From: Amaurobius ferox
Taxonomy: Eukaryota > Arthropoda > Arachnida > Araneae > Amaurobiidae
Assembly (NCBI GenBank): GCA_951213105.1
Contig: OX578152.1
Location: forward strand, 68,984,727-69,048,726
Length of the DNA stretch: 64,000 bases
Direction: 5' to 3'
The position numbers and the translations under genes are program-made. Positions 1 through 64,000 of the stretch are shown here, in pieces. The notes below the pieces were generated by a model. That model saw only the letters and a program-made list of their open reading frames with translations, was not told the origin of the DNA and did no database searches. Position 1 is the first letter of the stretch; every line of letters begins with the position of its first letter.

Positions 1-28
1 GCTACAGTCACCTCGGTGGCAGCAACAA
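1..28 (+). CDS. 3' end of penultimate exon of a host membrane-protein gene (partial)
   Basis: The window opens inside an apparent exon that ends at a strong 5' splice donor, CAA|GTGAGT, with the GT at 29-30. Read from base 1 it encodes ATVTSVAAT plus one leftover base (a). The acceptor at 7554-7555 starts its exon in the complementary phase, so the split codon becomes AGA (Arg). This phase-1 agreement is the main support for joining the two exons. The Ala/Thr/Ser-rich residues would form an extracellular stalk next to the membrane. The exon is very short here, so it rests on splice-site quality and phase alone. RNA-seq was not available. Confidence 0.5.
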
Positions 29-924
29 GTGAGTATGGCAGACAGGATTCTTTTTGCGTTGTGAAGTGTACGCTAGTCATGCAAATTAAATTAGTACTTT
101 CAGGGAATCACGCTCCTAGTGCAGCGACAAGCGACCATTGACACATTTTGCTCTTGATTGTACATCTCAATACTGTATAATTAAGACATATATAAAATTT
201 TTTAATTTTTTTTGTCAATAAAGTTATCTGTTTTTCGAGAATGAAGGGCAAGAATCTGGTCCACCGATGCTGGTTAGTTGCATTAGGAAAGTGATTCTAA
301 ATTTTGGGAGCAACCCCAATTGTTGGATTTTGCTACCATGGCTATTGCAACTTTCTTCGGTATGAGCTTAATCTTCTTTAAATTTATAGCTATAACTTTA
401 CCGGTCATCAGAGAGGTTTGCACATAGAAATTTTTCCTACTACCAGGGGTGGGTATTTGTTGCTAAAAGCTTTAACAAGCACGAAACCAGTTTACTAGTG
501 CTGTTTACAAAATTGTTTTTTAATCATAAAATATCGGAGTAATTTTTTAATAAACAACGAGACAGTATTTCTAAAAAATAAGAAGAAGAATGTTACCTCT
601 ATTTAGGATCCTATTTAAGAAACTTTTAGACGGTATTTAAATAGAGATTTGACTGTACCTACTTTTAAGAACAGAAAGTTTTGTTTTCTATATTTGACCC
701 CGTTGTTAATTAAAGAAAAAATAGTTTCATTTTGCTTAAATACTTTTATAAATGATTTAATTAATAATTGTAAAATGATTAATTTCTTTGTGATGTTTCG
801 TTGCTTTGATATACCCATTTAGAAAAAAGTTCTTAAATTTTACGTACAAAGATGAGAAAGTCTGTCCATACAAATAAGATTTGGGGTTTAAGTCTTTGAA
901 AACCTCGCGAGACTCGGGGTTGCA

Positions 925-1240
925 GCAGTGGGTTCAGATTTTCTTATGACGAATGGTGAGGCTCGTCCACATAGAGCAGGGCTAGTGGAAAAGTACCTTG
1001 AGAGCAAAGGTATTGATTGTATGCAGTAGACAGCGTATTGTCCGGATTTCCATCTTATCGAAAATCTTTGGAATGTCCTTGGAAAAGTAGTCTCTGTCTG
1101 TCTTCAACCTCCAATTACTCTTCAAAAGCTAAAAACTTCCCTTCTATAGAAATTGCCCTCTGCTACACTGGATTATCTGATTGAAGGTATGAAACATCGA
1201 TGTGAAGCTTGTTGAAGATGGAGACCACTTGACTGACCCT
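925..1240 (+). pseudogene. Tc1-type transposase C-terminal relic
   Basis: In the frame of the ATG at 946 the translation matches the end of a Tc1-family DDE transposase. It contains EARPHRAGLVEKYLESKGID (the usual DNARPHRA region), CPDFHLIENLWNVLGK (usually SPDLNPIEHLWD, carrying the final catalytic acidic residue) and EGMKHRCEAC near the end. In-frame stops at about 1027 and 1147, loss of the Asp-Asn at the start of the motif (now TNGE), and the absence of the helix-turn-helix and the first catalytic Asp show it is dead. No inverted repeats were found around it, so it is probably a deletion remnant. Confidence 0.85.
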
Positions 1241-1792
1241 AGGGTTTGTAGCAGCTGTTTGAGTAGCCGGTGATGTGAAGCTTGTGTCAAAGTTAAGGGG
1301 GAGGGTCACCAATATGAAGGTTTATTTGGTTCGTTTCAGCATGTAAAGCTTTTGCAGATATAAGTGTAAGGTAAGCACTTAAAGGGTAAAAAAGTACCTA
1401 AATACATTTTCCTTAGTTTTATTATTATACTCACGAATATATAACTCAATAAACTACCTTCTTGGGAAATTTGGAGTCAATCTAAGCCGAACTTTTTGAG
1501 TTATGTCCGATTCACTGCCGCATTTGAAAAGCAGTGGCGTCTTAGTCGCACGGCGGTGTCTTAGAACTAACTACACAAAGCACCTAAGTGGCATTCATTT
1601 AATAAACTACTCGATAAATAAGGAATGCTGTTGAAAAGCGAAAATGAAAACTTGAAGTACACGAGTAAATGGCTATGGTATATAATTAAAGTATTTTAAT
1701 CTTGCAGATTTTATAGATTTAGCTACTAGAAATAATAAATTATTATCTTTGTTTTCAATTTTCTTAAGTTACTACTGCTTCAAGATTTGAGT

Positions 1793-2006
1793 TTTATATT
1801 TTTATTTTGGTACACATCATGAAAAAACTGGGAAGTGTTGAAAACACAGACCGCCCGACTCATCAGAAGGTATAGAGTAATTGGATGAGCAGCCGGTAAA
1901 ATTACTGGCTGCTTATCCAATTGTTCTATACCTTCGGATGAGTCGGGCGGTCTGCGTATTCAACATTCCCCAGTTTGTTCATGATTTATCAAAATAAAAA
2001 TATAAA
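1793..2006. repeat. 214-bp palindrome built on two inverted tail units
   Basis: The left arm (about 1793-1893) and the right arm (about 1905-2006) are near-perfect reverse complements, closing on a short loop around 1899. Each arm includes one copy of the tail unit found across the window (left copy about 1839-1897, with CAGACCGCCCGACTCATC), so the two units face each other. The arms also continue into flanking AT-rich sequence (TATTTTTATTTTG), so the duplication is larger than the unit. The tail stem here is GGCUGCUC/GGGCGGUC, still fully pairable when G-U pairs are allowed. Confidence 0.85.
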
Positions 2007-2055
2007 GTGTGAAATAGTTGTTTTATATTTGAGTCTTTAACTATTTTCAAGTTAA

Positions 2056-2881
2056 GGGAACGGTGGACGTTGAAATGAGCAAAAATCGACTAAAAAAGTT
2101 TTTTTAATATATAACATTATTTTACACATTTCACCTTTTGCTTACGGGTGGGACAACGTCCATCCCAAACGAAGAACCTCCCAAAAAGGCAGGTATTTGA
2201 CATATCCCATCCCAAACAGTTCGATCCCCCTTTGTAGGCATTGGCGTCCATGGAAATCGCCGACAGAAACATTGCACCTGCTGCAGCAGGTGCAATGGTC
2301 TTCGTTGGGGAGGGTAGGTAATGGGAGGTTCCTCGTTTGGGATGGACGTTGTCCCATCCGTAAGCAAGAGATTAAATGCATTTTTTTCGAAACGGAATTT
2401 TCAAAGGTTTTACATTTTTAAAATGCTCCATGCGTCTTAATTTTTGTTTGAGGTGCATGAAATTTGACAAGAAGACACCTTTCATACTTTTTAATGAAAC
2501 TGGGTATGCATTTTATAATTGGACTTTATTAAGGTAATTAAAAGTGAATAAGAACCTAATTAAATGATGAAAATTAAGTTTTAATGCAGAAAAATATTTT
2601 TAAAAAACTAACTGTCCAAGGGATTTAAAAATGAATACCCAAATTTGTTCATAATGTATTTTTGAGTGATCATAATGTAAAACGAATCAAAAATGTGAAC
2701 AAATGGCACACAAGGAGCATTTTTAAATTTTCGTTAAAAAAGATTAAATTTAAAAACTATATATAACAAAATTAAAAAAAAATTTAGTGGCATTTCATAA
2801 TGTTAAGAGGAATATTTATACAAATTTTCATGTTTCTAAGTTAATAAATAAATAAAAAAAGTTTCAACGTCCAGCGTCCCC
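2056..2881 (+). mobile_element. Composite non-autonomous DNA element with TTAA flanks (copy 1)
   Basis: The termini are inverted repeats of about 20 bp, GGGAACGGTGGACGTTGAAA on the left and the complement of GGGGACGCTGGACGTTGAAA on the right, with TTAA immediately outside both ends (2052-2055 and 2882-2885). No transposase is encoded. A piggyBac-like foldback (2134-2371) sits inside. A second copy lies inverted at 47926-48678 and carries the foldback at the same internal position, so the composite has been copied as a unit. TTAA flanks suggest piggyBac-type transposition, but the family is inferred from the target site only. Confidence 0.8.
2134..2371. mobile_element. piggyBac-like foldback MITE nested in composite element (copy 1)
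   Basis: The outer sequence CCTTTTGCTTACGGGTGGGA is mirrored at the right end by CCCATCCGTAAGCAAGAG. The arms continue for about 45 bp through the CATCCCAAACGAAGAACCTC region. The clean relative at 38058-38356 has exact TTAA on both sides and a TTAACCTTTTGC end, which matches the CCYTTTG-type termini of piggyBac MITEs. Here the flanks have drifted to TTCA and TTAA. A short secondary palindrome (GCACCTGCTGCAGCAGGTGC) lies near the centre at about 2274-2293. It has no coding capacity. Confidence 0.75.
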
Positions 2882-4756
2882 TTAAGATTTAAGATCTTGT
2901 ATCTATAGTAAATTATGCTTACCTCTGTTTTGCTATCTTTTCTAGATTTTCTAAGCCTTTTGTGTCTCAGCCACCAAGAAGCAGTGTTTACACAGGTAAA
3001 CAACAACTCTTTGAATTTTCAAATAAAGACGTGTTTCAGTTTCATAAAAATCGCAAAAACTTTTGTAAGCCAAAGATTCAAAGCCGGAATAAATATAGTC
3101 GTTGAAAAGAATTACTTTATTCTCTGAGAAATAGAAACGTTGACAGCTATTTTTTAGGGGGGAGGGGGGGAGGTTCTTCATTGATAACAAGATTGAATGC
3201 AGAAATACTCTATTTAAACAACTTGGGAACTTAAATACAGCAGCAGGTTGTATCCATATTGAGCCGCAGGTTAGGCGTTCTGCTTCTTAGCTCGCACTTC
3301 TTCGCACTTCACATGACTTCTGAGCACTTCAGTCAAAGTAAAGTTAAACGGATGTCAATGGATTAAATCAAAATAGTATTAATAGTCTGCTAGCTTTCGA
3401 TCTAAGTTTCTCATATAATAAATATGTGTGACTCAAAAGTTCGGGAGAACAGCAAAGAAAACTTGCTTTTAAGACAAAAAATCACTGATCACTGACATTA
3501 TAGGCAACACATTCTAATGCCATACTTCAATTATTTACCGCGTGCCAAGTAGACATATTAGGAATAAGCCGCAAGTTAGGGCCGAGAAACTTGCCATCTA
3601 TGTTTTTGCCAAAATTTCCTTTGAAACATCTATTTCTTAAGATCAGCTAGCTATAGATAGAGTTTAGATAATGACTGATATGGATTCAATTTCGAATCCC
3701 AGAGGGTGGTTGAGGGTTCACTAAGGATTCTCACTTCCAGTTTTAGAGATGTCACACCTCTGGTTTTTCTGAAAACTCGTCTGTTCACATTTAAAAGCTA
3801 TGACCCACTTTGGATTCAGGGCATAAGCCCCCAAGAGATATACTTAGTCCCCACCCTGATAAAAATATTAATTTTTTAGTTTTGATATGAAATTTCATCC
3901 AACATGTCATGCAAATTTTGCATTCAAATTTGTGAGATTTTTTTTTTTATAAAGTACTTCGTTTTAAAGTTTTTTTAAAAATTTAGTTGAATTTGTGGTT
4001 ATGCTGATGATCAATTCATTTACATATTTAATTTAAAATTATTAAAAATTGTGACAATAGCATTTAGAATATGTTTGTATTATTGCGGGGTTGACTGTTA
4101 TACATTATAGAGTTAAAATCAACTGATAAGTTGCTAAGAGTTAATATTAAGCATTAACTTGTATTAACTTTTTGAAATTTTCTTAGATTAATTAACAGTT
4201 TTACTACTAATTAATGCTTATATTAAAATCATTTGTAATTATTATATATTAATATTAATGTATACGGTAGCTATATGGATATTACTAATCTACTCTTAGC
4301 TTACAAATATATATGCAATTACGTGTATATATTTATATGGATTGAAATATATAATAGGAACTATTATGGTTTATAAATGTTAATGATTAATTGTATTTAT
4401 GTAAGCCCCTCCTTCAAGGCTGTTGAGTCCCCCTAGAATTTCACTCCAGCCCCTTTTCAATTTCGTCTCTGGCTACAGTCTCTGTTTCATCTCTATTTGG
4501 ATTATATTAACTTTGATTCTAAACTTAAAAAGCTGAAAAATATATTAGCGCAAAAATAAAGAACGAAATGCAACACAATTCTGAAGGCTTTGTACAAGTG
4601 CATAAAATAACTTAAAAATGGATTGAAGAATAAATCTACAAGATATTGATGCCAGAGTTTTTTACATCAAATGAACGTCCTACAGGTATAATCAGTATGT
4701 TAGAAACGTGCTTAGGAACGGACATTGATGTTATAATTATTTAAGACCATATAGCT

Positions 4757-5350
4757 GAGTAAGATTAGCTGACTGAGTGATTGATACATTTACAGCCCAA
4801 GCTGTTGAATAAGATTGGCTGACTGATTGATACATTTACAGCCCAAGCTGCTGAATAAGATTGGCTGACTGACTGATTGATACATTTACAGCCCAAGCTG
4901 CTAAATAAGATTGGGTGACTAACTGATTGATACATTTACAGTCGAAGCTGCTGAATAAGATTGGCTGGCTGACTGATTGATACTTTTACAGCCCAAGCTG
5001 CTAAATAAGATTGGCTGACTGACTGATTGATACATTTACAGCCCAAGCTGCTGAATAAGATTGGCTGGCTGACTGATTGATACTTTTACAGCCCAAGCTG
5101 CTGAATAAGATTGGCTGACTGACTGATTGATACATTTACAGCCCAAGCTGTTGAATAAGATAGGCTGACGGACTGATTGATACATTTACAGTCCAAGCTG
5201 CTGAATAAGATTGGCTGACTGACTGATTGATACTTTTACAGCGCCAAGCTGCTGCATAAGTTTGGCTGACTGACTGATTGATACATTTACAGTCCAAGCT
5301 GCTAAATAAGATTGGCTGACTGACTGATTGATACAGTCCAAGCTGCTGAA
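4757..5350. repeat. 50-bp minisatellite, about 12 copies
   Basis: A 50-bp unit repeats head to tail. Its recognisable parts are GATTGGCTGACTGACTGATT, GATACATTTACAG and CCAAGCTGCTGAATAA. Copies differ by a few substitutions (ACATTTACAG versus ACTTTTACAG, and GCTGAC versus GCTGGC). Alternation of these variants suggests higher-order duplication of two-unit blocks. The internal GACT/GATT runs are a shorter 4-bp periodicity. The 138-aa minus-strand ORF across it is only a translation of the repeat. Confidence 0.95.
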
Positions 5351-5395
5351 GACAGAAGATTAAAACTTGGAATACACATGCGACTCGACTTATGA

Positions 5396-6977
5396 CAGGG
5401 TGGCTACAGAATCTGGAATTCAGGAAAATTAGGGAAACATCAAGGAATATCAACATTCTGAGAAATATCAGGAAATTCCTTAAAAAAAAACCTGTAAAAT
5501 CAGGGAAACTGAATTTTTTTGTTAATCGCAGCCTTCTTTTGTCACACAACAATACACATGCATAGAATTTCTTATTCGAATTTCATGTGACGGGAACCAG
5601 CCTATTGGACACCCCAATAAAAAGATGAGAGTTTTAAAATTTCAACTTTCTCAGTGATCCCTCTCATCTTGCTTGTTTTGAAAGTTATCAAGATATTTTA
5701 TGACAGGAAAAGCAGATAAAAATATACTGTTTCTTATATATAATTTTATTGCAATAAGTGACATTTAACTATGTGTGAGGCCAGGAGACATTTAGGCAAT
5801 GTTAATATTACGAAGATTTACGATATATACCAAGCGAAACAAAGCTCAGACGCGTAGGCACCAGTTTACGACTTCTCATGGTCCGGGTGATCTTGAACGC
5901 CATAAGTAAGGTGCATATAAATTACAGCAGTTGTTGGATCTAAAATTTCCTTCAGACCAAGGCTGATACCATGCAGATTGGTTAACAAGTTCGCCAATGA
6001 AGGAGTGTTGCTGCATCGACCTGAAGACAACCAATGAGATACGGAGGGCGTATCTGGACCTCAGGCAAAACAATGTGGCAACAAGTAAAAATTTCAACAA
6101 GTTAGAAGCAGTCTACATTAAGAATTTGAGAGGCGATGTGGGCCGAGAAGGTGGTTTAAAAATGAATTAAGAATGGCCGGCAGTCAATATTCAGAGAGAT
6201 GGTGAAAAGTCACCTAAGAATGACCGGCTAAAAAGGTTGTGCTTTAAAAATGATGGCAAGCAATGACTGCCAAGTTGCGATGTCGTTCGATACTTAAAGT
6301 GTGTTTGAGTGCCATGACAAAAGGCAGTGAAGGTCCAACATGCAGTTCAATGTCCAAGACGACAACAGAGGTATGTATATGCCAATCTACATTAAATTTA
6401 GGTCTATATGATTTTGCAAATAGATTCCTGGTCTCATACACCCAGTTTCTCCTCCTTAAAAATATATATATATATATATAATTAATGTAAGTTAATCATA
6501 ATTGTATATGTGTAATAAATAATGTTTATTTTAAAATCTAAAATTGTGGAAGTCAATTGTATAATATGTTAATTAATAATAATATATTAGGAATTCGTAA
6601 TTCAAAATTCAGCAAATTCAAAATTTTCGCAATTCAGTAGGTTATTGCTGCCAAATAAAAACTATGCGCTTTGCATTCTTTTCCTTTCACCGCAATATGG
6701 ATTCTTGACAGGATTTTACAGAACACTTATGAGTTTATATCTGAGTTTTATAGCTTATTTAGAATTTTAATACTCAAAGGATTAATATTCTTGCAATAAT
6801 ACTGTTCTTATATAACGTTTGCATAAATACTATATTTTGATTATTATACTTTTCAGTGCTAAAAATAATTAATTTTAAATATTTTTTTGATTATCACTTT
6901 CAATTTTATTTTAATTGAATTTTTTATGCTTGTTAAACTGATATTCAGCAAATATAGATAGTGATACAGCCACCCTG
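5396..6977. mobile_element. TIR-bounded DNA transposon remnant, unclassified
   Basis: The ends CAGGGTGGCT (5396) and AGCCACCCTG (ending 6977) are perfect 10-bp inverted repeats, flanked on both sides by TATGA (5391-5395 and 6978-6982), a likely 5-bp or degraded 8-bp target duplication. The first 120 bp inside the left end are a degenerate run of GGAAAnnnCAGGGAAA-like sequence. Around 5870-6400 the composition is less AT-rich and may be decayed coding sequence, but I recognise no protein. An hAT origin is plausible from the CAGGG terminus but not proven. Confidence 0.6.
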
Positions 6978-7555
6978 TATGAATAGTGAAAAAAATCTAA
7001 AGTCTTGGAATTTTATTCAAAAAATTTTTATATCTCGATTTTTTTTGTTCCAATATTCTTCTAGATATAATCCGAGAAAGGCTATACACACAAAATTTGA
7101 TTTTATACAATCGCGTACAGGGAAAAAAAAATCCTAAAATTTCTTAATTAACTCTATTTGTGTATATTCAAACCTTTTTCCAGACATTTTTATTTATAAT
7201 TATAACAGACGATTTTTTTAATTGTATTTTAAAATTTAATTTTTATACAGTTTCTAATTCCATTTGTAAGCATATAGTAACAGAGTTACGCTTCAAATAC
7301 TGAAATAATGCGTAAATAATGAAAACTATGAATTTTTAGTTTATTTTTATAGTAAGCTTAAAACGATTAAGGTGTCAAAAGGTCAAGGACCTTCGTCGGA
7401 CCATTTCACATTGAATGGCCCTTCCCTTAATCTAAAAAAAAAAAAAAAAAAAATAAATCTTAATATTTTACCTTAGAATGTTAAAGATTTAAAATTGTCA
7501 TATTATGCAAAAAAAGTCATGTTTCATACATCATTTTTTTTTTTCTTAATTTCAG

Positions 7556-7698
7556 GAGGAAACACGTCCAACCGTACTCTGGCCGCCATTTTGTTGCTAA
7601 CGGTCTTCGGTCTAGCTGCAACCGCTCTTCTCGTCATCTTGTGTTCCAAGATGACGAAAAAGGAACAGTACGACACTGTAAAGGGCACCATGTACTGA
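7556..7698 (+). CDS. Terminal exon of single-pass membrane protein gene
   Basis: The exon follows a T-rich tract and TTTCAG acceptor, starts in phase 1 and ends at TGA 7696-7698. With the upstream split codon it reads R-GNTSNRT, then a strongly hydrophobic segment (LAAILLLTVFGLAATALLV), then a basic stop-transfer (CSKMTKKEQ) and a 16-17-residue tail ending YDTVKGTMY. This is the arrangement of a type I membrane protein: an N-glycosylatable stalk (sequons NTS and NRT), one transmembrane helix and a short cytoplasmic tail with two tyrosines. Codon choice is more GC-rich than the surrounding DNA, as expected for real coding sequence. I do not recognise the family. The ectodomain lies upstream of the window. 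Confidence 0.75.
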
Positions 7699-8221
7699 AA
7701 TGAACAACGAACAGGCTTGGAGTTTCGATTCGTTTTCGACAATCTTTGCTTATTTTCACGGTGCCGTATATTTGCAGGTCTTTGGTACAACTCATATTGA
7801 GAAATATGCTAACTGCTGTTAGGAAGTAGTTTTTCGGGGCCTACGAAGGTGCTTTCATTTCTTCCATTCGATCTGGAATCTTCTAAGTTCATTTGGAAAT
7901 GTCCAATTATTATTATTTTGGTACACTGGTGATAATTCTAAAAAAAATAATAATTATATATTTTGATATTGCACTCATTATTGTATTATAAAAATGGCTC
8001 GTTAAAAGGAATCTCAATGCATTTTATATACAGAATGCAAGGTAAAGTTTATTGTCAACCAGATATCTAAATATTTGAAGAGAAGCTATCACTCCAATAA
8101 CGGATAGGTGTATACTTGCTGCGATGCTAACTCGATAGTGCTGTGAAAGTGCATGATACCTTAATAATAAGTTTTATCTTCATACACTCATTATGGAAAC
8201 ATTAAAATAATCTTTTAAAAT
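7699..8221 (+). other. Probable 3' UTR of the membrane-protein gene
   Basis: The sequence after the TGA is non-coding and becomes AT-rich from about 7900. I see no convincing AATAAA before the palindrome at 8222. The first canonical AATAAA with A-rich context lies at 8620-8625, which would place the palindrome inside the UTR. The transcript end therefore cannot be fixed from sequence alone. Confidence 0.4.
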
Positions 8222-8535
8222 ATTTTCTAGCAAAGACTACACATTTAGTAAACTGCATTTAAAAACACCATCAATGACGTACGCGAAAATTTGCATTTTA
8301 GAGTGCCAGAGCGCTTTCCGACTTCATAACGTCCATCATCAGTGGCTGATGATGGACGTTATCAGTGGCATTGCCACTGATAACGACATTGCCACGACAT
8401 CAGTGGCATTGCCACTGATGATGGACGTTATGACGTCGGAAAGCGCTCTGGCACTCTAAAATGCAAATTTTCGCGTACGTCATTGATGGTGTTTTTAAAT
8501 GCAGTTTACTAAATGTGTAGTCTTTGCTAGAAAAT
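8222..8535. repeat. 314-bp foldback element
   Basis: The arms are about 125 bp and nearly identical as reverse complements, from TTTTCTAGCAAAGACTACAC at the left to GTGTAGTCTTTGCTAGAAAA at the right. The centre contains several short direct and inverted copies of ACTGATGATGGACGTTAT, giving a nested hairpin. It has no coding capacity. The outer termini blend into AT-rich DNA, so no target duplication could be defined. It is probably a foldback MITE or an inverted duplication. Confidence 0.85.
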
Positions 8536-10969
8536 TTTAAAATATTTGTAAACGTTTTTTCCCATACTTACATAAAAAAAATAATAATAAAAATAAAATA
8601 ATCGCTCAAAAACTGCTGCAATAAAAGCACGGTAAAGTAAAACTTATAATATGCGTTATTGTACAAATTTTTATTGATGTACGACACTGCATGTTTGCAG
8701 TTTAAATACCCTTGATCCTCAGTTGCCAAGCTGACGTGAGTGAGGTCGAGCTTCTTGTAAGTCCTGAAGAAGGCTAGTTTTTACCTTTAAAACCCCTTGA
8801 CCGGTTAATTTTTGTTTATATGTTGTATTTTATGAAGTTTTACTTTATCATATTAAATAGATCGTTGCCATAGTAGCAGACTCGCTTTTGAATATCAATT
8901 ATTCAAATTTTTTTTTAATGTAACATGAAAAATGTGTATATATATGGAAAAATATGTGTGAAGTTTTGCTTAATTTAGAAATCGATTGATTTGAATTCAA
9001 AATATCGGTTTATATATCAAAATCTTAGTGTTTTAATAGAGTTTGATGAATGTACCGTATAACTTAGCTTTTTTCTATACCTTTCTATTGTCAAGCTAGC
9101 TTTGCTGCAAGTATAGGCATAGCAAAGGGATTAGTGGATGGCGCTCTTTTGTGTCGAAATAAAAAATTAAACCATTCTAACTTTAGACATCGCGAGAGAT
9201 AGAGAGAAAGTGTAAGATACAATACATTGAATGTTATAAAAGTGAAATGACTCAGTCTCTCAAAAAGAGAGTATAAAACTAGCGAAATGCTGATACCATG
9301 GGATTCGATTTTTACTTTGACGCATCACAAATTCGTTCCTAAAACTAGTGAATGTTTTTCGATTAATCTAATAAAGTTAAATCTTTGAATATTATCTAAG
9401 CAGGAGATTCCTAGAGATAGCAGCGAACGTTCATAAGGCATAAGCAGTATTAAATGCCTGGAGATGGAGACTCTTTTTATCTGAATGCTATGATGTTCGT
9501 CTGCCATGATTTGATCTCGGAATTAAAAACATAACCACTAAGTCGACGATTTTGCGTTCACTCTAGTTTTTATTTTCAGGTTTTCTTAATTTAAAAATTT
9601 TATGTTTTTATGGCAGTTTTTCAATTTGCTATTCGTAATTGCTTGGCATGTTCTCATTTTAGTATGCATTTAACTTTTACAAGAATATTTAAACCAAGTG
9701 AAAAAAGGGAGGAGCGTACTAGGCCGACAAAATGGTGGGTCGACCGGGACGACAATACCAAAGTCTGTTTGGAACGGCCTCTATCCCTGAAGCCTCAGAT
9801 CACTGACAAACTTTAAAAGTTTTATGTAAGAAAGTGTAAAAAGGGGCTTGGGAAATACATAAATCATAAACTTGGAAAGAGCTCTATAGAATTATTTTTC
9901 TTATTTTAATGTTAATATATTAATTACATCAAGCAACTACATCACGCTAGCATTGCATAATTTTTCAATATTTTTACGTTGGATAAACGAGACGTCATAT
10001 AGAGCTCAAATAACGTTTAAAATTGGACCTTTCTAAAATTATTAAATCACCACTAAAGTCCCAAAGTGTGGAACATGTAAGACTTTACATTTGGAATGCT
10101 GCATATAAATTTCTCCCAAAATTTACATCTTTGCGCACTAATATGTGATATAATATTTTTTTTTTCGGAGTGGGTGGTATAAATAGATTCTTTTGCATCA
10201 TTTTGCGCCTTCTATACCCGCTTTTTGTGGACTTGCTATATCGTGTTAATTATTTGAATTCGCAGGAATAGTGTAAATTCTCTCTCTCTTTCTCACGATT
10301 CCGGAATTAGAAGTGCTGTACCATCATTTTGCTACAAGACCTGCTGTAGTCCATTATTTAGTATGGCCAGTGGTCATTTTGCTATGATGCATCTAATTTA
10401 CGTTATTCGATTTCTTTCAGTTCGGAAAATATTGAAGCGATTGCGGAATTTATCTTGCATCTGGTATATTGATATTATAGTATATCGAATTCATATAAAT
10501 TTTACTTTTGAATTCCAAGCATGTAATCTGGGATAATTTGATTTGCTAGATGCTGAGTTAACTTTTTTTTTAACTCTGGTGTCTAGATCTTTATTAAATA
10601 TGAAGTTTAAAAGCTAATATGTTTTATGAAGGTAATATAAGACAATTTTGTCAACCAATTTATATTAAAACAGTATTTTTATCATTAGATTTATTGACAG
10701 GTAATAGAAAACAAGTCGCAAAAATTAAAAACTCATTTTTAAAGCAGATATTAAACTTTAATTTATTAACAATCAGCGGCGGACTGGAAAGTTAAGCGTA
10801 CCGGGAAAGTTTTATGGTTCTGCCTTATGAGCAATTTCAAATTTTTTGCTGGTCAGACTCGTGGTAAAAGACTATGTTCAATATATGAAATTTGATAAGC
10901 CTTCCAGGAAACTGACTGGTTTGCTGAACTGTCCAGTCCGACTCTGCATTTTATGTCTTATAAAGGTGA
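8536..10969. other. AT-rich non-coding DNA
   Basis: I see no gene, recognisable transposon or strong repeat here. Minor features are A-rich ATAATAAAAATAAAATAATC at about 8581 and a short less AT-rich patch at 9710-9800 (GGTCGACCGGGACGACAATA) without recognisable protein or RNA similarity. Confidence 0.5.
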
Positions 10970-10977
10970 CTTTAGGA

Positions 10978-11394
10978 TAGAGCCCTGTGTCCCGCGCCCG
11001 CAACAACAACAACAACAACAAAAAATGTCGACCAGGAATCCGATCCGAACCCGTAGCGTGTGACCTGAATACCCAACCCGTAATGGAATTGTATTTTAAA
11101 ATTCTATTCCGTTGATTTTCAATCTATAACGCATATGCCTAATTTTCTACAGTTTATAGTTTGTAACCGACTTTTACGCATTTATCCGGTTACTGACATA
11201 AAAAATGTGATATGGTATATATAACCTTTTTAAATGAATTTTGTTGATAGACTCGCAACTCAACACGTCAAAACCCGCTGCTGGAAAATTTAAGGAAAAG
11301 CAACTCACAACTAGACCTGCAAATCGAAAAATAAAGCAAACCCGACTCAACCCCGACCTGCAAAGCGAGTAACCCGACCCGATACAGGGCTCTG
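10978..11394. mobile_element. Small non-autonomous hAT-type element, 417 bp
   Basis: The termini TAGAGCCCTGT (left) and ACAGGGCTCTG (right, complement CAGAGCCCTGT) form short inverted repeats. They are flanked by an 8-bp near-duplication, CTTTAGGA at 10970-10977 and CTTTAGCA at 11395-11402. An 8-bp duplication and CAGnGCCCTG-like ends fit the hAT superfamily. The inside holds a (CAA)n run at about 11001-11022 and several ACCCGACCC-like motifs near both ends (subterminal repeats), but no coding sequence. Confidence 0.75.
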
Positions 11395-11402
11395 CTTTAG
11401 CA

Positions 11403-14400
11403 ATTAGTTCCTTGCATCTCCATCCTATCGTCTGTAAAGTATTTGATTTTCAAAATTTCTTACGTCAATTTTTTGATGTCGAATATTGCGATTGAATTAA
11501 ATTTAAAAGTAAAAAGCATAAGACGTAATTGTGAAATATCAAAGCGTTACAGACAAATGTACTTGATGTTCAAACTTTGGTGTTTACTTTTATATCTATA
11601 TACTTGAATATCTATAACTATCTTAGAAAGTTATTTAGATTAAATAGCATGGTTGATTTTTTTCTAAAACTGAAATTGGTATGTACATAGAATATAAAAT
11701 CAATTATTAGCTGTACATAGAATCATAAAATGTTTAAATAATTTTAAATGAATTTAAAAATATAATCCATTTATAACAATTTTTTCATCAGCTGTATATT
11801 TTGACTGCAGGTGTCGTCTATATATAAGCTATATACTGTAGTTACTTCACGTTTGTAAAGTGGAACTATTTGTTTTGAGAATTTGCTTGAAAAAAATTTG
11901 TGTGATGAAAAATATGGTATTTTAGCATAAAATGATATTTATTTAACGTATATTTTGGAATTTTAAATGTTTGCAATGAATTTAAAATGAAGTTTATTGC
12001 TTAAAGTATGTGCATAAATCTCTATTACGTAATTCAGAATATTTTTGTAATTGCAAAGAAAAACAATTAATTTTTTATATTATAATTAAAACTCTTAAAT
12101 TTAAAGCTAATCAGATTGTCAACTGGTTGAAACGAAAAGTTTTCGTTTATTATAACCATCTGCTAAAAAGTAATATAAGACTCATTTTACAAATATGCAC
12201 TTTCTTCAGAGTCATTTACTGAAATCATTTATTTCCAAATCCCACCGACTTACTTCTTTCTTCTGGCATGCTTATTGCTTTACAAAATCTGGTTATGAAA
12301 ACATGCAATTTTCATAAATGAATACTGTAATTCTTAAATTTATGTACATATATAAGAATTATGTATTTTAATGTTCGCGCTAATTTCTCGAATCTCTTTT
12401 ATTTCAATTTATATGTGTTTCTAACAATAATCTGGTGAAATCCGTCTCTCTTTTATTTCAATTTATATATGTTCCTAACAATAATCTGGTGCTTGTAAGA
12501 TATTGAAGATAGTTGTTAATAGTTTTTGTTTCCATAAATGTTGTATGAAATTTCTTTAATCAAATGTAATAGTTGACTTCAATATGTTGTTTATGTTTGG
12601 GAAAGGCAGTCTAATACATTTATCTTTATTGATTCAAAGAATTTTAGCGAGTTACATATATGAAAGTGAATGAGGAAATTAAAGGGGTAAATATCCCATT
12701 TTTGCTACATATGCTACACACACACACAATATTAATATATGTTTTTATTAATGTGTTTTTACCTGTTTACCCTCAAAATTATTTAGGATCTGAGTAGGTA
12801 GCTTGGGGAAAAGTAATTTATCCTGAAAAGGTTAAGACTATTAATTAATTTAAGTGCATATTTTCAAACGGTAGATTGAATTATAGATTAAAACGTATAT
12901 TGTAGTAGTTTTGAAATTATTTTTTTGATAGTTTAGTTCAAAATTATTGCAAATTAATCAAAATAACTGCATTTTATTCGTTTACGATTGCCATTTAAAT
13001 ATTGATGTATATAATTCGAAGTATAATAACTATTATTGTGTATAGTTAACACTTCTAATACCTATTTAATAGATATTTCAAATGGCAGAGAAAAGTGATA
13101 TACTTACATTAATTAATTCACACGAATAGTTAAAGTCATTAAACTATAACATATGTTTGCTTCAATGTTATAATGGCGTTATTTTTTGTTCTAATTTTAG
13201 TACATTAGGCTGAAGAAACCAATCGAAATATCTCAATTCGTTCAGTCGGTAATTATAATAATTGTTTCAATTATAATTAAAAACGTCAGGATGATATTGA
13301 TCTATTGTTGGTCTAAAATCTAAATCATAGGCTTGCTGGAAAAACTAATCGATAAATAATTTCAGTTTTGCCTCAGGTGTGCTTAGTTTCCTCATAGGTG
13401 TGCTATTTCTGAATCTAATTTCTTTGAACTCTTATTTCTATGTATAAATTTTCGTATCGAAAAATGATTAATTAATCCAAATGAAGGATTATGCAAATAA
13501 AATGTTTGGTCTCATGATTGGAATATTTTTTTTTAATTTTTGATATTTCTATTAGTTGCTCTGTAAAAAGATTTTCGAGACACTATTTCAATTTAAGATT
13601 TTTATATTCATCTGGCGACAGTATCGGCATTAAAAAAGTTTAAACCATGGAGTTGGAAATAAAATAAAACTCCTACGGATGAAACGCTTGAAAATGCCAT
13701 AATGCTTTGAAAATTATATCTAGGTGTTGCCAGTGTTAGTAAAGTAGCCGCTGTTGTTAATTGGCACAACAGAAAGGCGTAGTAGTTAGTATATGCATTT
13801 TTTTATTTTAAAATTAAGGGTCCTCTGAGTATAATTAACCCGCATGAGTATAATTAACCAGTATTTTTTCATAGCTGTAGGATAGAGTATAGAATATATG
13901 GAGATAAAAATGAATTGAAAGGCAAAATAATTTCGAATACTTCGGAATATTCTTTTTTGTTTCAGTTCTAATTTCCATTACAATAATAATTTATTTTTAA
14001 AATTGCCAGTTTAAATAAATATTTTAGGTCTTTTTCCAGAGAAATACATACAATTCAGGACTACTACTTATCTTATCCCAGCGCCACATGAATTATTGTC
14101 TCAAACGATATTGGCGTTTTCTTAATATGAAGTTTTAGCCCCTTCCTTTTACCTCCATGGTTTAAACTCTAGAAACTGAACTTTGATGCTATTTTTGCAC
14201 AGTAGATCCTGTTTATAGTCCTTTCTTAAGAATTTGATGGTGCTGTAGATTTGCTTTAGAATTTAAAAGTAAATTCTAAAGAAACTCTATAATTCTGTAT
14301 AGGCAGTTCATTTCAGAATTCTGTATTGAAATTATGTTGTATGACACAACTTTTGATGATGTTATATATTTGATACATATGCAAATCACGTTCTTTGATA

Positions 14401-16904
14401 AGAATTATCACCTAAACAGTTCACACTATGCTAGGTTCACTCTATCCTGTGAACTTTATTTTTCACATAAAATTTGCAATTTCAATTTGTCAAATGTGAA
14501 ACTTGATGTACAAGAGTTCATAACGATGTTCAAAATCAAAATTTGTATCTATTTTAAAGCTCAAATGTCATTCACGTATGAATTCAATTTAAAGTACTTC
14601 TGTAATATATTCAACTTATTGCAAAATGTTTAAATGTAAATATTTTTGGTACATCTTTAGCATATAATGGAGACTAATAATAATCAAAAACTCTAAATAC
14701 GTGGTTGATTTTTAAGATATTGTGATATTATATGTAAGTTTAGAAATATTTTTTCAATTGTTATAATTAAAAATTACATTTTAAGATACCATATTATTAT
14801 ATGTATTTGTATATGTGAATTTGTTTTATAATATAAACATTCTTCTATAAATTTATATCGGAATTCAAAATTTGCAGAAATAGAGAGCTTATAAATTTTT
14901 TCATATTTGAAACTAAACTTTGAGATCGTCTGACAAATTATTCGATATAACTTGAAAGCCTTTTTTAAACGATTAAAATAAAAATGCATCTATTTTTCTG
15001 CAATCGATATTACGTTTTTTTTAAATATTCACACTCTTGCCTACTATTAATCTATATGTTCAAGAATTTAGTACAGTTTGTTAATGGTGACGCATTGTAG
15101 AATATCAGAATTTAAAATTATTTCCTGCAGTCTAATACTGTTAAATAAATTTTCTCTAAACCTTTAGTAATGTTATTTAATAGTAGAGAGAATGTGACTG
15201 CTTTTAAGCATTAATAATTAAGAAATAAAAGAAAATGAATGTTATAAGGGGAATATACTGTAAAACAAAATGCGTAGAGCATTAATAATAACGAAATTTA
15301 AGTCTTCCGACATGACGAAAACATGTTATCGCGATCCTTAAAAAGGATTTTAAGAGAGGAAGTTTCCCAAAGGAAAGAAAAAACTAATTTTCTACTTTTA
15401 GCAAATTTTACTTATTGTTGTTGAAAATCTCTGCAATGGAAACTTGTTATTTTGGTATTCACTATATACTTACTGGTGTGTCAAGCACTTGCATGCGTGC
15501 ACATTTCTTAATATTGTTGTCACTTGATTGCTGCATGACTTCAATTTTGAACATCGAATGTTTCAATTAATCATTTTAATCAATTTTGGAGAGCTTAATA
15601 CTTTATTCCGTATTTCACATTAGAATGCACTTGATAAGCAAAGGTTGTTCTTTCAACAGAATAAGAATGAATCAAATAAAGCTCAAGAACTGTTATTAAA
15701 AAAAAAACTAAATTAATATGAAATCTTCATATAAATACAGTATACTTCTTCAGGAAGAAAGCTGATTGAAGAGACATCCATGTCTTCGACTGCTAAACAT
15801 TCTTGGAATTTTAATGTGTTTAATTTGTTGGAAGTCAAGATTTCTGTTTTGTTTTTTTTACACCCAATTCAATTTTTGAATTCTTTCTTTCTTTGGGCGT
15901 TCTTGAAAGTTCCATTGTTATTTGTCAGTCAAACTACCTTGTTAACGATCATTGTCCCCCCCCCCCTGCTTCGAAATTTCTGGTATAATTTTCCACTTCG
16001 GCCTTCCATATTTTTATTTTTCAGTTATTTGTCTTCCTTTTCCGGATTTTAGCTGATTTTTCCGTAGTTATATCCGACAAAGTTAGCCTACATATCTCCG
16101 AAACCATTTGTTTTTGTCCTATTTTATTTTTAATTTTATTCCAGTTATTTTCCAATTATGTTGCCGGTTTTAATTAGTTTCTACTTATTCTTCTTATTTG
16201 TAATTTTTACATCTGATTTAAACGTGTCTCTGTTACCGTTTTAGTAGATTTACTCATTATTCAATTGTTTCTATACGTTCAGTTATCATATATCTATTAT
16301 TGACTTGATGCTTTTGGTTTATTCTTTATTTTCTGCTTTCTTTCTTTTCGCTGGTTTTTGCCATTTTTTCTTAGTATTCTGCCACAGGTTTTCTCTACCT
16401 CCTTGGTTTCACCTCTTTTATTTTTCCTCGGAGGCGATGGCATATTTTCTGTTACTTTCAGCTATGTGTGCTATTCTATCGCAGATGCCTAACTTGCGAA
16501 ACCTAATAAGTGAGATTGCACTTCTTACTTGTCTTGAAGAGGCTATTTTCTGCCTTCAAAATAGGTTGACCAGTATATACTTATAGTTATGTTGTAACTA
16601 TGAAGTTTTTATATTATTGAGTCTCATGGTATGTTTGTTGTTTTTAAAAGTTACAATTTTATTGTACCATAATTTTATTTTTTAAATTTTATTTCACCAG
16701 CATTTTATTTTTATAATCTTTTTTTATAAATTTATTAGCAAATGATTTTAAATCCCAAGAATTTTTTTTTCTTTTCATATGAAATAATGAAAATGAAAAT
16801 GTATTATTTGGGAATTCTGAGAAAGTACTTTTATGAGAAAGCTTTTAAAATCACAAAAATATATCGGATTTCAAAATGTACAACACCAACGGACGAATTA
16901 TATA
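11403..16904. other. Long AT-rich non-coding stretch
   Basis: No gene or intact mobile element is evident in about 5.5 kb. One local tandem duplication is clear: a 45-bp segment with TTTATTTCAATTTATATGTG and CTAACAATAATCTGGTG at 12393-12437 is repeated at 12447-12491. A short CA run lies at 12717-12727. Around 15780-16590 pyrimidine-rich sequence gives two plus-strand ORFs of 90 and 93 codons, which look like low-complexity hydrophobic translations, not genes. A C run interrupts at 15956-15966. Confidence 0.5.
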
Positions 16905-17374
16905 TGAACTAGTATTTAAGCCGGTCAAAGACAGGGAAACTAACAATTTTAAAAATTTAAGCTGTCACATTCTTTTAATAAGTTTTATTTTGTTTAACAA
17001 TGTATGGTGTTTAGCTTCGAGAATAGTTGTCTCAATTGAAAATTGGCCCAGATAGGTTCTGCCTGCTGGTCTAGTTTCAGCCTTGGATGTCCCTGGTGGG
17101 GGGTTTCGGGAGGATTATAAGAGACTTTACCCCTAGCCCTCCACATTTTGTCCACTCCGGGAAAAAATCGAATATCCGGTTCCGTTAGGTTCGGTCCAAT
17201 GGTCGATACTATATATGTGGAGAGATTTAACTTTCAAAGCTACCGAAAGGCTACTTGAGAGTCTGGAAAGACATTTATAAAAAAAGCCACAATCTTTCGT
17301 CCCAAGGGGTAGGATTGAAAATCCGATGGTCGATTTTACAAGGGTAAAAAAATTCGAAACTAAGTGGGGCTTGT

Positions 17375-17436
17375 TGAAGACCCAGACCGTCCGATTCACC
17401 CGAGGTCTAGAGCAGCAATTTAGATGGTCGGGAAGG
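17375..17436 (-). mobile_element. Solo tail unit with perfect 13-bp target duplication
   Basis: This 62-bp insertion (plus-strand TGAAGACCCAGACCGTCC ... GGTCGGGAAGG) sits exactly between two copies of AAGTGGGGCTTGT (17362-17374 and 17437-17449). In sense orientation (minus strand) it ends GGTCTGGGTCTTCA, the 3' end of the LINE and SINEs in this window. It shows that the unit can be inserted alone by target-primed reverse transcription, without a SINE head. The host sequence around it is the degenerate tandem repeat. Confidence 0.85.
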
Positions 17437-17695
17437 AAGTGGGGCTTGTGGAGGATCTGAAAATACTTTTCGAAAAAACTCATTTTTTCCGCCCCTGGGA
17501 TCGAAAATCCGCTGTGTCCGATGGTTGATTCTATAAGTGTGCAAAAAATTCTGAGTTCTAAGTCATTATGGAGGGGGGGGGGGGGGGGTTCTGGAAAGTC
17601 TGAAAAGGCTTTTCAAAAACACCCATCTTCTCTGCAACCGGAGAATAAATCGAAAACCTGCCTAAGTTCTGTCCTATGATCCATACTATACGTGT

Positions 17696-18052
17696 TGTTG
17701 TTGAGACCCAGACCGTCCGACCTACCAGAAAGGTGCAAGGTAACTGTTTGGACGGCCGGGAAGTGCCACCCAATTTAGATCGGAACCCAATGGGGGAGGC
17801 ATCCACAGGGACTGTACCCTCATTCCCCTACCACCAACCTCTCGGAAGGACTTACGGACCCATATGTTTAACGTGATCGTACTCCGCATGAACACGGCGG
17901 CAGTTGTGGCAGCGTGCAAATCCAGCGCGCAAACCACCGGGCTACCGCGCCCGAAATGTGCCAGCAGCACGCGGTGCTCCCAGGTGATCACCCACCTAAG
18001 TACTAACCGCGCCCGATGCTGCTTGACTTCGGTGATCTAACGAGAACCGGTC
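17696..18052 (-). mobile_element. 5S rRNA-tRNA chimeric SINE with target duplication
   Basis: In sense (minus) orientation the element has four parts. A 5S rRNA-like 5' region (18050 to 17960) contains CCGGTTCTCG, AGATCACCGAAG, GGTTAGTACTTAGGTGGGTG and CACCTGGGAGCACCGCG, the internal-promoter side of 5S. A tRNA-like segment follows (GGGCGCGGTAGCCC...). The common SINE body is next. The end is the tail unit (GGACGGTCTGGGTCTC) plus an (AAC)n tail. Flanks ATACTATACGTGT (17683-17695) and ATACTATGCGTGT (18053-18065) are a 12/13 target duplication. The first roughly 27 nt of 5S are missing, so it is slightly 5'-truncated. The tRNA B box is lost in this copy (the stretch between the 'gcggcagttgtggcag' and 'cgtgcaaatcc' segments is deleted). 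Confidence 0.85.
17960..18050 (-). ncRNA. 5S rRNA-derived head of the SINE (not a functional 5S gene)
   Basis: The minus strand matches animal 5S rRNA from about nucleotide 28 to the 3' end. It keeps GTTAGTACTT, GGTGGGTGATCACCTGGGA and GCACCGCGTGCTGCTGGC, which covers the region of the pol III A box, intermediate element and C box. It lacks the 5' end of the molecule and runs directly into the tRNA-like part of a SINE, so it serves as a retroposon promoter module, not an rRNA gene. Confidence 0.85.
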
Positions 18053-18480
18053 ATACTATGCGTGTGTAAAGATTCAATCTTTTAAGTCACCAGGGGACTC
18101 CTGGCGGATTTCAAAAGACTCTTCGAGATACTCCATTTTCTTCACTCTCAAGAGGGTGGATGGGGGGGGGGGGTGTAATCGAAAATCCGGCTTAGTTAGG
18201 TTCTGTACCGATACTATAAGTGTATCAATATCTGGCCTAAGTCAATGGAGGGGTTTGTGGTAATATTTTTCGTCCCCCGGCTCCCCAAGGGGTATAAATC
18301 GAAATTTTGGCTCTGTTAGGTTCTATTCCGTAATTAATACTATAAGTGGGCAAGCTGAGTTCGGGTTCTTCTTGAATGAATCATATAGATAAACCTATTT
18401 TAATATAAATAAACTTGATTATAAATAAACGATTTTAATATATATAAGTGTATACTCAGGGACTATTCTTTTCGAAGTTT

Positions 18481-18597
18481 GTAAAGAACCTTGCTGCCCC
18501 AACCGGGATTCGAACTACGGATCTTCGTACTGGTCAACTGACATTCTACCGTTGAGCTACTGGGACGAAATTACAAGTTCTTATCTCTGTGAATTCT
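18481..18597 (-). mobile_element. tRNA-derived SINE, second family (fragment)
   Basis: The minus strand reads AATTTCGTCCCAGTAGCTCA, ACGGTAGAATG, then GTTCGAATCCCGGTTGGGGC and AGCAAGGTTCTTTAC. This is the same arrangement as copies at 31132-31310, 31596-31710 and 63650-63815. AGCTCAACGGTAGA fits a D-arm/A box and GTTCGAATCCC fits a T-arm/B box. The conserved leader before the tRNA part and the shared trailing AGCAAGGTTCTTTAC show that it is a SINE, not a tRNA gene. Confidence 0.8.
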
Positions 18598-18599
18598 GC

Positions 18600-19685
18600 A
18601 AGTTGTTGGGGGTACTTAATGACTTGATACAGCAGTGTTAAACTGAGCAGTTAATTAACATTTACAGTAATTTACATTAAGTATTTCATTTATATTAATG
18701 TATTTAATTTGTACTAATTATTTCTAGACGGGAAAGATAAAGTATAACTTTTATAAAATAAAATGTTCATCCAGTTTGCTTGAGATTTTTTGGTGCTTTC
18801 TCAAATCCCCTTTTCTGTAGTTGCATGATTTTGATGCCAAGCCTCTGGTGAAAATTTCAATAAAATAATGAAATTAAAACATTTCATTTACCTGTGATTT
18901 GAACGACTCAAAGAAGTTGTCTGACCAGATTATTTGTAGATGTACACTGTAAAATGACACGTCTATAGATAATACTACATTCTTATCTGTTGATGCGTAA
19001 TTTTGCCTCTGCTTATCAAGTGTTTACAATCACAACACTGTTGAAATACTTCGGCCTGTCAGAGCCACGTTCTTGTGATGCACTTAAAAAATCCTGTTCT
19101 TCCATTTTTCTCTAGTCAACCAGAAGTCGTTCGATATATGTAAATATTTATAAATATATTTGTGTAATTGCAGAGGACAGGTGTTTGGATTTTGTATGAG
19201 TTAAACAGGTTAGACGATAAAATGACATCGGGATAAAATGTCTAGCAACAGTAACAAAGGCAAGAACATGTCTGTTTCAACAGTAACAGACGCATTTTCG
19301 TCTTTGTTGGTGTGGTGCTGTTGCTCTGTAGTATTAACCGGTACAACAAATATTTGCTTTTGAGACTTTGAATTTCCCTAGATTTTTTGCTGTTAAGTTT
19401 GGCCAGGATTTCACAAAAGGAATGACCAGTGTTTCTTTGGACTCCGGAGACATTTTACGTTAATACAGTAACTATTTATGTGACATAGCATATAGATATA
19501 TTTATATAGGGCAAATAGAAAATTTGCCCTCCCTCTCCCTTAAAATTTCCTTCGCGTCCCCGGCCCAAAAGTACTGAAAGAAACACTGGGGATGTCGACG
19601 ATCGAAAGAGAGATTTACAGCGCTAGCTATAGTTTTAGTTAATCAGATTAACTCAATTGAGATCCAATGTGTCTGTATAGCTAAC
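18600..19685. other. Non-coding, nothing recognised
   Basis: AT-rich sequence without a supported gene or element. A slightly less AT-rich patch near 19510-19610 contains short C and G runs but no identifiable domain. Confidence 0.45.
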
Positions 19686-19693
19686 CATGTGAT

Positions 19694-22600
19694 TAGAGTT
19701 GCAAAAAACCCCGGGAATTTTGAGAAGCGGGTATGAACCCGGGAAATTTGGGGAATAAGCCGGGTATTTTGGAAGCATTGGAAACTTTGATAGAAAGAAA
19801 CCCATTTACACATTTTTTAAATGCTCTGGCTAATCCGGCACATTACGCAGTTTAAACCTTAATGATGGATCGCCATTTAGTTAAATTTACTAAATCTTTG
19901 TATTAGTTTAAAGGTAAAGTCTATTGAAATAATATTTTAGAAAATTTCAAATTTCGTTGAAAATGTGCAAATTATATACACAAAATTATTAATATGTTAT
20001 TGGGACTAAATAGATTTATTATTATCGTCCAATATTAAATGAATATGAATAAATTAATCACTTTAAAATAAGTATTGTATCGTTTGGAGTGTTTTACTTT
20101 TAAAATATTTACAAATTAAATCACAATTTATTTGTGGAATTCATCCTAATTTTTACTTATCTATATAAATAAAATTGAAAATCTGCCTGTCTGTCTGTCT
20201 GTTTGTTTGTCCCATTATCACGGGAGAACAGTTAAACCGAATTTGACGAAATTTTGTGGGTAGCCTTGAAATAGCCCCACTTAAAATGTAGTCCGTGTTT
20301 CGAGTTTCTACGTCCAGTGGTTCGCCAGATATTAGCGAAAAACAAAACTTTTGTTTATCTCATCATCACAGGATAACGGCTAAACCAAATTTAATGAATT
20401 TTGTGGGCAGCCTTGAAATAGACCCTCTTAAATTTAGTCCAAGTTTCGAGTTTCTAAGACCAGGAGTTGACGAGATATTAGTGAAAAACGGAACTTTTCC
20501 TAGGAGTTCTACTCTCCTTGGTTCCTCCAAACGAAAAAGTTGGAAATCGTTTGTTTGAAACGTGAAAGTGAATTAAAATTTTATCTCCGAGTTTGGTGGC
20601 AGATTTTTCAACTAAATAGTCACTTTCTGAAATTATGAATTGTTTGAGAACATGTATTTAATTGGAGAATCTATCACCATGGTTTATTTTGCACAAGCTT
20701 TTACTCAACGATGAAAAAACAGTATTAAGAAATCAAAATGGTTTATTAATTTCAACATTTTACCAGGATATATCATATTGCTCGGCAACGCAATTAAATT
20801 AAATGTGTTTGTTAATGTTTATTATTATTTTTTCGATTTGAATAATAAGTAAATGGATATAAAAATATATCTTATAAATGAACGGTTTGATTTTTATTTT
20901 AATTATATTAATTGCGCACTGCGTACATCACTTTTATTTATTTTGGTAAAGAGTTTTCAAGTTTATATATTGTGTTTAGCTACTAAACTCATATATTGTG
21001 TTTAGCAAATAAATTCATTTAGCCGATTGTTGAAACAGAAAAAGAGTAGAACGGGTATATCTTCTAATACAATTGTAGTGTTTTCGTTTAGTATATACAA
21101 ATAGGATCTGGATGTTTATTCAGATCTGCAAACTCAGAGCTACGAATTTGGCGAAATATCGCTAACTTGGCAACTTTTCCGTTTTGCCAAATTGACGGAA
21201 ATGTCGACAAATTGTTAAAAATGACGCAAATAAATGAAATTTATTTTGTTTTGTTAGAAGAGAGTACTGAAATGATGTTTCGTTAGCATTTGTCTGTCAG
21301 TCCAACCGTCCTACTTAGTAACACATTTAGCGAAATTTTTTAATTATGTTTTGTTAGGGGATAGTATTGTGATGATGTTTCGTCAATTTGTCGCCAAATG
21401 GGATTGTTAGTTCTACAGTCCCACTTGGCGATAAATTTTAGCGATTTTTTAAAATGTCGCTAAATTGACGAAAATTTCGCCAAATCTTCCATAGAGATAG
21501 CATTATTTAGACGGTATTTTTTTCACCAATTTATTTGAAGTAAATAATATGTCGCTTAGTAATGGATTTAAATCCAATCTTTTTATGCGGTGGATAGATA
21601 ATTTTAATTAAACCTTTTCCGATTTGAATAATAAAGATATGTATATAAAATAAATCTCATTGCCATTGCATTTTTGTCTGGCTAATATCAATTACGGTCT
21701 TCAGATTTAAACATTATTATTATTGATATTTTCGGGGATTATTGATTCAGAGATTATCAATATGTTCAAGTTATTATGTCATTGTTTTATTGCGACAAAA
21801 ATTATTGAAACTCATATATTGTACGTTGTAAGAGTAATCTTCTACAAATGCATGGGTACATCTTCTAATCTACGAGAATATAAGTAGTGCAGGTATATTC
21901 GCATATATTTTGACATATATTGGCATATATTGGAATCAAGTACAGCCTTCTGGTATGAAGATTACGGGGATTGTTGATATTTTCAATTTATTACGTCATC
22001 TGTTTTATTTTGGCAAATATTTTTGAGACTCATATTGTAATAGTGGTAATCTTCTACTAATATTCGGACATATCTTCTAATTTACGACATTATAAGTAGT
22101 GCGGGTATATCTTCCCATATAATTTTAGCACTTTCATTTTGGCATATATTGGAATCAATTACTGCCTTCAGGTTTAAAGATTACGGGTTTATTGATATTT
22201 TCAATTTATAGATGTAATCTACTAATACAGGTTATATCTTCTAATATTCGCCTATATAAGTAGTACGGGTCCCATATAATTTCAACGCTTTTATTTTGCA
22301 TATATGAATTCAATTCAATATGTTTTGTAAATTTTCTTACAAAGGGGCCCCAGGATGTTTTATTCTTCAGATCTGCCCGTGAAGATAATTTTGTATAGCG
22401 AGAGCAGATATTCTTAAACTTCTTTTTAGGAGCATTAAATTAAATATTTTAACAGAATATTTTGATTAAAAATGTCATTTAGTATATTATAGGCATTTGC
22501 TAAGATTCTGAATTTTAAGTTTCTTTATATTATATACTTCGTACTTAAAAAAAGGGGAAGGTGCTAGAATAAAATAAAAAAGTGACACAATTTAACTATT

Positions 22601-22822
22601 TTTCTTGGATCTAAAAAATATTTCTTAATTTTCCGTGCTTCAGCTATTTGCAATTCCGAATGCAGGAAATAAATTTTAGTTTTCGGTCATGCACATTTCT
22701 TTTACAATGCAAAATGCGATAACTGAAAGTTCCCACTTTTTAGAAACTATGAAAATTCCCTTCCCAAAAAACCCTGTTTATTCCCGGGAATAAACAGGGT
22801 AAAGCCCGTCTTTGCAACTCTA
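19694..22822. mobile_element. hAT-like element, 3.1 kb, with perfect 8-bp target duplication
   Basis: The termini TAGAGTTGCAAAAAAC (left) and the complement of GTCTTTGCAACTCTA (right) are inverted repeats, and CATGTGAT flanks both sides exactly (19686-19693 and 22823-22830). Subterminal CCCGGGAA motifs occur near both ends (about 19710-19760 and 22780-22800). No transposase is detectable. The inside is very AT-rich and carries another repeat (20160-20560), repeated short blocks with GGCGAAATnTCGCnAA (21140-21490) and three-fold repeats of ATCTTCTAAT/ATAAGTAGTnCGGGTATAT at 21860-22290. It is a large non-autonomous or fully decayed element. Confidence 0.8.
20160..20560 (+). repeat. Two-unit interspersed repeat with CTGT microsatellite head
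   Basis: After a (CTGT)n(TTTG)n run at 20189-20212, two diverged copies of one unit follow. Its recognisable parts are ATCACGGGAGAACAG, TTAAACCGAATTTGACGAAA, GTGGGTAGCCTTGAAATAG, GTTTCGAGTTTCTA and a GCCAGATATTAGCGAAAAAC-like end. The same family is at 52530-52880 on the minus strand, also as two tandem units. The 87-aa ORF over it runs through both units and is not gene-like. The (CTGT)n head followed by a 'set of identical half-units' is common to several non-autonomous element families. Class uncertain. Confidence 0.7.
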
Positions 22823-22830
22823 CATGTGAT

Positions 22831-24689
22831 ACGGACCCAAATATTGTGAATTAACCGGAGGGGTAAAATTGAGAAATAGAAATTCAAAATGATAAATATG
22901 AATGCAAAAGCTCAGAATGTTTCTATGAACGATGATTGAAATTATTTTTCAAATCATCATCGATATTTTCGTGATCATCCCAGATAATCTGCAGACCATA
23001 CTGTACAATGTTCAGCAATATCACATCTGTGGCTCTTCTGTAGGAGCAACAAGTTCCGTGTAATATAATAATAATAATAATAATGAAAAACGGCGAAGGA
23101 GCATAAAATTTGACACGTTTCATAATAGCATTTGTACTATAATAACTAGATCCAGATTGGATGTTTTTGTTGACTTTCATACATCAGTACCTGGTCCATG
23201 CGTTGATAAAATAATATTTCTTTATACATTAATAAATGGTGCTACTTCACTTTAAATAATTTGTGTCTTTCTATTGATGCCGTAGCGATAAAGCTGTTGT
23301 AAAGGTTTGATTGATTTAATCAATGAGTTTGCCCACAATTAGTTGCTTTAAAATATATTTCGTATGGCAAAGTATGAAGAATTGATCATTGATTAAATTA
23401 TCGCCAAAATGCTATCATTCAGAGGCAACGTGTTATGAAAAGTCACAAAATCCCTCTAAAAACAATTAGTGGTCAGAGTTTAAAACGAATGAACAATACT
23501 CGTTTGCTAGCAGCTAAATTAAAAAAAATATTGTAAAGGTTATTTTCTGCATATAGCAATAATTGCAGGATTGATTGTTGATTCAAATCTCTTCAAAATA
23601 CTGCCATTTGGAGGCAAAATGTCCCCAAAAATTCTATAAAACATCTTGTGGTCCTATTTAAAGACAAATACAAAAATTACACTACTAGTTCTTTTTTGTT
23701 TGTTTGCTTGTTTACGGGGAATCCAATAAAATGATTATATAACTATACATCAATTATAACTGAATAGGCAATATTATTTTTTTAAATGGTTATAATCAAT
23801 GCTCGAAACAGTTACAATCAATGTTAAAAAAGGTTACAACCAATTGTCCTCACCTGCCCTCTGCCAATGCAAAGTTGTACTGCACAATTCATGATAATCT
23901 ATGCACTTCCGTACTGACTTGTTGAATAATCTGATATTTTATGATTGTGATGAAATTGCATTGTGATATATATGTATGTTTACAAATCATTGATGTTATA
24001 TTGCATGTACTTAGCATGTTGGCAAATAAATATTGTGTTTAAATCTTTTAGATCATTGTCTCTGTATTTCTTGTTTAATTAAACTCTCCTTCCGGTTCAA
24101 GTATTTTCTCGTCTTTTGAGGAAATATGTAACATATATTATATTGACTACTTTTTTAGAAATCGCTTTACTTTCAAACAAATGAACTACAAAAACATGTC
24201 CGTGTAGCGAATGTGTAGGCCGCATTCTAAGTAAGCGGCCTCCACAGAACTTGTAATTGACGTAAACGATATTTTTAACCATCAATATATGGTAATTTGA
24301 AATGAAGTTTAATGAAGCCAAAAATTTAGGGCCATCGAGGCCTATTATTTTTTTTCACGAAGTTAGGTGAAAACCATTGGCATTTTATTCGAATTGTCCA
24401 GAAGGTTATTTTCAGTTTCTAAATAGGCTTATTTAATTAGAAATGTTTTAAAGCATTAAGTAATATGTCTTTGACTGTTGGCTTTTATTTTACTAGCATA
24501 CAAATGCGCATCGAATTTTTGCATACAAATGAGTATCGTGTAAATTTGTGACACTGACACATTTTTTTTTTTTTTTTTTTTTTTTTTTTGACTGTTTGGA
24601 ATATAATTTGTTCTAAACTTATTAACTAAGAGAAAAATTAATAATTCTTAATATATACAAATAAGCTCAATACTAATATATATATAATA
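22831..24689. other. Non-coding, two diverged duplicated blocks and microsatellites
   Basis: No gene is supported. An (ATA)n run lies at about 23060-23085. Two weakly similar blocks at about 23390-23530 and 23590-23700 share AAAATnCTnnCATTnnGAGGCA, a fading tandem duplication. A T run occupies 24561-24589. Nothing else is recognised. Confidence 0.45.
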
Positions 24690-24691
24690 TA

Positions 24692-25561
24692 CAAGGTGTC
24701 CCAAAAAGATTGAAACGAGCTTTAATTCTTTACCTGTTGGAAATAAGTGGGCAATGTAAATTGCAAAAATGTTGAAAGTAAGGTAGGAAATAAGACTACG
24801 TTAATGAAATAGTCCTCCCATTAATTTTCAAAAAGTTACACTTTTTAAATTTTTATACGACCCCCTTAGACAAATTGGGGTCAACAGAAAATTTTTATTT
24901 TTAATGCAACAAGATCATTAAAAAAACTCTCATATCTGTATCTTTCAAATCAACTGAATTATGATAAAGGAAAAAATCTGACTTATGACACTTTTCTGTA
25001 CCATGTGAAAGACTGTGTCATCAGTGAAAATAGGGAACATAAACAAATTGACGATGGAAATTGTTTAGATCAAAAATACGTTAATATGTGTCAAAATTTT
25101 TTATCACAAATGCATCTAAATAAAGCATTACACAGACAGAGATCATATAAAGCAGTGGTTCTCACTATGCGATTGGATATCCTACTATGTATTATCATCC
25201 AGTTTTATCTGTTTTGTGATATGTCACAAATTTACATTTCTAATTTGATATAGGGTCTCCATTCACAAAGTTCAATTTTCAATTAAATATAACTCGCTCA
25301 ATTTTAAAGATACAGATATGCGGTTTTTTTAATGATCTTGCTGCATTAAAAATAAAAATTTTCTGATTAACCAAATTTGTCTAAGCAAGGGGATCGTACA
25401 AAAATTTAAAAAGTGTAACTTTTTGAAAATGAATGGGAGGACTATTTCATTAACGTAGTCTTATTTCCTACCTTACTTTCAACATTTTTGCAGTTTACAT
25501 TGCCACTTATCTTCAACAGATAAAGAATTAAAACGCGTTTCAATCTTTTTGGGACACTCTG
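24692..25561. mobile_element. Mariner-type foldback MITE with ~280-bp inverted repeats
   Basis: The left end CAAGGTGTCCCAAAAAGATT and the right end AATCTTTTTGGGACACTCTG are inverted repeats with TA just outside (24690-24691 and 25562-25563). The reverse-complement similarity extends about 280 bp inward on each side through GAAAGTAAGGTAGGAAATAA and AAAGTGTAACTTTTTGAAAA. The GTGTCCCAAAAA terminus and TA target fit the Tc1/mariner superfamily. The 300-bp centre encodes no recognisable transposase; an 82-codon ORF there has no similarity I can name. Confidence 0.85.
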
Positions 25562-25563
25562 TA

Positions 25564-25588
<25 letters not shown>
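25562..25588. repeat. (TA)n microsatellite
   Basis: A run of TA dinucleotides directly abuts the right end of the mariner-type foldback. The element probably inserted into this TA-rich site. Confidence 0.95.
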
Positions 25589-25596
<8 letters not shown>

Positions 25597-25784
25597 TCTT
25601 TCGCAGAGAATTACTTGATACATAGAATTAATTGCTTACTTTCAAACATAGCCTTAGAACATGACATTTGAATTTAAAAATTGTTCTTTTCTGTCAACGC
25701 TATATTTCCTACATACAATTAAAAAGTCAATAGTAATTAAAAAAGTATATTTTCTATTTTCAATGAGATAGTCCACATTCTGTT

Positions 25785-26375
25785 CTCGGCGATAACCTCC
25801 TTCCAACCTTTTTGAATTCTGCCCTCAGCAACAAGTTCAACATCAAACCGGAACCTCCGAAAAAGCAACCCCTCATTGTGTTCAATGTTCCGCCTGCTTT
25901 CACAGAAGACAATGTCAGATCTCTCATCTGCAACAACATCCCTTCAATCAGACCTGCAGATATCAGCTTCATTCGAAACTTTCGGAACCGGAGGGGGAAT
26001 GCCAACTGGGTTCTCTTGATGGAACTTCCACAAGCTAGCCTCTTGTTAGATGCAAAGAAACTCTTCCACAATTTTACTTACTTTCTTGTCAAAAAATACA
26101 TATCTTTAAAAATTTGTTATAAATGCCAAGATTATGGGCATACAGCTAACTACTGCTCATTTCCCACTGGCAACTGCAGTCGTTGCACTGCTAGCGACCA
26201 TACACATCGTGACTGTAGAGCACGAACTCCTAGGTGTGTAAACTGTTGTACCGCTATCGATGCCAATCCCGGTTTGAATTGGAACTTTAACCACAGCGCC
26301 CGGGACCACGCCTCGTGCAGCGCTTACAAAAGAGCAATTGAGCATATCAAAAAACTTCAAAAAGAACAGAGATGA
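25785..26375 (+). CDS. LINE ORF1 gag-like zinc-knuckle protein (5'-truncated)
   Basis: The reading frame is open from before the left insertion boundary to TGA at 26373-26375 and has lost its N-terminus and start codon. After a segment with QPLIVFNVPPAFTEDNVRSL, which resembles the RNA-binding fold seen in ORF1 proteins of this group, come two exact CCHC zinc knuckles, CYKCQDYGHTANYC and CSRCTASDHTHRDC, then a partial third (CVNCC). Such proteins coat LINE RNA and act as nucleic-acid chaperones in the retrotransposition particle. The distance to the ORF2 start is 162 bp, in a different frame. No stops interrupt the remaining part, so the insertion looks young. Confidence 0.85.
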   Translation, partial: LGDNLLPTFLNSALSNKFNIKPEPPKKQPLIVFNVPPAFTEDNVRSLICNNIPSIRPADISFIRNFRNRRGNANWVLLMELPQASLLLDAKKLFHNFTYFLVKKYISLKICYKCQDYGHTANYCSFPTGNCSRCTASDHTHRDCRARTPRCVNCCTAIDANPGLNWNFNHSARDHASCSAYKRAIEHIKKLQKEQR

Positions 26376-26537
26376 AACTCTTGCCCTTTGTCTTTTGGTT
26401 GGTATCTCACCACTGTGTTTGTTTTATTTCTTTTGTGTCTTTTATCTCTTGTTATTGTTTGAGTTCTTATGTTTGTCTTGTTTTTGTTCTGATCATATGT
26501 TTGCCTCACTCTGTGTCCTGGAACTGTTCTTCCCGGT

Positions 26538-29500
26538 ATGGTTCTTAATATTATTCAAATTAATCTAAACCACTCCTTAGCAGCGCATAACAACCTTTTT
26601 CAATTTGCCCTAGAAAATAAAATCGATATTGCCTGCTTACAAGAACCATACCTAAACAAAGAGAATGTTCTCAAACCTCCTTTTGGCCTTCAACAATACC
26701 ACTCTTCTTCCAAAAAAGCAGCGATTGTCATTTTCAACCCAAATTTAACTGTTCACTTAAAACTACAATCCCTTTCATTTGTTTTACTAGAAATCACACT
26801 TCCCAATAACACATCTCTTAATTTAGTCTCTACCTATTTTCCCCCGCGCGACAATATTAATGAGCTCCTCTCGGAATTTTCAGATCTTCAAATTTTATCA
26901 TCTGAGTATATAATTCTTGGTGACTTCAGTTCCAGGGCCCAGATGTGGGGCTATGACTTCATTGACCGACGGGGTTACAGCTTGATCGATTTTTGTTTAG
27001 AAAATAACTTAACTGTCGTAAATGATCCGAAGCGGGGTCCTACATTTGTCTCACACTCAGGCAAGGGCTTCCCGGATTTGACTCTGGCTACTTTTGGCAT
27101 ATTTGACAGTATTCAAAATTGGGAGGTCCTCTCAGATGACTCTCTTAGTGATCATAAATATATTAGATTTGCAATTAATGTCGACCTTTCTTTTAATGAT
27201 TCCTTTTTCTTGAAAACAAATTACAGTTTAGGCAAATTCCTTTATAATTTTAAATCTCACGTTAAAACTTTTACCTCTCAGATTGACTCTATAAATGATA
27301 CTCCCTCTCTGGACACCTTCATTGAATCTTTTATCAAAAAAACACAGGAATGTGCTTTCAAATTTATTAGAAAGAAAAAATCGACAAAAAATTTTAATTT
27401 CAGTTGGTGGAGTCCAGAACTCTCTAAATTCAGAAACTTCGTCAATGCTCTTTATAAAAGAGTAAAGTCTCTTGAGAGGGCCTCCGCTTCTTCTGAAATA
27501 ATCTCAGAAGCTTTGGTAAAATATAAACTTAACAGAGCAAAATATAAAATTATGATTTACAGAGCCAAATCCGCTGCCTGGAAAAACCATTGCTCAAGCT
27601 GCTCTTCCAAATTTGGATCCATTTTCAAGTATACGTTTAAAAAAAATAAACACTTTAACGATATAAACCTTCAATTTTCAGATAATATTAACCTCAGTTA
27701 CGGTGAAAAAGTTGAGCGCTTGATGGACCACTGCTTCAAAAACGATCCTGAATTCTCTTCATTTCCCTCGCTTTCACTTCCTCCTGGCGGGTTGGGCTCG
27801 GTTTCGGATGTTGAGCCCCTTCTCGTCTTCAACCATCTCCCCAATGGTAAAGCCCCTGGCGTTGATAACTTAGATTTCAACATCTGGAAAAATGTTTTCA
27901 AATCCTTTCCCTCACTTGTCTCCAAAATTATCAACAAAATTTTTTATCTTGGTCATTTTCCTAGCTCCTTAAAAATCTCAAAAATTATTTTCCTGAATAA
28001 ACCTGGTAAAGACCCCGCTCTCTGTACTTCATACCGCCCCATTTGTTTACTCCCTACATTTGGCAAAGTCATTGAAAAATTTTTTATCAATAAATTAAAT
28101 TTCTGGTTGAATTCAGAAGGTGCTCTCCATCCCCTCCAATTTGGGTTTCGGGAGCTTCACAGCTGTGAAGATGCTGCACTCAAGCTTGTTAAACATATTG
28201 AATCCCTTCGATCAGTCCATCATGTCTCCCTTACCACGGTAGACATCTGCGGGGCCTTTGACAGCTTAAATTGGAATGTTCTTCCCTCTACTTTTGAAAA
28301 AATTAACCTCCCTCTCCCTTTTCGTGCTTTTATTTATTCATATTTGTCCTCCCGTTCTATCACTTTTACCGGTAACAATTTGTCCCTCTCTAAATTACTT
28401 TCTATGGGTGCTCCACAGGGTTCGGTAATTTCTCCGATCCTGTGGAATATCTATTTCAATAGTATCTTAACCCTTAACAACGACCTCTTCTACCTGCAGG
28501 CCTTTGCGGATGATCTGGCCGTGGTCACGTCTGGTTCCGATATTAAATTTACCACCCAAAATACAAATCAAATTCTTGGTCTCATCTCGGATTCCCTCAC
28601 TTCCTTGAAACTTTCAATTTCCCACGAAAAATCAAAATGCATTATTATCAACAAATACAGATCCAAAAGAAAATATAATCGATGTATTAGACTTCAGAAT
28701 AAACCCATCAAAATTTCTAAAACTCTTAACTACCTAGGTATTATAATTGACAATAACTTAAAATGGAGCGCTCACATATTCTACTTAAAAGAAAAATGTT
28801 TCAAGTTGTCCTCAACATTTGGAAAAATTTCTGGGAATAACTGGGGGGTTAATAAAGCTCTTTTAAAAATATGGTACTTGACTGTAATTGAAAAGGTTAT
28901 TATTTACGGATCTGGGGTTTGGGGGGGTAATCTCACACGGGATCAAATTTCAAAACTTACTTCATTACAAAGAATCTTTTTATTAAAAATCTGCCCTGGT
29001 TTTCGGACAACTTCGAACATTTCTCTTTTTTCAATTACCGGTATTCCCCCTGTCCATTTAGTCATTAAAACTCTTTTTATTAAATATAACTTTTGGAAAC
29101 ATAAACTTAACTTATTTTCGGACCCCTCCATTCCCTCCCCTGATCAATTTGATTCCCTTTGTTCTCTTTCTAGCCTTCCTCCTCCCCTTCGTGTTTTAAA
29201 TTTTTCTTCCTCGAACCCTTCCTCGTTTTCTAGGTTTAATGTATTCACAGATGGGTCAAAACTGGATAATAATGTAGGTTTATCAATATGCATTTTCGAA
29301 AATGATCGACTGATCGAATCATTATCCTTTAAACTTAGAACTGGAAACACAGTTTTTCAAGCCGAACTTGAGGCCATCAACCAGGCCATCCTCTGGGCCG
29401 GCAAAAACAATTTAAAAATCAACATCTTTTCGGACAGTCAGTCATCTATTTCGGCTTTTAAATCTATCAAGAATAAAACGAAATTTCTATCTAAAATTAA

Positions 29501-30062
29501 AACTAATGCTCACCCCTACAAATCATTAATTAACTTATCCTGGGTCAAGGCCCATTCTAATATTCAGGGCAACGAAGTCGCCGATGAACTGGCCAAACAA
29601 GCTACGATCTCCGGCACCCCACTCCTTATACCTTTTCCCTACTCCTTTTTGATTAATAATTGTAAATCTTTCCTTCTTAAAAATTGGCAATCTCTTCTTA
29701 ATGATTATATTTCCCCCCGGACTCATGACCCTGCCAGAATTCTAAGCTATTTACCCAAAGTCAACCCCAATTTTCAAATTTATAACAAATTCTTAATCTA
29801 TTTTTTAACGGGTCATGGTCCTTTTCTTGACTATCTTCATTTTTTCAAACATAAACGTTCTTCAAATTGTCTTTGTAATTCATATGGTGACGTAGATCAT
29901 TACGTCTTTAATTGCCCCCATACCTCAAAATTTCACTTAACCCGTCCTCCAGATAATCTTCGTGCGACTTGGTTCTCTGGTGTCAGAACCAATAAAATTC
30001 TTTTAAATAGGTTGAAAAACTGTGTTTTAATTGCGAGAGAAATCTCCAATCAGGTTCCTTAG
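26538..30062 (+). CDS. LINE ORF2: endonuclease, reverse transcriptase, RNase H
   Basis: This is a 1,174-codon ORF starting at the ATG at 26538. The N-terminus is an APE-type endonuclease (QINLNHSLAAHN, LQEPYL, GDFSSRAQMWG near residue 128, LSDHKYI). The usual catalytic GDFN motif reads GDFS (Ser131), a change that would normally impair nicking. The RT follows, with first Asp in VDICGAFDSL (D569), GAPQGS (624-629) and FADD (656-659). RNase H has a complete acidic/His set: D905 (FTDGS), E943, D966, H1006 and D1016. A C-terminal CLCNSYGDVDHYVFNC is the usual zinc-binding end of the group. There are no frameshifts or stops, so apart from Ser131 the protein looks functional. It would perform target-primed reverse transcription, probably on the SINEs and tail units here as well. 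Confidence 0.95.
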   Translation: MVLNIIQINLNHSLAAHNNLFQFALENKIDIACLQEPYLNKENVLKPPFGLQQYHSSSKKAAIVIFNPNLTVHLKLQSLSFVLLEITLPNNTSLNLVSTYFPPRDNINELLSEFSDLQILSSEYIILGDFSSRAQMWGYDFIDRRGYSLIDFCLENNLTVVNDPKRGPTFVSHSGKGFPDLTLATFGIFDSIQNWEVLSDDSLSDHKYIRFAINVDLSFNDSFFLKTNYSLGKFLYNFKSHVKTFTSQIDSINDTPSLDTFIESFIKKTQECAFKFIRKKKSTKNFNFSWWSPELSKFRNFVNALYKRVKSLERASASSEIISEALVKYKLNRAKYKIMIYRAKSAAWKNHCSSCSSKFGSIFKYTFKKNKHFNDINLQFSDNINLSYGEKVERLMDHCFKNDPEFSSFPSLSLPPGGLGSVSDVEPLLVFNHLPNGKAPGVDNLDFNIWKNVFKSFPSLVSKIINKIFYLGHFPSSLKISKIIFLNKPGKDPALCTSYRPICLLPTFGKVIEKFFINKLNFWLNSEGALHPLQFGFRELHSCEDAALKLVKHIESLRSVHHVSLTTVDICGAFDSLNWNVLPSTFEKINLPLPFRAFIYSYLSSRSITFTGNNLSLSKLLSMGAPQGSVISPILWNIYFNSILTLNNDLFYLQAFADDLAVVTSGSDIKFTTQNTNQILGLISDSLTSLKLSISHEKSKCIIINKYRSKRKYNRCIRLQNKPIKISKTLNYLGIIIDNNLKWSAHIFYLKEKCFKLSSTFGKISGNNWGVNKALLKIWYLTVIEKVIIYGSGVWGGNLTRDQISKLTSLQRIFLLKICPGFRTTSNISLFSITGIPPVHLVIKTLFIKYNFWKHKLNLFSDPSIPSPDQFDSLCSLSSLPPPLRVLNFSSSNPSSFSRFNVFTDGSKLDNNVGLSICIFENDRLIESLSFKLRTGNTVFQAELEAINQAILWAGKNNLKINIFSDSQSSISAFKSIKNKTKFLSKIKTNAHPYKSLINLSWVKAHSNIQGNEVADELAKQATISGTPLLIPFPYSFLINNCKSFLLKNWQSLLNDYISPRTHDPARILSYLPKVNPNFQIYNKFLIYFLTGHGPFLDYLHFFKHKRSSNCLCNSYGDVDHYVFNCPHTSKFHLTRPPDNLRATWFSGVRTNKILLNRLKNCVLIAREISNQVP

Positions 30063-30635
30063 CAAGCTTGGTGCCAACTGCTTTCAATTTTCTTCGGTCA
30101 ATGTTGTCCTCCCTGTTCCAGGCGTTTGTCTCTTATTGTTTCTGTACTTACACTTTTTGGTGTCCGTCTTTTGTATATTTTGTTTCCTGTCTATATTTCT
30201 CTGTTGTATATATCTGTTTTCCCTGTGTTCCTCGGCTGTTCATATATTTGAAAGTCTTACCATGTACATGTAGTGCTATATTGCACTTAACTTTTTCCGG
30301 TTACCTCAACTGATTGTAACCTTTATTCAGCTATGTTCTTTTTGCTTTCTTTTGTTGGTTTTTACTGTATTGTCCCTTTTCCCGCGGTTGCTCGGATTCT
30401 TTTGGCCATACGTTTTACATAAATTTAATTTCATTTTAAGAAAATAATTTAATTTTTACCTCAAAATTCAAAATTTGTTAAAATCTACGTTTCTTTGCCT
30501 CCCTTCCCACTGTATTTTATGTAAAACTCTAAAACTGTCTGTATATATATTTACCATGTAACCACTTTATTGAATTTTAAATAATTGCAGACTGAAACTT
30601 GGTGACTGACTGGAGGACGGTTTCGGCTAACCTCC
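30063..30635 (+). other. LINE 3' UTR
   Basis: Pyrimidine-rich non-coding sequence between the ORF2 stop and the structured tail. Two overlapping ORFs of about 80 codons are translations of T/C-rich DNA. A stem around 30611-30633 (GGAGGACGGTTTCGGCTAACCTCC) lies immediately before the tail unit. Confidence 0.75.
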
Positions 30636-30703
30636 TCTCCCGGCCACACATTAAACTGCCGTAAGCCCTAGGGTTGGCTGTGTGGTCTGGGCCTTCGACA
30701 TCG
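30636..30703 (+). ncRNA. Structured 3' tail of the LINE (tail unit prototype)
   Basis: The end of the LINE can form an outer stem GGCCACACA/TGTGTGGTC with an inner hairpin around GCCCTAGGGT, followed by TGGGCCTTCGACA. The same layout with different stem bases (GGCCGTCC/GGACGGTC) ends the 290-bp SINEs and constitutes the solo tail units. The 3' tail is what a LINE reverse transcriptase of the stringent type recognises, so this shared structure links LINE and SINEs as partners. Confidence 0.8.
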
Positions 30704-30863
30704 ACATTCTGTTGTGCCCCCGGCCGTCCAAACAGTTACCTTACACCTTTCTGGTTGGTCGGACGGTCTGGGTTTCAACATTCTGTTGTGCCCGGCCGTC
30801 CATTAAGCTGCTGTATGTCTCCGGATGAGTCTGTCGGCTTGGGCTTTCGACATTCTGTTGTGC
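30704..30863 (+). mobile_element. Two solo tail units stacked behind the LINE
   Basis: Three copies of ACATTCTGTTGTGC (30704-30717, 30778-30791, 30850-30863) separate two inserts: 30718-30777 (60 bp, CCCCGGCCGTCC ... GGACGGTCTGGGTTTCA) and 30792-30849 (58 bp, CCGGCCGTCC ... GGCTTGGGCTTTCG). Both are in the same orientation as the LINE. The inner part of the first (CAGTTACCTTACACCTTTCT) is of the 290-bp SINE type, so it is a 5'-truncated SINE; the second is a different subtype with a decayed right stem. Confidence 0.85.
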
Positions 30864-31131
30864 ACTTAACCACACAGCGTTTCAAGAGTGAAAACGTAGT
30901 CTTTGCAAATTATATTCTACAAGAGTATTCCTTACATTGAAGAAATACATGTATTTAATTTAATTTGCAATTTCAGGATTTACTGTTGATTTCGACTTTT
31001 GAATGAATTTGAAATAAAAATTGTTTCATATAAAAAGCTTGCATAACATTAAACGTTAAAAGTTATATACGGGAAACCTGCATAGAACGCATGGATCTAA
31101 GCTCAATCGACTTTCAAATTTGCCACACTTG

Positions 31132-31310
31132 CAGGATTCACTTCGACAATAAGAGTTTGCAATTTCGTTCCAGTAGTTGAAAGATAGAGCATCCGCTGGC
31201 CAATTCGAAGATCCAGGATTTAATTCCCTGTTGGGGCAGCAAGGTTCTTTACAATGGCGCCCGAACAAATCAACCCTGTAGGTTAGTGCACAGATGTTGG
31301 AGGTCTGAAA
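31132..31310 (+). mobile_element. tRNA-derived SINE, second family (near full length)
   Basis: It comprises a leader CACTTCGACAATAAGAG, a tRNA-like part with degraded boxes (CAGTAGTTGAAAGATAGAGC, GGATTTAATTCC), GGGGCAGCAAGGTTCTTTAC and a 3' region CCGAACAAATCAACCCTGTA ending GGAGGTCTGAA. It is collinear with 63650-63815 over the whole length, which defines the family and its 3' region. Confidence 0.85.
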
Positions 31311-31385
31311 GTGACCCTAGTACGACTAGCACGTATTCAGCGGACTCTGGGATATTGAGAGCCGATTTCAAATTGAGGGGAAGGA

Positions 31386-31470
31386 CAACGACTATACAGG
31401 CCGACCTCACATCTTGCTGCCGCAAACCCCTGGGTTGGCCGTGCGGTCTGGGTTTTCAACGACTATACAG
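31386..31470 (+). mobile_element. Solo tail unit with 14-bp target duplication
   Basis: CAACGACTATACAG occurs at 31386-31399 and 31457-31470. The 57-bp insert between them ends GTGCGGTCTGGGTTTT. Its inner part (CTGCCGCAAACCCCTGGGTT) is closest to the LINE tail at 30655-30680, so it is most likely a tail-only copy of the LINE. The left stem has an internal insertion (GGCCGACCTCAC). Confidence 0.8.
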
Positions 31471-31595
31471 CAAGCTAACCTGGAGGATAAAAATAGCATC
31501 AGAAGGCTAATCTGAGGTAAAAATAGCAAAAGGTGGTCAGCTAGATTGTTAGTTACATGCCAATTTCACATTAGAGGGTGGAAAATGCAGAATTC

Positions 31596-31710
31596 AATTT
31601 AACGATAACAGCTTGCAATTTCGTCCCAGTAGTGCAACTTTAGAGCGTCGGCTGGCCAGTTCGAAGGTTCAGGGTTCGATTCCCCATTGGGGCAGTAAGG
31701 TTCTTTATAC
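31596..31710 (+). mobile_element. tRNA-derived SINE, second family (3'-truncated)
   Basis: The leader TAACGATAACAGCTTGCAAT, the tRNA-like part with an intact B box GGTTCGATTCC (31673-31683), and GGGGCAGTAAGGTTCTTTA are present. The 3' region with the CAACCCTGTAGG motif is missing, so this copy stops soon after the tRNA segment. Confidence 0.8.
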
Positions 31711-32689
31711 ATTTCAAGTTATGGATTTTTTCTGACACAAATTTAATAAGAAGATATGATCACTCGTTGTAAAAGTTCAAAATTCGCATGGCGCTAACTT
31801 TGAAATTTTTCTTACGAGTAGCTTCCCTAGGTCCTCCAATTGGTGGATGATTTTCAAAAAGTTTTCAAAATGATGTAGTTTTGAATATATATCTATATTT
31901 TAATAAATACTCAGAGGAATGAACTAAAATGCTGCACACCAAGGTTTCCAACATAGCTAAATCGACTGCCATCAAAATCTATCCACGTTTCTATTGATTT
32001 ATATATGAACTTCAAAATTAATAATTAATATTAGTTTGTTTGAAGATGATATACATTTTATTTAGGTTATTTAGTATTACAATATGGAATATAAATCAGT
32101 TTTAGTCCATTTATTCCAGATAATATAAAAGAAAAACTGCAGAACTAATTTAAAGTTAGGAGGTCAAAATTTCAAGCAGGGCAAAATTGAGCATAATGTT
32201 TTCAAGCAAAATTGAGTAAAATATGTAAATTTTACATGAGTTCTTGGTGCTTTGGCTTGGAAAATCAGAATTTGTTATCTGAAGTGGGTGAGCCCCTTTG
32301 AAATCCTCGAGTTGGTACAAAGTTTAATATGAAGATGATCTATTGTGTTAATTAGACGCGCATTTATTTATAGAAGACATTATTTCGAATCTAATGATAC
32401 ATTTGGTTTTACTGTACGGCCCGAAGAGCTGTAATAATGAACGTGTTCCGATTTTTATTTGGCAGATCATGTTGGATTTTTAAAACAATGTATTACTTTA
32501 GAAAACGGTTTTTAGCCTAAAATATCTTATCCTATTTCCTATTGGCTATTGCGCCCCTTGTGACTGGCTTCTGGGGACAGATGCCCCTATCTGCTTCCCC
32601 TCTTGCTACGGCTCTGAAGGTTTTTTAGGTTACAAGGTGGTGGACTTTTGAAGGTTCTGGAATTTTCTTTTTAAAGTTCACACTATTTT
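31711..32689. other. Non-coding, nothing recognised
   Basis: AT-rich sequence with no supported gene or element boundaries. Near 32540-32620 there is a short less AT-rich segment (CCTTGTGACTGGCTTCTGGG) without similarity I can name. Confidence 0.45.
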
Positions 32690-33075
32690 TTACGCCCCTA
32701 GAGAAAAATCGAAAATACATCTCTGTTAAGTTTTTTCTTGTGGTTGTTGCCATAAGTGTGCAAAGATTCAGCCTTTTAGGTCATCTGAAGCGCTTCTGGA
32801 GGACCCGGACAGACTTTTCAAAATAGCTCTTTTTCTTCAGTTCAGGTGGAAAAAAATGCGGCTTTATTAATTTCCTTCCTTATTCGATACTGTAAGTGTG
32901 CAAAGTTTCAGCCTTTTAGGTCAGCTGGAGCGCTTTTGGAGGACCCGGGCAGACGTTTCAAAATAGCTCTTTTTCTTCAGTTCAGGTGGAAAAAATAAAG
33001 AAAATGCGGTTTTATTAAGTTCTTTCCTTATTCGATACTGTAAGTGTGCAAAGTTTCAATCCACTAAGTCTTTGG
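32690..33075 (+). repeat. Tandem repeat, same family as 17150-18360
   Basis: Three units of about 120-130 bp share AAGTGTGCAAAGnTTCAGCC, TTTTAGGTCAnCTG, GGAGGACCCGG and TTTTCTTCAGTTCAGGTGGA. Two neighbouring units (32761-32880 and 32890-33010) are over 90% alike by eye, so this part is younger than the array at 17-18 kb. The tail-unit array at 33091 begins where this repeat ends in a G-rich run. Confidence 0.75.
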
Positions 33076-33090
33076 GGGGAGGGGAGGGGG

Positions 33091-33638
33091 TCTTCGTGAG
33101 GGTGTAGAAGACCCAGACCACACGACCAACCCGAAGCCTTATGGCAGCTGTTTATGTCGCCGGGCTTCGTCAGGGTGTTGAAGTGTTGAAAACCCAGACC
33201 ACACGACAGACCCGAAGGTTTACTGTAGCTAAGTGTGTGGCCGGGGGCTTCGTCAGGGTGTTGTTGTTGTTGAGACCCAGACCGTCCGACCTACCAGAAA
33301 GGTGTAAGGTAACTGTTTGGACGGCCGGGAAGTGCCACCCAATTTAGACCGGAACCCAGTGGGGGAGGCATCCACAGGGACCGTACCCTCCTTCCCCTAC
33401 CACCAACCTCTCGGAAGGACTTACGGACCCACATGTTTAACGTGATCGTACTCCGCGTGAACACGGCGGCAGTTTTGGCAGTGGCTGGAATCGAACCCGG
33501 GCCCACCGAGTGCAACTCCAGCGCGCTAACCAATGGGCTACCGCGCCCCGCTTCGTCAGGGTGTTGAAGACCCAGACCGTCCGACTCGTCCAGAGGACTA
33601 AGAGCAACTATTTGGACGGCCGGGCTTCGTCAGGGTGT
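33091..33638 (-). mobile_element. Stacked array: three tail units and one full SINE at one target
   Basis: Five copies of a 15-bp target, TCTTCGTGAGGGTGT then four GCTTCGTCAGGGTGT (33091-33105, 33164-33178, 33247-33261, 33550-33564, 33624-33638), separate four inserts of 58, 68, 288 and 59 bp, all sense on the minus strand. The first two carry ACAC/GUGU-type outer stems (33106-33163, 33179-33246); the last carries GUCC/GGAC. The units differ too much to be duplications of each other, so repeated insertion into the same spot is the simplest reading. Confidence 0.9.
33262..33549 (-). mobile_element. Full-length 288-bp tRNA-derived SINE inside the array
   Basis: In sense orientation it starts GGGCGCGGTAGCCCATTGGT with A-box-like TTAGCGCGCTGG. 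The B box GGTTCGATTCC is at 33488-33498 (complement). A 170-bp body follows, then the tail unit GGCCGTCC ... GGACGGTCTGGGTCTC and (AAC)n. It is a pol III-transcribed, non-coding retroposon that depends on a LINE. It lacks the 5S head seen in the copy at 17696-18052. Minus-strand ORFs of about 80 codons across this family are chance reading frames of the SINE. Confidence 0.9.
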
Positions 33639-33842
33639 GTAATTAAGCAAGTGAGACAATTGTTATAGATATCAATAGCTGTATCACAAATATTTTTAAA
33701 TAAAATTATTTTGCTTGAAATTTTATCAAGATGACGAGGAGTAATCCCCCTACCCCCATATAATATTGACTAGTGGGAGATGGCACTTGATGTTTTCCTA
33801 TAAAGGGGCGAATACCTTGAAAAGGTTTGGAAGCCTTTATAT

Positions 33843-34412
33843 TGTTACGAACGTGTAATATTCCCTCACTGGATTCCCTTCTTTTGAGAATCAGATGGAG
33901 AAAACACCCGTACAGACTTTCCTATGACTTGCATCTAGGGTTTCCAGATGATGAAGTCTGGAGTAGAGTTGTCCGATTTTGCGATTTATCGCCAATTTGG
34001 CGACTTTTTGAAGATTTGAGAAAGGCCTCGAAATAACCAATATTCTGCGCGATATGAGAGATTTCCAGAAGTTTCTATAGAGAGTCTATAAAAGGAATCA
34101 TCACTCAGTTGGAGTGATGACTAAATAGACTAGTTGATGATGATACGAGCTATATTTAACTGTGACTTATGTTTGAGAATAGTAGCAGCTGTTTTGTGAA
34201 ATGACTTTCGACGATGTTTTGAGAACAGCATCCGTTATTTTGTAAAATTAGTGGAGCATTTAAGTGCTGTTTGACTGTATATTGTTCCTGGTTACGCTGT
34301 GCTTGTGAATAAACGTATTAGTTATCCAGAAATGTATACTCATTCTTGTATCGCGAGCACCCATACTCACGATTCCATATATGGAATATATCCTATAGGT
34401 TACATCGTAACA
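33843..34412 (+). mobile_element. Solo LTR, Gypsy type, 570 bp
   Basis: The LTR begins TGTTACGAACGTG and ends CATCGTAACA, with ATAT on both sides (33839-33842 and 34413-34416), a 4-bp target duplication typical of Gypsy elements. It contains a TATA box (TATAAAA 34087-34093) with TCAGT about 12 bp downstream as a possible initiator, and AATAAA at 34308-34313. No internal gag-pol region adjoins it, so it is the product of LTR-LTR recombination. A diverged relative is at 62583-63151. ORFs across it are not genes. Confidence 0.85.
34087..34093 (+). promoter_or_regulatory. TATA box of the solo LTR
   Basis: TATAAAA followed by GGAATCATCACTCAGT. The stretch GGAATCATCACTCAGTTG is conserved in the second LTR copy even though its TATA has decayed to TATGCAA, so the start-site region is probably the constrained part. 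Confidence 0.6.
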
Positions 34413-34416
34413 ATAT

Positions 34417-36590
34417 AGACAATAATTGAACATTTAAGAGTTAAACAAATATTTATTTATCTATAAAATACATGTATGAGACAAAAATTTTATTGAAAAC
34501 AGTTTTTAATACAAACTAATTGAAAGATTTTATGAAAGCTTCATATATATTTGAAATATACAAGTTCACAAAACATTTTGATAACATTGTCATTAAAAAC
34601 TGATTTTAAGAAAGAATACTATAGAGCATAACGAATCCTTTTCTTTGTAAAGAAGTCTTTTAAATTCTTCAACGAATTCCTCTGTAAATATTTTATTACA
34701 AATTTAAACATTTATACTAAGTTTAGTATTTGAAGCTCACTTTAAATCTATACATGGTATGAAACTGTAATATAAATTTGATGTATACTTTTGTAACTAA
34801 ATAGACTAGTTTTCTCGCTACATTTATAAATCCTCACACTGTATTTGATATGCTGCGTTTCCAACATGACTTTTTATGTACGACTCTCCTATTGTTTGTA
34901 AATGGTTCTCTTATTTCAATGGAGGCTGTAACAGATTTTAGCGCATTTATGCGGATGGTTAAAAAGTATTGATAAAATGAAAGTAAAAGAAAAATTTCAA
35001 AATCAATGCAAGAATATCGGAGTCTTCACTTGACTTTCTCAAACATTTTTATTTTACTTTCCCTATATACATAGTATACGAGGAAAAGTATTGTGACGAG
35101 GACATAAATTTAAATTTGATTTTTCGATAAAAATAAGGTTTTAATCATCCGTGAACTTGAATCGAACGTTTTCAGAGGATGCCCGTGTCTGTGTGTTTGT
35201 ATGCTAGTGTGCGCGTGTGCACGATTCTGTAGACGTGATATCTCACAAAAGAATAAAGTGTTTCGAAAATAATTGCGCAAAATTATTACAATCTGTGAAT
35301 TCTGGAGCCTAATTGATTTTAAACTCAATCGAATGTTCGGAAAACCTCAATTTTCGAATGAAATTTTGAAAAAGATCATTAAAAATCTGTACCGTCTATA
35401 ATGATAAATAAATACTTATTTAAGACGTCGTTTTTCATTAGAAAATTAATGATGGAAATTTAGAATACTAGAATGAATCGCTTTCAAGATATTTCATGAT
35501 TTCTGAATGAATTGTTGAATAAATCATTAAAAAATTAGGATCTTCAATACTGTTAAATAAATACTTATTTCATACGTATTTTTTCATTAGAAAACAAATG
35601 ACATAGACTTTAGAATGCTGGGATGAAAGGTTCTTGAGATATTGCCCGTTTTTAAAAAAAAATTGTCAAAAAGTTACACAAAATTATAAAAGTAGCAAGT
35701 ATTATAAGTTCATTTTTCATGTGCAATAAATGCAACAAATCTGTTAACACCATTCGCGTGGTATTTTGTTCATTCACGAGAGAAAATACTTTTTGTAATA
35801 GTTTTGTATTTTGGCGTCAATAGCATTTATTTCACGGGGTATTAATCAAAGTAGTGAAGCCCGCGTAAAAAAACACGGTTTATTCATGGGATATCTTATT
35901 GTAATAAAAGACAAAACTTAGTCACTGTCTGTGTAGCCACAACACAAAAGGAGGTATTATAATATCCACTGTTGTACATAATTAAAAGTGTGTCGAATGT
36001 CCGGCTTTGTTTCCAGTATGTGATGTCATATGTAACGTATAGCTCCAGAATTCTCCATTGTTGTAGATCAGATAAAAATGAGTCCAATATCTGGCTTCGT
36101 TTTCAGTACCCGAGGTCACCCGATTTAGAACTCCAGAATACTGCTATTTATATATAGATACCAATTGCATTTTGTTGAGGATTTTGCCCGTGAGCATGAA
36201 TTGGTCATCCTGTTTGGAGTAATAAGATGCGAAAAGCGCAAAATTTCAATTTACACGGTGTTAATTAAATAGTGAAAATATTTTACAATTTCCTGTTTTC
36301 TATTTAATCCCTTGAATGTAAAAATACTTCAAATTTTAATTTACTGAATACTCAAGAAACATATTATAATAAAATTTTCCAAATTTGATTATAATTTATT
36401 TCCAAAACATATATTTTTACTCTGATCATTAGGGAAGCAAAATTTTATATGAACGCCACCTACGCTTAACTCCACAAAAGGTCACACCTACGTTTGAAAG
36501 GGAATATCTTGATTGGCAGAGCAAACTGTTAGTTATTTGTTGTTTAGTTAAGTTAATTTTTTGCGCTGTAATTAATAGGGTGAAGTTGTA
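34417..36590. other. AT-rich non-coding DNA with two local duplications
   Basis: No gene is supported. Two diverged direct copies of a 165-bp block with AAATAAATACTTATTT and TTTTCATTAGAAAA lie at about 35395-35480 and 35560-35650. A second pair (about 35985-36060 and 36075-36145) shares TCGAATGTCCGGCTTTGTTT and CCAGAATnCT. A segment beginning near 35050 (CCCTATATACATAGTATACG) looks like the edge of an interspersed repeat but its other end is unclear. Confidence 0.5.
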
Positions 36591-36910
36591 TAAGAATGCA
36601 GGCCAATTGTTTTCCAACAGCAACTGCTCCCTGCTCGCCAACCCCGTAAACCCCTTCGCGAGTCGGGAGGTTTCGCCTCTTACTCGCTGAGGTTGCTTTG
36701 CGAGCACTTTTGGGCCGCCAGTTACGCAGGCATAATACGCCCATTGAAGACCATCCCTTGTTAACTGATACTTATCAGCTATGGAGCTCGCTTCGTGGGC
36801 TATTTCAATCCGGCCGGCGCACACAACCATCTACCTGCCGTATGTTCGCTGACGTTCGCAAAACTCAAGGTCTCTTCCCACGCTTACGCTCACCAACTCC
36901 TTTAACTTGC
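36590..36910. other. Less AT-rich unclassified segment
   Basis: About 300 bp with more GC than the surroundings (AACAGCAACTGCTCCCTGCT, GGGCCGCCAGTTACGC, AATCCGGCCGGCGCAC). It may be a fragment of a transposon, but no protein domain or terminal repeat is visible. The 133-aa and 200-aa ORFs across it run into the CA-repeat array and are not gene-like. Confidence 0.4.
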
Positions 36911-36990
36911 ACACACACACACACACCACCGGCCGTCCAAATAGATACTCAATACTCAAGTCCTCAGGACGAGTCGGACGGTCTGGGTCT

Positions 36991-37024
<34 letters not shown>

Positions 37025-37087
37025 ACCGGCCGTCCAAATAGATACTCAATACTCAAGTCCTCAGAACGAGTCGGACGGTCTGGGTCT

Positions 37088-37118
<31 letters not shown>

Positions 37119-37548
37119 CACCGACCTTCCAAATAGATACTCAATACTCAAGTCCTCAGGACGAGTCGGACGGTCTGAGTCTTCTACACACACACACACC
37201 ACCGGCCGTCCAAATAGATACTCAATACTCAAGTCCTCAGGACGAGTCGGACGGTCTGGGTCTTCTACACACACACACACACCACCGACCTTCCAAATAG
37301 ATACTCAATACTCAAGTCCTCAGGACGAGTCGGACGGTCTGGGTCTTCTACACACACACACACACACCACCGGCCGTCCAAATAGATACTCAATACTCAA
37401 GTCCTCAGGACGAGTCGGACGGTCTGGGTCTTCTACACACACACACACACTCACACACCACCGGCCGTCCAAATAGATACTCAATACTCAAGTCCTCAGG
37501 ACGAGTCGGACGGTCTGGGTCTTCTACACACACACACACACACACAAA
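36911..37548 (+). mobile_element. Seven tail units embedded in a (CA)n microsatellite
   Basis: Seven copies of a unit of about 65 bp (starting CCACCGGCCGTCC or CCACCGACCTTCC and ending GGACGGTCTGGGTCTTCT) are separated by (AC)n stretches of variable length (about 12-35 bp). All are in the same (plus) orientation. Inner sequence is almost identical (GATACTCAATACTCAAGTCC, TCAGGACGAGTC), unlike the other arrays, so here amplification by unequal exchange after insertion is likely. Copies 3 and 5 share CGACCTTCC, breaking the outer stem and indicating a duplicated two-unit block. Confidence 0.9.
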
Positions 37549-38057
37549 CACATATATCTATATAATTTGATTTGAAAAAAAATATGAGATTGCACAAAAT
37601 TTCTTTCGAAACATAAAATTTAATTTTCGGTGTTTTCCGTTTAAATATGTTTTGTACAGTTCATGTTTTTGTTTACGAGAAAAATAGGAGACGAAAGTAT
37701 ATGAGTATGTATTGATAAGATATGCTGACATGTTACGCTTATCGCAATGTCTAGATTGAGTCGGATGTTATCATGCATGATAATGCATAAATGATATAAC
37801 ACTAAACAAACAGTAGTTAAATTCTAGCGTCTCTCTATAGTTTTAAAATTGGCATGTGCTTATGTAACAGTAATAAATATGATGGTCCCGACGCACGTAT
37901 TTCGCTACAGACTAGCAAATTTAGATATTATTGAAAATTAAAAATGCAAATTGGAGCTTTTTTACAATTCGATCTTGCCCAAATCTGTAGATTTGTTGTT
38001 ACCTCTTGAAACGAGCGTGCCTCATGGAAATCGCTGGATTTAAAAAAAAAATATTAA

Positions 38058-38356
38058 CCTTTTGCTTAGGGGTGGGACAGCGTCAATCTCAAACGAAGAG
38101 CCTCTCAAAAAGACAGGTATTTGACATACCCTATCCCAAACAGTTCGATCCCCCTTTGCAGACATTGGCGTCCATTAATTAAGATTATTTAAGGTACTTG
38201 GGAGCAGAGCCCCCTAGTTCTTTAAATATCTTTAATTAATGAACGCCAATGCCTGCAAAGGGGGATCGAACTGTTTGGGATAGGATATGTCAAATACCTG
38301 TCTTTTTCAGAGGCTCTTCGTTTGGGATTGACGTTATCCCATCCGTAAGCAAAAGG
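38058..38356. mobile_element. piggyBac-like foldback MITE with exact TTAA flanks
   Basis: TTAA lies on both sides (38054-38057, 38357-38360). Arms of about 130 bp run from CCTTTTGCTTAGGGGTGGGA inward through CAGTTCGATCCCCCTTTGCA to GTCCATTAATTAA and are near-perfect reverse complements. The loop around 38181-38235 has its own short palindrome (GGGAGCAGAGCCCCCTAG). This is the cleanest copy of the foldback that is nested in the composite elements at 2056 and 47926. Confidence 0.9.
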
Positions 38357-38859
38357 TTAAGCAGCCCCTGCAAAAAAGTAAAATTTATAATATCTCAAGG
38401 TCAGCTCGCGATTGATTTTAAAGATTGCTGTTCTTCCATTTCTAATTAAAAATGCCTATAAAGCATTCAATTATTTAATAACAGTGGCTTTAATTTTTAT
38501 GATTTTTTTCCCATTTTAAATCTAAAACGTGTAATAATCTCAAAAATCCGTATGTTATAGCGGTATAAATGATGTTATTCGTTTTTTAATGATAAAATTA
38601 CATTGTACATATATCCCTAATTTCTTTAAATATATTTAATATAATTATTTTATAAAGATTTTTGATTTTCAAATAGAGTGTTGAAAAGTGAAACTAAATT
38701 TCGTTTGACACGTTCTATTTGTGTATGAGATATATTACTCATAGACAGACATTATTGCAAACTGTCGATTTGTATTCAGTGATTATTAGAACGTGTAAAT
38801 CCACCAGAAGACGAGAGTTAGATTTTTGAATCCATCACAACACTTTCCTTTTACACATA

Positions 38860-40395
38860 TTATGTATTGTAAGGAACATAAAGAGTCAACTAGAAAACAT
38901 TTTGTCATTTTAGTAACTACTTAAGTATTTTATCTAAATAGTAGAACATCTGCTTGCAACATAGAATAGAATAGAAATCATAAAATTTGTGATTAATATA
39001 TAGAATACATATAATTTGTTTCGAAAATGTTTCAATTCTACTTTTTATGAAGTAAAAAGTAGAATTGAAAATATTGTGTCATCCAAGTAACGGCTTACTT
39101 ATTGATTCTATCTAAATAATAGAATTTGTACTAGTAACATGAAATAAAATAGAATTCATAGAATTTGTTTGTACTACATAGAATATACAGAATTTGTTTT
39201 TACAACGTTTCCATTCTACTTTTTTTTAAGTATAAAGTAGAATGAAAAACACGGTTTCATCAGAAGTAACTTCTTATGTATTCTGTCTAAATAGTAGAAT
39301 TTGAACTTGCAATGTAGAATATAATATAATACATACAATTTGTTTCTAATATACAAAATATATAGAATTTGTACTTGCAACATAAAATATAATAGAATAT
39401 ATACAATTTGTTTTCTATATATGGCATTTGACTTTATGGTATTTCCTTTTCATTTTTTATAAAAGTATAAGGGAAAAAATTATGTCATTTTAGTAACTAT
39501 AAGTACGTGTACTTATGTATTTTATTGAAACAATAGAATTTGTACTTGCAACATTGAATATAATGCATAGAATTTGTTTTTAATATATAGAATATATAGA
39601 AATTGTATTACAATATTTCCATTCTACCTTTTATGAAGTAAAAGTAGAATGGAAAACGTATCATCCTAGTAACTGCTTACTTATGTATTCTATCTAAATA
39701 ATGAAATTAGAATTCGTTCTTGTAACATAGAATAGAATAGAATATACATAGAATTTGTTTTTATTATATGGAATATATAGAATTTGTTTTTACAATATTT
39801 TCATTCTACTTTTTATGAAATAAGAAGTAATAGAAAACATTGTGTCATATTAGTAACTACAAGAACTTATGTATTTTACCAAAATAGTAGAATTTTTACG
39901 TGTAACGTAGAATAGAAGACATATAATTTATTTTTAATATATATAATATATATAATTTTTTTTACAATATTTCCATTCCACTTTTAATGAAGTAAAATGT
40001 AAATTGCTTACCTATGTATTTTATGTAATTAGTAGAATATGTACTTGCAACATGGAATAAAACAGAATATACATATAATTTGTTTTTAATATATATATAA
40101 TATATACATTTTATTTTTAAAATGGTTCCATTCTTATTTTTAATGACCAAAAAGAGAATGGAAAACGTATCTTCTTAATAACAACTTACTTATGTATGTT
40201 ATCTAAATAGTAGAAATTGTACTTGAAAACATAGAATAGAATACTTAGAATTTGTTTTTAATATATATAATATATAGAATTTGATTTGAATGTATTTTCA
40301 TTTAAATTTTTATGAAGTGAAATTCAGAGTGGAAAACGTGTCATTCTAGCAAATGCTTTACTCATATATATATTATCCAAATAATAGAATTTGAC
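38860..40395. repeat. Satellite-like array, ~170-bp unit with internal hairpin
   Basis: About eight or nine diverged units each contain a hairpin of the type CCATTCTACTTTTTATGAAG / AAAAGTAGAATGG. It is followed by AAAACnTnTCATnnTAGTAAC, ACTTATGTATTTTATCTAAA and TAGAATTTGTACTTGCAACA, then TAGAATATATAGAATTTG runs. Hairpins start near 39034, 39208, 39442, 39620, 39802, 39973, 40128 and 40295, giving spacings of roughly 155-235 and mostly 165-182 bp. No coding potential. Confidence 0.85.
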
Positions 40396-42179
40396 TGGAG
40401 CGTTTCTGTTTACAATTTTATAATTTAAATAAATAAGTAAGTAAATTTTTAAATATCTAGAAACAAAATTTGCTGGTATTTGCAATATATTTTCAGAATA
40501 ATTTTTAATTAAAATAAATTATACATACTTAAAACTTCAGTAGCTATTATAGCATTCCATATTTTGCAGGTTTTAAAATAAGATTGCTTTTACAAATCGT
40601 CTGTGTAATTTGTGGCCACAACTATTAAACACAAATATCAGGTTTAAATTGTTTGTGTTTCATTTGGAAAAATTCTACAAACATATAATTTGCAGAAAAT
40701 GGTCACATAATCATGTTATAAGATAATACGAATTAACCGATATTTCAATTTTTAGTTAATCATCTTTAAATTTATAAAATAGATTTTAGTCATACCCATA
40801 TATGATATTGAAACATTTTATAATTTATATAATTATATAATAATATTTATATAATTATATATTTTTAATAGTGTTTTACTTATATAATTTTTATAAACAT
40901 TTATCAGAATTCTTTAATCACTTGCTTAAGCTTGTCTCATGTTTTGTTCACGTTTTCTACATTTTCGCATATCAATTAATACGTAATTTTATTTAAAACT
41001 TGGCAATAATTTTAATGTCTTATATTTAATGAATATATATATTTTAAGTGCTTCAAAGATGATATTATGTCATTGTTATGAAAGAGTTAAAAGTTTTTAC
41101 AAACATGGAATTTAAAAACATAGTAAGCTTATTTTTAAATGTTGTTCTGTTCTATTGTTTCTGTTTAGAGATACAGTACTGCTGGGGGGGGGGGGGGGGG
41201 AAACCCCACACATTTCGCCATCATTTTGTTGTAAATTGAAGTTTCAGTATTGTTTTCTGTATGTAATGGTTATCATTTAAAAAAAAAAGTATTATTTTAT
41301 TTGATTTTACATTTGTGCGGAATATATAAAACTTTGATCAATGCTAAAATGGCCGAAAAAGTTTTATTTTCGCCATTTTCCAAACAAAACTATGAGCATT
41401 CGGTACTATGAAATTGTAAACAGAGTTCATAATAGGTATATATTATTTGAAATAGCATGTTAAGATTTTAATTTGCAGCCCTAATTTTTCTGTCAACTAA
41501 AATTTCAGAATTTTTTAAGAATAGAAGTTTATTAAGCGTTACATAAATCAGAATAACATACAAAGTAATGGTGCAACTGGTTTTGAAGATAAAAGGCAGC
41601 TTTCTTCGTCAGAACCGGGAAGAAACGCAACCTATAATCACCAGAGTAGGACTGCCATCTGAAGAAAAAATAGCAAACGTGACGGAACCAAAAGCATGAG
41701 GAAAAAAAAGAGGTAACACCACGGAGGAGGGAACGAGCAGAAGAATATCATGAATGAAAGGTAAATACCTAGGAGGAATATGAACAGCTAAAAAAAGTAT
41801 TTAGAACGGCTGTTTATTGAGTAAAATCTTCTCTCGTTGTTTTTACCATTTTTTTTTCTCTTTGCACTATTGGCAACTATTTTTTCACTCAGTCACGTTT
41901 ACTATTCTTTCGTCAGAAGCTGATTGTGCTCTGGTAAGTATGGGTCGTCTTTCTTGCTAGTCTAGATGAAGAAAGCAGTTTTATAATTTTCGAAATCCAT
42001 TGACACCAATATATACGAAATTTGTAAACTTATTTCAACAGTAGTTTCGTCTTTACGAATATTTTAAAAATGTGCAAAAAATTTGTAAAGTATTTCTAAA
42101 AAATAGAAAATCCAAGATTTTACTTATGATTTCTGTTGAAATTTTAGAAATTTTGAGGTACAAAATTTAGTACAATAGT
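40396..42179. other. AT-rich non-coding DNA
   Basis: No gene or mobile element is supported. A run of about 18 G lies at 41184-41201. A purine-rich patch at 41600-41770 (GTCAGAACCGGGAAGAAACG) has no recognised similarity. Confidence 0.45.
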
Positions 42180-43079
42180 TTGTTAAATGAATGCCAAATT
42201 CTAGGTTTACGCTCTCAATGCAGATAACAACATCCCTGAAATGGTTTCGCACTTATTATACGCTCGTTAGCACGGAAGAGTCAATATCTAGAAAGGCAGC
42301 AAGAACACTTATGCTACAAATTGTGATACATATGAAACAAATATATATATATATATAGGCCACAAATATATATATGCCACAAATGAATATATGCCACAAA
42401 TATATATATATATATGCCACAAATTGCGACACATACAAGTTTTCTTGCTACCATTACAGATATCGATTATTCCATGCTGATGAGCACATAATAAACGCAC
42501 CTTGTCTATGAATGCTGCAGTCTGCATTAGGAGCGCTTCTAATTTTGAAAGCGCCCCCTACTGGCGGGTTCTGTGACCAAAGTTTGGATCTAAAGTTTTT
42601 TTATGATAATTTTTATATGATTTTACGAAAGTTGTACTTGGTCTATCTTAACTACTATACTGTGATATAAAATTTTTGTAAAATTTAAGACCTGATCTAG
42701 AATTTTCCAATTCATTCTTTTACAGTCTTATCAAAAGTCTAACTTATTCATAAATATAAAATATGCGTCAGTTTATGAAGACATTAACGTCAAGGAAGAC
42801 TTCTTAAACCTAAATTCACCGGTAAAAAAGCTTCAGCTTCATAAACGTAAATTACAAACACAATCATATTTATGAAAGCTGGAGTGACTACCTACATCAC
42901 GGATACTCAGAAGGGAATTTAATCAGGCAGAGACCATAATTACATATACATATTTAAAGTTATCTGCCGGGAGAATCAGATTCCTAAACGGAATTAAACA
43001 TTCTGCATCAGAAAGGAATGTTCCACTCCGCCATTTCTTAACAACTCTCGCTCTATGGTTTCTCGTTTTTTTAATCTTT

Positions 43080-43660
43080 GGCAGTAGGAAGTAGGCACGG
43101 AGCAGGGCCTTTTTAGGCAAAGTAGGCAAATTTTGGAGACCCTCGAGGCCCTGGGTTCTCATCTGCCCCCTGTGGGGGAGAACGCCTTTTACATGACTGA
43201 TGGGCGCTGACTCTGTAGTCTTTGACCCACCTCCTGTGAGGGAGGAACATAAATCCGGGAAGCGGATGTTAGGCATTCCGCTTGGCAGTCAGTGAACCGG
43301 ACTCTTCCAGGAGGCTTGGGAACGGACTGTGCCTATTCATGGCCTGAACCTAAACCTGTCGGCGACTGGGGTCGAGACCTGGCAGGATTATCTGCGGACC
43401 TTGTCCGTTAAATGATTTCGCCGACATCGGTTCCTTGCCCGTGTTCTCTTTAGAGTGGAGATTAGTACCTTCTCGACTTCTCAACCAAGGCGTAAACACA
43501 CGTTGTTCGCCAGGGAGTTCAACCTTAAGCCTGGTCGCCCATCTTCCGGGATGAATGTACTCCCTATTTTTTATTATAAAGTTTTTATGGCGGGGCCTAG
43601 AATTTAATGTTGCATTGGGGCACCGGCAGGAGTTATGGCGACCCTGACGATGAGGTGACC
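43080..43660. other. GC-richer unclassified repeat segment
   Basis: About 580 bp with markedly higher GC than its surroundings, including GAACCGGACTCTTCCAGGAG, GTCGGCGACTGGGGTCGAGA and GGGGCACCGGCAGGAGTTAT. It looks like the untranslated region of a retrotransposon or another inserted element, but I see no domain, tail or terminal repeat. The 117-aa minus-strand ORF has no recognisable similarity. Confidence 0.4.
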
Positions 43661-45431
43661 AAGAGTATAAAACTCAAGATCGAGCTCCCATTGCAGGTAA
43701 CAGCATCCATGGAATAGTTATGTGGTCATCAGCATGGAATAGCTGATACCTGCTATGGCAGAAACAAAGCTTGCATGTGCTACAATTCGTGGCGCATACA
43801 AGTCTTCAACAATTTAAATAAGTCCGTGACAAGTTCTAGAAGATTTATAGGCTGACAATTTATGTCAATAATGGGGCGCAAAATTCGCAGTTTTATCATT
43901 TCCCTACGAACTCGGCCTGTAAAGCATTACTTTAAACTACACATCCAATTACAGATCTACGTACTCACATAACTCATAGGTGGCGTTACCAAAGTTAAGA
44001 TCATGCTACCATTGTAGATAACAAAACACATGATCTGATTTTGCACTTTTAATGCTCTCGTTCACATTAGTCGATCTTTTCAATTGCAGCAAGACAACTT
44101 GCTGTATGCCACAATTTTTCGACCTCCACGGAGAAACAAAAACGCAGTCCTACCACGTAACCTGTCTTAAATTTCTTACAGATTAAAATCAGATTTCAAC
44201 GGCCAAGTTCATTCGTTTAGAACCGAGAGAGGTTTGTATAATTATGGCATATTGGAAGTTTTCTTGCTGCACTGTAATTATCAGCTATGCCGACGAGCAA
44301 ATAATGAGCCCAAAATCAGCTAATGGATGCTGTTATCTGCAATTGGAGCGCGATTCTAATTTTGGGAACACTTCTATAGGCGGGTTTTGGGTGTGTAAGC
44401 ATGAAATTCCTTTATGGTAAAGTTTCTAGAATTCGAGTGGTGGAAATTTTTAAATAATTTCGCCCATCGTTACAAGTCATTTTTAAGAGTTTTTGGTATG
44501 GCTACATATGCTATTATGGTACATTCATATGTTAAGTAATATATGCCATTATGCTACGTTTTTTCATTATATTTAGATTTATACACTATTGCAGTAAGTG
44601 TTGGACGCGTTGGCCGTTTTGAAGATCTGCAATTAGAAAATTTAATTTTCCCTAACGGTACTTTAACTTCGTATGTTTAAATTTTTTTTTACGCTGAGTA
44701 GTATTTGTATCAAACATGGAGGTAAGAGGGAGGAGTTAGAACATCGTGTTGAAAAGCGCCGAAATCGTTAGAGATAATAATTCAGGTGGTTGGCGCACAA
44801 TAAATCCAACTGCATTGTATGCATTTCTATGTCTCGTATGGAATAAATATTAAACTGTTAATTTTGTAGAAAAGAAATTTCGAGTGCAATGCAAACTAGA
44901 TCTCAAAATAGAACATTCTTGCGTATTCACATTTGTTTTACGTTTCAATTTATTTTTTGTCTGCGTATATTCTGTACCCTGTTCTATAATCATGGAAAAA
45001 ATAATCATTGCTTCTACTCATAATGAGGAAATATTAATTAAAAAATAACCAAATATACATTAAACGCCACACCTTCCTGTTGTGTCAAATGAAAATAGAT
45101 GGAACTTTACTATCACTAGCGACACATAGATAGAAATTCCAAAGAATTAAGGTATTTTCAAGTTTTTCATAAGGATTTTAACCCCTTCTCTCTAACTTTA
45201 TGGTATCAAATTTGAGCCACTAAGTTATCACTGCAAATACTTTGAATAGTCTTAATAATTATGGTCTCCATATATTTTGATTTCGGCTGCAACTACAAAA
45301 CTATTGGGCGACTACTTGGAAAAATTTAGTCAACCAGGCTAGATGAACTAACCCATATTGAACCACTACATTTAGTTTCATGCTCAAACATGTCCTAGTT
45401 CATTCTTTTACCTCTTATTTCTTACTATCTT

Positions 45432-45613
45432 CAGTTGTTCCTTACGCATGAGTCATAGCCAGTTCTTTTTTGCCAATGTAACCATTTCCAGTAGTTCTTT
45501 GTTTATGTAATTATTTCCTGTTATTCCTTACTGATGTAACTATTTCCATTTATTCCTTACTTATGTAACTATCTCCAGTTATACCTTACGCATGTAACCA
45601 TATCCAGTTGTTT
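45432..45613. repeat. Degenerate ~36-bp minisatellite
   Basis: Four to five units contain TATTTCCAGTTATTCCTTAC followed by TTATGTAAC. Divergence between units is high, so it is an old array. Confidence 0.75.
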
Positions 45614-46339
45614 ATAAAGATACAATTCACGTAATACTAGGAAGGTTTTCTTGCCGATTAGCATCTACTTATGGAACATTTTTCACAGCGTCATATATAA
45701 GTTGAAGCTCAATAAAAAAATATTACATTCCATCTCTGTTGTACGTTACTTGGCAAACACAGTTATCTATGTCTCACAGGGTTCTTTGTGCACCAGACGT
45801 AGGTTCGGTACAACCCAACTGCTAAGAATATGAAGAGTATGATACAAAAAATCAGGACTAGGATCTTGGTGGCTGGAGATAGAACTGCAAAGAAAATGGA
45901 GGAAATGGTTCTTTAGAAGAATACTGACCAACAATGAAATTTATCAAAGAACAAGCAAGCAGAAAACTTTTTTTAGGATCCACACTTTCATTTTAAAACT
46001 AGAAAATGTACCCGCTGTTGCCCAGGTGTTAAGATGCAAACCTCTGATTAAAAATCTTCACATTAATAAAAGTGGGTGGCAGGAAATGTTATAAAACTAA
46101 TGCTTGATATAATTCGATGTGCTCTAAAATATCACCACTAAATGTATGGAATGGCTGATTTCGTGTAATCAAGGGTGATAGCGATTCCATCTATTTAATC
46201 AATGATTCCATGCATTTAATAGTAATATTTTGGAGCGTACTAATTTATAATGAAATATTAGTTTTACAAAAATTTCTAGTCACCCACCTTTATTATTTGA
46301 AAATGTGAGAAGAGAATTATTCTTTTAGTGTTAATTATT

Positions 46340-46452
<113 letters not shown>

Positions 46453-46704
46453 TAATAAAGATGAGAGGGAATGTCAGAAATTACCTCAAGAATATTAAAG
46501 AAATATAGAAGAAATACAGTTGAGTTTTTTTCTGGTTGGTATTTGAATGTTTTTGTTTGTTATGGATGTTTTACTATTTTTCCTCAATATTTCTATTTTA
46601 ATTCATCAATTCATCTTTATTACTTATAAATTTCATCTTATTTATATGCTGCACTAGGGAAATAAGTATTTATATGCTGCATTAGGGCAATAAGTAAATA
46701 AGTG

Positions 46705-46706
<2 letters not shown>

Positions 46707-46761
<55 letters not shown>
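46707..46761. repeat. Compound (TA)n(TG)n microsatellite
   Basis: A TA run (about 22 bp) passes directly into a TG run (about 32 bp). Confidence 0.95.
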
Positions 46762-46762
<1 letters not shown>

Positions 46763-46799
46763 CGATTAGATTAATAAAAATCCTAAAATTGTCATAATC

Positions 46800-47429
46800 T
46801 CTCCTTAGTATCTTATTTTATCCATATTTCTACATTCTCTTGAATTTACATTATAATATATTTTCATCTTTTTATTTTGCAGCTTTAACTGTAGAATATC
46901 TCATTTTATTACTGGTTTTACGCAGTACGGTTTTTATTACTCCCTTTGGCAACAGCAGATCACTTCTTTTCATTTCTGCGTATGGCAACATTGGTCTAGT
47001 CATATATTGCTCGTCATGGTTGTACTTTTGAGGTGTATTTTAAGGTATTTATATTTCCTTTATTTTTTCTAATCTTTATGCTTGTCGTCCATATAACACA
47101 AGTTTATAGTTAAAATCTATGTTGTGTTTCAGAAACAAGAATTTTTGTGTTCATTTCGAAGGGATATATGAACTTGAAAAAGAATTTTTTCGAAATGAAC
47201 TTTTCTTAAGCCTAGAACTCTTTCACGTGCAAGCTTTTTTGCTTGATTTTTTTGTTTTCCTATTTTCATTCCTCACCTTTGAAATTTGTTGATTATCTTT
47301 GTCTGTATGACCTGCATTACGTTTTATAATTTCCTCTTTATCGTTGAATTTTTTTTATTTCATTGTATCTTGTAGGCAAATTTTAACATAGTGTATTATG
47401 AGTTACTGCTTACATTCTAACATTGGATT

Positions 47430-47488
<59 letters not shown>

Positions 47489-47600
47489 TGCATCAGTATT
47501 TCGTTTTCATTTCGTTGGTGAAGTTCTCATTTGGCTCCTTATTTGCAGAAAGAAGGCGAGTCGAAATGGCTGTAATTATTTAAGTTCGTCAACGGGTATA
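46800..47600 (+). mobile_element. Non-coding end fragment of a Penelope-like element
   Basis: The sequence is collinear with 54700-55300, the region after the PLE pseudogene. Shared blocks are TTTTTATTACTCC/ATATTTCTTTTGTG-type flanks, GGCAACATTGGTCT / GGCAACACTGGTCT, CCTTTATTTTTTCTnnTCTT, a GTCCAnnTA block and TTTCAGAAACAnGnATTTTT. A (TA)n run occupies the corresponding place in both (47436-47486 and 55226-55299). No RT coding sequence is attached, so this is a terminal (pLTR-like) remnant. The 61-63-codon ORFs here are not genes. Confidence 0.65.
47436..47486. repeat. (TA)n microsatellite within PLE end fragment
   Basis: A TA run of about 51 bp at the same relative position as the TA run at 55226-55299. 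Confidence 0.95.
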
Positions 47601-47925
47601 GGGTATAGGTGAACTGCACAAGTACCCATTATTGTCTGAAGAAAAGTGACATATTTATTCTCACATGCCAACTAGTTTATTGACGAACGTCATCTATATA
47701 TTATTAAACAACACATCACCTGAAAATTTCGAAAAAATATTCGTTGGGTTTTTTAGGCCAGTCATCAACGGTCAATTTATAGCAGTAATGGGGGGGTATA
47801 GTATGCGCATTTTTTATGCGAGCATGTTCAGCAACGAACTCGACCTGTAAAATATTTATCTACACCGATAGTCACATTTTAGAAAAGTTGGTGAGGATTT
47901 ATCGGCAGATAGTTTATGCCATATA

Positions 47926-48678
47926 GGGGACGGTGGACGTTGAAATTTTTTGTATTTATTTATTGACTTAGAAACGTGAAAATTTGTATAAATATTCCTC
48001 TTAACATTACTATATACAATACCATTAATTTTTTTTTCAATTTTGTTATAATTTTGTATTTTTTTTTAATTTAATTTTTTTAACGAAATTTGAAAATGCT
48101 TCTTGCGTGCCATTTGTTCACATTTTTTATTCTTTTACATTATGATCACTCAAAAACACATTATGAACAAATTTGGGTATTCATTTTTAAATCCCTTTGA
48201 AAGTTAATTTTTTAAAAATATTTTTCTGCATTAAAACTTAATTTTCATTATTTAATTAGGTTCTTATTCACTTTTAATTACCTTAACAAAGTCTAATTAT
48301 AAAATGCATACCCAGTTTCATTAAAAAGTATGAGAGGTGTCTTATTGCCAAATTTCATACATCTTAGACAAAAATTAAGACGCATAGAGCATTTTAAAAA
48401 TGTAAAACTTTGAAAATTCCGTTTTGAAAAAAATGCATTCAACTTTTTGCTTACGGGTGGGTCAGCGCCCATCCCAAACGAAGAACCTCCCAAAAAGACA
48501 GGTATTTGACATACCCTATCCCAAACAGATCGATCCCCCTTTGCAGGCTTTTTGGGAGGTTCTTCGTTTGGGATGGACGCTGTCCCACCTGTAAGCAAAT
48601 GGTTGAATGTGTAAAATAATGTTATATATTAAAACTTTTTTTAGTCGATTTTTGCTCATTTCAACGTCCACCGTCTCC
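47926..48678 (-). mobile_element. Composite TTAA-type DNA element (copy 2, inverted)
   Basis: The ends GGGGACGGTGGACGTTGAAA (left) and the complement of GGAGACGGTGGACGTTGAAA (right) match copy 1 at 2056-2881, in reverse orientation along the full length. TTAA follows on the right (48679-48682); the left flank reads TATA. The nested foldback at 48442-48602 is shorter than in copy 1, with its centre deleted. No coding sequence. Confidence 0.85.
48442..48602. mobile_element. piggyBac-like foldback nested in composite element (copy 2)
   Basis: Arms ACTTTTTGCTTACGGGTGGG and CCCACCTGTAAGCAAATGG flank a 161-bp foldback with CCCATCCCAAACGAAGAACC on the left and its complement on the right. TTCA and TTGA outside the ends are decayed TTAA. 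Its position within the composite is the same as in copy 1. Confidence 0.8.
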
Positions 48679-48972
48679 TTAATAGGGTTGCAGAACGAGC
48701 AGTTTAATCCAACTACATTCAGCTGCGAACTCGGCCTGTAAAACATCACTTTAAACCACGCAACCAATTATAAATTTATCGACACACTATTGGCTGCGTT
48801 CCCAAAGTTATGATCATGTTCTCATTGTAGATAACAATATTGGTGAATGGTTTCGCACATATTATGCGCTTGCCCGATATAATTAATCTTTGCAATAACA
48901 GCGAAATTGTCTCTATGTGAAAGACCCATACCACTCGACTCATCCTAGGGTATGAGCCAAATTGTCTCTATG

Positions 48973-49260
48973 TTGTTGTTGTTGAGACCCAGACCGTCCG
49001 ACCTACCAGAAAGGTGTAAAGTAACTGTTTGGACGGTCGGGAAGTGCCACCCAATTTAGATCGGAACCCAGTGGGGAAGGCATCCACAGGGACCGTACCC
49101 TCCTTCCCCTACCACCAACCTCTCGGAAGGACTTTCGGACCCACATGTTTAACGTGATCGTACTCCTCATGAACACGGCGGCAGTTTTTGAAGTGGCTGG
49201 AATCGAACCCGGGCCTACCGAGTGCAACTCCAGCGCGCTAACCAATGGGCTACCGCGCCC
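48973..49260 (-). mobile_element. Full-length tRNA-derived SINE (array insert 2)
   Basis: Same structure as 33262-33549: the tRNA-like head is at the right end (B box complement GGAATCGAACC at 49199-49209), then the body, the tail GGACGGTCTGGGTCTC and (AAC)n. About 97% alike to insert 3 by eye, but with independent differences. Confidence 0.9.
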
Positions 49261-49273
49261 AATTGTCTCTATG

Positions 49274-49563
49274 TTGTTGTTGTTAAAACCCAGACCGTCC
49301 GACCTACCAGAAAGGTGTAAGGTAACTGTTTGGACGATCGGGAAGTGCCACCCAATTTATACCGGAACCCAGTGGGGGAGGCATCCACAGGGACCGTACC
49401 CTCCTTCCCCTACCACCAACCTCTCGGAAGGACTTTCGGACCCATATGTTTAACGTGATCTTACTCCGCATGAACACGGCGGCAGTTTTGGCAGTGGCTG
49501 GAATCGAACCCGGGCCTACCGAGTGTAAATCCAGCGCGCTAACCAATGGGCTACCGCGCCCCC
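49274..49563 (-). mobile_element. Full-length tRNA-derived SINE (array insert 3)
   Basis: Collinear with insert 2. B box complement GGAATCGAACC at 49500-49510. It differs at the tail (GTTTTAAC in place of GTCTCAAC) and at scattered positions, so it is a separate insertion, not a duplicate of insert 2. Confidence 0.9.
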
Positions 49564-49576
49564 AATTGTCTCTATG

Positions 49577-49842
49577 TTGTTGTTGTTGAAACCCAGACCC
49601 TCCGACCTACCAGAAAGGTGTAGCCCATTGGTTAGCGCGCTGGAGTTGCACTCGGTAGGCCCGGGTTCGATTCCAGCCACTGCCAAAACTGCCGCCGTGT
49701 TCATGCGGAGTACGATCACGTTAAACATGTAGGTCCGAAAGTCCTTCCGAGAGGTTGGTGGTAGGGGAAGGAGGGTACGGTCCCTGTGGATGCCTCCCCC
49801 ACTGGGTTCCGTTCTAAATTGGATGGCACTTCCCGACCATCC
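49577..49842. mobile_element. SINE with 5' inversion (array insert 4)
   Basis: The tail part (49577-49620) is on the minus strand, ending its homology at CAGAAAGGTGTA. From 49621 the sequence switches to the plus strand and begins inside the tRNA-like head (TAGCCCATTGGTTAGCGCGC, B box GGTTCGATTCC 49664-49674), continuing to GGATGGCACTTCCCGACCATCC at the target duplication. A 5' inversion joined to a normally oriented 3' end is the classic product of twin priming during target-primed reverse transcription. Confidence 0.8.
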
Positions 49843-50261
49843 AATTGTCTCTATGTAGAGTGTAGAAGACCCAGACCGTCCGACTCATCCAGAGGACACG
49901 AGCAACCATTTGGACGGCTGAGAAGGCAATTGTCTCTATGTGAAAGCCCCAGGCCGTCCGGCTCGTCCAGAGGACTTAGAGCAGCGAGATGGACGACCGG
50001 AATTGTCTCTATGTTGAAGACCCAGACCGTCCGACTCGTCCAGAGGACTTAGAGTAACAAGTTGGACGGCCGGGAAGGAATTGTCTCTATGTGTAATAAC
50101 TTTTCGGTACTCTGTGAAAGTGACAAATTCAGTCCTGCCATGCTTCCAGCTTTAAATTTCTTGAAAATTAAACTCGGGCTATGCGAGGTTGTAATGGTTG
50201 AATTATTAGGTTGCATAGTCATAGAGCACGCCTTTAGGGGACGTGTGTGTATGTGTGTGTG

Positions 50262-50283
50262 TGTGTGTGGGGGGGGGGGGGTT
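50262..50283. repeat. (TG)n followed by poly-G
   Basis: A GTGTGTGTGTGTG run leads into about 12 G. Several similar G runs occur in the window and may vary in length in the assembly. Confidence 0.9.
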
Positions 50284-50640
50284 CATAGTCACAGGATCCC
50301 TAAAGGATAGTTTCGTTACTATATATTTGGTCGTTGTAGCCTCCTGTAGACCTAGCTTAATTTCTATGAAATTTTTTATCTGGATAAGTGTTATTTGTCA
50401 GTTTCTACACATTTGTAAAATTGTGCCACATAGCAAATAGCCATTGCAGATAGCCATTGTAGACTATTCCATCCAGATGAGCGCCTAATAAGTTCGAAAC
50501 CGGTCCATGGATACTGTTATCTGCAATAGGAAAATGATCTTAACTTTGGGAATGCCACCTACAATTAGTATGTACATTTATAATTGGATGTGTGACTTTA
50601 AGCAACGTTTTACAGACCAAGTTCGTAGCTTAGCGTAATT

Positions 50641-51239
50641 GGATAAAACTGCGGATAGACATTTATAACGTTGGATATAACATTCGTATTGCGGGATATA
50701 ATATTGGATATAGCTGTTGGATATAACATTTATAAATTTGACAAGACATTGTAACAAAAGTGCTTGATGGTAATAGGATATAATATGGAAATATTACCTG
50801 CCCATCTTGACGAAGCTAGAGAAGATCCACCGCCTCTGCCTCCAAATCTGAAAAAGAGGTAAAAAACTCAAATGCTTCATAAGAATTTTTCAAAAGTTTC
50901 TTTTTTAAGCTTGATATAAGCTTAATCACGCCGATGAATTAAATGCATTTGGCTGATTTATGTTAATATAACGTTATATAGTATCATAGCCAGGATCTCG
51001 GAAGGGGCTAAATGACTACATTAAGGGGGGTTAGAATACTGGATGTCTTTTTTCAAACAAAGTCTTTGAAGAACGAATGTAATTGTTCAGCCAATAAGGG
51101 GGGGGGGGAGGGGGGGTATGGTAGCTTCACTTACTCCAATGATTTCAATACCGTGAACATCCATAAAGTAGTTCAAACTTTTATTTTTTTTTGCAAGAAT
51201 TAACTATTTCATCACCTATCTACATTATTTCGGGAATAA
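50641..51239. other. Non-coding, nothing recognised
   Basis: It contains GGATATAACATT repeated a few times at 50670-50730 and a G-rich run at 51099-51117. No gene is supported. Confidence 0.45.
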
Positions 51240-52110
51240 TTTTTGGTTTTCCACAGGAAGTGCATCTAAGCATTATGGAATGAGAAGATAGATACACAGT
51301 TCAAAAATTTGTATTTTATTTTATAATTTTTTCATTTACACTAGGGAGTTCCGAAAACTGAAGTTTAAATTGGAAAACAGTTTATTTCACCGTGTTCCCC
51401 TATTGTTCCTTCCCAAATACACCAAATTTTATATTTTTGTATACTATAGTTATCGAGGTACGAGACAAAGAAACTTAGAGGAACAACTGATTTTCGCCTC
51501 CTACTTACTGGCATTCAGTGAGCTCGCTTCGAGTGCTATTTCAAGCCAAATTAAAGCATAAATCGAAAACGGTTAATTTCAGTGTGTTTCTATAATATTT
51601 CTCTACAAATGTATCAAATTTCATATTTTTGTGTGCTACAGTTTTATCGTACGAGACAGAGAACCTCGATGGACGTTCCGATACGGAAGAACATTCTTCA
51701 CTTCAAAAGTGCATAAAAAGTAGATTATTTTGTAAACTGAAATTAGAAATCAGAAAAAAAGGACTCCGTCTTTCAAAAATCCAACTATGTAGGTACATGT
51801 GTGCAAAATATTCGTGGTCTTGCTATTCTTAGTCTGTCCAGGACGCGAACTCTCACCTCAAATATTTCGTCTTTGTTTTTGACATTAATTATTTTTTAAA
51901 CTAAAATTTAAATATTCCTTAAACTAAAATTTGAATATTTATTAACGGTTTATTTCAATGTGTTCCCCAAATATTTCTCTACAACTGTATCAAATTTTGT
52001 ATTTTTGTATGCTGTAGTTTTTGTGGTACGAAGCAAAAACTCGAGGAACGAGAAATGCGTTAAACAGCGGCAGCGATGTCAGCTACCTTTTTTTAAATAG
52101 AGGGTGAATT
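51240..52110. repeat. Three diverged copies of a ~200-400-bp repeat
   Basis: Blocks at about 51375-51480, 51565-51665 and 51945-52055 share GGTTnATTTCAnTGTGTTnC, ATTTCTCTACAAnTGTATCA, AATTTTnTATTTTTGTnTnC and TACGAGACAnAGAA. Between them the sequence is unrelated or too diverged. Small ORFs over these blocks are not genes. Confidence 0.65.
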
Positions 52111-52529
52111 GCCCGGGATTTAAGATGCAAAACTCAGTCCAGATTCCGCAGAAGGATTATTGGTGATCCTTTCTTTAACTTCAAGATATGAGAAGGCATT
52201 CCAGGTGGTTCAAGGTAGTTCAGAAATTCCAGCGGGTAATTAACGGAATCATTGATGTCCACTGCAGAATCAAATGACTTGTCTTGATGCAAGAAAGAAT
52301 CTTCCTCATAAAATGCTGATAATTAAATAACCATTTTCATTTCTTAATACTTTTCGTTGTTGAGTAAGCCTGTGAAAAATAAACCATGGTGATAGAGTTT
52401 TCATTTAAATTCATATTTCAAACCAGCGATTTTCAAAAGTGACTAATACGTTCAATAAACTCCCACAAAACTCAGAGATTTAATTGACTCTCACGTTTTA
52501 AACCAACGATTTCCAACCTTTTACGTTGG

Positions 52530-52880
52530 GAATCATGGACTTAGAGAGTAGAACTCCTAGGAAAAAGTTTCGTTTTCCATTAATATCTCGACCATTCCTG
52601 GTCTTAGAAACTCGAAACTTGGACTAAATTTAGGGGGGCTATTTCAAAGCTACCCACAAAATTTCATTAAATTCGGTGCAGCTGTTCTCCCGTGATGATG
52701 AGACAAACGAACGTTTCGTTTCTCTTTAATATCGCGACAACCCCTGGTGTTAGAAACTCGAAACAAGGATTAAATTTTAAGTGAGGCTATTTCAAGACTA
52801 CCCACCAAATTTCCTCAAATTCGGTTCAGCCGTTCTCCCGTGATGTTGGATCATACATACATACTTTTCATATAGATATT
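52530..52880 (-). repeat. Two-unit interspersed repeat, same family as 20160-20560
   Basis: The minus strand carries, twice, ATCACGGGAGAACnGC, TnAACCGAATTTnATGAAAT and AGCCTTGAAATAGCC-like sequence, then GTTTCGAGTTTCTAA and a CnAGGnnTGGTCGAGATATT-type end. Two tandem half-units are again present, so the two-unit form is a feature of the family. Confidence 0.7.
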
Positions 52881-53930
52881 TTTTATATTATTTTATGTGA
52901 TATATATAACCAATATTGATTTAATGAAATTTTGTGGATAGATGGATTAAAAGCAAACGACGCTATGTATATATATATATATATATATGTATTTGAAATA
53001 TGTAATAATTAGAATTATGTAAAAATAAAGAAAATAAAAATACAAGTAATATTAACATCACCATAGAAGCAAATTCACGGCCATAATGCCGATAAGAGAA
53101 AAGAACAGCACCGTCCCAAATTCGATGATTAATCAGAATTAAATTCATCTTCAGGTCTGAGTATTTAATTCTAATTAACCCAAACAAATGCCTGTTTCAG
53201 ATTAAGCAATAGTACATTACTATAAATGCTTAAACTCAGACTACAGGCAACAAAAAATGAAAATAGGATACATTACGAAAATTTGTATTACCAAGCGGCA
53301 TGAACCCTTCTTCTTCCACCACGTGTATACACGATCAACCTCAACAGCTTAATCTAGAAGCACCGGAATGAACAAGCCGAAATTCTACCAGGGAGGCAGT
53401 ACGAACGTTCACGGTAATACTCCCAGACCCGTCCAGTGAGTCTAAGCTGGAGACTGGACAAGCAATTCAGAATATAACTTCCCAAATATGCAATCCTGAA
53501 TATGAATATGAATCAAAGATGAAAATTCTTACTAAACAAGTAATTCATAGGAAAACTGGATAAACGAGAATGCCACTATACACCATTATAAGGGCGCTTA
53601 AATCGTTGTTTCAATACTGACAAAAGTTACATTTTTTTGCGAAAATAAAATTCAAAACATTAATGTTAATGCATCTTATTTTCCGAGTTTTTGATTTTTC
53701 TAATGTTTTTGGCTTAGTTTATTATTTTTCATTTTTATTTATTTATATAATTAATAAATAATTATATATAATTTATTTATTTACTTATTTTTTTTTTATT
53801 TTTTATTTTATTTATTTTTTTTTAAACTGTATGTTAGTCACTATAATTAAATTTTTTATAAATACTGTAGTATACTTAAAAAATTAAGGATACTTTGCAA
53901 ATATGCAAATGTTAAAAATGAGTAAATAGG
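52881..53930. other. Non-coding, (TA)n and AT-rich sequence
   Basis: A TA run lies at about 52967-52987. The remainder has no supported gene. A T/A-rich tract at 53740-53825 precedes the PLE pseudogene. Confidence 0.45.
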
Positions 53931-53934
53931 AATG

Positions 53935-54541
53935 ACAATGCAAAATACATTTTTTCCTAAACTTCTTCACTTTGTTATTTTCAATAATTATATTTTTCAA
54001 GGACATAAATTATACTTACAAGTCTCAGGAGTTCCACAGGGTGGGTGCAGTAGCAGTAAGTTAGCTAATTTATATCTTTATCATTATGAACAGACTTTTA
54101 CATCAATAGATTATACATGATGCAGATATGTTGGTGATCTGATTTGCTTAGTATATACAGAAAATTGTGTCACAGATATAGATTTCTATCCTGACAATTT
54201 GGGTTTAATTGCTAATGAAGCTACTATTAGTAAAAATATTAATTTTTTGGATTTAAATCTTATAATTGAAATTTCTAATAGAATTGTTACTAATTTCTAT
54301 GATAAAAAAATACTTTTTTAACTTTAACATTAATAAAATATTACCATTTAATTCCTGCAACTCGATTCTATTGTTTAGAAATATTATACTTAATCAGCTT
54401 TTTAGAATTTATAGATTATCTGATAAAAAATTCCATGCTATACATATAGATAATCTAAAAATTACCAGCAATTTATATGAATATCCCTCTTATTTTGTAA
54501 ATGGTATAGTTAGAAAATTTAGATTAGCTGGATTTTCCTGA
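53935..54541 (+). pseudogene. Penelope-like RT C-terminal pseudogene
   Basis: The translation is collinear with residues of about 663-850 of the intact PLE at 56289. It contains KLLHFVIFNNYIFQGHKLYL, SGVPQGGCSSSKLANLYLY, YVGDLICL (the catalytic YVDD is changed to YVGD), NFLDLNL and ILNQLFRIYRLSDKKFH. A stop at about 54118 and frame changes near 54265-54310 break it. All upstream domains are missing, so it is a 5'-truncated copy, lying about 1.7 kb upstream of the intact copy and in the same orientation. Confidence 0.9.
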
Positions 54542-55223
54542 ATTCTATTCATGGTGTTTTATATATTAGCCCAACATCTCCATATTCTTGTTTTAATTAT
54601 ATTTTAGTTTTAAACCCACTTACACATTAGACTTTCTATTATTGCCCTTCTTGTTTGTATATTATCTCTTATACTTGTCTTTTCGCATTACTGTTATTTA
54701 TTTCTTATGAATATTGGCAACGGTAGATCATATATATTTCTTTTGTGAATGGCAACACTGGTCTCTTCATTATGGGTTCTCGAGATCGACCGGTTCGTGT
54801 ATTTTTTGAGTTAGATTCCAGGTTTCCTTTTATTTTTTCTTCTTTACATATGTTGTCCAAGTAGAAATAGTTTATAGATATAATCTATCTATTTCTTCAG
54901 AAACATGCATTTTTGTGTTTGCTTCTACAAGACACTTGGACTTGAGAAAGAGTTTTGAAGAAGTGAACAAATCCATGATTTAGGCTTAGGCCTTGTGCAT
55001 GTGTATAGCGTTTGTGCTTGCATTTCGTCTGTTTTTCTTTTATCGATTCCATACCTTTGATTTTTGATGATTTTCTTTGACTTGATGATTTGAAATTTGT
55101 ATTTTTTTCCATTTGCTTGAAAATTTGCGTATTTATTCTTTTATTTTGTAAGCTTGTTAGAAAGTTAGGCTTTTCGAGTTACAGCTTTCTACTTTTTTTT
55201 TATTGGACTTTCAAACCTATTTC

Positions 55224-55301
<78 letters not shown>

Positions 55302-56288
55302 CCATTATGTTATTAGCTGCTTTGCGCAATATCATGATGAAAGTTTTATATTCTGTATTATTTTGTGTTTTATATTCTGTTTTCTACATACAGACTTCTA
55401 TTACATCTTTTAATTTTACTTTTATATTTATTATTTACTTCTGAATTCAACCATCTATCTTTTGATTTTCATACTTGCAAAAAACTTTTTAAAAAGGTAA
55501 AACCTGTTGTAAAGCTGCATTTGCGCTTATTACAGAGTTTATTCTCTTTTTAATTTAATTTTATTTTGTTTATTATTATTATCGCTAACGCATTTCTATT
55601 GTTTAACTACGAGCCCATCTATGTCTTACTATGGCCCTCTTTGGATATTGTTTTTATTATCTAACCCTTTCATTCCTTCTTTTGATTGATTATGGTATGT
55701 CTTCACATTTCGCATTATGGAGTATTTTGGTTTGAGTTCTCTTATCGCTTTTATGATTTTTTCTGCGGGTTATTGCTCTTTTTGGTAGATTTCACACTCG
55801 ATTATTCAATCGATATATATGTGTGTATAGTGCTGACATCTCTCGGCAGGCATTAGAGTTTATTGTGTTTTTTGTGTATTTTTTTCTTTTCTGTATCTTT
55901 TAGTTAACCCAGACGTCAATATCTTTTATTGCTTATTTTTACATTTTAATCTAGACAAGTATTTCCACTATATGTGGCCCTCTTTTGCCCGCAGTTGTAG
56001 GGATTCAGTCAGACACATACGTATTAACAGTTTTGTATATCTTCCATTCCGGATGAATATAATTATTTGTCCACACTTCGCTTATTTATGAATATTTCGT
56101 ATGAAAATCTCTTTTCTACTATGCTTGTTTTATTACTCTCCAAAATTTCGATTCAATTCTTATGGTATTAGTTAAAATTTGAAATTCGTACCTGACAAAA
56201 TAGTTTTGGGGGGGTTTATATTGGGAATTTTAATTAGAATTCGTGATGTAAATTTTCTTCATTACCTAGTGTCCGGTCTATTATTATT
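54542..56288 (+). other. PLE non-coding region between the truncated and the intact copy
   Basis: This region follows the RT stop of the first copy and precedes the intact ORF. It includes the block shared with 46800-47600, a (TA)n run at 55226-55299 and AT-rich sequence. It probably holds the 3' end of copy 1 and the 5' end (pLTR-like) of copy 2, but I cannot place the junction. The ORFs of 107 and 62 codons are low-complexity translations. Confidence 0.55.
55226..55299. repeat. (TA)n microsatellite
   Basis: A TA run of about 74 bp inside the PLE non-coding region. Confidence 0.95.
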
Positions 56289-58850
56289 ATGAATTGGGAT
56301 AATTATAGATCGACAAACATTGACCAATTAAGCGTTATAGACGATTTGGAAGAATACCATACCTTCTCTCAATCTAAATCATATTCCTTCAATAGATGCA
56401 ACAATCTTAGGTGCAAAACTTGTCCTTATGCTGACCCATTACAAATTAATAATAATTCCACTTCACAAAAATTCTGCAAAGTTTTTAATTGCATATACAA
56501 ACTTAATTGTACTATTTGTAACTTATCCTATATTGGCCAAACCAGCAACCCTTTACATCTGAGAATGAATGTCCACAGGGATCATATTAAAAAATTTGAC
56601 CATAAAGTCTTTAATGATCTCCCTACCAAAAATCAATTTGAATATCAGCACTTTGCTACACACGGATTTAAAAATGTATCCCTTCATATTTTAGATATTA
56701 AAATTTCACTCACGGATAGATTAGTATTTGAAAATTATTACATTAAAAAATATAAAACTCTCTTCCCCTATGGCTTAAATCAAATTTATAATAATAATAA
56801 TGTTGTTAACAATAGTTTTGAATACAATTCTCATAAATCTTCAGTATATAAACATCTTTTTCATTATTCAAAGTCATCATCTCCTAGTAAAAAGCGATAT
56901 AAGCGTGGCAACGGAAAAAGTAACTTAAGTAAAACTATTGATTACAAAGCAGACATTTTGAAATTACAATATAATTATTCTCAAACTTTCAATTTTCTAC
57001 CTGTTAGAACATGGTTATATAAAGTCAGAAAAAGCAAATTAAGTATTGTTTATACTAATTTTTTAAAATTAAAATTAACTCATGAGCATTTTAAACATTT
57101 ATTTTTTGATTTGCTTCTTTCACGTACACATTTCTTAAATTACCACCTACTCCATTCACCTAATCCACATACTAAAATAGCTTACTGTGTAATTTCTTTT
57201 AAACACCCTATTCTTAATTCTCTTAACTTCAATAATTTATTTGCAAAACATAAGCACTTGTTACCAGTAAATGATATCAAAATACAAAAATCATTCAAAT
57301 ATAATTTACCAATTGGTAGAACTATTTACAATTACAATGAAGTTTCTAGGACATTAAACTCCGATGATCTTACATCATGTGTATGCAGCAATCAAAATCT
57401 TGCCCCTTTTGTCAACTCCACTCATGGTCACATTATTACTGGGGATCTCAGTATAGTTCAGGATGATATACTTAGGGATATTATGAATAAAGGGTCTAAA
57501 TTTCGCATTCCATTCTGCCATCACCCTAAACAACTTCTTCAGTCTCTATCATTTGATTTTGATAAATTCATATATCAACTTGCTTGTTCACATTCTATTC
57601 CTATTGAAGCATTCAATCTATGGAAGTATACGACCTTACATCTACTTAAAAATGTTATTATAAACACTAAATTAACGAAGCCTAGGTATCCTTATAAACA
57701 ACTCCTATCTGCTATCAAAGAACTACAACAACATTTTGTCATAACTTATGTAGATAAAGCTTCTAATAATTATGCCATCATTTGTAAAAAATATTATGTT
57801 TCTCTGTTACAGAATTACTTAAAAGATAATCAAATTTTTAAACCCATTAATAATCAGTCTATCCAAATCAAAACTAAAATGCTAAAATTATATACACAAT
57901 TAAATATTAATTGTAAGTTTTTTAAATTTCCTTATGTTACTTTGGTTCCTAAATTCCACAAATCACCTCTCAGTTTTAGAACAGTCACTTGTGGACATAA
58001 TACCTTTACCACTACAGCTAGTAAGTACTTGCTTAACTGTTTAAATCGAATTAATGAATCTCTTAAATTCAGGAATTCAGGATATTTCATTTTGAACAAT
58101 AGTTTTGATTTAGTTAATCACCTTAGCAAGTTACCACAAATTCTTGGTTTCCAAACCTTTGATTTTAAAGACCTATTTAATAATATTGTCATTAAAGATT
58201 TACATAAAGTTATTATCTCTCTTTATCATGACTATATATCTTCCAATCATGATGCTTTTAATGTAAAAAATTTTCCTATGCTCTTGCACTTTGTGTTATA
58301 CAACAATTATATTATCCAAGGTGATAACATTTATTTACAAACATCTGGTGTACCACAAGGTGGCTGTAGTAGTAGTATACTCGCTAACTTATATCTTTAT
58401 TATTATGAATGTCATTTTAACTCTAATTCATATATTATATATAGATATGTAGACGACTTAATTTGTATTATCATTGATGATTCCTATCCCATTAATATTG
58501 ATTTTTACCCGTCTAACCTAGAATTAATTCCTAATGAGCCTTGCGTTAGTCAAACTGTTAATTTTTTAGACCTAAATATAGATACCCTCAATAATCATGT
58601 AATTACCAATCTATATGATAAAAAAGATTCTTACAACTTCACTATCATAAAGCTGCTATCATATCAATCTTGTAATTCTATTCAATTGTTTAGAAACATC
58701 ATTTTAAACCAGCTATTTCGAATACATCGACTTTCTGATCCTCAGTTTCACTTTCTCCACATCAATAAACTTAAACGCATTTGTCAAAACTACCTATATC
58801 CGGAAGTATTTGTAAATAATATTATTAATAATTTCAAATATACCACGTAA
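56289..58850 (+). CDS. Penelope-like element protein: N-terminal GIY-YIG endonuclease plus reverse transcriptase
   Basis: This is an 853-codon uninterrupted ORF starting at the ATG at 56289. Residues 37-45 hold a Cys cluster (CNNLRCKTC) with more Cys at 63 and 68. A GIY-YIG nuclease then spans about 66-165: CIYKLNC, YIGQT (81-85), LR and H in LHLRMNVHR, and the catalytic Glu in VFENYYI (about 148). The middle has the PLE-typical CVCSNQN ... HIITGDLSIV. The RT has ITYVDKASNNYAIIC (about 485), FPYVTLVPKFHK, motif A FDFKDLF (D625), GVPQGG (687-692), YRYVDDLI (catalytic D722, D723) and NFLDLNI. Canonical Penelope carries GIY-YIG at the C-terminus; here it is N-terminal, as in the Naiad-type PLE clade. 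All key residues are present, so the protein may be active. Confidence 0.95.
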   Translation: MNWDNYRSTNIDQLSVIDDLEEYHTFSQSKSYSFNRCNNLRCKTCPYADPLQINNNSTSQKFCKVFNCIYKLNCTICNLSYIGQTSNPLHLRMNVHRDHIKKFDHKVFNDLPTKNQFEYQHFATHGFKNVSLHILDIKISLTDRLVFENYYIKKYKTLFPYGLNQIYNNNNVVNNSFEYNSHKSSVYKHLFHYSKSSSPSKKRYKRGNGKSNLSKTIDYKADILKLQYNYSQTFNFLPVRTWLYKVRKSKLSIVYTNFLKLKLTHEHFKHLFFDLLLSRTHFLNYHLLHSPNPHTKIAYCVISFKHPILNSLNFNNLFAKHKHLLPVNDIKIQKSFKYNLPIGRTIYNYNEVSRTLNSDDLTSCVCSNQNLAPFVNSTHGHIITGDLSIVQDDILRDIMNKGSKFRIPFCHHPKQLLQSLSFDFDKFIYQLACSHSIPIEAFNLWKYTTLHLLKNVIINTKLTKPRYPYKQLLSAIKELQQHFVITYVDKASNNYAIICKKYYVSLLQNYLKDNQIFKPINNQSIQIKTKMLKLYTQLNINCKFFKFPYVTLVPKFHKSPLSFRTVTCGHNTFTTTASKYLLNCLNRINESLKFRNSGYFILNNSFDLVNHLSKLPQILGFQTFDFKDLFNNIVIKDLHKVIISLYHDYISSNHDAFNVKNFPMLLHFVLYNNYIIQGDNIYLQTSGVPQGGCSSSILANLYLYYYECHFNSNSYIIYRYVDDLICIIIDDSYPINIDFYPSNLELIPNEPCVSQTVNFLDLNIDTLNNHVITNLYDKKDSYNFTIIKLLSYQSCNSIQLFRNIILNQLFRIHRLSDPQFHFLHINKLKRICQNYLYPEVFVNNIINNFKYTT

Positions 58851-59365
58851 TAATTTTACACATGCATTATTTATCTTTGATTGGTTAACTCATTTTTGAA
58901 AATTCACCCATTCTTATCACCTCACTTACCACTTGGCCTGAGTCTAATACTGTTTACTATTTTCGAATGTCTATTTTCCACTTGTCCTGAGTCCTATACT
59001 GTTTACTATTTTCGAAAGTCTCCATACTTATTATGTATCGTTCAATTGTATTCATTCCCACTCGCATTGACGAAGTGAGGTGAAATGCTCGCCCACTCGC
59101 ATTGACGAAGTGAGGTGAAATGCTCAGTCACTAGTTTATCCTACACGTGTTGCTATGCTTATGATTTCACATTACAGTTCGTGGAGGTATTGTTTTTCAA
59201 CTTTGTATAATTCAATTGATTTATTTTTCTAATTCCTCTAGCCAGTTGACAGTTCCAATGGTGTCTATAGTTAAATACTATCGCCATTGTCAGAAACTGG
59301 CTATTCTATCGGTTTTAATTCGAATTGTATGGCTGTCCTGATGAGAATGCAATTTCGAACTGACC

Positions 59366-59400
<35 letters not shown>
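58851..59400 (+). other. PLE 3' non-coding region with direct repeats and a hairpin
   Basis: A pair of direct repeats with CTGTTTACTATTTTCGAA lies at about 58929-58971 and 58979-59021 (50-bp period). A second pair, 34 bp each, with CGCATTGACGAAGTGAGGTG lies at 59057-59090 and 59092-59125. A hairpin with AGCCAGTT/AACTGGCT and CAATGG/CCATTG arms spans 59240-59302. A 29-base T run at 59371-59399 may end the element. Boundaries are not proven. Confidence 0.6.
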
Positions 59401-59718
59401 TGTGGTTTCAATTGATTGTTCTCTATTCTTGATCTCTTGTCTTGAGCTGATTATTATTGCCTATTCTCATTTTTGCAGAGTTTTATTTTTATTTACTTTT
59501 ATATACTTTTAATTGTGATTTTTGAATCCTAATATTCTTCTCATCCCCCTTTCCAATGTAGTGATATGTAACCTTCTATCTTTATCCTTAGACTTGGCTT
59601 ATAGTTACTCATTTGTAACAGATATGCTAGAGATGGGTTTTTTTGTACATACAGTAGTTTATGCATAATTTTCGATTAAAATCCTTCAATTTTTATATAT
59701 ATATATATATATATATAT

Positions 59719-60228
59719 TTTCAAAAAGAAAAGAGGTATGGATGGAAACAATATACCAAAAGATGGCCGGGGGGAGTTGTGACCCCCTCACCCCGGTTAA
59801 GCATGCTTTGCGTCGCGACAACACTCCCGGAGAGCCAGTATATTGCAAAATAGAATACGTATGTATCAAATTTTAAGATGTAAACAGACATCATACACAA
59901 ACAAATATAAGATATAATTGTCGAGATCCAGCCCTATCAAAATTCATAAACAGAGTCAGCTTAGCGCCTTTTAAGTGTGATTTCTGATGTTTATGAATTT
60001 TGATAGGGCTGGATCTCGACAATTATATCTTATATTTGTTTGTGTATGATGTCTGTTTACATCTTAAAATTTGATACATACGTATTCTATTTTGCAATAT
60101 ACCGGCTCTCCGGGAGTGTTGTCGCGACGCAAAGCATGCTTAACCGGGGTGAGGGGGTCATAATTACCCCCGGCCATCTTTTGGTATATTGTTTCCATCC
60201 ATACCTCTTTTCTTTTTGAAAATATTTT
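59719..60228. repeat. 510-bp palindrome (foldback element)
   Basis: Arms of about 235 bp run from TTTCAAAAAGAAAAGAGGTA to ATCCAGCCCTATCAAAATTC and are almost perfect reverse complements. The loop near 59957-59991 is AGCTTAGCGCCTTTTAAGTG followed by TGATTTCTGATG. The same loop sequence, one base shorter, recurs outside the right arm at about 60246-60278. A related GGGGGTCACAACCCCC segment occurs alone at 61255-61300. No coding capacity. Confidence 0.9.
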
Positions 60229-60308
60229 TAATCTTCTTTTTAGTGCAGCTTAGCGCTTTTAAGTGTGATTTCTGATGATTTTATAAAATTATATTTCACG
60301 GTATTTTC

Positions 60309-60311
<3 letters not shown>

Positions 60312-60382
<71 letters not shown>
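60312..60382. repeat. (TA)n microsatellite
   Basis: A TA run of about 70 bp abutting the left end of the mariner-like element, consistent with a TA target. Confidence 0.95.
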
Positions 60383-60386
<4 letters not shown>

Positions 60387-61152
60387 GTTTCTAAAGTCAC
60401 GCAACCCACATTTCGGTTGATATCTCTCATAAATATAAAGACAGATGTTTGAATTTCGCGCTATTTATATATTATATAATGCACAATAGATGGCGGTGTT
60501 AGTACAGAGTCAGCTCACATAGTTCTAAAATGGCACTCAGTTTACCGGAGCGTGTATTTATTGTGAAGCATTATTTGAAGACTAATTCTTACAAAACTGT
60601 TCGTTCAGCCTTTCGCAAGCATTTTGAAACACAAAATGTGCCGAATAAAAATCATCGATACTTCGTGTAGTCAAAAAATTCAGGGAAACTGGTTCTGTTA
60701 ATGACCGATGACGAAGTGGTAAGCCTAATCTGAGTGCGCATGAAATGTCCGAGATTGAAGCAAGCCTACAAAGAAGGCCCAGAAAAAGTCTTCGTAGGTT
60801 ATCATCTATGGCCACCCAGATCCCCTGATTTAACTGCCCCTGATTTCTTTCTATGGTCTTATCTCAAAGAACGTGTATACGCAAACAATCCAAAGACAAT
60901 CGAAGCCTTAAAGGACAACATCCGCAACACCACTGCATCCATTCCCACCGATATGCTGCATCGTGTGGCTACAAATACCTGTCGTCGAGTAGAGCTGTGC
61001 TTGGCAGCAAATGGTTGTCATTTTCAGCATTTGTTGTAACGTACGATGTTATGCAGACATTAAACTATTTACTGTGAATATTTCATATTTTTGTCTTTTT
61101 TGTATTGGGAAATATCAAACGAAATGTGGGTTGCGTGACTTTAGAAACACTC
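60383..61152 (+). mobile_element. Internally deleted mariner-like element
   Basis: Terminal inverted repeats GTGTTTCTAAAGTCACGCAA (left) and TTGCGTGACTTTAGAAACAC (right) extend inward through CCCACATTTCG. The TA repeats outside supply the target. Inside is the two-piece transposase relic. Element length is about 770 bp; the missing middle marks it as a deletion derivative. Confidence 0.85.
60530..61039 (+). pseudogene. Mariner-like transposase, central catalytic part deleted
   Basis: The N-terminal part reads MALSLPERVFIVKHYLKTNS, then KTVRSAFRKHF (the helix-turn-helix typical of this group), then KKFRETG-like sequence with stops and frame changes, then ASLQRRPRKSLRRLSS. The C-terminal part reads WPPRSPDLTAPDFFLWSYLK, RVYANNPKTIEALKDNIRNT and ANGCHF, ending at TAA 61037-61039. 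The segment with the first two catalytic Asp residues between RRLSS and WPPRSPDL is missing, with the join near 60805. It cannot be active but could be mobilised in trans. Confidence 0.9.
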
Positions 61153-61849
61153 TGTGTGTATATATACATATATACATAAATAAATATGTATAAATGAGTG
61201 AAAGATACAAAATTCCAGAAAATCACACGAATAAGGCGCTATGCTGCACTACAACCTACGGGGGGGTCACAACCCCCCCCCGGCCAATCTTTGATACATT
61301 GCTTTCTTTCATTTTTATACTTTTCTGGTATGATATATATATATATAACGAACTAGATCTAAGATATGGATGTTAATAAATTAGTCCATAATATTGCATA
61401 TGAAAAGTGAACATATTTCAAAATAGTTAATACTTTTTATTTTATGCAAGTTTTTGATACATTTATGTGTAAAACGTGCAATATCTTGAAAATATTTTAG
61501 AGTGAACTATTTTACCTTCGGCGATCAGCCAGGCCGCTTTTTAAAAATTTTTTTAACTTGCAATAGCTTTCTTGCAGTAACCATCTACTACGAAGCCGCC
61601 AAAAATTATGAGTGGTTAGCATACGAGCAGGGGTCTGTATAGAAAATAACGAAAAGGAAGCTGGGTATGCCAGTTAAAAGTGTATGTTAGTTTAATCGAT
61701 AAGGGTTGAGATGGATGAAAAGCAAACGATGCTATATCAACAAGCCTGCTTAGATTAAAAAAAATATATAGTTGCGCACTTCATGTTTGAAGTATGAGAT
61801 TTCCATAGCAATTCTCAGATGTGACGTCACCGAGACTCTGGGTCACACC
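61153..61849. other. Non-coding, palindrome relative and nothing else
   Basis: A segment at 61213-61330 (GGCGCTATGCTGCACTACAA, poly-G/poly-C GGGGGGGTCACAACCCCCCC) is a single-arm relative of the palindrome at 59719-60228. The remainder shows no supported gene. Confidence 0.5.
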
Positions 61850-62058
61850 CAGTGGCGGCTCGTGTATAGGCACTGTGACACTGCGGGAACGACAGTGCTC
61901 TCTCTCCCTCGCAGCCTCGCTTGCAGCTTCCTATATGCGCATGCGCTCAACAGTCCAACACCGCTCTCTCTCTCTCTCGCAGCCTCACGTGCAGCTTCCT
62001 ATGTGCGCATGCGCACATAGGCAGCTGTTGGGTGTGAGCCTCACACCCAACAGTAGAA
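61849..62058. repeat. Unclassified repeat with two tandem sub-blocks
   Basis: It begins CAGTGGCGGCTCGTG, a common end of non-autonomous DNA elements, and holds two copies of a block with CTCTCTC, TCGCAGCCTC, TGCAGCTTCCTATnTGCGCA and TGCGC (61895-61945 and 61965-62025). It ends in GTGTGAGCCTCACAC. No matching opposite end was found, so boundaries are uncertain. Confidence 0.45.
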
Positions 62059-62221
62059 AGTTTTACTAAATTGCGGAAGTGTAGTTTTATAGAAAATTTA
62101 AAAACAACGTACATTTTTAGTCTTTTTTTATTAAAATGCGAAGATATCACTACGTATTCAAACACAAAATTAGAACTGTGCGAATCTCCAATTCGTAGAT
62201 GAACGAATTTAATAAATTTGT

Positions 62222-62236
62222 GGGGGGGGGGGGGGG
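62222..62236. repeat. Poly-G run
   Basis: About 15 G in otherwise AT-rich DNA. Confidence 0.95.
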
Positions 62237-62582
62237 CGACGTGTTTATGAGGTGCTTTCAAAAAGTATTTTAAAAATGAACTTATTGTCTTTTAGTTCTG
62301 TTCTTATGACTTCGTCTAAAACTCGTTGGAAATTTCGACGGAAAGTAACCCTGTGATAATATTTTCCTTCACCAAGTAATCGATTTGCCGGAAAATCGCT
62401 CAAAATTGCGCTTCAACATTAAATAACTCAGAAACTAATTTCAGATCTAATATAATTTTTTTGCTACGCTAACATACAAGCATTTTCTTTTATTATTATA
62501 GACAGACGGAATTAAGAGAATGAGGATTTAAAAAAACTAATTAATCGCTCGAGAAATTAACCCCGTTCCTTGAAGAGACTAC

Positions 62583-63151
62583 TCTTACGAACTTGTAAAA
62601 TGCTCTGGAGTCTATTTCTCTCCCTCTCCTTGGAGTCTCTCTTGAAAACCAAATGGAGGAAACACCCTCACATGCATCCTTTCTCGTGATGTGAATCTAA
62701 GCTTGCCATATGCCGAATATGGAGGACTCTGATTTTCGATTTATCGCAAATTTGACGACATTTGGCGACTTTCCGAAAGTTCGAGAAGCACTTCGAAATA
62801 ATGATTATTCTACGAGATATGAGGTATCTCTAGACGTTTCTACAGAAAAAGTCTATGCAAGGAATCATCACTCAGTTGCAGAGCAGTTGACGTGATACGA
62901 GCTACATTGAACTGCGATATTCCTCAAAGTGTTGACAATAGTTGCTGTTGTTTTATGTAATGAAATACGTCAATGTTTCGATCATAGTATCGGCTGTTTT
63001 GTGAAATGAATGGAGCATTTAAGTACTGCTTTACTGTATAGTGTTCCTGTTCACACTGTGCTTTTGAATAAACGCTTTAGTTATCCTGAAATTTGGACTC
63101 ATTCTTGTATCCTGAAAGTACACCCACGATTTCAGAAGATAATTTGTAACA
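62583..63151 (+). mobile_element. Diverged solo LTR, same family as 33843-34412
   Basis: It begins TCTTACGAACTTGTAA and ends AATTTGTAACA. It is collinear with the LTR at 33843 throughout, sharing GATTTATCGC, GGCGACTTT, GGAATCATCACTCAGTTG, GTGAAATGA, TGGAGCATTTAAGT and GAATAAACG. The TATA position now reads TATGCAA. CTAC and CTAT at the flanks are a degraded 4-bp target duplication. No internal retrotransposon genes adjoin. Confidence 0.8.
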
Positions 63152-63345
63152 CTATTACGGCCAATCCTCAAACGTCATAGGATGGTTGTATGATACTGTT
63201 GAAGTGACTGAATTCGCTGTTGTTTTGTTCCGGACTGTTCAGGTTTTGGCGTCTATTTATAAATAGTACCCTGCCTTAACTGTTTGAGGGAATACTCATC
63301 GCATGGTATGTATATTGTTTAGCAGGATTACAGTGTGTGGAAAAG

Positions 63346-63620
63346 AGACGGTACAGCCCAGTGGTTAAGACACGGGGACTGCATTCGTAGGACCAGAGTT
63401 GGATTTCGGACTTTGCCCAAACTGTCCCCGTGTTCACACGGAGTACGGGCAGGTTACCTATGTGGGTCTGAAAATCCTTACGAGAGGTGGAAGGTAGGAG
63501 AGTGAAGGTGCGGCCCTTGTAGATGTGCCCTCACTGGGTTCCTGTCTAAATTGGGTGGCACTGTACAGGCCGTCCAAAGAGATACCTTGCACTTTCGAGT
63601 AGGTCGGACGGTCTGGGTCG
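63346..63620 (+). mobile_element. Diverged full-length SINE of the tail-unit family
   Basis: On the plus strand: a tRNA-like head GGTACAGCCCAGTGGTTAAG with decayed B box (GTTGGATTTCGG), the common body (CCCCGTGTTCACACGGAGTA, CTCACTGGGTTCC, TAAATTGGGTGGCACT), then tail unit GGCCGTCC ... GGACGGTCTGGGTC and GAAAGAAAGAAAAG. It is clearly older than the copies at 49 kb but keeps a perfect outer stem in the tail. Confidence 0.85.
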
Positions 63621-63649
63621 AAAGAAAGAAAAGGTGTTACAGAGCCCAC

Positions 63650-63815
63650 TTCGACAATAAGAGCTTGCAATTTCGTCCCAGTAGCTCAACGGTAGACCGT
63701 CGGATGGCCAGTTCGGAGTTTCAGGGTTCGATTCCCGGTTGGGAAAGCAAAGTTTTTTACAATGGCACCCGAACAAATCAACCCTGTAGGTTAGTACAAA
63801 GATGTCGGAGGTCTG
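63650..63815 (+). mobile_element. tRNA-derived SINE, second family (full length)
   Basis: Leader CACTTCGACAATAAGAGCTT, tRNA-like part GTCCCAGTAGCTCAACGGTA with B box GGTTCGATTCC (63725-63735), then AAAGTTTTTTACAATGGCAC, CCGAACAAATCAACCCTGTA and GGAGGTCTGAA. It is immediately followed by a tail unit. Confidence 0.85.
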
Positions 63816-63877
63816 AAGACCCCAGACCGTGCGACTCACATAGTGGGTTTAGAGTAGCTATCTGCACGGCCGGGAAA
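63816..63877 (-). mobile_element. Solo tail unit with GUGC/GCAC stem
   Basis: The plus strand reads GAAGACCCCAGACCGTGCGA ... TGCACGGCCGGGAAAGG. The outer stem in sense orientation is GGCCGUGC/GCACGGUC, an independent compensatory variant. It lies directly behind the second-family SINE. No clear target duplication was found, so it may be joined to the SINE end or be an old insertion. Confidence 0.75.
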
Positions 63878-64000
63878 GGATACTTCCTGCATTCAGGAGG
63901 TACCCAAGGTCTACCATCCCGCCAAACGAACTTTCATTTAGGTCTAGAAATATAACAATTTATGAAAAATATTGTGATTAAACCGACAGTTTTACATTAT

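Follow-up and report, generated by a model that had tools for sequence, protein, structure and literature searches.

The stack at 48.9–50.1 kb

Between positions 48905 and 50091 of the window (by which is meant throughout the whole stretch of 64,000 nucleotides that was analysed) lie eight exact copies of the 13-mer AATTGTCTCTATG, all on the + strand, and between successive copies lie seven inserts (Table 1). The 13-mer is absent from the rest of the window, and only 0.01 copies would be expected there by chance (mean of 100 shuffles), so that the eight identical 13-bp target duplications claimed for this locus by a first-pass annotation are certainly present. The claim that seven differing inserts of 42–290 bp separate them also stands, since the measured lengths of inserts 1–7 are 42, 288, 290, 266, 72, 60 and 65 bp and their types are distinct: there are two full tRNA-type SINEs, one SINE with an inverted 5′ part and four short pieces of a 3′ stem-loop. 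All seven share a single orientation, with the element on the − strand, its 3′ tail at the low coordinate and a target copy beside it.

Table 1 Features of the three stacks and of the array at 36.9 kb. CM, covariance model of the stem-loop.
Feature	Position	Strand	Description
LINE, member of third stack	25785..30704	+	5′-truncated in ORF1, ends in shared stem-loop
Rest of third stack	30705..30863	+	Behind LINE; two stubs, CATTCTGTTGTGC present three times
Second stack	33092..33637	−	Four inserts (three stubs, one SINE); CACCCTGACGAAG present five times, a single copy carrying a substitution
SINE of second stack	33261–33549		Reference for identities of inserts 2 and 3
Array of seven near-identical stubs	36928..37526	+	In (CA)n tract; 94–100% identity within array
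Target copy 1	48905..48917	+	Exact 13-mer; 3′-most in element orientation, native flank beyond
Insert 1	48918..48959	−	42-nt piece, 3′ part of stem-loop, diverged subfamily; weak CM score, 9.1 bits
Target copy 2	48960..48972	+	Exact 13-mer
Insert 2	48973..49260	−	Full-length tRNA-type SINE, (CAA)n tail; stem-loop CM 68.7 bits
Target copy 3	49261..49273	+	Exact 13-mer
Insert 3	49274..49563	−	Full-length SINE
Target copy 4	49564..49576	+	Exact 13-mer
Insert 4	49577..49842	−	SINE with 5′ part inverted, twin-priming-type
Target copy 5	49843..49855	+	Exact 13-mer
Insert 5	49856..49927	−	Stem-loop-only stub, longer tail; CM 61.6 bits
Target copy 6	49928..49940	+	Exact 13-mer
Insert 6	49941..50000	−	Stem-loop-only stub; CM 63.8 bits
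Target copy 7	50001..50013	+	Exact 13-mer
Insert 7	50014..50078	−	Stem-loop-only stub; CM 79.7 bits, E 1.7e-25
Target copy 8	50079..50091	+	Exact 13-mer; 5′-most in element orientation, native flank TTATTACA before it on − strand

Inserts 2 and 3, each of about 290 bp, consist of a head that looks tRNA-like by eye, a common body and a (CAA)n tail. Letters resembling Pol III boxes can be picked out by eye in the heads of the SINEs, none of which ARAGORN recognised as a tRNA. Insert 4 is more complex. The earlier description of the inserts as full and inverted SINEs is right for the full ones, but the inverted one is inverted only in part: its 5′ 223 nt are reversed (insert positions 1–223 correspond to SINE positions 231–9 read backwards), its last 46 nt run in the normal sense (221–266 correspond to SINE 244–289), and 12 nt of the SINE have been lost between the two parts. 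In a twin-priming inversion the 5′ part is inverted relative to the 3′ part, a little sequence is lost at the junction and the target duplication is kept, and all of these features, including the kept duplication, are found in insert 4. Adjoining the stack, at 48421–48600, is a long hairpin whose arms contain GAAGAACCTCCCAAAAA (by eye).

The shared stem-loop and the LINE

Twenty stem-loops of the window were aligned, and a covariance model was made from the same 20, which therefore match it by construction. In the resulting structure, comprising two helices and a small inner hairpin, 95.2% of cells are paired, as against at most 42.4% in slid versions. Cells showing a double change number 46, against 15.3 in shuffles, while the pairs with changes on both sides number eight, no more than shuffling gives (161 of 500 shuffles were as high). 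When four of the stem-loops were folded singly, two were clearly stabler than shuffles (z −3.72 and −3.27), and the LINE end (z −1.30) and the stub at 31.4 kb (z 0.59) were not clearly so. Scanned over the window, the covariance model gives 30 hits at E ≤ 1, 27 of these at E < 1e-13. The ends of SINE, stubs and LINE, from which the structure and the model were built, fit that one structure and that one model, so that the SINE has its 3′ end in common with the LINE, and compensatory changes occur in the stem-loop that all three share; in particular, the stem letters of the LINE differ from those of the SINE stems, yet remain complementary. The LINE 3′ end scores 64.2 bits, being itself a row used to build the model. 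The possibility that the stem-loop belongs to a known RNA family or ribozyme was rejected, as a search of the window against Rfam at gathering scores gave no family for it, the sole match being a 5S rRNA.

The LINE itself contains a frame for ORF2 (26493–30062, 1189 codons) with matches to endonuclease (EN), reverse transcriptase (RT) and RNase H (PF14529, PF00078 and PF00075 respectively). Endonuclease and reverse transcriptase are thus present in one frame, as expected of a non-LTR retrotransposon, and target duplications, variable 5′ ends and a fixed 3′ end are also found, as for such elements in general. ORF1 is cut at its 5′ end, at the target junction, and includes a zinc-knuckle match that falls below the curated cut-off. 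Comparison of the endonuclease with PDB sequences gave TRAS1 (E 1.6e-11) and R1Bm (E 2.3e-6), and the best protein relative among the 40 matches listed is 60% identical; no relatives were found in viral and prokaryote contigs. The predicted agent of the stack insertions is a LINE whose endonuclease is R1/TRAS-like.

A further point concerns where the stubs begin. Among the stub-type units with a recognisable duplication in the random pieces of the genome (see below), seven of eight start no more than 3 nt from the start of the model, the eighth (L029) starting inside the stem-loop. This suggests that copying may stop near the base of the stem, or alternatively that the RNA may be trimmed to a bound stem-loop.

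Other insertions in the window

Two further stacks are present in the window, and their targets are unrelated to AATTGTCTCTATG. In the third stack, at 30.7 kb, the target length is 9 bp for the LINE and 13 bp for the other units. The stubs at 36.9 kb make up an array of a different kind, which is duplicated rather than stacked and which illustrates how a minisatellite can arise from stubs.

At 1.2, 17.4 and 31.4 kb there are single inserts, each flanked by an exact duplication (11–14 bp); with random placements, an exact duplication of at least 11 arose in 19 of 2000 trials. For the SINE at 17.7 kb a duplication matching at 12 of 13 positions was found only once the adjoining 5S part was taken in, while for the units at 1.8 kb (a foldback) and at 63.3 and 63.8 kb (a SINE and a stub) a duplication was sought and not found. 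The 5S part just mentioned is a piece of 5S rRNA (Rfam, 49.7 bits) fused to the SINE head inside the one 13-bp duplication (17692–18079, − strand), and the fusion looks as it would after a template jump; a similar junction of 5S and SINE can be seen by eye at the end of L059. The foldback (1830–1975) consists of two head-to-head stem-loops within a larger palindrome, the flanks of which also look inverted. Elsewhere in the window there is a frame of 867 codons (56247–58850, + strand) with a GIY-YIG match just below the Pfam cut-off and, by eye, a Penelope-type look, and ARAGORN calls a tRNA-Gly (gcc) at 63675–63746.

Genome-wide occurrence

The genome (3.56 Gb in 276 contigs) was searched with sequence patterns, reversed patterns serving as controls. 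The 13-mer AATTGTCTCTATG occurs in 84 exact copies, eight of them in the main stack, against 441 for its reversed control, and being rarer than this control it was rejected as a target used genome-wide. Two of its copies lie 98 bp apart on another chromosome (G000:C14:74893505 and 74893603), which is possibly a small stack.

Searching instead for the signature of stacking itself, i.e. an element tail, a spacer of 8–24 nt and the next 5′ end, CCGGCCGTCC, gave 349 matches as against none for the reversed control, a figure that covers one exact spelling only and includes some matches that are copies of a single locus. With this number of exact matches, the opinion of the first-pass annotation that stacks of this kind are unusual is not borne out in the present genome. 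Twenty places on C1 and C2, among the matches listed, were examined (omitting eight near-identical matches at C1:64.4–64.6 Mb and one more on C1), and all 20 have at least three copies of their own target between the units, up to two mismatches being allowed; having been picked by the pattern, they are uninformative as to how common stacks are. For that purpose a separate sample was used, which comprised 30 pieces of three kb selected with the 13-mer and 20 of ten kb at even spacing, 290 kb altogether. This contains 30 stem-loops (9 and 21 in two scans), or about 0.1 per kb as compared with 0.4 in the window, and its 27 loci, a small number, include two clear stacks (L044 and L014) and one weak one (L047, with six shared letters).

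Target copies are very well preserved: over 89 copies in 24 stacks there are nine mismatches in 969 letters, in a tally made by hand that includes the L044 stack, uses a 10-letter core for L063 and drops chance matches by eye. The duplications are mostly 11–15 bp long, the exceptions being those of the LINE and L042, at 9 bp, and that of the weak case L047, at six. An empty paralogous site corresponding to the main stack was looked for in the genome at up to three mismatches and none was found; there were three matches, one being the main stack and the other two having three mismatches each, with none for the reversed control and about 1.5 reckoned by chance.

Two of the stacks found elsewhere show individual peculiarities. 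That in L055 (1–150) apparently occupies the loop of a stem-loop of SINE type, in which TTACACC matches the nick motif described below, so that elements themselves can serve as targets. In L054 a tail-only insert of 13 nt, TCTGGGTCTTCAA, is found between two target copies, and a neighbouring unit has an internal repeat resembling reverse-transcriptase slippage.

Independent insertion or duplication

If a stack had arisen by duplication of one unit, its members should be one another's closest relatives. Inserts 2 and 3 are 95.1% identical to each other, but are closer to the SINE of the second stack (96.5% for insert 2 and 95.8% for insert 3). For the units of the window alone, mean identity within stacks is 0.652, as against 0.621 when shuffled, 13% of shuffles being as high. 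A larger set comprises 57 units from 23 stacks (45 of 56 genome rows and, from the three stacks of the window, 12 of 14 units, leaving out nine rows below 37 bits, L057 at 51.4 bits, L069 at 65.1 bits with a neighbouring target, and inserts 4 and 1). Here identity averages 0.723 inside stacks and 0.740 from one stack to another, the observed value being reached in 1729 of 2000 shuffles, and for only three of the 57 units is the nearest relative a member of the same stack. Adding the 13 weak, cut or rearranged units (70 units, 24 stacks) gave 0.725 within and 0.731 between for ungapped columns, with 1280 of 2000 shuffles as high and five of 70 nearest relatives in the same stack; with gaps counted the corresponding figures are 0.625, 0.654, 1854 of 2000 and six of 70. 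Since the target copies are far better conserved than the units between them, the stacks look recent, and the inserts came from sources that were already diverse. The units being no more alike within stacks than between them also led to the rejection of an idea taken from the R1 model (see below), that read-through transcripts might home to their own locus, in which case neighbours would be alike.

These results bear directly on how the main stack arose. Multiplication of a single insert, whether by tandem duplication or by crossing-over of an unequal kind between target copies, is a very improbable explanation for it, and single-unit duplication was rejected for the main stack because its inserts are mixed in type and length, and because 54 of 57 units in the one set, and 64–65 of 70 in the other, are most closely related to a unit of another stack; the earlier claim that duplication of one unit cannot give such a pattern is upheld by the same facts. 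Duplication does account for the 36.9-kb array, with its 94–100% identity, and is possible in L051 and L067, each of which contains one pair of units that are 97–98% alike. One could also imagine that tandem duplication was followed by gene conversion from other copies, which could in principle diversify the inserts while keeping the targets, but as pieces of 42 nt would have to be exchanged for SINEs of 290 nt, at many places and with the target borders exact each time, it is hardly to be credited. An assembly artefact is just as hard to believe, in that the 20 places examined repeat the design with other targets, and an error would not create new targets that match one another. It seems highly likely, instead, that the stack was built by repeated target-primed insertions, each of which duplicated the target and left it whole for the next. 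Sequential insertion with regeneration of the target, as proposed at the outset, is supported both by the fact that the units are seldom mutual closest relatives and by the presence inside the stack of the partly inverted insert 4.

Where insertions land

Nineteen native sites, i.e. those with a recognisable duplication in the window and the random pieces, could be compared. At nine of these the sequence at the nick is TT[AC]CAC, where 0.09 would be expected, and the other ten are without an exact TT[AC]CAC. Certain host repeats also recur among the sites: L057 and L061 have a common flank ending ATTATGACA|CACTTTCCAACTG followed by different stubs (a host repeat, judged by eye), and L016, L044 and L060 have another flank in common, with different units inserted at the same base (again by eye). 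Host repeats thus seem to have been struck repeatedly at the same base, which would mean that the local sequence matters.

Whether such a preference is enough to produce stacks can be gauged from a model with Poisson-distributed hits on motif sites, in which a generous 63% of events are placed at the motif. The model gives a proportion of loci with multiple hits of 3% at the genome rate and 10% at the window rate, while the number of seven-hit sites per 200 kb comes to about 1e-10 and 2e-7 respectively, and scaled to the whole genome to about 2e-6. The 2–3 stacked loci among the 27 of the sample do not clearly exceed the predicted 3%; a stack of seven inserts does exceed the prediction. As the model predicts essentially no site with seven hits, a motif plus regeneration of the target is insufficient, and it must be that some sites are much hotter than others or that occupied ones attract more hits.

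Mechanism and direction of growth

The findings fit target-primed insertion in which the stagger is more or less constant, and the scheme would be as follows. The LINE endonuclease would nick near a short motif, TT[AC]CA|C, and the second strand would be cut some 13 bp away, so that the whole target is copied; an RNA ending in ...CAACA would be primed at the nick, and reverse transcription would often halt just after the stem-loop, giving stubs of about 60 nt. The copy reused for the next insertion may be that at the 5′ end, with its native flank, as in the R1 model, in which case the stack would grow at that end. The inversion in insert 4 would use a top-strand end at the 5′ side of that insert, so that inserts 5–7, situated between it and the native 5′ flank, would represent other events. 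The order of divergence along the three stacks is not significant as an order of age (p = 0.22). Where a target copy at the end of a stack is changed, it is the 3′-most in the 33-kb stack, L052 and L065 and the 5′-most in L044, the changed copies in L055, L056 and L059 being uncounted because they are internal or because the end of the stack is not seen. The changed end copies therefore point, by three to one, to growth at the 5′ end, but they are too few.

The opposite direction of growth has also to be considered. With its letters ...TTCAACA the element tail resembles the native motif, TT[AC]CACA, and might make occupied sites favoured ones, so that new copies would tend to land behind a resident 3′ tail and stacks would grow at their 3′ side. 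Such docking at tails would fit the excess of many-hit stacks over the Poisson model, the position of the internal target copies, which follow element tails and mostly have an A just before CA, and the odd target copy at the 5′ end in L044. Nevertheless it seems rather unlikely, given that the 5′-most copy is the better match to the native motif, that the R1 precedent uses the 5′ copy, that the host repeats of L016, L044 and L060 were struck at one and the same base with no earlier tail in sight, and that three stacks have their changed target copy at the 3′ end. A quite different possibility is that the whole stack was polymerised in a single event, the enzyme copying the 13-nt overhang after one RNA and then priming the next RNA on it. 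This would yield exactly identical targets, and those observed come close to that, with 9 of 969 letters differing. The target lengths in the 30.7-kb stack are unequal, though, and the inversion of insert 4 in mid-stack would need a top-strand end at its own left side, which would exclude inserts 5–7 from any such run; polymerisation in one event is accordingly thought improbable, and repeated separate insertions remain the preferred account.

Relation to known systems

The closest parallel is provided by the R1 elements of Drosophila, of which the study of tandem arrays is reportedly due to Stage and Eickbush. R1 is an APE-type LINE inserting at one site. The part of the account used here (PMC2718515) describes tandem R1 copies in the 28S rRNA genes of seven Drosophila species, with 14-bp target copies between them, averaging two to three elements per inserted unit in the richest species, and its authors deduce that new elements entered the target copy lying 5′ of the resident one. 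In outline the present stacks resemble this, their units likewise being separated by a target duplication. By comparison with what that part of the source describes, where one 28S target is fixed and the cargo is R1, the stacks discussed here have locus-specific targets, a mixed cargo of SINEs, LINE and stubs, up to seven units, and a distribution over many chromosomes. Since the native targets vary by locus rather than forming a fixed 28S site, identity with R1 itself was rejected. What is new relative to this precedent, as far as the consulted part of it extends, is therefore the variation of targets between loci around a short motif, the mixed cargo and the genome-wide spread.

Three other systems share individual features. 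LINE/SINE pairs of the stringent type have a conserved 3′ stem-loop in common, followed by short repeats, according to a review (PMC3747384), and a 3′ stem-loop common to SINE and LINE is likewise found here, with the difference that inserts consisting of nothing but the stem-loop, about 60 nt long, are frequent as well. In Lepidoptera, truncated RTE tails form numerous 3′-end-only copies with target duplications (PMC2887409, in part), which is again as here; stacking is not described in the portion of that paper used, and here the stub ends lie near the base of the stem-loop. Target-specific R1-clade LINEs and microsatellite-specific LINEs are both mentioned in the relevant part of PMC4640811. 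The present system can also be set beside particular LINEs that prefer short repeats. Waldo and Mino are R1-clade APE-type LINEs with microsatellite targets, and the short CA-rich target and the array in a (CA)n tract are reminiscent of them, whereas most native sites here are not microsatellites. In searches of an open-access library no account was seen of SINEs or stubs stacked on one common target.

In the usual picture an insertion uses up its target or moves away from it, while here the target is apparently never consumed, so that a locus can take many inserts without any new host sequence being hit. Stacks could in this sense act as a built-in safe harbour, and could also offer a route by which SINE tails seed tandem-repeat arrays. 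A more tentative reading, which may well prove mistaken, is that occupied sites are favoured by a weakly specific LINE/SINE system and that thousands of loci thereby keep a record of the retrotransposons that were active, built up in order of time somewhat as in a CRISPR array; as part of the same tentative reading, each insertion might rebuild the landing site, or its tail might supply one. If most of the 349 pattern matches are real stacks, like the 20 that were examined, they would allow tests of the re-entry site of the LINE, of the constancy of the stagger, of the stops of the reverse transcriptase and of the order of subfamilies.
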